Below, in pieces: positions 1 to 34,476 of a stretch of 34,476 bases of DNA. The notes under the pieces are model-generated. The model was not told the DNA's origin and did not search any database. It saw only the letters and a list, made by a program, of their open reading frames with translations. Position 1 is the first letter of the stretch. Each line of letters begins with the position of its first letter. The stretch is from Kofleriaceae bacterium (lineage in GTDB: Bacteria; Myxococcota_A; Polyangia; Haliangiales; Haliangiaceae): assembly GCA_018058095.1 (NCBI GenBank), contig JAGPCO010000079.1:1-34476 (forward strand), in the 5' to 3' direction. The translations under genes and the position numbers were made by a program.

Positions 1-1140
1 GACCCCGGCGCCACGCCAGCAGCCGGCGCCCCCGGCGCCGAGGCCCGGCCGGCCCGCCCACCGACGCCCGGCTCGGGCGCGGACGATCTCGACGACGACG
101 ACGATGACGATCTCGACGACGACGACGATCTCGATGACGACGACGACCTCGACGACGATGAGCTCGACGGCGAGCTCGAGGATGACGACGACGACGACGA
201 GGAAGACGACGACGAGGATGACGACGACGACGACGAGGATGACGACGACTTCGAGGTGATCGACAAGACCGCGGCGGCGCTGGCCGAGGAGGGCGTCGAG
301 GGGGGCGAGATCACGGTGCTGGCGCGCAAGCGGGTGCCCAAGCCGCCCAAGGTCCGTGGCAAGCAGGCGCTGCCGACCGAAGACCGCAGCGCCGCCGCCG
401 CCGAGGCCCGCCGCCGCCGCCGTCGCCGTCGGCGCAAGCGGCGCGCCATGCTGCCGCCAAAGTCGGCGTTCACCACACCGGTGCTGACCACGTCGGTGGC
501 GACCGAGGACGACGCGGCGCGCCCCCGCGCCAGCGTGGGTGGGCCGGTGATCGAGTACGTGCGGGGGCCGATGCGCATCGCCTCGGCGCCGGTCGCCTCG
601 GCCAACCCCAACGACTCCAGTGGCGGGCCCAGTCGGCGCGGTGGCAACGGCCGCCGGCCGCGTGGCCGGGACCGATGGAGCGCCCCCGGTGGGCGCCCAG
701 CCGCACGCCCGGACGGTGGCGGCGGCAACGGCGGGCGCTGGCAAGGGCCCGGCCCGGGGGCGCCCGCGCGTCCGCCTGAGGCCGGCGCGGCCGGCGCGGC
801 GGGGGCCGACGGCGAGCGCAAGCGGCGCCGGCGCCGGCGCCGCAAGCGCGGCGTGGGGCCAGGCGTGGGGGTGGGGCCCGGTGGCGGACCGGCGCTGCTG
901 GGTGGCGGTGGTGACGCCCCGGTGTCGTTCTTCCAGCCGTCGAACGCGCCCACGCCGGTGGTCGGCGCGTCCCCGCAGCTCGGCCCTGATGGCCAGCCGC
1001 TGCCGCGCAAGCGCAAGCGGCGGCGCCGGCGCGGCCGCGGCGGGCGCGGGCCGATGCCCTGGCGCACCGAGGGTGGCGACGGCGGTGGTGGTGGAGGCGA
1101 GGGCGGCGGTGGCGGTGGCGGCGACGGTGGCGGGGCCTGA
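1..1140 (+). CDS. Low-complexity acidic/basic protein, 3' part (5' end outside window)
   Basis: The frame is open from base 1 to the TGA at 1138-1140, so this is the C-terminal 379 residues of a longer protein; the GTG at 256 is unlikely to be the real start. After a Pro/Ala linker comes a tract of almost only Asp and Glu (about residues 28-84) with Leu at intervals. It is followed by a short ordered-looking segment (around IDKTAAALAEEG) and then several Arg/Lys blocks separated by Gly/Pro-rich linkers, ending in a poly-Gly tail. The arrangement is a charge-segregated polyampholyte, of the kind found as tails on RNA-binding or ribosome-associated proteins. No catalytic domain is visible in the part present, so the function is unknown. 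The next gene starts 9 bases downstream, so the two may be co-transcribed. Confidence 0.75.
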   Translation, partial: DPGATPAAGAPGAEARPARPPTPGSGADDLDDDDDDDLDDDDDLDDDDDLDDDELDGELEDDDDDDEEDDDEDDDDDDEDDDDFEVIDKTAAALAEEGVEGGEITVLARKRVPKPPKVRGKQALPTEDRSAAAAEARRRRRRRRRKRRAMLPPKSAFTTPVLTTSVATEDDAARPRASVGGPVIEYVRGPMRIASAPVASANPNDSSGGPSRRGGNGRRPRGRDRWSAPGGRPAARPDGGGGNGGRWQGPGPGAPARPPEAGAAGAAGADGERKRRRRRRRKRGVGPGVGVGPGGGPALLGGGGDAPVSFFQPSNAPTPVVGASPQLGPDGQPLPRKRKRRRRRGRGGRGPMPWRTEGGDGGGGGGEGGGGGGGDGGGA

Positions 1141-1149
1141 ACCCGGGAG

Positions 1150-1830
1150 ATGGCGCCGCCTCGCCGCAAGACGGCGCTCGATCTGGATCGGGCGCGCAAG
1201 CAGCTGACCTGGGTCGACGAGGACGATCTCGACGAGCTCGAGCCTCGGTCCACGTTGGGGGCGACGCTGCTCGGCCTGTTCACCTGGGGTGGGGGGCGCT
1301 TCATGGTCGGAGACCGACGTGGTGGCGCGCTCGGCCTGGCCGCCCTGGTCGGGTGGATCGCCCTGTCACCGGTGATCCCGGCCGCGATCGGCGCCGCCGT
1401 CTACTGGGCCGGCGGCGCGGCCTTCGCCTACTGGGCGCACGACAGCAGCCGGCGGGTCCACCGGTTCGACGCCATCCGGACCCAGCTGGCGCTGCAGGCC
1501 GGGCCACCGCCCGACGCGTACCGGCTGCTGGCCGCCGCCAGCGCCGTCGATCCGTCCCTGGCCAGCGCACTGCCGGCGCCGCCCGACCCGCCGGCGCCGG
1601 GGCCCCACGCCGACCTGGTCGCGCAGCTGCGCCGGCTGGCCGCGCTGCACCACGCCGGCGTGCTCGACGACGGCGAGCTGGCCGATCGCAAGCTCGACCT
1701 GTTCTCCACCGCGGCGCCGACGAGCCGGGCCGAGCTCGACGACCTCCTGTTCGCCTTGCTGCCGCTGCGGGACGATGGCATCGTCAGCGACGAGGACGTC
1801 GCGTTCCTCAAGGGGATCACGGCGGGATGA
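1150..1830 (+). CDS. Membrane protein with SHOCT-like C-terminal segment
   Basis: 226 residues. The N-terminus is hydrophilic and charged (DLDRARKQLTWVDEDDLDEL). A Gly-rich hydrophobic stretch at about residues 36-95 (GRFMVGDRRGG, then GLAALVGWIALSPVIPAAIG and YWAGGAAFAYWA) forms two or three membrane segments. The C-terminal part holds RLAALHHAGVLDDGELADRK, which resembles the short SHOCT motif (an amphipathic helix with the pattern L..L...G.lt..Efe..K), here with Asp-Gly-Glu in the turn. The TGA stop overlaps the ATG of the next gene by 4 bases, so translation is probably coupled. The role is unknown; the neighbours are also small membrane or PH-like proteins, so an envelope function is likely. 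Confidence 0.8.
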   Translation: MAPPRRKTALDLDRARKQLTWVDEDDLDELEPRSTLGATLLGLFTWGGGRFMVGDRRGGALGLAALVGWIALSPVIPAAIGAAVYWAGGAAFAYWAHDSSRRVHRFDAIRTQLALQAGPPPDAYRLLAAASAVDPSLASALPAPPDPPAPGPHADLVAQLRRLAALHHAGVLDDGELADRKLDLFSTAAPTSRAELDDLLFALLPLRDDGIVSDEDVAFLKGITAG

Positions 1831-2318
1831 ACGGGCACGACGCAGACCAGGGCGCGGCCCGCGCTCGTGTGTCTCTACCGCCGCTGTCCGGCCTGGCGCG
1901 GGTCCGGCTGTGGATCAGCTACCAGCGTTATGCCGGCCTGCTCCTGGCTGGCCCGATCGCCGTCGCGATCACTACCGTGATGCTGGCACCGTGGTGGCTG
2001 ACCGCGCTGACCAGCGCCGGCGGGCTGGTGCCGCTGCGGTTCGGCCTCGAGGTGGCCGGGCGGTGGCCGCGCAAGCTGCGGGCGACGCGCCTGGCCATGG
2101 CCCGCATCGCCCGCGGCCGGTTCGCGCCGAGCAGCGTGCGCGCGTACTGCGGGGATCCCTGCTTCCGGGTGGTCGCCGCCGAGATCCTGGCCCGCGCCGG
2201 CTACGACGGCGCGCAACGTCGCCGCCTGGTCGCCGAGTTCCGGCGCGAGCTCCGCGCGGCCGATCGTCAGGTCGTCTACTTCGACTACCAGAACCAACCG
2301 CTGGAGGAGCCCCGATGA
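1827..2318 (+). CDS. Small membrane protein, unknown function
   Basis: 163 residues. The start is the ATG at 1827, in ATGA overlap with the preceding stop. A hydrophobic segment at about residues 35-72 (YAGLLLAGPIAVAITTVMLA, then PWWLTALTSAGGLVPLRFGL) suggests one or two membrane helices. A basic soluble tail follows, with two Cys (YCGDPC) and an Arg-rich amphipathic helix (RRRLVAEFRRELRAADRQ). Its stop overlaps the start of the next gene by 4 bases. No known family was recognised. The operon position between a SHOCT-like membrane protein and a PH-like protein suggests a membrane-associated role. Confidence 0.75.
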   Translation: MNGHDADQGAARARVSLPPLSGLARVRLWISYQRYAGLLLAGPIAVAITTVMLAPWWLTALTSAGGLVPLRFGLEVAGRWPRKLRATRLAMARIARGRFAPSSVRAYCGDPCFRVVAAEILARAGYDGAQRRRLVAEFRRELRAADRQVVYFDYQNQPLEEPR

Positions 2319-2911
2319 ACCCGCAGTATCCCGGTTATCCCAATCAGCCCGCCCAGGCGCCCTATGCCCCGGCGCAGCAGGGCCAGCCGGCCCAGGGAGC
2401 CGGCTACCCGGCCGGCCCGCCGGCCAGCGCCGCCCCGCCCTCGGCCCCCGGCATGAACCCGCGCGTGCAGGAGGCGCTCGGCATGGTCGACCTGCTCGCC
2501 AACGAGCAGATCTACTACGCCATCCAGGCCGACGGCTTCTTCGTCGGGTCGGCGCCCATCCTCAAGCTGATCGCCGCCATCTCGGCGTTCATGGTCACCA
2601 TCACCGGCGGCTACATCCGCATCTTCCTGGTGGTCACCAACCAGCGCCTGCTGGTGCTCAAGACCACGCAGATGTGGTGCGGGTGTCAGCGCCTGCGTGC
2701 GGTCCACACCGTGGCCCTGGCCGGCATCAAGGAGGTCGGATCGAGCCGGGAGACCCAGCTGTGCTGCGTCAACACCCGCACCATCCAGGTCCAGTCGATG
2801 ACCCAGCTGTTCAACCTGGTCATCAAGAAGCTGGGCGACGGCGAGGTCCGGCAGTTCGTGACCAACCTGTCGGCGGTGATCGTCGCCCACAGCGGCCGTT
2901 CGAGCGTGTGA
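2315..2911 (+). CDS. PH-like domain protein with Pro/Gln/Ala-rich N-terminus
   Basis: 198 residues, starting at the ATG at 2315 that overlaps the upstream stop. The first 45 residues are a disordered tail rich in Tyr, Pro, Gln and Ala (YPGYPNQPAQAPYAPAQQ), typical of bacterial cytoplasmic tails. Residues 60-195 look like a bacterial pleckstrin-homology-type (bPH) fold with a beta-strand pattern and the characteristic stretch FLVVTNQRLLVLKT, which in bPH proteins follows a hydrophobic strand (PILKLIAAISAFMVTITGGY). The gene lies in a run with two small membrane proteins upstream and another PH-like membrane protein downstream. The family assignment rests on the motif pattern only. Confidence 0.75.
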   Translation: MNPQYPGYPNQPAQAPYAPAQQGQPAQGAGYPAGPPASAAPPSAPGMNPRVQEALGMVDLLANEQIYYAIQADGFFVGSAPILKLIAAISAFMVTITGGYIRIFLVVTNQRLLVLKTTQMWCGCQRLRAVHTVALAGIKEVGSSRETQLCCVNTRTIQVQSMTQLFNLVIKKLGDGEVRQFVTNLSAVIVAHSGRSSV

Positions 2912-2953
2912 CCTGAGCGCGGCAACGCCCTCCCGGCCCTGGCCAGGTGCGGC

Positions 2954-2959
2954 TACACT
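2954..2959 (+). promoter_or_regulatory. Candidate -10 element (TACACT), leaderless start
   Basis: TACACT lies 6 bases before the ATG at 2966 in a short intergenic gap. A transcript from it would begin at or next to the start codon, and no Shine-Dalgarno sequence is present. The same TAnnnT arrangement is seen before several other genes in the window. Confidence 0.35.
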
Positions 2960-2965
2960 GCGGGG

Positions 2966-3474
<509 letters not shown>

Positions 3475-3478
<4 letters not shown>

Positions 3479-5547
3479 CCCGCGCCGCCCCGTGGGTGCT
3501 GGCCGCGCTCGGGCTCCTGGCCGGGGCCACGGCCTGCGGCGACAACCTCAGCCGGCCGGCCATCACCGTGGTCGGGGCCGGCACGCCGTTCGCGGCAGCG
3601 CTCGGCCAGCTGGTCGAGCTCACGCCCTACCCCACCATGCGCCTGGCCGCGACCGCGCCGGCGGTGGCCGAGGGCGCCTGCGTCGCGGTCATCGAGGTCG
3701 CGGTCGACGCCACGCTCCCGGCCGAGGGCTACCGCCTCGAGGCCGGGCTCGGTCGGTGCGGCCAGCGGGTCGCCGCGCCGGACGTGCTGGGCGCGCAGTA
3801 CGGCGTCAGCCACGCGCTCGAGAACCTCGGCTTCCGCTTCCGCCACCCGTACGATCCGCTGGTGCCCGACGAGCCCGCGCTCATCGCCGGCGCGCAGCTC
3901 GGCCAGGTCCACAGCCCCGACATCCCGACCCGCGGCTTCCAGCTGCACACGATCCACCCGACCGAGGCGTACTTCGCGACGTGGGAGCCGGGCCAGGACA
4001 ACCTCGACAACGCGCGCCGGATCGTCGACTGGCTGATCAAGAACCGGGGCGACTACCTGCAGTGGGTCGGGCTCGACGACATCATGGACCCGGCCCAGCA
4101 CGCGGCGTGGAAGACGCACAGCCAGGCGCTGATCGAGGCCGCCCACACCCGCGGCGTGCGGGTCGGCCTCAACATCCAGCTGTTCGGGCAGTCCAACCTG
4201 CAGCGCGGGTTCGACCTGTCCGACGACGACACCGGCACCGTGCCGCTGGCCGACGAGCTGGCGGCCCGCGTCCCGCTCGTCACCGACGGCCTGTCGTGGG
4301 ACGTGCTCGACGTCTCGTTCGGCGAGTTCTTCGACGCCGAGCCGATGCGCTTCGTCGAGGCGGTCAACCAGACCGCGGCGGCGCTGCGCGCCGGCGCGCC
4401 CCAGGCCGAGATCCACGCGGTCGTCCACGTCGGCGCCGACACCCGCGTCAGCTACATGGGCCAGGACCTCATCTACTACTTCCTGGTCAAGTTCGCCGAC
4501 CCGGCCATCGTCCCCGACATCCACACGGTGATGTTCTACAACCTGTACGAGGACGCCGGTGGGGCCTACCACCACGACGACTTCAGCGAGCACCGCGCCT
4601 ACCTGCTCGAGCGCACCTGCGCCGGGCTGCCGGTCGCGTACTTCCCGGAGACCGCGTACTGGGTCAACTTCGACGTGTCGGTGCCGCAGTACCTGCCGAC
4701 CTACGTGCGCAGCCGCTGGCTCGACCTCGACCGGATCGCCCAGGAGCCGGGGCCGTGTGGACAGCTACCCAACCACCTGCTGTTCTCGAGCGGATGGGAG
4801 TGGGGCTACTGGCTGAACGACGTCGCCGCGCTTCGCGCCAGCTACGACCGACCGGCCCGCTACCAGGACCTCATCACCGCCGAGTTTGCGACCGACCTCG
4901 GCCCGGCCGCGGCGACCGAGGTGGCGGCCCTGGCCGACCTGCAGGCGCAGGCGCTCATCGACCAGCGGCTGGCCGCCTACGTCGCCGGCCGCGAGGTGTC
5001 GATCGACACCGGCGACGAGCTCGGCATCGTCGGCCCGCCCGACCGCACGACCTTCGCCGACCTGGCCGCGGCCACGCCGGCCGCGCGGCAGATGTTCGCT
5101 GACCAGGTGCTGGCGCCGCTGCGGCAGTACGGCGAGGCCCTGACCCCGATCCAGGCCCGGCTGGTCACCGCCCTCACGGGGCGTGACCACCGCTGGGCCC
5201 GCGAGCTGCGCGACGGGGTCGAGGTCACCGCGGCCCGCGTCGCCTTCGTCGTCGCCCAGTACGAGGCGGCGCTGGCCCACCTCGCCGGCGACGGCGCGGG
5301 CGCCGACGCGGCGGTGACCCGGGGCGAGGCGGCGCTGGCGCGCGGCCGGGCCGCGGTGACCGCACGCCACCAGGACCTGCACGACCCCGCGCCCGAGCGC
5401 CTGCTCGCGCGCGGCCCGACCCGCACGTTCTACGGCTACGGCTACCTGACCATGGCCGACGAGCTGTGCTTCTGGGAGCGCGAGCAGGTCCAGGTCGCGC
5501 GCGTGCGCGGCGACACCAGCCGGCCGGTGCCGGACTGCCTGTTCTAG
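3475..5547 (+). CDS. Secreted lipoprotein, glycoside-hydrolase-like (GH20b/DUF4838-type)
   Basis: 690 residues, starting at the GTG that overlaps the previous stop. This start gives a signal peptide with a hydrophobic core (VLAALGLLAGATA) and a lipid-accepting Cys (TACGDN), so it should be an outer-envelope lipoprotein. The segment near residues 100-125 (GAQYGVSHALENLGFRFRHP) matches the pattern 'a.YGvy.fLE.LGfRfyhP' that ends the N-terminal alpha/beta domain of GH20, GH67/GH115 and DUF4838 proteins. A TIM-barrel-like region follows (PTRGFQLHTIHPTEAYF, WLIKNRGDYLQWVGLDD, HTRGVRVGLNIQLFGQS). The C-terminal part is helical. An enzyme acting on uronic acid or hexosamine polysaccharide is plausible, but the catalytic acids cannot be assigned by eye. 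Confidence 0.7.
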
Positions 5548-5556
5548 CGGGGCGCT

Positions 5557-5583
5557 GAGAACCGCCGCGCAGCGGCGTTTCTC
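5557..5583. terminator. Bidirectional hairpin terminator between convergent genes
   Basis: GAGAACCGCCGC and GCGGCGTTTCTC form 12-base arms around the loop GCA, with 11 of 12 positions pairing. The hairpin sits in the 44-base gap between the stops of two convergent genes and has T-rich and A-rich edges on the two sides, so it can act in both directions. Confidence 0.75.
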
Positions 5584-5591
5584 GCGTCCTG

Positions 5592-6668
5592 CTAGTCGTT
5601 GATCGGACCGGGGCAGCCGTAGGCGAAGCTGACCTCGGTCACCGCACCGGACATGATCTGCTGGCAGTAGCTGCCGAAGAACGTGATCGTGTTGGCGTCC
5701 GGGTGATAGTCCCAGCCGTCGGTGTGCTGGGTCGAGCGCGGCACCAGGTTGCCGTTGAGGCTGACCGCGACCAGGTCCGGGTCGGGCGGCGGGGAGGCCA
5801 GCGCGTAGCTGCACGACGGGATGATGAGGCCGCCGGCGATCTGGGACAGCACGGCGTCGAGCTGGGCCGCGTCGTTGGCGACGTAGTACGGCGTGTTGCC
5901 GGCGCGCGGGACGCCGCCGGCGATGGCCGAGTTGCGCAGGACCGAGTCGTCGGTGAAGCCGCCGCCGAAGCCGAGCACGTAGGTCTTGATGCCGGCGCTG
6001 GCCAGCGCGGTCACCGCGGCCACCGTCTCGGTCGCGCTGCTGGCGTCGGGCACCCCGCCGGCGCAGTTGGGCTCGCCGTCGGTCGCGAACAGGACGAAGC
6101 GGCCCTCGGGGTTGACCGGGATCGAGTTGTAGTAGGTGAGCGCGCTGCCCAGCCCGAGGTGGGCCGGGGTGTTGCCGTTGGCGCTGTTGCCGCCGAAGTA
6201 GCTCATCACCTCGGGCGCCTGGCCGAGGTCGACCGGGACCTGGATGGTGCCGGCCGAGACGCCGCAGTTGTTGTCGCTTGGAAAGTGCATCAGGCCGAAC
6301 CGGATGTTGTTCTGGCGGGCGCCGACCAGGCTGTTGAGCGCGTTGCGCATGATCGTCCACTTCGACACGAAGCTGGGCGGGAAGGCCGGGATCGGGCTGT
6401 TCATCGACCCGGACCGGTCGAGCACGATGAGCAGGTCGGGCGGGTCGCCCAGGTTGACCAGCTCGATCGGCTCGGTCTGCTGACCGCAGCTCGCCGCGTC
6501 GGGGAAGACCGGCAGGCCGCCGTCGTCGAGGACCTGCCCGGCGGCGTCGATGGTGCCATCACCACCGCCGTCGTCCCCGCTGCCGCTGGTCGGGCCGCAG
6601 GCGGCGGCCAGGGTCAGCGTGGCCGAGGCGACGAACGAGGCGCGGAGGATACGGAGGGACGGAGCCAT
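5592..6668 (-). CDS. von Willebrand factor A domain lipoprotein
   Basis: 358 residues. The signal peptide ends in a lipobox (LTLAAACGPTSG), followed by a Gly/Asp-rich linker. The VWA domain covers about residues 75-280: the MIDAS motif DRSGSM, the threonine of GNTPAHLGLG, and ATDGEPNC with the third metal-coordinating Asp. The DLLIVLDRSGSM strand, KWTIMRNALN helix and TYVLGFGGG strand complete the Rossmann-like fold. The last 80 residues (from SCSYAL) form a Cys-containing cap. Myxobacteria encode many such surface-exposed VWA lipoproteins; ligand binding or adhesion is the likely role. The gene is convergent with the hydrolase-like lipoprotein upstream. Confidence 0.88.
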   Translation of the reverse strand: MAPSLRILRASFVASATLTLAAACGPTSGSGDDGGGDGTIDAAGQVLDDGGLPVFPDAASCGQQTEPIELVNLGDPPDLLIVLDRSGSMNSPIPAFPPSFVSKWTIMRNALNSLVGARQNNIRFGLMHFPSDNNCGVSAGTIQVPVDLGQAPEVMSYFGGNSANGNTPAHLGLGSALTYYNSIPVNPEGRFVLFATDGEPNCAGGVPDASSATETVAAVTALASAGIKTYVLGFGGGFTDDSVLRNSAIAGGVPRAGNTPYYVANDAAQLDAVLSQIAGGLIIPSCSYALASPPPDPDLVAVSLNGNLVPRSTQHTDGWDYHPDANTITFFGSYCQQIMSGAVTEVSFAYGCPGPIND

Positions 6669-6796
6669 GGGCAGGAGCAGACTCCGCCACGTGAGCCCTC
6701 GTCAAGGCAGGCCTTCTGTCGGCGCCTGTCGCGGCTGGGCCCTGGATCCGACGAGGCTTCACGGCGGCCCGCTCCGGCGCCGGCCCGCGCCGCACC

Positions 6797-6820
6797 GGGC
6801 CCGGGCGTGGCCCCGTTTTT
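6797..6820 (+). terminator. Possible intrinsic terminator in divergent region
   Basis: GGGCC and GGCCC pair across the 7-base loop CGGGCGT, followed by CG and TTTTT. The stem is short but the T-run is unusual in this GC-rich DNA. It lies upstream of the -10 candidate of the next gene, so it would end a transcript coming from further upstream or an unannotated short RNA. Confidence 0.3.
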
Positions 6821-6856
6821 CTCCGCCGGCTCACCCGCAGCGCCGCGGAATCAAGT

Positions 6857-6862
6857 TAGAGT
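6857..6862 (+). promoter_or_regulatory. Candidate -10 element (TAGAGT), leaderless start
   Basis: TAGAGT lies 8 bases before the ATG at 6871, inside a locally AT-richer patch (AATCAAGTTAGAGT). No Shine-Dalgarno sequence is seen between it and the start codon. Confidence 0.4.
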
Positions 6863-6870
6863 CCGCCAGG

Positions 6871-7548
6871 ATGCACACCCGCATGGTGGTTCTCTGCAGC
6901 TGGGGTGCGGTGGCCAACGGGGTCATGTTGGCGGCGCTTGGACTTGTGACCGCGGGCTGTGGCGGCGGTGAGGGATCGGACAAACCCACCACCAGCACCC
7001 CGAGCGGTCCGGTCAACAAGCTGGTCGGCGTCTACCCCGACAAGTTCCAGTGCGCGTCGATCGCCACCGCGGCGCAGATCGGCACCCTGCTCGGCGGCAC
7101 CGCCCGCAGCCTCGACAACATGATGGCGGTGCCGCGCGGGGTGCCACAGCCGTGCAACTTCCAGGTCGACGTCGCCGGCGCGCCCGAGGCCTGGACCTTC
7201 GACATCGACTGCCGCGACGACGCCAAGAAGATGGCCGACAGGCTGTTCGCGCAGTACCTCAAGCAGAACGCCGAGTCGCTCGACCAGTACGCGATCATGA
7301 TGGACGCCGGCTACCGGTCCCCGGCCGACGCCGCGCCGAGCCGGGCCCCGAGCGAGGCCCACGAGGTCCCGGTCGGCGCGCGTGGCCTCGACCACAACGG
7401 CCAGGGCCTGCTGTTCTGGGACGACGACGCACCTTGCTACGTCCGCGTCGTCGGCCCCAGCCCCGAGCGCCGCCTGCTGGTCGGCCAGCACGTCGCCAAG
7501 GCGTTGACCCTGGCCAACGCGCCGATGGTCCCGCGCGCCGCCCCCTGA
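6871..7548 (+). CDS. Small secreted lipoprotein, unknown function
   Basis: 225 residues from the ATG at 6871; a second ATG four codons on would also work. The signal peptide ends in LGLVTAGCGGGEG, a good lipobox. The mature part begins with a Ser/Thr/Pro linker and then a domain with FQCASIATAAQIGTLLGG, a Cys followed by a helix and Leu-Gly-Gly. Cys also occurs in QPCNF, DIDCRDD and APCYVRV, so two disulfides are possible. The pattern weakly recalls DUF3558-type lipoproteins, but that is not firm. It lies 70 bases upstream of the M16 peptidase pair. A function cannot be given. Confidence 0.7.
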   Translation: MHTRMVVLCSWGAVANGVMLAALGLVTAGCGGGEGSDKPTTSTPSGPVNKLVGVYPDKFQCASIATAAQIGTLLGGTARSLDNMMAVPRGVPQPCNFQVDVAGAPEAWTFDIDCRDDAKKMADRLFAQYLKQNAESLDQYAIMMDAGYRSPADAAPSRAPSEAHEVPVGARGLDHNGQGLLFWDDDAPCYVRVVGPSPERRLLVGQHVAKALTLANAPMVPRAAP

Positions 7549-7618
7549 CTCCGACTACGCGCCGGGCACCGGACCACGGGCCGGGAACAAATCACTCATC
7601 GCCCGAGGTTGCCCGCCC

Positions 7619-9052
7619 ATGTTCGTCCGCCTGACCGTGCGCTCGACCCTGAACACGCTGCTGGCCAGCGTGGCCCTCCTCGCCGGCGCTGGCGCGGGCT
7701 CGGCCCAGCCGGCCCCGGCCCCGACCCCGGCCCCGGCCGCGATCAAGGCGCCGGCGCTGACCATCGCCCACTACCGCCTCGGCAACGGCCTCGAGGTCGT
7801 ACTCGCGCCCGACCCCGCCGTGACGTCGGTCGTGACCCACGTCTGGTACCACGTCGGCTCCAAGGACGAGGTCGCCGGCAAGACCGGCTTCGCCCACCTG
7901 TTCGAGCACCTGATGTTCAAGGGCAGCAAGCACGTGCCCGACGGCCAGTTCGACCTCATGCTGGAGACGGCCGGCGGCAACAACAACGGCACCACCGACA
8001 ACGACCGCACCAACTACTTCGAGCAGGTCCCGGCCAACTTCCTCGAGCTGACGCTGTGGCTGGAGGCCGACCGCCTGGCCGGCCTGTGGGACGCCATGAA
8101 CCAGGGCGTGCTCGACAACCAGCGCGACGTGGTCAAGAACGAGCGCCGGCAGAGCTACGAGAACGCGCCGTACGGGGTGGCCAACCTCAAGGTCCAGCAG
8201 GCCCTGTGGCCCGAGGGCCACGGCAACTACAACCTGACCATCGGCACGATGGAGGACCTGACCGCGGCGTCGCTGGCCGACGTCGAGGAGTTCTGGCGGA
8301 CCTACTACCGGCCGTCCAACGCCACGCTGGTGGTGGCCGGCGGGTTCGACCTGGCCAGCGCCCGGGCCCTGATCGAGAAGTACTTCGGCTGGCTGCCGGC
8401 GCTGCCCAAGCCCAAGACCCGCACGCTCGACGCCCCGGTCGAGCCGAGGGCGACGCCGGTCCACCTCACCACCACCGACCGGGTGTCGGTGCCCAAGGTC
8501 ATCTTCGCCTTCCGCGCCGACCACGCCACCGCGCGCTCGACCACCGACCTCGGCGTCGCCATGCAGGTCCTGGGCGGTGGCAAGACCAGCCGGCTGTACC
8601 GGCGCCTGGTCATGAAGGATCGCCTGGCCTCGCAGGTCTACGCCTACGTGTCGCCGCAGTTCCTCGGCAGCGAGGTCGCCGTCCACGCCATCGCCCGCCA
8701 GGGCGTGAGCGCCGACGCCCTGCGCGCGGCCATCGCCGAGGAGGTCGAGCGCCTGCGCACCAGCCCGATCAGCGCCGACGAGCTGCTGCGGGCGCGCCGC
8801 ACGCTCGAGGCCGGCGCGGTCGGCGAGCTGGAGGACCTGGGCGCGCGGGCGGCGGCGCTGGCCAGCTGGACCGCGTACACCGGCACGCCGTACCACCTGG
8901 CCGAGGACCTGGCCGAGCTGGCCGCCGTCACCCCCGACAGCGTGCAGGCCCAGTGCCGCCGCTGGCTGGCTCCGACCGCGGCGGTGACGATGATCGTCAA
9001 CCCCGAGGCGTCCGCGCCGGCCCGGCCGGCCACGGTCGGGGGTGGCTCGTGA
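7619..9052 (+). CDS. M16 family zinc metallopeptidase (catalytic subunit)
   Basis: 477 residues. The signal peptide (LNTLLASVALLAGAGAGSAQ) and a Pro/Ala linker suggest export to the periplasm. The M16 N-terminal domain begins with YRLGNGLEVVLAPD and carries the inverted zinc motif HLFEH (His93, Glu96, His97) in GFAHLFEHLMFKGS. Glu175 (VVKNERRQSYE) is about 77 residues further on, as expected for the third zinc ligand. The C-terminal M16 domain follows (about residues 240-460). The GTG of the next gene overlaps this stop by 4 bases; that gene encodes the partner lacking the zinc motif. Such pairs act as heterodimeric peptidases with a clamp-like chamber. Confidence 0.92.
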   Translation: MFVRLTVRSTLNTLLASVALLAGAGAGSAQPAPAPTPAPAAIKAPALTIAHYRLGNGLEVVLAPDPAVTSVVTHVWYHVGSKDEVAGKTGFAHLFEHLMFKGSKHVPDGQFDLMLETAGGNNNGTTDNDRTNYFEQVPANFLELTLWLEADRLAGLWDAMNQGVLDNQRDVVKNERRQSYENAPYGVANLKVQQALWPEGHGNYNLTIGTMEDLTAASLADVEEFWRTYYRPSNATLVVAGGFDLASARALIEKYFGWLPALPKPKTRTLDAPVEPRATPVHLTTTDRVSVPKVIFAFRADHATARSTTDLGVAMQVLGGGKTSRLYRRLVMKDRLASQVYAYVSPQFLGSEVAVHAIARQGVSADALRAAIAEEVERLRTSPISADELLRARRTLEAGAVGELEDLGARAAALASWTAYTGTPYHLAEDLAELAAVTPDSVQAQCRRWLAPTAAVTMIVNPEASAPARPATVGGGS

Positions 9053-10599
9053 ACGCCCGCGTGCGCGCGCTGGCCACGCTGGCCGCGCTGCTGGGTGCGT
9101 GTTGCCCGCAGCCGCCGGCACGGATCGCCACCACCACCCCGGTCGAGCCACCGGACACGACGAGCCCTGGCGGCGAGGGCGGCGCTGGCGGCGGGGCGGC
9201 CACCGCGGCGACCCCGGCGCTCGACTGGGCCAAGGCCGGGCCCGGCTGGGCCACGGCCCCCGAGGCCGGCCCGGAGCCACGCTTCTCGCCGCCGAGCGCG
9301 ACCAGCTTCCGCCTCGGCAACGGCCTGCAGGTCGTGCTGGTCGAGAACCACCGCCTGCCGCTGGTCAGCCTGCGCGTGGTCAACAGCCGCGCCGGCGCGC
9401 GCGAGGACGGGGCCCGGCCCGGCCTGGCGGCGATGACCGCCGACCTGCTCGACGAGGGCGCCGGCAGCCTGACCGCGCTGACCCTGCCCGAGGCGCTCGA
9501 GCGACTCGGGGCCGACCTGTCGGTGTCGACCTCGGCCGACGCCGCCATCGTCAGCCTGGACCTCTTGGCCAGCACGCTCCCCGACGGGCTCACGCTGCTG
9601 GGCGACGTGATGCTGCGGCCGACCTTCGCCGCCGCCGACGTCGAGCGCATCAAGAGCGACCGGCTGGCCGCGCTGGCGACCCGGCCCGACAGCCCCCGCC
9701 GCGTCGCCAGCCTGGTGTTCGACCGCGTCACGTTCGGCGCCCACCCCTACGGCCACCCCGGCGACGGCTTCGCCACGTCGGTCGGCAAGCTGGCGCGCGC
9801 CGACGTGCTGGCGTTCTGGCGCCGGCAGTACGCGCCGGCGGCGGCGACCCTGGTCATCGCCGGCGACGTCGACCGCGCCACCGTCGAGCCGCTGCTCGAG
9901 CAGACGCTGGGCGCCTGGAAGGCGCCGGCGCCGCGGCCGGCCAAGGTCGCGCCGGCCCGGGCCCACGCCGGGCGCCGCCTGGTCGTGGTCGATCGCCCCG
10001 ACGCGCCGCAGACGGTCATCGTCGCCGGCCGCCTCGGCGTGAGCTGGGACGACCCGCGCTACGCCGCGGCCGAGGTCATCAACACGGCGATCGGTGGCAG
10101 CTTCGCCGCCCGCCTCAACAACCGCCTGCGCGAGCAGCTCGGCTACACCTACGGCATCTTCTCGTCGTTCTGGCGCGGTCGTCTGACCGGCGCGTGGTCG
10201 GTCACCAGCTCGATCAAGACCGCGGCCACCGTCGACGCGGTGCGCGAGGCGCTGGCCATCCTCGACGATGCCCGCGGCAAGGAGCTGCCGGCGGCCGAGC
10301 TGGCCAAGGCGCAGCAGCTGCTCATCCGCGGTCAGCCGCAGGACTTCGAGACCAACGCCGGCATCGCCGGCGCGTTCCAGCGCCTGGTCGTGGCCGGGTT
10401 GCCGCTCGACTGGTACGCGACCTGGGCCGACCGGCTGCGCGCGGTCGACGCCGCCGCGGCGCGGACGGCCGCGCACGAGCTGTGGGCCGACCTCGACCTC
10501 ATCGTCGTCGGTGACTGGAAGGTAGTCGGGGCGGGGCTGAGCGCGCTCGGCGTGCCGGTGACCCGGGTCGACGCCGACGGCAACCCGGTCGCGCCGTAG
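9049..10599 (+). CDS. M16 family peptidase-like protein, inactive partner, lipoprotein
   Basis: 516 residues, starting at the GTG in the GTGA overlap. The N-terminus (VRALATLAALLGACC) is a lipoprotein signal with two Cys at the cleavage point. After a Gly/Ala/Thr linker the M16 fold starts at FRLGNGLQVVLVENH. Where active members have HxxEH, this protein has GLAAMTADLLDEGAG, so the zinc-binding residues are missing and it should not hydrolyse on its own. The C-terminal domain keeps the LREQLGYTYGIFSSF segment, whose Arg/Tyr bind substrate in this family. With the upstream gene it forms the usual active/inactive pair, here probably anchored to a membrane by the lipid. Confidence 0.9.
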   Translation: MNARVRALATLAALLGACCPQPPARIATTTPVEPPDTTSPGGEGGAGGGAATAATPALDWAKAGPGWATAPEAGPEPRFSPPSATSFRLGNGLQVVLVENHRLPLVSLRVVNSRAGAREDGARPGLAAMTADLLDEGAGSLTALTLPEALERLGADLSVSTSADAAIVSLDLLASTLPDGLTLLGDVMLRPTFAAADVERIKSDRLAALATRPDSPRRVASLVFDRVTFGAHPYGHPGDGFATSVGKLARADVLAFWRRQYAPAAATLVIAGDVDRATVEPLLEQTLGAWKAPAPRPAKVAPARAHAGRRLVVVDRPDAPQTVIVAGRLGVSWDDPRYAAAEVINTAIGGSFAARLNNRLREQLGYTYGIFSSFWRGRLTGAWSVTSSIKTAATVDAVREALAILDDARGKELPAAELAKAQQLLIRGQPQDFETNAGIAGAFQRLVVAGLPLDWYATWADRLRAVDAAAARTAAHELWADLDLIVVGDWKVVGAGLSALGVPVTRVDADGNPVAP

Positions 10600-10623
10600 C
10601 CAGCCCGTCGCGGCGCCGGCCGG

Positions 10624-11052
10624 TCACCACTCGCCGACGCTGGGCATCGACGCCCACGGCTCGATCGGCGTCAGCGCGGCGCCGCGCTGCAAGAGCTCGA
10701 CGGAGATGAGGTCGGGCGAGCGCACGAACGCCATCCGGCCGTCGCGCGGCGGCCGGCTGATGACGTAGCCGAGCTCGACCAGGCGGGCGCAGGCGGCGTG
10801 GATGTCGTCGACCTCGTAGGCGACATGGCCGAAGTTGCGCCCGCCGCCGTAGGGCTCGGTCTGGTCCCAGTTGTAGGTCAGCTCCAGCTGCGGGCCGTCC
10901 GGCGGCGCGCCCGGCTCGGCCAGGAACACCAGGGTGAAGCGACCGGCCTCGTGGTCGCGCCGGCGCTGCTCGACCAGGCCCAGCCCGTCGCAGAAGAACC
11001 GCAGCGCGGCCGGCAGATCGCGGACCCGGATCATGGTGTGCAGGTAGCGCAT
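10624..11052 (-). CDS. gloA: Lactoylglutathione lyase (glyoxalase I)
   Basis: 142 residues, starting [14 protein letters not shown], nearly the same N-terminus as E. coli GloA. The four metal ligands are in place: His5, Glu57 (QLELTYNW), His76 (NFGHVAYEV) and Glu119 (ISVELL). The length is typical for the short nickel-type enzyme. It isomerises the hemithioacetal of methylglyoxal and glutathione to S-lactoylglutathione in the cytoplasm. The gene stands alone on the - strand, convergent with the M16 pair (24-base gap) and divergent from the helicase gene. The frame stays open beyond 11052, but the homology starts here. Confidence 0.93.
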
Positions 11053-11118
11053 GGACGCGGGCGTATCACGAAGATGAGCGGAGACAGGGCCGGCCCCGGC
11101 TGGTATGAAGCCCGCCGC

Positions 11119-12927
11119 ATGCCCTTCCTCGGCGCCCACCCTTCGCTCCTGCAGGCGCTGATCGAGCGCGGCATCACCGAACCGACCCCGGTCCAGCGCG
11201 CCATCCTCGAGGTCGGGGACGCCAGCGCCGACCTGATGGTGTCGGCCCAGACCGGGTCGGGCAAGACGGTGGCGTTCGGCCTGGCCATCGCCCCCAACCT
11301 GCTCGGCGAGGAGAACCGGCTGGCGCCCATGCCGCGCGATCACAAGGTCGCGCCGTCACCCCACGCGCTGGTGGTGGCCCCGACCCGCGAGCTGGCGCTG
11401 CAGGTGGCGACCGAGCTGACCTGGTTGTACGCGCAGGCCGGCGGCGTCATCGCCACCTGCGTCGGCGGCATGGACCCGCGGCGCGAGCAGCAGGCGCTCG
11501 GGCGTGGGCCGCACATCGTCGTCGGCACGCCCGGCCGGCTGTGTGACCACCTCGATCGCGGCGCGCTCGGCCTGGCCACCGTGAAGGCGGTCATCCTCGA
11601 CGAGGCCGACGAGATGCTCGACATGGGCTTCCGCGACGAGCTCGAGCGCATCCTCAAGGCCGCGCCCGAGCCGCCGGCGCGGCGGACCCTGCTGTTCTCG
11701 GCCACCATCCCGCCCGGCATCGCCGCCCTGGCCAAGCGCTACACCCGCGGCGCCATCCGCCTGCAGACCACCAGCGAGGCGACCGCCCACGCCGACATCG
11801 AGCACCGCGCCGTGCTCATCCGCCCGATCGACCGGGTCGGCGCGGTGGTGAACGTGCTGCGCCTGCACGAGGCGCCCAGCTCGCTGGTGTTCTGCGCCAC
11901 CCGCGACGGCGTGACCAACCTGGCCGGCGAGCTGACCACGCGCGGCTTCGACGTGGTCGCCCTGTCGGGCGAGCTGAGCCAGCGCGAGCGCACCCTGGCG
12001 CTGACCCGCCTGCGCGAGGGCCACGCCCGCGTGCTGGTCGCGACCGACGTCGCCGCGCGTGGCCTCGACCTGCCGGCGCTCGAGCTGGTCATCCACGCCG
12101 ACCTGCCGCAGAACCGCGAGGTCATGATCCACCGCAGCGGCCGGACCGGCCGGGCCGGGCGCAAGGGCACCTCGGTCCTGCTGGTGCCGATGGCCCGGCG
12201 CGGCTTCGTCGAGCGCGTGCTGGCGCCGCGCGGCACCACCCTGACCTGGTCACCGGCGCCGACCGCGGCCGAGATCGAGGCGCGGGACCTCGACCGCCTC
12301 GACGACGAGCTGGCGCGCGACCTGGCCGCGCTGGGCGAGCGCGACCGCGAGCTGGGCCGGGCCCTGGCCGCCAAGCACTCGGCCGAGGACCTGGCCGCGC
12401 TGGTCGTGCGCGGCCGGCTGGCGGCGGCGCCGGCCCCGGCCAAGGTGGCGGCGCTCGGTGACGGCGGCGGCCACGACGACCGCGGCGCGGGTAGTCGCCC
12501 GCGCACCGCCGGACCGCCGCCGCGTGGCGGGCTCGACCGTGCACGCGGCGACTTCCCGCGGCGCGACGACGCGCTGCGCGCCCGCGCCCACGCCGGCCCG
12601 GCCCGTGGCGACGACCGTCCCCCGCCGCGGCGCGGCGCCGACGATCGCGACGGCGCCGGCGACGGCGGTGACGACCGTCCGATGCGGCCGAGCGGCGACT
12701 TCGCGGTGTTCAAGGTCAACATCGGCCGCCGCGGCAACGCCGACCCGCGCTGGCTCATCCCGCTGCTGTGCCGGCGCGGCGAGATCGACAAGCGCGCCAT
12801 CGGCAAGATCAACGTGCTCGGCAACGAGACCCACGTCGAGATCAGCAAGGCCAAGGCCGCCGCCTTCGCCGAGGCCGCCGCCCGCCCCGACCCGCGCGAC
12901 AAGAAGCTGAAGATCACCCCGCTGTAG
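11119..12927 (+). CDS. DEAD-box RNA helicase with DbpA-type RNA-binding domain
   Basis: 602 residues from the ATG at 11119. Motifs appear in order: TPVQRAIL (Q motif), AQTGSGKT (residues 43-50), [16 protein letters not shown] (161-164), SAT (194-196), [21 protein letters not shown] and [10 protein letters not shown]. After the RecA-like core comes a helical region and then a disordered Arg/Asp/Gly/Pro linker (about residues 450-525). The last 75 residues ([30 protein letters not shown]) are a DbpA/CsdA C-terminal RNA-binding domain, which in DbpA targets 23S rRNA. Ribosome assembly or cold-adapted RNA unwinding is the likely role. A palindromic repeat begins 1 base after the stop and may end the transcript. 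Confidence 0.93.
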
Positions 12928-12928
12928 C

Positions 12929-12973
12929 CACCCGGCGACGCCGGCGACGCCGGCTTCGCCGGGTGTCAGGGAA
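12929..12973 (+). repeat. REP-like palindrome, copy 1
   Basis: CACCCGGCGA (12929-12938) and TCGCCGGGTG (12956-12965) are perfect 10-base arms around a longer CGCCGGCGA-type insert, followed by the tail TCAGGGAA (12966-12973). It starts 1 base after the helicase stop, so it may also serve as a terminator hairpin. Confidence 0.65.
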
Positions 12974-12990
12974 ACGCCGGTCGGAACGCC

Positions 12991-13017
12991 CACCCGGCGA
13001 AGCCGGGTGTCAGGGAA
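12991..13017 (+). repeat. REP-like palindrome, copy 2
   Basis: CACCCGGC, loop GAA, GCCGGGTG (12991-13009), followed by the same tail TCAGGGAA (13010-13017) as copy 1. The 8-base arms are perfect. Confidence 0.7.
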
Positions 13018-13030
13018 GGGCGAGCAGATC

Positions 13031-13057
13031 TCCCCAGACACCCGGCTTCGCCGGGTG
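13031..13057 (-). repeat. REP-like palindrome, copy 3 (inverted)
   Basis: CACCCGGC, loop TTC, GCCGGGTG (13039-13057). The loop and the preceding TCCCCAGA are the reverse complement of the loop and tail of copy 2 with few changes, so copies 2 and 3 face each other as an inverted pair, like a REPIN/BIME unit. Confidence 0.65.
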
Positions 13058-13107
13058 GGTCCCCGGGTCAAAGAACCCGTCCGGGCCGCTCCCCAGGCCC
13101 GGGCGGA

Positions 13108-13180
13108 CTGCTGTGGGCAGGCGCTCCCCCTGCTAGAGCCCTCCTCCCCTCGCGGCGAGCCCTGCGCCTGTCCACAGCAG
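13108..13180. repeat. Long imperfect inverted repeat (17-base arms)
   Basis: CTGCTGTGGGCAGGCGC (13108-13124) and GCGCCTGTCCACAGCAG (13164-13180) pair at 16 of 17 positions. The 39-base interior contains a nested CTCGC/GCGAG hairpin. It could be a structured RNA or a remnant end of a mobile element. Confidence 0.6.
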
Positions 13181-13313
13181 GAGGCTTTAGCCGACGCCCG
13201 GGCCGGTCCTCGCCCCGCACCCGCCCTCCTCACGACCCGCCCGCCCCGAAAATCCACCCCGCCCTCCTCGAGAACCCTTGCTCACCTCGCTCAGTTCCTA
13301 TATATGCCTAGAA

Positions 13314-14129
13314 ATGCCAGCCGCCACCTTCCACCCCCGCAGCGACCGGCGCCGCCGCGCCCTGCTGCCGGGGGCCCAGGTGAGCTTTGACGACATCTTC
13401 TCCGGCATCACCACCCCGCCCAAGCGGCCGCGCCGGCCCCGCCGCGGTCGTCCGCCCCTGCCGCGCCGCAAGCTGATCATGCGCTGCAAGAGACCGCGCT
13501 TCGCGCGGACCACCGTCCACCACGTCAGCCTGCGCACCGTCGACACCCTGCCCAACCTGCGCTGCCGCGGCGGCCGCGAGGTCCTCGAGCGCGCGCTCCT
13601 CGGCGCGCGCGACCACACCCGCGTCACCGGCTTCCGGGTCCTGCACTACGCGCTCGAGGGCAACCACCTCCATCTCATCATCGAGGCGGAAGACCAGACC
13701 GCGCTGTCGCGCGGGATGCAGGGCCTGTCCATTCGCCTGGCCCGCGGCTGGAACAAGGCCTTCGGCCGGCGCGGGCGGGTCTTCGCCGACCGCTACCACG
13801 CCCGCCCGGTCACCTCACCGACGCAGATGCGCAACACGCTGCGCTACGTGCTGCTGAACCACGTAAGCCATTCCATCCGGGATTGGCGAGCCAATCCCGG
13901 CCAGCTCCGCCAGCGCCTGCGCTTCTTCGAGCCCGACCGATGGTCGTCGGGACACCCGGCGAAGTCCGGTGTCTGGGTCATCGACGGGTCGCCGCCTCCC
14001 GCTGGCTCCCCCGTGTCCCCTGCAACGACCTGGCTCGCCCGCGAAGGCTGGCTTCGCGCCGGTGGGCCGATCGACCCGGCCGAGCTGCTGGAGCGCCGGC
14101 CCCATGCGGCCCGCGCGCGCCGACGATGA
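13314..14129 (+). CDS. REP-associated (IS200-like) Y1 tyrosine transposase
   Basis: 271 residues from the ATG at 13314; no clear ribosome site, so the start is uncertain. A basic N-terminal region ([14 protein letters not shown]) precedes the Y1 domain: TVHHVSLRTVDTLPNLR, GFRVLHYALEGNHLHLIIEA with the HUH metal-binding pair His118 and His120, a helix GLSIRLARGWNKAFGRRGRV, then ADRYHARPVTSP and LRYVLLNH. Tyr161 and Tyr178 are candidates for the nucleophile. These features fit the RAYT group, single-copy host-adapted relatives of IS200 transposases that process REP palindromes. No flanking target duplications were found. The last 80 residues (from about 190) are an extra low-similarity tail encoded over several palindromes. 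It is convergent with the formate dehydrogenase operon, 26 bases apart. Confidence 0.85.
   Translation: MPAATFHPRSDRRRRALLPGAQVSFDDIFSGITTPPKRPRRPRRGRPPLPRRKLIMRCKRPRFARTTVHHVSLRTVDTLPNLRCRGGREVLERALLGARDHTRVTGFRVLHYALEGNHLHLIIEAEDQTALSRGMQGLSIRLARGWNKAFGRRGRVFADRYHARPVTSPTQMRNTLRYVLLNHVSHSIRDWRANPGQLRQRLRFFEPDRWSSGHPAKSGVWVIDGSPPPAGSPVSPATTWLAREGWLRAGGPIDPAELLERRPHAARARRR
13877..13900. repeat. Perfect hairpin inside transposase gene
   Basis: CCGGGATTGG (13877-13886), loop CGAG, CCAATCCCGG (13891-13900): 10-base arms without mismatch, inside the coding sequence at the start of the C-terminal extension. Confidence 0.6.
13951..13980 (+). repeat. Degenerate REP-like copy within transposase coding sequence
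   Basis: GACACCCGGCGAAGTCCGGT at 13951-13970, continued by GTCTGGGTCA, aligns with copy 2 and its tail over nearly 30 bases with a handful of differences, including the CACCCGGCGAAG core. It encodes GHPAKSGV of the transposase tail. Confidence 0.5.
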
Positions 14130-14155
14130 CCGCAGCGGTCACGCTGCCGACGTGA

Positions 14156-15177
14156 TCAGGCTCCGCGGCCGCCGCGTTCGCCGCCGCCGTCGCCCTCACC
14201 CTCGCCGCCGGCGGGGCCGGCGCCGACGTACTGCCAGCCGAAGCGGCCCTTGATGCACAGGTTGCCGGCGGTGACCGAGGAGTCGAGCGGCGAGGTGACC
14301 CGCACCACCTGGTTGTCCTGGCTGCGCAGGGTCAGCACGCAGCCGACGCCGCAGTACGGGCACACCGTCGACACCTCGCGCTGGCGCGACTCGTCCCACT
14401 GCCCGGCCTGGCGCAGCTGGTACTCGCGCGAGAACACCAGCGCGCCGGTCGGGCAGGCGCCGATGCAGTTGCCGCAGAACACGCAGGCCGAGTCGGGCAG
14501 CGGCGTCGACAGCTCGGTCGAGATGCGGGCGTCGAAGCCGCGGCCGGCCACGGCGATGGCGAACGAGTTCTGGGCGTCGGCGCCGCACGCCTCGACGCAC
14601 TTGTAGCAGAGCATGCACTTGGCGTAGTCGCGCACGAACAGGTCGTTGTCGATCACCGCCGGCTGCGCCACGGTGGCCGCGGTCGCGCCGTCGCCGTGGT
14701 GGTGGTGGCCGGGCGCGCGCGCCTCGCGCTCACCCGCGGCGGCCGGCGCCGCAGGCGGACCGAACCGGTCGGGCTCGGCGCCGTACTGAGCGACCCAGGC
14801 CGGCACACCCGGCGTGGCCGACAGGTCGACCGACGAGCCGAGCAGCTCGAGCACCAGCTTGCGCGAGGTCCGCACCCGCGGCGAGTCGGTCTGCACGACC
14901 ATGCCGGCCTCGGCCTTGCGCGAGCACGACGGCACCAGCGTGCGGGCGCCATCGAGCTCGACCACGCAGATGCGGCACACGTTGACCGGGGTCAGGTTGC
15001 GCGCGAAGCACAACGTCGGCACCTCCACGCCAGCCGCCGCGCAGGCGTCGAGCAGGGTCGAGCCCTCGGCCACCGCGACGGCGCGGCCGTCGACGGTGAG
15101 CTCGACCGTCCGCGCCACCCCGGCCGCGGCGCCGTCGGCCGGCCGCGGCCGGTCGGCCGGGTACAGCGGCAGGCGGA

Positions 15178-15181
<4 letters not shown>
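14156..15181 (-). CDS. Formate dehydrogenase Fe-S subunit (detached N-terminal module of alpha)
   Basis: 341 residues from the GTG at 15181, overlapping the upstream stop by 4 bases. Residues 25-95 are a NuoG/HoxU-type 2Fe-2S domain with Cys58, 69, 72 and 86 (C-x10-C-x2-C-x13-C). A linker with HHHH (159-162) follows, then two 4Fe-4S motifs, CMLCYKCVEAC (189-199) and CVFCGNCIGAC (233-243). Residues 274-311 are the MopB-type 4Fe-4S domain (CPYCGVGC, later CIKGRFGWQY). This whole order is the N-terminal third of NAD-dependent formate dehydrogenase alpha subunits. Here the protein stops right after it with a Gly/Glu tail, and the catalytic part is encoded separately at 17055-18986. It should carry electrons from the molybdenum or tungsten site to the NAD module. 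Confidence 0.88.
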
Positions 15182-17025
<1,844 letters not shown>

Positions 17026-17054
17026 GGCGGCGAGACTGTATCAGGTCCGGTCGA

Positions 17055-18986
17055 TCAAGGCGTGAGGCGCTCGAGGCGCACCGCCGCCGCCTTGAACTCG
17101 GCCGTGCCCGAGCGCGGATCGGTCGCGTCGATGGTGAGCTGGTTGGTGTCGACCTCGTCGGGGAAGTGGAAGGTCATGAACACCAGGCCGGCGCGCAGGC
17201 CCGGATCGATGCGGACCGGGACCTCGACCGCGCCGCGCCGCGACGCGACCCGGACCCGCTCGCCGTCGGCGACGCGGTAGGCGGCGGCGTCGGCCGGCGA
17301 CAGGTCGAGGGTCTCGCCCCGGCGCAGCGGCGACGGGAACGAGCCCGACTGCACGCCGGTGTTGTACGAGTCGAGCCGGCGCCCGGTGGTCAGCCGCAGC
17401 GGGTAGTCGGCGTCGGTCGCCTCGACCGGCGGGTCGTCGTGGGTGACGGTGAACGGCGCCGGCGGGCCGCCGCGCGGCTCGTCCCACAGGCGGGCGTGCA
17501 GCAGCGGCGAACCGCCGTGATCCTCGCTCGGGCACGGCCACTGGATGCCGCCGAGCTGCTCGAGCCGGCCGTAGCTCATGCCGGCGTGCATCGGCGAGAC
17601 GGTGCGCAGCTCGTCCCACAACGCCTCGGGCCGGACGTCGCCCAGGTCGGTGCCGAGGCGCCGGGCCAGCTCGGCCAGGATGTCGAGGTCGTCGCGCGCG
17701 CCAGCCGGGCGGTCGACCGCGCGCCGGACCCGCTGGACCCGGCGCTCGCTGTTGGTGACCGTGCCATCGGACTCGGCGAACGCGGCCGAGGCCGGCAGCA
17801 CGACGTCGGCCAGCTCGGCGGTCGGGGTCAGAAACAGATCCTGCACGATCAGGGTGTCGAGCCCCTCGAGCAGGCGCACCGCGCGCCGGCCGTCGGCCTC
17901 CGATCGCGCCGGGTTCTCGCCGATGACGTACAGCGTGCGCAGGTCGCCGCGCTCCATGGCGTGGAACATGTCGGTCAGGTGCCAGCCCGGTTCGGGCGGG
18001 ATGACCACGCCCGGCACGTCCTTGGCCCAGGCCCGCTCGAACTTGGCGCGCGCCGCCGCGTCGGCCACGTCCTGGAAGCCGGTCAGCTTGTGCGGCAGCG
18101 CGCCCATGTCGCCGCCGCCCTGCACGTTGTTCTGGCCGCGCAGCGGGTTGAGGCCCGAGCCCCACCGGCCGACGTGGCCGGTGAGCAGCGCCAGGTTGAT
18201 GAGCGACAGCACGTTGTCGACGGCGTTGTGGTGCTCGGTGATGCCCAGCGTCCAGCAGATCATGGCGCGGTCGGCCCGGGCGTAGGCGTGGGCCATACGC
18301 TCGATCTGCGCCGCCGGCACCCCGGTGATGGCGGCGACCCGATCGAGCGGGTAGTGCGCCAGCACGTGGTCGCGGTAGGCGGCGAAGCCGGAGGTGGCGC
18401 GCTCGATGAACGCGCGGTTCTCCAGGCCAGCGGCGAGGATGGCGTGGGCCACCCCGTTGGCCAGCGCCACGTCGGTGCCGACCGCCAGCGGCAGCCAGTC
18501 GTCGCCCCACTGCGCCGAGGCGGTGCGGCGCGGGTCGACCACGTACATGCGGGCGCCGCGGCGGATGCCCTTGAGGACATGGTGGAAGAAGATGGGGTGG
18601 GCCTCGCGCGCGTTGCTGCCCCACAGGAGGAGCACGTCGGTCTCCTCCGCCTCGCGGTACGAGCTGGTGCCGCCACCCGCTCCGAACACCGTCGCCAGAC
18701 CGACGACGCTAGGGGCGTGTCACGTTCGGTTGCAGCTATCGATGTGGTTGGAGCCGATGACCGCACGCATGAACTTCATCGACAGGTAGTTGACCTCGTT
18801 GGTCGCCTTCGAGCAGGCGAACATGCCGACGCTGCCGGCGCCGTGGCGGGCCACCCCGGCGCGCAGGCCGGCGGCCGCGCGCGTCAGCGCCTCGTCCCAG
18901 CTGGCCGGGCGCTGCGGCCCACGGCTGCCGTCGGCCAGGCGGTCACGGACCAGGGGCTGGGTCAGGCGCGGCAGGGGCGTACGCAT
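17055..18986 (-). CDS. fdhA: Formate dehydrogenase catalytic subunit, selenocysteine-containing
   Basis: 643 residues when the in-frame TGA at 18722-18720 (codon 89) is read as selenocysteine. Around it the sequence is IDSCNRT-U-HAPSVVGL, matching the active site of formate dehydrogenases (Sec or Cys, followed by the catalytic His). Downstream are GAGGGTSSYREAEETD, LLWGSNAREAHPIFFHH, PLRGQNNVQGGGDMGALP (its Arg taken as the formate-binding Arg), GTVTNSERRVQRV and the C-terminal molybdopterin dinucleotide domain (RLTTGRRLDSYNTG to TNQLTIDATDPRSGTAEFK). The usual N-terminal Fe-S domains are absent; the protein begins at MRTPLPRLTQPLVRD, the point just after them. They are encoded at 14156-15181. 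The protein oxidises formate to CO2 (or the reverse) at a bis-MGD Mo/W site. Confidence 0.92.
18690..18722 (-). promoter_or_regulatory. Selenocysteine codon and SECIS-like hairpin
   Basis: The TGA at 18722-18720 is followed, 11 bases on, by a hairpin (18708-18690): CGTCGTC pairs with GGCGACG (one G-U pair) around the loop GGTCT. Counting the T of TGA as 1, the loop bases GGTC fall at 22-25, the same positions as in E. coli fdhF, whose G23 and U24 contact SelB. This placement is what a bacterial SECIS requires. Confidence 0.85.
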
Positions 18987-18992
18987 GGACGG

Positions 18993-18998
18993 AGCTTA
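18993..18998 (-). promoter_or_regulatory. Candidate -10 element (TAAGCT) for formate dehydrogenase operon
   Basis: On the - strand, TAAGCT lies 6 bases before the fdhA ATG (18986). It is preceded by TG one base upstream (GGTGTAAGCT), resembling an extended -10. It implies a leaderless or nearly leaderless transcript. Confidence 0.35.
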
Positions 18999-19070
18999 CA
19001 CCGGAGCGGCCGGAGAGGCCGGGGCGTCGCCACCCCTCGCCGAGCGGCCCGAGGTGCGCTATCCGGGTGG

Positions 19071-19556
19071 ATGCCCACCACGCCGACGAGCCGCCGCCCT
19101 GCCCTCGTCAGCCTGGCCGCGTGCCTGGGCGTCACCTTCCTGGCGCCGCTGGCCGGAGCCTGGACCCCTCCCAGCGCCTGGTACGCCGGCCTGGCCAAGC
19201 CCAGCTTCACGCCCCCCGGCTGGCTGTTCGGGCCGGCCTGGACCGTGCTGTACGTGCTGATGGCGGTGGGGGCGTGGATGGTGTGGCGCCAGGCCGGGCC
19301 CGGGCGGCGGGCCCGCCCGCTGGCGCTGTACGGCGTGCAGCTCGCGCTCAACGCGGCGTGGACGCCGGTGGTGTTCGGCGCCCACCAGCTCGGCTGGGGC
19401 CTGGTGACGATCGTGGCGATGTGGCTGGCCATCGCGCTGACCATCCGCGCGTTCTGGCAGGTCCGCCCGCTGGCCGGCGCGCTGCTGCTGCCGTACCTGG
19501 CCTGGGTCACGTTCGCCACCACCCTCAACGCCGCGCTGTGGCGGCTCAACGGGTGA
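19071..19556 (+). CDS. tspO: TspO/MBR family tryptophan-rich sensory protein
   Basis: 161 residues from the ATG at 19071. Five hydrophobic helices are visible. Family signatures are KPSFTPPGWLFGPAWTVLYV, LNAAWTPVVFG and PYLAWVTFATTLNAALWRLN. TspO proteins bind tetrapyrroles such as protoporphyrin IX and heme in the membrane and are linked to oxygen- and stress-dependent control. The gene is divergent from the formate dehydrogenase operon with 84 bases between the starts, so the two could share regulation, though nothing proves it. The 173 bases after its stop hold only a duplicated CGATCACGTCG (19611 and 19629) and no visible gene. Confidence 0.92.
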   Translation: MPTTPTSRRPALVSLAACLGVTFLAPLAGAWTPPSAWYAGLAKPSFTPPGWLFGPAWTVLYVLMAVGAWMVWRQAGPGRRARPLALYGVQLALNAAWTPVVFGAHQLGWGLVTIVAMWLAIALTIRAFWQVRPLAGALLLPYLAWVTFATTLNAALWRLNG

Positions 19557-19729
19557 GCGGGGCCCGTGGTCGTGGCCGTCGTCGGCGACCTGGGCACGTG
19601 GCCGTGGCCGCGATCACGTCGACGACCACGATCACGTCGCGGTCGGCGCGGGCCGGCGACGGATGGGCGCGCGAGACGACGGCGCCCGCCTGGTGGTGAA
19701 CGGGACATGCTTGGTGGTAGACCGTCGCG

Positions 19730-21697
19730 GTGGCGACGCTCCTGACCGTGCAGCACCTGGCCAAGCGCTATGGCACCCGCCAGGTGCTCGACGACGTGTC
19801 GTTCGTCGTCGACGACGGTGACCGCATCGCCCTGGTCGGCGTCAACGGCGCCGGCAAGTCGACGCTGCTCCGCTTCCTGGCCGCCGACGACGTCACCGTC
19901 GGCCGCGACAACGGCCCCGACGCCGGGCTCATCACCCGCCGGCGCGGCCTGACCATCGAGTACGTGGCGCAGGAGCCGGCGCTCGACCCCGACCAGACCG
20001 TCGGCGTCACCCTGCGCGAGGGCCTGCGCGGCCACGCCGAGGCCATCGCCGCGCTGGCCCGGGTCGACGCCCGCCTGACCGCGCTGGCCGAGGCCGGCAC
20101 CGACGCCGGCGCCGAGCTCGACGCCTCGCTCGAGGCCCAGGCCCACCTGCACGAGCGCATCGCCGCCCTCGGCGGCTGGGACCAGGACCACGAGATCCGC
20201 GGCCTGTCGGCGGCGCTGGCCATCCCGCCCGAGACCGCCCGGGTCGGCGCGCTGTCGATGGGCGAGCGCCGCCGCGTCGCCCTGGCCCGCGCCCTCCTGG
20301 CCCGGCCCGAGCTGCTCGCGCTCGACGAGCCGACCAACCACCTCGACGCCGCCACCACCGAGTGGCTCGAGCAGCGCCTGATCGAGCGCGGCGGCGCCCT
20401 CTTGCTGGTGACCCACGACCGCTACTTCCTCGATCGCGTCGCCACCCGCATCATCGAGCTCGACCGCGGCCGCATCCACGGCCACGACGGCGGCTACCGC
20501 GAGTTCCTGGCCCGCCAGGCCGAGCGCTGGTCGACCGAGGACGAGGGCCGGCGCCAGCGGGCGGCGTTCGTGCGGCGCGAGCTGGGCTGGATCCGGCGCC
20601 GGGCCCCGGCCCGCACCACCAAGCAGAAGGCGCGCATCGACCGCTTCGACGCCGCCGTCGACGCCGGCACCGAGGAACTCGACCGGACCCCGCCGGCGGT
20701 GCTGCGCCTGGGCAGCGGCAGCCGGCTCGGCGGCACCATCCTCGAGCTGCTCGAGGCCAGCAAGCGTGCGCCCGACGGCCGCGTGTTGTTCGAGGACCTG
20801 ACCGTGCGCTGGAAACACGGCGACCGCATCGGCGTGGTCGGCGTCAACGGCGCCGGCAAGACGACCCTCATCCGCGCCATCCTCGGCCAGCAGCCGCTCG
20901 ACGCCGGCCGGGTCGTCGTCGGCCAGAACACGCGTTTTGCCTTCATGGACCAGGCTCGGACCAGCCTCGACGACGCCCACACGGTGCTCGAGGAGATCGC
21001 CGGCGACGACGAGGAGATCGCCCTGGCCGACGGCAGCGTGCACGTCCGCACCTTCCTGCGCATGTTGCTGTTCGAGGACAGCCTGGCCGACGCCAAGGTC
21101 GGCGTGTTGTCGGGCGGCGAGCGCAACCGGGTCCAGCTGGCCAAGCTGCTGCGCGACGCCGGCAACTTCCTCATCCTCGACGAGCCGACCAACGACCTCG
21201 ACGTGCTCACCCTGGGCGTGCTGGAGGAGACGCTGGCGCAGTACGCCGGCTGCGCGCTCATCGTCAGCCACGATCGCTGGTTCCTCGACAAGGTCGCGAC
21301 CGGCATCCTCGCCTTCGAGGGCGACGGCCGCGTGGTGTTCTACGAGGGCTCGTGCACCGACTACCTCGACAAGCGGGCGGCCCGAGCCGAGGCGGCGGCC
21401 GCCGCCCTCGCCGCCGCCGCCGCGCCGGCGACGAGCAAGGCCGCCGCGCCGGCGCCGGCGCCCGCACGCGCCCGCAAGCGCACCTTCAAGGAGCGGCAGG
21501 AGCTGGCCGGCATGGAGGGCGCCATCGCCGCCGCCGAGGCCGAGGTGGCCCGGCGCGAGGCCGAGCTGGCCGACCCCGACCTGTACGCCCGCCGCGGCGC
21601 CGAGGTCCCGGCCCTCACCGCTGGCCTGGGCGCGGCCCGGGCCGAGGTCGAGCGCCTGTTCACCCGCTGGGCCGAGCTCGACGCGCTGCCGGAGTGA
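19730..21697 (+). CDS. uup: ABC-F ATPase, Uup type
   Basis: 655 residues from a GTG at 19730. Two ATPase domains without membrane segments: Walker A GVNGAGKST and GVNGAGKTT, signatures LSMGERRRVALAR and LSGGERNRVQLAK, Walker B with DEPTNHLD and DEPTNDLD, and switch histidines in VTHDRYFLD and VSHDRWFLD. The linker contains LGWIRRRAPARTTKQKARID, typical of Uup and absent from EttA. The C-terminus, after an Ala-rich stretch, is the predicted coiled coil of Uup (FKERQELAGMEGAIAAAEAE). Uup binds branched DNA and also ribosomes. The first signature has Met where Gly is usual (LSMGE). Confidence 0.92.
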   Translation: MATLLTVQHLAKRYGTRQVLDDVSFVVDDGDRIALVGVNGAGKSTLLRFLAADDVTVGRDNGPDAGLITRRRGLTIEYVAQEPALDPDQTVGVTLREGLRGHAEAIAALARVDARLTALAEAGTDAGAELDASLEAQAHLHERIAALGGWDQDHEIRGLSAALAIPPETARVGALSMGERRRVALARALLARPELLALDEPTNHLDAATTEWLEQRLIERGGALLLVTHDRYFLDRVATRIIELDRGRIHGHDGGYREFLARQAERWSTEDEGRRQRAAFVRRELGWIRRRAPARTTKQKARIDRFDAAVDAGTEELDRTPPAVLRLGSGSRLGGTILELLEASKRAPDGRVLFEDLTVRWKHGDRIGVVGVNGAGKTTLIRAILGQQPLDAGRVVVGQNTRFAFMDQARTSLDDAHTVLEEIAGDDEEIALADGSVHVRTFLRMLLFEDSLADAKVGVLSGGERNRVQLAKLLRDAGNFLILDEPTNDLDVLTLGVLEETLAQYAGCALIVSHDRWFLDKVATGILAFEGDGRVVFYEGSCTDYLDKRAARAEAAAAALAAAAAPATSKAAAPAPAPARARKRTFKERQELAGMEGAIAAAEAEVARREAELADPDLYARRGAEVPALTAGLGAARAEVERLFTRWAELDALPE

Positions 21698-21759
21698 CGT
21701 CGGGGACGCGGCGCGGGACGCCAGCGCTGACGCCCCGGGAACATGGGCGCGGCCGCGGT

Positions 21760-21771
21760 GTGATCGATCAC
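21760..21771. promoter_or_regulatory. Palindrome GTGATCGATCAC, possible operator
   Basis: A perfect 12-base palindrome in the 138-base gap between uup and the M1 peptidase gene, 65 bases before the likely start. It resembles half-sites of CRP/FNR-type regulators but with shorter spacing. The remaining gap shows nothing else. Confidence 0.25.
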
Positions 21772-21835
21772 CACCGGCAGGACCGCCGCCGCCGATGCGC
21801 GATCGAGCGGCGCGGCGGCCATGGTATGGACGGCC

Positions 21836-23533
21836 ATGCGCTGCGTCCGCTGCCTCGTCGCTCCGACCTCCACGCTCGGCCTGCTCGTCCTCGCCGCCAC
21901 CGGCCTCGGCTGCGGCGGCGACGATGACGCGCCGCCGCCGACCGGGCCGATCGACGCCCGCGTCGATCACTACGACTACCGCATCGACCTGGCGACCCGG
22001 CGCGCCAGCGTGGTCATCACCGCCACCGTGGTCACCGCCGGCGACTGCCTGACCCTGCCCTTCCGCGGCGACGACCTCGGCGCCGACGTCACCATCAACG
22101 GCGCCCCTGCCGGGGGTGAGGTCGGCGGCGGCCAGCTCACGCTGTGCGGCGACGGCTACCCGGCCGGCACCACGCTCACGCTCGGCGCCAGCATGACGGT
22201 GCCAGCGACGACGTGGGGCCCGACCCAGGTCGGCTTCTCGACCACCACCGACCGCGCCGGCAACGACTTCGTGTACCTGGTGTCGTGGGTCGGCGGCTGC
22301 GACCGCCACGGCGCCTGCGACAACCGGCCCGATCAGTTCGCGCGCTACCGCTTCACCGTCGATCACCCCGAGGCGCTGACCGTGCGTTGCCCGGGCGACG
22401 TGACCGAGCCGAGCCCGACCCAGACCGTGTGTGCGTTCGAGCACGACGGCGGCCCGACCTACAGCACCTTCGGCATCGTCGCCAGCAGCGGCTGGACCAC
22501 GACCGACAAGGGCCTGTGGGACGGCGTCGCCACCACGGTGTACGACCGCACCGGCAGCGGCGTGGCCGGACGCATCGACCCGGTCTACCACGGCGGCATG
22601 ATGGCCTTCATGTCGTCGACGTTCGGGCCGTACCCGTACGGCGACGAGCTGCGCCTCCTGACCGGGCCGACCTACTGGAACGGCTTCGAGCACCCCGGCA
22701 ACATCGTCCTGTCCGACGCCCTGGCCAACCCGCTGTCGGGCTCGGCCTACCGCGATCCGGTCGCGCACACGCTCGACCACGAGCTGGCCCACCTGTGGGC
22801 CGGCGATCAGACGACGCTGGCCGGCACCTACGACTTCGTGTGGAAGGAGGCCATGGCCGAGTACCTCAGCTACCTGCACGAGGACAGCGTCGACCCGGCG
22901 GTGGCGCTGGCGACGGCGCGGGCGTGGAAGCTGTTCTCGCGCGGCGTGCTGGCCTACCCGGTGCCGGGCGAGCGCCCGCCGCTGGTCGACTACTACGGCG
23001 ACGTGTACGGGCCCGGGCCGATGGTGCTGTTCCGCCAGCTCGAGGTGCTGTCGTCGCGGGCCCAGGTCATCGCCGCGCTGCAGGCGCTGCTGGGCCAGGC
23101 GCGCGCCATCGGCGTGGCCGACGTGACGGCGGCGCTGGCGAGCGCGACCGGGCTCGACCTCACCGCCTACGTCGCGGCCTGGGTCACGGGCGAAGGCCCG
23201 CCGGTGTGGCCGGAGTTCACCGCCGTGTTCACGCCGGGCGCCACCGCCGGCAGCCCGGGCTCGCTCCAGGTCGACCAGACCAACGCGGCCGCGACCGGCG
23301 ACAAGCGCTGCCGCTTCAAGATCGGCCTCGAGGGCGCGGACACCGCGCAGAACGTCAAGGTGGTGATCGACACCGTGGCCGGTGGCCCGAGCCAGACCCT
23401 GGTCGTGCCCGATCCCGGCTTCGCGGTGGTGCGCACGGTCATCGACCCAGACGCCGAGTGCCTGGCCTTCCCGACGGCGTCGACCCTGGTGCGCGCGCCG
23501 AGGCCACAGCCGTGGGTGGCGCCGGCGCGCTGA
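21836..23533 (+). CDS. M1-type (gluzincin) metallopeptidase lipoprotein
   Basis: 565 residues if started at the second ATG (21836), which places MRCVRC before the hydrophobic core and the lipobox ATGLGC; the ATG at 21821 adds five residues. The zinc site is HELAH (His315, His319) with Glu338 exactly 18 residues after the second His, the M1 signature HExxH-x18-E. GFEHPGNIV stands in the place of the GxMEN exopeptidase motif. Tyr in VYGPGPMVLF may be the catalytic Tyr. An N-terminal beta domain (residues 35-180) and a C-terminal beta-sandwich (from about 455) surround the catalytic part. The GAMEN change (Phe-Glu-His) suggests altered substrate choice. A cell-surface peptidase is likely. Confidence 0.87.
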   Translation: MRCVRCLVAPTSTLGLLVLAATGLGCGGDDDAPPPTGPIDARVDHYDYRIDLATRRASVVITATVVTAGDCLTLPFRGDDLGADVTINGAPAGGEVGGGQLTLCGDGYPAGTTLTLGASMTVPATTWGPTQVGFSTTTDRAGNDFVYLVSWVGGCDRHGACDNRPDQFARYRFTVDHPEALTVRCPGDVTEPSPTQTVCAFEHDGGPTYSTFGIVASSGWTTTDKGLWDGVATTVYDRTGSGVAGRIDPVYHGGMMAFMSSTFGPYPYGDELRLLTGPTYWNGFEHPGNIVLSDALANPLSGSAYRDPVAHTLDHELAHLWAGDQTTLAGTYDFVWKEAMAEYLSYLHEDSVDPAVALATARAWKLFSRGVLAYPVPGERPPLVDYYGDVYGPGPMVLFRQLEVLSSRAQVIAALQALLGQARAIGVADVTAALASATGLDLTAYVAAWVTGEGPPVWPEFTAVFTPGATAGSPGSLQVDQTNAAATGDKRCRFKIGLEGADTAQNVKVVIDTVAGGPSQTLVVPDPGFAVVRTVIDPDAECLAFPTASTLVRAPRPQPWVAPAR

Positions 23534-23570
23534 CGGCCTGGTGCCGAGTACCCTGGCGCTACCGGCCGCC

Positions 23571-23592
23571 GGCGTGGGGTCGCCCGTTTTTT
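23571..23592 (+). terminator. Weak intrinsic terminator with T6 run
   Basis: GGCG, loop TGGGGT, CGCC, then CG and TTTTTT (23587-23592), 38 bases after the M1 peptidase stop. The stem is only 4 base pairs, but a six-T run is rare in this DNA. Confidence 0.35.
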
Positions 23593-23647
23593 GCTGCCCG
23601 CCCGGGCCCCATCCGGCGGCGGGGTTTGTTATGCACCCCACACCAAC

Positions 23648-23653
23648 GGAGGA
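23648..23653 (+). promoter_or_regulatory. Strong ribosome binding site GGAGGA
   Basis: GGAGGA lies 8 bases before the ATG at 23662. It is the clearest Shine-Dalgarno sequence in the window and fixes the start of the cysteine-repeat lipoprotein. Confidence 0.85.
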
Positions 23654-23661
23654 CTAATCGC

Positions 23662-24684
23662 ATGCGTTTGCTCTCGTCTCGTAGCCTCGTCCCGGCCCTC
23701 GCCGCCGCCGCCGCCCTCGTCGCCCTCACCGGTTGCCCCAAGGGCATCCCCGGTCGCGGCGGCTCGGGCAAGGTCGACCCCAACTCGTGCGGCAACTACG
23801 CCGTGTCCGACGCCGGCCGCAAGCTCAAGGCGTTCTTCGAGGCCACCGTCAAGCTCAACGACACCGTCGTCGAGACCGAGCAGGTGGTGAAGACCAGCTG
23901 CAAGATGATGGGGACCGAGCTGGGCATGGCCCCGGGCGACCTCGAGGGCACCACCAACGACGTGTGCGCCCGCGTGATCACCACCATCCGCGACAACCTC
24001 AAGGTGTCGATCAAGGGTGAGGCCGGCCTCAAGGTCGACTACAAGCCGGCGGTCTGCACCGTCGACATCCAGGCCACCGCCCGCGCCGCCGCCGAGTGCG
24101 AGGCCAAGGCCGAGGCCGACATCGCCGTCCGCTGCGAGGGCAGCTGCACCGGCACCTGCAGCGGCGCGTGCGACGGCACCTGCCACGCCGAGGGCGGCAC
24201 CGGCGGCTCGAGCGGCCAGTGCAACGGCCACTGCGAGGGTTCGTGCGGCGGCACCTGCTCGGGTGGCTGCGACGGCCACGCCGACGTCGAGGCGTCGGCG
24301 CAGTGCAAGGCGCAGGCTGAGGTCAACGCCTCGGTCGACGTGCAGTGCACCGAGGCCGAGCTCAACATCGAGGCCAAGGCCGACGTGATCGTCGACGCCA
24401 GCAAGGCGGAGATGACCATCAAGGCCCTCAAGGCCGGCCTGCCGAAGATCCTCAGCGTCAAGGCCCGCCTCAAGCCGCTCAAGGCCGCGGTGGCGACCTG
24501 GGCCCGCTCGGCCAAGGAGCTGGGTGAGTCGGCCAGCGACCTGGCCGGTTCGTTCAAGGACCAGGCGCTGTGCATCTCCGGCCAGATCGCCGGCGCCGCC
24601 GCCATGGTCGCCAACATCCAGGCGTCGGTCGACGTCTCGGTGTCGGTGTCCGTCGAGGCCTCGGCCTCGGCTGGCGTGAACTGA
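23662..24684 (+). CDS. Lipoprotein with two blocks of five evenly spaced cysteines
   Basis: 340 residues. The lipobox is VALTGCPKG (Cys25). An Ala/Lys/Asp-rich helical part follows (residues 45-155). Residues 158-203 contain Cys at 158, 162, 166, 170, 174 and again at 187, 191, 195, 199, 203, each three residues apart (CEGSCTGTCSGACDGTC and CNGHCEGSCGGTCSGGC), separated by a 12-residue Gly/Ser/His linker. The C-terminal third is again helical, with AEASVDV-like repeats (ASVDVSVSVSVEASASAGVN). With a strong ribosome site and a strong terminator it looks like an abundantly made envelope protein. The repeats could bind metal or form a stack of disulfides. No known family was recognised. Confidence 0.85.
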   Translation: MRLLSSRSLVPALAAAAALVALTGCPKGIPGRGGSGKVDPNSCGNYAVSDAGRKLKAFFEATVKLNDTVVETEQVVKTSCKMMGTELGMAPGDLEGTTNDVCARVITTIRDNLKVSIKGEAGLKVDYKPAVCTVDIQATARAAAECEAKAEADIAVRCEGSCTGTCSGACDGTCHAEGGTGGSSGQCNGHCEGSCGGTCSGGCDGHADVEASAQCKAQAEVNASVDVQCTEAELNIEAKADVIVDASKAEMTIKALKAGLPKILSVKARLKPLKAAVATWARSAKELGESASDLAGSFKDQALCISGQIAGAAAMVANIQASVDVSVSVSVEASASAGVN

Positions 24685-24708
24685 CCTCGGTTCGCCCGGA
24701 CCACCGCC

Positions 24709-24749
24709 GCGGGGAGCTGGCCACCGGCCACGCTCCCCGCGCGCGTTTT
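24709..24749 (+). terminator. Strong intrinsic terminator
   Basis: GCGGGGAGC (24709-24717) pairs perfectly with GCTCCCCGC (24732-24740), with inner TGGCC/GGCCA also pairing, followed by GCGCG and TTTT. It lies 25 bases after the cysteine-repeat lipoprotein stop. Confidence 0.85.
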
Positions 24750-24806
24750 CGGCGCGGACGATCCGACCGATCGAGCGACCGGTGAGGTGGGCCGAGGCCA
24801 CAGCGT

Positions 24807-24822
24807 GTGAACCTGACTTCAC
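24807..24822. promoter_or_regulatory. Dyad GTGAA-N6-TTCAC, possible operator
   Basis: Perfect 5-base inverted half-sites separated by CCTGAC, about 80 bases upstream of the -10 candidate of the next gene. The size fits a dimeric regulator site, but the match could be chance. Confidence 0.25.
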
Positions 24823-24902
24823 GCGATCGGCGGTGGGCACCGCGTGATTCCAGGTGCCTGCGCCGAAGCGGGCGCGCCGCCCGCACCCGGCCCCGGGGTT
24901 GC

Positions 24903-24908
24903 TACCGT
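24903..24908 (+). promoter_or_regulatory. Candidate -10 element (TACCGT), leaderless start
   Basis: TACCGT lies 7 bases before the ATG at 24916, without a Shine-Dalgarno sequence between. The same hexamer stands 8 bases before the ATG at 32582. Confidence 0.4.
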
Positions 24909-24915
24909 GGCCGCC

Positions 24916-26586
24916 ATGGTCCGCGTCCGCCCCGTTCGCTCCCTGCCCTGGCTGCTCGCCGCGCTGTCGCTCCCCGCGTGTGGTGGCAGCGTGCGCCGGA
25001 ACCTCATCTTCGATCAGCAGGTCCGCCTCGGCCACGGCCGCTTCGTCGGCCCGATCGAGGTCGACGTGCCGCGCCGGGCCGATCACCAGGAGCGCGACTT
25101 CGAGATCGTGGCCGAGCTGACCACCGGCTGCACACCACAGCTGACGCTGGTCTTCCCCGACGGCGAGACCCGCCCGATCGGGGCGGCCGATGCGAGCTGG
25201 CAGGACCTGCTGGCGCGCCGCGCCGCCGCCCCCGAGCCGGCCGCCGTGGCCGCGCCGGCTGCGCCGGCGACGAGCAGCCCCGACGCCGCGAGCGACAGCG
25301 TCGCGGCCGAGGCCGCCATCACCCCGGCCGGCCCTGGCGTGGTCGCCGCCGCCCCGGTCGCGACCGGGCGATGGCAGGCGGTCACGACCGAGTCGTGGCC
25401 GGGCCAGCTGCAGTTCCAGGCCGAGCGTGAGCGCCGGTGCGCCGGCGAGCGCACCTACCGCCTGCGCTACGTCAGCGCGCTCGACGAGCGCGGCGCGATC
25501 GGGGTGTGGGCCGAGGTGCCGCAGGAGCTGGCCGAGGCCCGGCTGCGCCTGCGCGTGTTCGAGCTGATCGACGCCGGCGCCGAGGCCGAGGTGGCGGCCG
25601 AGCGCGAGGCCGAGCGGACCCGGCTCGCGGCCGCCGCGCAGGCCGAGGCCGAGCAGCGGGCCCGGGCCCAGGCCCAGGTGACGATCAACGCCGAGGTGGC
25701 GGCCCGGCCGCGGCCACCCGAGCCACCGCCGAAGACCGAGCGGCCGCGCCCGGCCAAGGTCGAGGGCGCGCGCTGGGTGCCGGGGCGGTGGAGCTACGCC
25801 GAGGGCGCCGGCCGCTGGGTCTGGATCGACGGGCAGTGGGCGGCGCCGGCCGATCGCCCGCCGCTGCGGGCCGAGGGTGGCACGCCGCCGGTGCCTGGCG
25901 CCCGCTGGGCCACCGGCCACTGGGAGTGGCAGGCCGGCCCCGGCGCGTGGAGCTGGAGCCCGGGCCACTGGGAGGCGCCGCCGCCGCGGATCGAGCAGCC
26001 CGGGCCGCCGCCGATCGCCGGTCAACCGTGGTTGCCCGGCCGCTGGCTCGCCGTCGGCGCCAGCTTCCAGTGGGAAGCCGGGCGCTGGGGCGCGCCGCCG
26101 GCCAAGGTCGAGCTGCCCGGGGTGCCACCGGTGCCCGAGTCGGCGTGGGTCGCCGGCTACTGGGTCGAGGGCGCCGGCGGCTTCTCGTGGGTCGCCGGCC
26201 ACTGGGGTCGGCCGACGCCGCGGGCCGAGACGCCGCCGCCGTCACCTGGGCGCGGCGCGCGCTGGATCGCTGGCACCTGGATCCAGAACGCCGGCACCTG
26301 GGTGTGGTCGCCGGGGTTCTACGACGTCGCCGGTCGGCCGCCGCCGCCGCCGCGACGCGAGCAGCCGGGCGCGGCGCCGGTCGCCGGCGCGGTGTGGCTG
26401 GCCGGGTTCTGGCGCTGGTCACCGGCGCAGAGCCGGCACGACTGGGTGGCCGGGCACTGGGAGACGCCGCCCGGCGTGGGCTACGAGTGGGTGTGGGACG
26501 CGGCCCCGATCGCCGGCGGTGGACGGACCGGGCGCTGGCTGCTGCGGGTCGACGTCCGGGTCGACGTGCGCGGGGGCCGGCGATGA
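24916..26586 (+). CDS. YXWGXW-repeat lipoprotein
   Basis: 556 residues from the ATG at 24916; an in-frame GTG at 24844 would put 24 non-signal residues in front. The signal peptide ends in LSLPACGGS. Residues 20-240 hold a beta-rich part, an Ala-rich stretch and a Glu/Ala/Arg coiled-coil-like region (EREAERTRLAAAAQAEAE). From about residue 280 there are six tandem repeats of roughly 40 residues with W.PG.W, a Trp-rich core such as GAWSWSPGHWE and a Pro-rich linker (WVPGRWSY, WATGHWEW, WLPGRW, WVAGYW, WIAGTW, WLAGFW). This fits the YXWGXW repeat family of exported proteins. Its stop overlaps the next gene start by 4 bases. The repeats may bind glycans or pack as a beta structure on the cell surface. 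Confidence 0.87.
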   Translation: MVRVRPVRSLPWLLAALSLPACGGSVRRNLIFDQQVRLGHGRFVGPIEVDVPRRADHQERDFEIVAELTTGCTPQLTLVFPDGETRPIGAADASWQDLLARRAAAPEPAAVAAPAAPATSSPDAASDSVAAEAAITPAGPGVVAAAPVATGRWQAVTTESWPGQLQFQAERERRCAGERTYRLRYVSALDERGAIGVWAEVPQELAEARLRLRVFELIDAGAEAEVAAEREAERTRLAAAAQAEAEQRARAQAQVTINAEVAARPRPPEPPPKTERPRPAKVEGARWVPGRWSYAEGAGRWVWIDGQWAAPADRPPLRAEGGTPPVPGARWATGHWEWQAGPGAWSWSPGHWEAPPPRIEQPGPPPIAGQPWLPGRWLAVGASFQWEAGRWGAPPAKVELPGVPPVPESAWVAGYWVEGAGGFSWVAGHWGRPTPRAETPPPSPGRGARWIAGTWIQNAGTWVWSPGFYDVAGRPPPPPRREQPGAAPVAGAVWLAGFWRWSPAQSRHDWVAGHWETPPGVGYEWVWDAAPIAGGGRTGRWLLRVDVRVDVRGGRR

Positions 26587-27488
26587 GCCGGGCCGTCGGC
26601 ACCCGCCCACGCCGCGCGGCCCTCGCCGTCGTCGCGACCCTCGTCGCCACCAGCGCCGGGTGCGGCGCGATGATCGACACCGCCTACCTGCTCGGCGACG
26701 GCCGGCGCCACGAGTCGACCGAGGAGCGGCGCCCGACCGCCGAGCAGCGCACCCGGATCGAGCACCAGGCCACGGTCACCGCCGCCGGCGACCTGGTGCT
26801 GACGTGTGAGGAGCGGACCCGCACGGTCGAGCGAACCTGGCAGGTGCACAAGACCTTCAAGCAGCGCGGCGGCTACGATCGCGGCACCTACCTCGGCGCG
26901 GCCTCGGTGTCGGGCCTGTTCACCATGATCATCGGCGGCGCCGCGCTCGGCATCTGCCTGAGCCAGGACGACGTCAGCTGCTGGCACGTGGCGTGGGCCA
27001 CGCCGTACGCGCTCGACGTGGTGTGGTCGGGCATCCGCGCCGGCGGTGCGCGTGACCCCGTGCTCGTCGCCCGCGAGCCGGGCCCCGAGCGGCTCGAGCT
27101 CGGCCGCACCCCGATGGCGCAGGCGCCGGCAGTGTGCCCGGGCACCAGCCTGGTGGTCGGCTTCGCGACCGGCCCGTCCGACGACGACGAGCTCAACGGT
27201 CGGGGCGGGACCGGGCCGCGCCGCCCGGCCCCGGGCGCGGCCGCCCTGCTGCCGACCGCCGCCGCCGGCACCTTCACCCTGGCCGGCGCGCCCGAGGCGC
27301 TGGCGGCCTGGACCGGCGCTGGCACCGGGCTGTGGGCGGTCGACGCCGAGGGGGCCGCGCACCCGGTCGAGGTCGATCGGTGCGCGGCGCTGCGCCCGCA
27401 CGTGGCCAGCCTGACCGGCCCGGCGCTGGCGTCGATGCAGCGAGCCTGCCCGCCACCGGCGCAGCCGGGCGCCCCGGCCAACCCCTGA
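26583..27488 (+). CDS. Lipoprotein with one internal membrane-like segment, unknown function
   Basis: 301 residues from the ATG overlapping the previous stop. The signal peptide ends in LVATSAGCGAM. A charged segment (RRHESTEERRPTAEQRTRIE) and a beta segment with CEERTRTVERTWQVHKTF follow, then a hydrophobic segment (YLGAASVSGLFTMIIGGAAL) and Cys pairs (GICLSQDDVSC). The C-terminal half is rich in Ala, Pro and Gly. Translational coupling to the YXWGXW-repeat lipoprotein suggests that the two act together. The 119 bases after it contain a GGCCTG/CAGGCC hairpin (27555-27579) without a T-run. Confidence 0.75.
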   Translation: MSRAVGTRPRRAALAVVATLVATSAGCGAMIDTAYLLGDGRRHESTEERRPTAEQRTRIEHQATVTAAGDLVLTCEERTRTVERTWQVHKTFKQRGGYDRGTYLGAASVSGLFTMIIGGAALGICLSQDDVSCWHVAWATPYALDVVWSGIRAGGARDPVLVAREPGPERLELGRTPMAQAPAVCPGTSLVVGFATGPSDDDELNGRGGTGPRRPAPGAAALLPTAAAGTFTLAGAPEALAAWTGAGTGLWAVDAEGAAHPVEVDRCAALRPHVASLTGPALASMQRACPPPAQPGAPANP

Positions 27489-27607
27489 GCCGCGGCCAAG
27501 GGAATTCCAGGCGTTGCCGGGGGTGGCGGGGCTCGGCCCGGCCTCTGGTCGGGCGGCCTGCCGGCACTGGTGACAGGCCCGCCGAGGTGGTGTAAGTACG
27601 CCTCCCC

Positions 27608-28582
27608 ATGAAGACCCTGACCGAGTTTTCCAACGTGATGCTGCGCCGCGCGGCGGCGGCGATGTCGGCCAAGACGGCCGAGGGCGTGGCCGCCGAGGCG
27701 CTGGCCGAGGCCATCGCGACCGACCTGGCGGTGCCGGCCGATCGCGCCGCCCGCCTGATCGAGGCGCTCGAGGTCGTCGCCGGCGACCTCGACAACGCCC
27801 GCCTGGTCCGGGTGTTCCAGGGTGAGAAGGGCCCGTTCGGCGCGGTCGCCAAGGGCGAGTTCCACTACGTCATCGACCGGGTCAAGACCGGCGGCGGCGC
27901 CCGCCGCGACGACGACCGCGGCGCCCGGCGCGGCGGCGGTGGTGATCGCGGTCGCGGTGGTGATCGCGGCCGCGGCGGTGGCGGCGGTGGTGGTGGTCCC
28001 GGTGGTGGTGGTGGTGGTGATCGCGGCCCGGCCAAGCCGCGTGGCCTCGGCTCGCTCAAGCCGCCGGGTGATCGCGGCCCGAGCGAGCGCAAGGACGACG
28101 ATCGTGAGCACCGCGGTGAGGTGCCCCGGGCCGGTCTGGGCTGGGTGCTGACCGCCGCTCCGCGTGATCCCCGCGGCCCCGGTCGCGGTGGCCCGGGCGG
28201 GCGCGGCAAGCCGGGTGGTCGGCGTGGCCCGGGTGGCCCCGGCGGCGGGCCGGGCGGGCGTGGCCCGGGTGGCGGCCCCGGCGGTGGTGGCCCCGGCGGT
28301 GGTCGTGGCCCGGGTGGCCCTCGCGGCGAGCCGCGGTTTGGCCCCGACGGCCAGCGCCTTGGCCCCGACGGCACCCCGTTCGATCCGAACCGCGCCCGTG
28401 GCCCGCGGGGCCCGCGCGGCCCGGGTGGCCCGGGTGGTGGCGGTCGTGGCCCGGGCGGCGGCGGTGGTGGGCCCCGCCCGCCTCGCCCACAGCCGCCGGT
28501 GAATACCGGGGCCGCGCCGGCCGTCGAAGCCGCACCTCCGCCCGCCCCCGAGGCGCAGGTCGCCGACGACTCGAAGGCGTGA
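27608..28582 (+). CDS. RGG/PGG-rich low-complexity protein with small N-terminal helical domain
   Basis: 324 residues. The first 92 residues look folded and helical (TLTEFSNVMLRRAAAAMSAK, LAVPADRAARLIEALEVVAG, ending GEFHYVIDRVKTGGG). The rest is almost entirely Gly, Arg, Pro and Asp: RGGGGDRGRGGDRGRGG-type RGG boxes, a short insert with EVPRAGLGWVLTAAPRD, long GPGG runs and the motif GPDGQRLGPDGTPFDPN, ending in a Pro/Ala/Glu tail. RGG boxes usually bind RNA and can drive condensates. A GPDGQ motif also occurs in the Arg-rich protein at the window start. Codon use favours GGT, giving GGTGGT runs in the DNA. No named family was recognised. A TAAGTA hexamer 9 bases before the start may be its -10. 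Confidence 0.8.
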   Translation: MKTLTEFSNVMLRRAAAAMSAKTAEGVAAEALAEAIATDLAVPADRAARLIEALEVVAGDLDNARLVRVFQGEKGPFGAVAKGEFHYVIDRVKTGGGARRDDDRGARRGGGGDRGRGGDRGRGGGGGGGGPGGGGGGDRGPAKPRGLGSLKPPGDRGPSERKDDDREHRGEVPRAGLGWVLTAAPRDPRGPGRGGPGGRGKPGGRRGPGGPGGGPGGRGPGGGPGGGGPGGGRGPGGPRGEPRFGPDGQRLGPDGTPFDPNRARGPRGPRGPGGPGGGGRGPGGGGGGPRPPRPQPPVNTGAAPAVEAAPPPAPEAQVADDSKA

Positions 28583-28695
28583 GTACTCGGGGGGCTGGCT
28601 CGGCCCAGGGCCAGCATCAGCAACAATCCGCTCGCGCCTGGTGTCTTCCCGGCGCTAGGCTGCCCTCAGCCCCCCCGCGTCCCCCCGAGGTCCCC

Positions 28696-29181
28696 ATGAA
28701 GCGCATCGTCCCCACCGTCCTGCTGCTGGTTGCCCTGGTCGCCCTGCCGGGCCTGGCCGAGGCCGACCTGTCGAAGAAGGTCATCGCCAGCTTCAAGGGC
28801 CAGATCATCGTGTCGGACGCGCCGCTGCCCGAGGGCGGCAAGAACGACAAGGCGACCATCGCCGCCATCAAGAAGGCGCAGGTCACCGCGGTCAAGGGCA
28901 CACCCAACGGCTCGGACGTGATCGTCTGGCAGTGGCACTACACCGCGTTCCTCAAGCAGCTCGGCGCCAGCAACCTCAAGTTCGAGTTCTACAGCGGCGA
29001 CAAGTACGTCGCCGACAAGCGCCTCGAGGGCGTCGACCCCAAGGACCCGGTCCTCGAGGGTGACCTCACCATCGACGAGGACGAGGGCCCGGCCAAGGGC
29101 AAGACCTACACGGTCAAGCTGGTGGCGGTGAAGGGCTCGAAAGAGGTGGTGGTGGCGACGACGAGCCTGGCCCTCAACTGA
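28696..29181 (+). CDS. Small exported protein, unknown function
   Basis: 161 residues. The start is set by GAGG 6 bases before the ATG at 28696. The signal peptide (MKRIVPTVLLLVALVALPGL) ends in AEA-D, a type I cleavage site, so the product should be free in the periplasm or secreted. The mature part is Lys/Asp-rich with alternating strands (KFEFYSGDKYVADKRL, LEGDLTIDEDEGPAKGKTY, KEVVVATTSLALN), like a small beta-sandwich. Such proteins are frequent in myxobacterial genomes, but the role is not known. The upstream 113 bases hold a GCTGGC/GCCAGC hairpin (28594-28615). The gene is convergent with the TPR protein gene, 25 bases apart. Confidence 0.8.
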   Translation: MKRIVPTVLLLVALVALPGLAEADLSKKVIASFKGQIIVSDAPLPEGGKNDKATIAAIKKAQVTAVKGTPNGSDVIVWQWHYTAFLKQLGASNLKFEFYSGDKYVADKRLEGVDPKDPVLEGDLTIDEDEGPAKGKTYTVKLVAVKGSKEVVVATTSLALN

Positions 29182-29206
29182 GCGTCGGCGCCGCGCGCGC
29201 CCGCGC

Positions 29207-31273
29207 TCACACCACCACGGTCGGCCGGCGCCGGCGCCAGCACACCAGCGCGAGCACGGCCAGGCCGGTCAGCACCAGGCCGGCGCCGATCGCCGGCCAG
29301 CGCAGGCCAGGCGCGGGCCCGAACCGGCGCGCCCGGTCGAACTCCGGCGCCGGGCACTCGTCGGCGAAGGTGACCGCGAAGTCGACCGCCGGGCCGCGGT
29401 CGACGTACCGCTGGTACAGGGCGGCGACCCGGTCATCGTCGACGTTGCGGACGTAGCGGGCGGCGTGGCACAGGGTGGCGGCGAAGGCCTGGCTGCGCTC
29501 CGGCAGCAGGTCGGCCGCGGCCTCGGCCAGGAGGGAGGCGACGACGCGGTAGTGGTACCGCGCGCCGACGGATGGCGCCGTCGCCAGCAGCCGGGCTCGC
29601 TCGCCGGGGTGGACGAACGCCGCGTCGGCGGCGACCGGCGGGATGCAGCCTTCGGGTTCGATCCCGCCGCCCGGGTCGAACCCGAGCGGCGTCGTGCACG
29701 TCGTCTCGGGCGCGTAGCTGCCGCCCCACAGCGCCCAGTCGGGCGCGTGCTCGGTGCCCATCAGCTCCATGCCCGAGCGCCGGGTGATGGCCGCGGCGGT
29801 GAACAGCGCCTCGGCGCGCACGAAGCGATCGGCGGCGTGGGCCGCGGCGGCGTGGGCCGCCGCCAGCGTGTCGAGCTCGGCTCGCAGCGGCGGCGCGAAG
29901 TACGGCGCCGCCTCGGCGTGCCGGCCGAGCCGGACCAGCCGGTGCGCCAGCGTGCGCGCCAGCGGGTCGGCGGCCCACGGCTCGGCGGTGAGGGTCGCCG
30001 CCGGCGCCGGCGCCAGCGCGCGCAGCTCGTCGATGGTGAGCAGGCGATCGGCCAGGCGGGCCAGGTCGATCGACGACACCGGGCCGTCGGTGGTGGTGCC
30101 GAGGGCGTGGCGGGTGGCGGACGAGAAGTCACCCACGGCGGTGGCCAGCACCATGCGCTCGCCCTGGATCCTGGCCAGGCCGAGCCGGTCGCCGGTCTGG
30201 GCGCAGCCCGCCTCGACCGCGGCCAGGAGCGGCGCGGCCGGGGCGGTGGCGCCCCGGCGCAGGTGCAGCTTGGCCGCGACCCACTGCGCCAGCAGGCCGC
30301 GCCCGCCGGCGGCGAGGCGCGCGGCATCGGCCCAGTCGCCGGCGCGGTAGGTGATGGCGGCCAGGTACTCGCCGGCCGGGTCGGCGGCCTCGGGGTAGGT
30401 CACGGACCAGCGCAGCTCACCGCGCAGCTCGTCGGCCGCCGCCTCGGTCAGCTCGCCGGCCCGGGTGTACAGGTAGGCGGCGAGCAGGCGACGGGCGACC
30501 GGGTCGGCCAGGAGCTCGCCGTCGCCGCGCAGGGGGCGATCCTCGGCGGTCACGATCGCCCGCGCCACCTCGAGCAGGGAGGCGGCGCCGCTCATGCTGC
30601 CGCGCGCGGCCTGCTCGGCGTACAGGTGGATGGCGGCGATCTCATCGGACGGACTCGAGCCGAGGCGCTCGTCGTAGGCGGCGGCGCGCCGGTGCACCGC
30701 GGCCTCCTCGCCGAGGGAGGCCATGGCCAGGCCGAGGTCGTCGGCGAAGCCGGCCCGCGCCAGCGCCCGCACCTGCTGGAAGTACGTGATGGCCAGGTCG
30801 TGACGGCTGGTGTGGATGCGCCCCAGCATGTACGCGGCCCAGGTCGAGCGGTGCGCGCGCGCCGCCGCCGGCAGGGCCAGGAGCGTGTTGAAGGCGGCGA
30901 TGGCGTCGTCCGACTCGCCGCGGTGGAAGGCCTCGGCGCCGCGCTGGTACAGCGCGCGCTCCTCGGCGCCGCCGCGGTCGCGCACGCCGTCGGGCTCGCC
31001 GACGACCTCGGGCGGCAAGGGGTCGCGCGGCGCCGGCACCAGCCGGCCGGCCTCGACCAGGAACTCGCCCTCGCGCAGGTCGAGCAAGGTGGCGGCGCGG
31101 TCGCGCAGGTACTCGACCGGGAAGTCGGGGCCGCAGGCGTGAGCGGGACGCGCCGGCGTGGTGATGAGCGCGGCGGCGAGGATGGGCATGGCCGCGCTGG
31201 CCAGCCGGCGCGCGGCGCGGGCGCGCCCACGAGCGGGGGTCGACACGTTCACGGGCTCACTCGACATGGACAT
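29207..31273 (-). CDS. TPR-type exported protein with C-terminal membrane anchor
   Basis: 688 residues. The signal peptide (LASAAMPILAAALITTPARPAHA) is followed directly by CGPDFPVEYLRDRA. The Cys-Gly-Pro-Asp-Phe start is typical of a family of large helical-repeat proteins. The body is all helix with Ala-rich pairs such as ALYQRGAEAFHRGESDDAIA and YMLGRIHTSRHDLAITYFQQ, the TPR pattern. A Cys-containing loop (TTCTTPLGFDPGGGIEPEGC) lies in the last third. The C-terminus GLVLTGLAVLALVCWRRRRP is a single membrane helix with a basic stop-transfer tail. The start ATG (31273, or 31267) overlaps the end of the DUF3142-like gene, so the two are one operon. A role in envelope assembly is possible. Confidence 0.82.
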   Translation of the reverse strand: MSMSSEPVNVSTPARGRARAARRLASAAMPILAAALITTPARPAHACGPDFPVEYLRDRAATLLDLREGEFLVEAGRLVPAPRDPLPPEVVGEPDGVRDRGGAEERALYQRGAEAFHRGESDDAIAAFNTLLALPAAARAHRSTWAAYMLGRIHTSRHDLAITYFQQVRALARAGFADDLGLAMASLGEEAAVHRRAAAYDERLGSSPSDEIAAIHLYAEQAARGSMSGAASLLEVARAIVTAEDRPLRGDGELLADPVARRLLAAYLYTRAGELTEAAADELRGELRWSVTYPEAADPAGEYLAAITYRAGDWADAARLAAGGRGLLAQWVAAKLHLRRGATAPAAPLLAAVEAGCAQTGDRLGLARIQGERMVLATAVGDFSSATRHALGTTTDGPVSSIDLARLADRLLTIDELRALAPAPAATLTAEPWAADPLARTLAHRLVRLGRHAEAAPYFAPPLRAELDTLAAAHAAAAHAADRFVRAEALFTAAAITRRSGMELMGTEHAPDWALWGGSYAPETTCTTPLGFDPGGGIEPEGCIPPVAADAAFVHPGERARLLATAPSVGARYHYRVVASLLAEAAADLLPERSQAFAATLCHAARYVRNVDDDRVAALYQRYVDRGPAVDFAVTFADECPAPEFDRARRFGPAPGLRWPAIGAGLVLTGLAVLALVCWRRRRPTVVV

Positions 31274-32462
31274 GGAGCTCCTGGCCGGTGACCCAGCCGA
31301 TGGTGAGGCGGGCCCCGGCCGGCAGCACGCGCCGCGGCGGAGCCCACGACAGGGCCGTCGATGACGGGACGGAGGACGGCGCCGGGTGGTACCCGGCGAT
31401 GGCGTCGGCGGCGGTGATGCGGCCGCTCAGGTGGACGATCGGCAGCGGGGCCGGCGCCAGGCCGGGGTTGTGGACGACCACGTCGCGCGCCGCCCCAGCC
31501 TCCGCCGCCGGCGCGAGCGTGGCGATGGCCTGGCTTGGCGCGGGGGCGTGGCCGGCCATGACCGCGGCCAGGGTCTGGGCCGACCACGCGTCACGGTCGC
31601 CGTCGACCGGGAGGCGGAACCACACCACGCCGACCAGCCCGGGCACCGGCGCCACCGCCAGCGCGCGCACCAGGGTCGACACGGCCGCCGGGTCGGCGGC
31701 CCGGACCACGCCACCGACCCGGACCTGGTAGGTCGGCAGCGCCACCCGCAACGCCGGCGCCGGCGCGGTCGACGCCAGCACCGACGCCATCCGGCCCAGG
31801 TCGGCCAGGGCCTGGTCCGGCGCGAACAACACCGGGGCGCGCACCGCGTGGACTTGCACCACCACCTCGTCGACGCCGGCGGCCAGCGCCGGCAGCGCGG
31901 GCGCCGCGGCCCAGGTCGGCAGCGCGGTGATCGACAGGCCGAGGCCGGCCGCCGCCAGCGCCGGCCGCTGCGCGGCCAGCCAGGCCGCGTAGTCGCCGAC
32001 GGCCGCGGTGGCCGCGTCGTGATCGACCTCGACCGCCCGCACCGGCACGCCGGCGGCGCGCCAGCGCGCGGCCAGCGCCAGCGCCGGCGCCAGCGTGAGC
32101 GCCCCGGGCAGGCGGCTACCGTCGATCCGCACCACCAGGGTGACCGGCCGACCGGCCGCGGCCAGGCTGGCCGGATCGACCGCCACGACCACCGGCGCGG
32201 CGCCATCGCGCTCCAGCTCGAGGGCGAGCACGCGCAGCCCGCTCAGCGCCGGCGGCGCGGCGGCCACGCTGGCGCGGACCGCCGGCGTCCAGGCCCGCTG
32301 CCAGACGTAGGCGTCGTGGTGGAGGGTGGCGGGCGCCGCCGTCGCCACCCCAGGCCCACCGTTCGGAGCGGGCGTCGGCGCCGGCCCGGCGCAGGCCAGC
32401 ACGAGCGCGGCCACGATGACCACCACGCATGGCGTGGTGTCCCTGCTGATGGCGACGCGCAT
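31257..32462 (-). CDS. DUF3142-like lipoprotein (TIM-barrel-like)
   Basis: 401 residues from the ATG at 32462; the frame extends to a GTG at 32498 that would place a charged extension before the signal peptide. The lipobox is LVLACAG. The mature part starts with HHDAYVWQRAWTPAVRASVA, the characteristic opening of DUF3142 proteins. A series of beta/alpha units follows (VTLVVRIDGS, VRAVEVDHDA, GLSITALPTWA, VDEVVVQVHAV, LRVALPTYQV, LVGVVWFRLPVDGD) as in a glycosidase-like barrel. The last 80 residues form a beta domain. It overlaps the TPR gene downstream. A carbohydrate-active role is inferred from the fold only. Confidence 0.8.
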   Translation of the reverse strand: MRVAISRDTTPCVVVIVAALVLACAGPAPTPAPNGGPGVATAAPATLHHDAYVWQRAWTPAVRASVAAAPPALSGLRVLALELERDGAAPVVVAVDPASLAAAGRPVTLVVRIDGSRLPGALTLAPALALAARWRAAGVPVRAVEVDHDAATAAVGDYAAWLAAQRPALAAAGLGLSITALPTWAAAPALPALAAGVDEVVVQVHAVRAPVLFAPDQALADLGRMASVLASTAPAPALRVALPTYQVRVGGVVRAADPAAVSTLVRALAVAPVPGLVGVVWFRLPVDGDRDAWSAQTLAAVMAGHAPAPSQAIATLAPAAEAGAARDVVVHNPGLAPAPLPIVHLSGRITAADAIAGYHPAPSSVPSSTALSWAPPRRVLPAGARLTIGWVTGQELHVHVE

Positions 32463-32498
32463 GACTCCCCGTCGCACGAACGCGCGGGCCACCGCCAC

Positions 32499-32527
32499 TA
32501 TTTCGCGCGCGCGGTCGGCGCGAAATA
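32499..32527. promoter_or_regulatory. Operator-like perfect dyad in divergent promoter region
   Basis: TATTTCGCGC (32499-32508) and GCGCGAAATA (32518-32527) are perfect 10-base inverted arms with a 9-base spacer. They sit in the 119-base gap between the divergent DUF3142-like and reductase genes, 36 bases from one start and 54 from the other, a fitting place for a shared regulator site. Confidence 0.5.
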
Positions 32528-32567
32528 TTCCGCCGGGTCGACGTTCGCGCCAGCGCCACCGCTCGCG

Positions 32568-32573
32568 TACCGT
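32568..32573 (+). promoter_or_regulatory. Candidate -10 element (TACCGT), leaderless start
   Basis: TACCGT lies 8 bases before the ATG at 32582, with TTCGCG 18 bases further upstream as a weak -35. No Shine-Dalgarno sequence is present. Confidence 0.4.
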
Positions 32574-32581
32574 CCCGCCCC

Positions 32582-33451
32582 ATGATCGCCCTGCTCGGCA
32601 CCGGCCTCCTGGGAACTGGCTTCACCCGCGCGCTGCGCCGCCGCGGCGAGGCGGTGACGGTGTGGAACCGCACGCCCGCCAAGGCGGCGGCGCTGGCCGA
32701 GGTCGGGGCGATCGTCGCGGCCGACCCGGCCGCCGCGGTGCGCGGCGCCAGCCGGGTCCACCTGGTGCTGTCGGACGACGACGCGGTCGACGCCGTGCTC
32801 GAGGCGGCCCGGCCGGCGCTGGCCGGGGACGTGCTGGTGATCGATCACACCACCACCAGCGCGACCGGGACCCGGGCCCGGGCCGAGCGCTGGGCCAGCC
32901 GCGGCGTCGCCTTCCTGCACGCCCCGGTGTTCATGGGGCCGCAACACGCGCACGACAGCACCGGCCTCATGATGGTGTCGGGCGCCCCGGCGCTGGTGGA
33001 TCGGGCTCGCCCGCACCTGACGACCATGACCGGGTCGCTGATCGAGCTCGGGCCGGGCGCCGACACCGCGGCCGGCTACAAGCTGCTGGGGAACCTGTTC
33101 TTGATGTTCCTCACCTCGGGCCTGGCCGACCTGCTCATGCTGGCCGGCGCGGTCGGGCTCAGCCCCGACGACGCGGCCCGCCTGCTGCAGTTCTTCAACC
33201 CTGGCGGCAGCGTGGCCGGCCGGCTGGCGCGCATGAGCAGCGGCGACTACACCGAGCCGTCGTGGCAGCTCGAGACCGCGCGCAAGGACGCCCGCCTGAT
33301 GCTGGAGGAGGCGGCCCGAGCCGGCCGCCCGCTCGCGGTCCTGCCGGCCATCGCCGCCCGCATGGACCACGTGCTGGCGACCGGCGCCGGCGCGCTCGAC
33401 TGGACCGTGCTCGGGCGCGACGCCCTGGCCGCCGGCCCGGTGCGACCATGA
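32582..33451 (+). CDS. Beta-hydroxyacid dehydrogenase-like NAD(P)-dependent reductase
   Basis: 289 residues. The Rossmann motif is LGTGLLGTGFTRALRRRG, followed by VWNRTPAKAAAL, whose Arg suggests NADP(H) preference. HLVLSDDDAVDAVL, VLVIDHTTTSATGTR and APVFMGPQHA match the family order. The catalytic Lys is in AGYKLLGNLFLMF. The C-terminal helical domain (GGSVAGRLARMSSGDYTEPS) is of the NAD-binding_11 type. Relatives include 3-hydroxyisobutyrate dehydrogenase and glyoxylate/succinic semialdehyde reductase; His in GPQHAHDS, in place of the usual Gly-rich substrate loop, leaves the substrate open. The stop overlaps the nitroreductase start by 4 bases. Confidence 0.88.
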   Translation: MIALLGTGLLGTGFTRALRRRGEAVTVWNRTPAKAAALAEVGAIVAADPAAAVRGASRVHLVLSDDDAVDAVLEAARPALAGDVLVIDHTTTSATGTRARAERWASRGVAFLHAPVFMGPQHAHDSTGLMMVSGAPALVDRARPHLTTMTGSLIELGPGADTAAGYKLLGNLFLMFLTSGLADLLMLAGAVGLSPDDAARLLQFFNPGGSVAGRLARMSSGDYTEPSWQLETARKDARLMLEEAARAGRPLAVLPAIAARMDHVLATGAGALDWTVLGRDALAAGPVRP

Positions 33452-34128
33452 GCGACAGCTATCGCCCGGTGCCGCTGCGGTACCCGCGCCGGCTGCCGAC
33501 CGAGATGGTCGCGGCGGCGCGCGCCTTCGCCGACGCCATGGCGACGCGGCGATCGGTCCGGCACTTCTCGCCCGAGCCGTTCCCGCTCGAGATCGTCGAT
33601 GACGCCATCCGCGCCGCCGCCAGCGCGCCGTCGGGTGCGCACCAGCAGCCGTGGACCTTCGTGGTCGTGACCGACCCGACGCTCAAGCAGCAGCTCCGGG
33701 CCGCCGCCGAGGAGGAGGAGCGCGTCAGCTACGCCGGCCGCATGTCGGAGGAGTGGCGGGCGGCGCTCGCCCCGCTCGGGACCGACTGGGAGAAGACCCA
33801 CCTGACCGACGCTCCGGCGGTGATCGTGGTGTTCGCCCAGCCGTACCGGATGGGGCCGGGCGCCGACGGCGCCCTGGTCAAGCGCAAGCACTACTACGTC
33901 GACGAGTCGGTCGGCATCGCGGTCGGCCTCCTCCTGGCCACGCTGCACCTGGCCGGCCTGGCGACCCTGACCCACACCCCCAGCCCGATGGGCTTCCTGC
34001 GTCAGCTGCTCGGCCGGCCCGACCACGAGCGGGCGTTCGTCGTGATCCCGGTCGGCTATCCCGCCGCGGGCGCCGAGGTTCCGGACCTGGTCCGCAAGCC
34101 GCTGGCCGAGGTCCTGGTCCGCCGCTGA
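33448..34128 (+). CDS. Nitroreductase family flavoprotein, iodotyrosine-deiodinase type
   Basis: 226 residues. FMN-binding residues are in RRSVRHFS and APSGAHQQPWTF. The segment EEEERVSYAGRMSEEWRAAL followed by WEKTHLTDAPAVIVVF matches the mobile lid of iodotyrosine deiodinase and its bacterial relatives, where Glu, Tyr and Lys hold the halotyrosine zwitterion; all three are available here. YYVDESVGIAVGLLLATLH, THTPSPMGFL and VGYPAAGAEVPDLVRK complete the subfamily pattern. Bacterial members reductively dehalogenate halogenated tyrosines. It is translationally coupled to the reductase upstream and followed after 9 bases by a MATE transporter. Confidence 0.88.
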   Translation: MSDSYRPVPLRYPRRLPTEMVAAARAFADAMATRRSVRHFSPEPFPLEIVDDAIRAAASAPSGAHQQPWTFVVVTDPTLKQQLRAAAEEEERVSYAGRMSEEWRAALAPLGTDWEKTHLTDAPAVIVVFAQPYRMGPGADGALVKRKHYYVDESVGIAVGLLLATLHLAGLATLTHTPSPMGFLRQLLGRPDHERAFVVIPVGYPAAGAEVPDLVRKPLAEVLVRR

Positions 34129-34137
34129 GGCGCGCGC

Positions 34138-34476
34138 ATGAGCACCTCGTCCGCCATTCGCGCCGCTCGCCGACGCGGGCCCTCGGGCCCGACCCGGGCC
34201 GAGCTGCGCCTTCAGCTCGCGCTGGCGGCGCCGCTGGCGCTGCAGCAGATCGGCCTGCAGCTGATGGGCGCGGTCGACACCGCCCTGCTCGGCCGCTACC
34301 ACCCCGACGCGCTGGCCGGCTCCGGCGTGGCCAACGCGCTGGTGTTTGCAATCACCTGCATCGGCATGGGCGTGGTCATGGGGCTCGACGCCCTGGTCCC
34401 GCAGGCGCTCGGCGCCGGCGAGCCAGGCCGAGCCCGCGCCCTCCTGCGCGACGGCGTGCGGGTGGCGATCATCATC
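34138..34476 (+). CDS. MATE family efflux transporter, 5' part
   Basis: The first 113 codons are present and the gene runs off the window. After a basic N-terminus (RAARRRGPSGPTRAELR) come the first two membrane helices with MATE patterns: APLALQQIGLQLMGAVDTAL, LGRYHPDALAGSGVANALVF, ITCIGMGVVMGLDALVPQAL and GAGEPGRARALLRDG. MATE proteins export cationic drugs or metabolites using Na+ or H+. It starts 9 bases after the nitroreductase stop, so it probably belongs to the same operon. Confidence 0.9.
   Translation, partial: MSTSSAIRAARRRGPSGPTRAELRLQLALAAPLALQQIGLQLMGAVDTALLGRYHPDALAGSGVANALVFAITCIGMGVVMGLDALVPQALGAGEPGRARALLRDGVRVAIII

Follow-up and report, generated by a model that had tools for sequence, protein, structure and literature searches.

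A myxobacterial lipoprotein family with mirror-symmetric cysteine blocks that could fold into disulfide-stapled hairpins of variable length

The window (the whole analysed stretch of 34,476 nucleotides from a Kofleriaceae bacterium) encodes a 340-aa lipoprotein, P0001, in which the Cys residues from C132 to C229 are arranged as a palindrome: the spacings 14-12-4-4-4-4-[13]-4-4-4-4-12-14 mirror each other about residue 180.5. P0001 is probably an outer-envelope lipoprotein with an antiparallel beta-hairpin core that is zipped by cross-strand disulfides, and it may act as a rigid spike or spacer. That the two arms pair in antiparallel fashion is considered highly likely, as are the disulfides once that pairing is granted; the role as a rigid spike or spacer is proposed more tentatively. 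About evenly balanced is the wider reading, in which P0001 represents an undescribed myxobacterial family of length-tunable surface spikes, each made of one beta-hairpin held together by as many as 19 disulfides in a stack, with rungs gained and lost on both strands together. We infer that the pairs are oxidised, that the protein is located in the outer membrane or on the surface and that its role is structural.

P0001 was accepted as a real gene because of its third-position GC of 0.962 (0.625/0.531/0.962 by codon position) and its 16 homologues in genome contigs. The homologues are 53-63% identical to P0001 in alignment, and their contigs are labelled Myxococcales, Kofleriaceae, delta-proteobacteria and, once, Proteobacteria. 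The lipoprotein assignment of the original prediction was borne out by the signal peptide and the lipobox LTGC at residue 25. The features of the locus are as follows.

21821..23533, + strand: upstream neighbour, a lipoprotein with a Peptidase_M1 profile match (29.6 bits) and HELAH
23648..23652, + strand: GGAGG, likely ribosome-binding site 9 nt 5' of the ATG (sequence)
23662..24684, + strand: whole gene for P0001, the lipoprotein with the mirror-symmetric Cys block (sequence, alignment, palindrome test)
23662..23736, + strand: signal peptide and lipobox with the lipid-anchor Cys25 (sequence; Cys25 invariant in 17 aligned rows)
23809..24009, + strand: predicted N-terminal helical segment, residues 50-116 (AlphaFold2, pLDDT mostly 66-92 by ten-residue block)
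24055..24183, + strand: arm 1, residues 132-174, Cys 132/146/158/162/166/170/174 (Cys count, alternation, palindrome test)
24184..24219, + strand: putative tip loop, residues 175-186, Gly/Ser-rich (sequence pairing analysis)
24220..24348, + strand: arm 2, residues 187-229, Cys 187/191/195/199/203/215/229, arm 1 mirrored (Cys count, alternation, palindrome test)
24397..24624, + strand: predicted C-terminal helical segment, residues 246-321, with conserved Cys304 (AlphaFold2, pLDDT about 52-85; alignment)
24613..24681, + strand: conserved tail of alternating Val/Ser, then Ala/Ser, residues 318-340 (alignment)
24705..24749, + strand: probable terminator, a stable GC hairpin followed by TTTT, 3' of the stop codon (folding, z = -3.9)

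The hairpin at 24705..24749 was absent from the terminator list of a consensus scanner. The M1-peptidase-like lipoprotein lies directly upstream in 16/16 orthologue loci. It was not seen at 20 divergent family loci, where no conserved neighbour of any kind was found with a crude gene caller that missed the family gene itself in some cases (e.g. L167, L168, L170), and it was on that account rejected as a part of the mechanism; none of the neighbours points to a specific role. The downstream gene (24919-26586) encodes WXXGXW repeats (PF12779); the searched flanks of the orthologues did not contain it.

The original prediction had described two five-Cys ladders at 4-residue spacing, and these stand exactly at the positions given there (158/162/166/170/174 and 187/191/195/199/203). 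As a description of the pattern they are incomplete, since C132, C146, C215 and C229 also belong to it and the whole is one 14-Cys palindrome. The two ladders are thus halves of one structure, mirroring each other. The chance of a palindrome when the spacings of the P0001 block were shuffled was 10^-3.1.

The symmetry is kept among the relatives. In the 17-sequence alignment 15 sequences carry four-plus-four ladder Cys and two (P0001 and L008) five-plus-five, with no case of unequal numbers; the number of Cys following the lipid Cys is even in 17/17. The genome encodes a second copy (L002, 41% identity), again five-plus-five. A profile search of the phylum revealed the family in 82/377 sampled genomes, 81 of these 82 matches falling in the class of P0001 or nearer; within the order it was found in 32/35 genomes. 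In the match from another class (G293) there is a 43-residue SGRC repeat but nothing else of the protein, and it was discarded as spurious. No protein-level relative was found in the plasmid records or viral contigs searched.

The palindrome was tested on n=143 distinct ORFs, drawn from many, not all, of the listed profile matches. Of these, 134 were required to be 150 aa or longer, to show four or more 4-residue spacings and to contain the stretch C-x-G-x-C-x-G-x-C, and the other 9 are ladder-poor relatives; L076, whose ORF is without the block, was left out before counting. Each block was taken to extend over all consecutive Cys around the ladder that lie no more than 21 residues apart, a definition independent of symmetry. 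An exact palindrome was present in 127/143 ORFs and a palindrome within one residue in another 9/143, in a set whose members are kin (87/132 domains were left at a crude 70% identity cut). Of the 7 non-palindromic ORFs, three run off an end of the DNA (L074, L075 and one from L147), three have mirrored arms with two extra Cys in the loop (L138, L150 and a second one from L147), and L069 has a single extra Cys in one arm. The extra tip-loop Cys of L138, L147 and L150 occur at spacings 3, 5 and 11 and could form a loop disulfide.

The exactly palindromic blocks are of 38 different kinds, from 4 to 38 Cys, and the longest reads 14 6 4 9 4 4 4 6 10 4 4 9 4 4 8 4 4 4 [10] followed by the reverse. 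With shuffled spacings the chance of symmetry over the 38 blocks ranged from 10^-0.5 (smallest block) to 10^-10.6. Ladder-poor members are still symmetric (14-17-14, 14-21-14, 14-12-10-12-14), and both odd and even rung numbers occur among the relatives. In some of them steps of 8 or 9 residues interrupt the ladder well within each arm, which a single deletion at the tip cannot explain. A tree of 139 rows, built by a quick method from the sequence outside the Cys block and with many weak branches, requires at least 31 changes in arm architecture among 130 exactly symmetric rows. Because the arms were cut at the mirror end in the tree analysis, so that equal rung numbers are there partly by construction, whereas the block definition of the palindrome test does without the mirror, it is the palindrome test that is relied on.

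Viral contigs served as the control. They were scanned for five Cys in C-x-G-x-C spacing (at least 120 loci), ladder ORFs longer than 60 aa were counted, and blocks made of fours throughout were excluded as trivially symmetric. A mixed-spacing palindrome occurred in 0/83 viral ladder ORFs among the matches listed, so a Cys ladder alone does not bring the mirror with it. Very long C-x3-C arrays, of up to about 90 Cys and with no mirror, were noticed in the viral contigs L277, L233 and L267; the tested pieces of L277 and L233 match TIGR04114 and phrog_6085.

The positional mirror cannot come from duplication, since inverted repeats do not exist in proteins, and antiparallel pairing of the arms is therefore its natural cause. 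A four-residue spacing suits strands, not a long straight helix pair. Pairing of residue i with 361-i sets Cys opposite Cys in P0001. The Cys-side face of arm 1 reads C V I A A A A C A A A I V C G C G C G C G C and that of arm 2 C V V A V A A C A A V A G C G C G C G C G C; small or apolar residues alternate with polar ones in a strict two-residue pattern in both arms, the opposite face being polar. Across the family the C-x3-C units (n=1108) have G at their middle position in 84% and A in 15%. The long Ala-rich helices that had been expected to flank the ladders were not upheld: the strict alternation runs there, AlphaFold2 places strands there (at low confidence), and the predicted helices lie further out.

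The full-length AlphaFold2 model (mean pLDDT 57, pTM 0.48), made from 17 sequences only, places residues 50-116 and 246-335 in helices and draws 123-145 and 216-238 as strands in near-mirror positions. It draws the tail, which is strand-like in sequence, as helix up to residue 335 with pLDDT 33-56 by block. In the hairpin-only model the strands 118-128/233-243, 132-136/225-229, 156-162/203-209 and 165-175/185-200 lie nearly as mirror images about 180.5, at low confidence (mean pLDDT 53, pTM 0.32). Weak as these models are, their antiparallel strands agree with the mirror register, which they do not prove. Comparison with PDB folds gave only chance-level matches for the full model and none for the hairpin model. 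The charge complementarity of mirrored pairs was not significant (178/362 opposite = 0.492 vs 0.474 in the swap null, sd 0.016), and the whole-set charge score at a shift of -2 (0.523) was above that of the true register (0.482).

In the proposed mechanism P0001 would be exported and then lipid-anchored at Cys25. Residues about 132-229, perhaps 118-243, would form one long antiparallel beta-hairpin with a seven-rung cystine ladder (132-229, 146-215, 158-203, 162-199, 166-195, 170-191 and 174-187), and relatives would carry 2 to 19 rungs by the same mirror pairing. Each C-x-[GA]-x-C unit would place Cys and Gly/Ala on one side and polar residues on the other, and the two flanking helical segments could serve as a base near the membrane. 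With a strand rise of 0.33 nm per residue, the 43 residues of an arm would give a protease-resistant, rigid rod of about 14 nm when fully extended, with the Gly/Ser loop at its tip and a length tuned by gain or loss of rungs on both arms together.

The original prediction had listed disulfides, metal binding and a filament side by side. Disulfides are favoured here, as pairs between the two ladders. They are likely because P0001 has a signal peptide and a lipobox, the Cys count is even (17/17) and the genome contains 11 DSBA-family matches over the cut-off; VKOR was not found in the genome. The hairpin has some observations against it. Many relatives have odd spacings (9, 13), at which the ladder would change face unless the strands bulge, and nine ORFs are off by one residue. 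The exposed Cys-Gly-Ala face of a two-stranded ribbon would also need a partner surface, and none was identified.

In an antiparallel intermolecular ribbon the Cys blocks of two molecules would pair with each other, linking them by disulfides into a dimer or filament. This arrangement calls for the same palindrome, because the mirror also follows from a two-fold symmetric antiparallel dimer, and packing between molecules could involve the apolar small-residue face and the alternating tail. The centre of L064 is C-x3-C, which would be a very tight loop for a hairpin. In nearly all members, however, the centre is a Gly/Ser/Thr/Asn-rich stretch with a spacing of 8 to 21, as a turn would be, and the ribbon is considered unlikely. 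The same low probability is given to self-assembly into a functional amyloid or a surface filament, with the hairpins stacked through the Val/Ser tail and the flat face of Cys, Gly and Ala. The flat small-residue face and the conserved alternating tail would suit it; a lipid anchor on each copy favours single spikes, and the bactofilin matches in 3/10 relatives are weak, sub-cutoff and look compositional. These bactofilin matches lie over the Cys block of L131, L144 and L146 and probably reflect repeated strand-like composition.

Slightly less probable still is binding of metal or Cu(I), either metallothionein-like or in the manner of copper storage proteins whose helices carry rows of C-x3-C. 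It would account for the many cysteines, and very weak fold matches to a Streptomyces copper storage protein were obtained (E 4.5 and above). The Gly in the middle of 84% of the C-x3-C units is poor for a helix, the whole-arm mirror would be unneeded in a storage protein, rung numbers are odd as well as even, there is no Pfam match, and the protein is exported to a probably oxidising compartment. The mirror and the mixture of odd and even rungs thus weaken the metal option of the original prediction.

Very improbable is a radical SAM target with thioether-modified Cys, as the name of the NCBIfam model TIGR04114 (tSAM_targ_Cxxx) suggests: P0001 scores 15.5 bits against the curated cut-off of 20 and one of ten relatives exceeds it (L131, 29.3), but TIGR04115 (rSAM_Cxxx_rpt) has no match in the own genome and is over its cut-off in 0/15 genomes with family members, no neighbour is conserved across the 20 divergent loci, and TIGR04114 is an 18-position repeat model that tracks composition, because it also matches the Cys arrays of viral contigs. 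Sub-cutoff TIGR04115 matches were present in 12/15 family genomes, similarly to other radical SAM proteins in control genomes. A genome search with TIGR04114 gave no match in any genome, controls included, and so does not bear on this reading.

P0001 has no Pfam match and no PDB match by sequence, and the ten relatives gave Pfam matches only below cut-off. A match of the hairpin profile to ribosomal protein L29 among PDB sequences (E 0.003) is Ala/Lys-rich and was rejected as compositional. The statement that no characterised family has this layout stands as far as Pfam and PDB are concerned and has to be qualified by the existence of a Cys-repeat model, TIGR04114, albeit sub-cutoff here. A literature search by title and abstract start, with subscription papers mostly outside it, returned no paper describing the family. 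The mirror-Cys lipoprotein family is undescribed in the literature and databases searched.

If the hairpin reading is true, the family would be a natural cystine-ladder hairpin far larger than the small animal peptides, and the disulfide map of each member could be read rung by rung from the sequence alone. It would offer a test case for predicting disulfide pairing from spacing symmetry and add a new kind of surface element to a bacterial group noted for its contact-dependent behaviour; rigid nanorods of genetically tuned length could be modelled on it.

Among known systems, copper storage proteins (Csp) differ from P0001, which has no Pfam match, fold matches to them only at E 4.5 and above, and a Gly-rich ladder in place of their helical bundle. 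The TIGR04114 model shares with P0001 the Cys at every fourth residue and does so without a mirror requirement; P0001 lies below its cut-off and the named radical SAM partner was not found over cut-off. The viral C-x3-C arrays of the phrog_6085 type are long rows like that of P0001 (a weak match, 20.9 bits), but no mirror was seen in their mixed-spacing ladder ORFs among the matches listed. TIGR04201, the name for the TraA Cys-rich repeat (PMC3325183), was not among the NCBIfam matches of P0001 up to E = 1. TraA of Myxococcus is a cell-surface protein with a Cys-rich region for which its authors put forward the hypothesis of a stalk; its tandem repeats of about 20 residues are of another kind than the P0001 ladder (PMC6372800). 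The green-algal HAP2 protein has a cystine-ladder-like motif with parallel disulfides in a surface insertion and is unlike P0001 in that it has three disulfides within a 37-residue loop and is described as evocative of EGF-like motifs (PMC6327110).

The closest precedents are the beta-hairpin cystine-ladder peptides (tachyplesin, polyphemusin and gomesin), with which the family shares mirror-spaced Cys on two arms. Theta-defensins are also cystine-ladder hairpin peptides, with closer Cys spacing. Tachyplesin-I (Cys3-Cys16/Cys7-Cys12) and gomesin (Cys2-Cys15/Cys6-Cys11) have four-spaced cross-strand disulfides between antiparallel strands, i.e. the same pairing as proposed here with two rungs (PMC10053013), and tachyplesins have 17 or 18 residues and two disulfides (PMC13001179). 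They are short, free, cationic animal peptides, whereas P0001 is a 340-aa bacterial lipoprotein from a family with 2-19 mirrored pairs and Gly/Ala between the Cys. The cross-strand cystine ladder is thus known from tiny peptides, and its proposed scale here is, as far as found, unprecedented.
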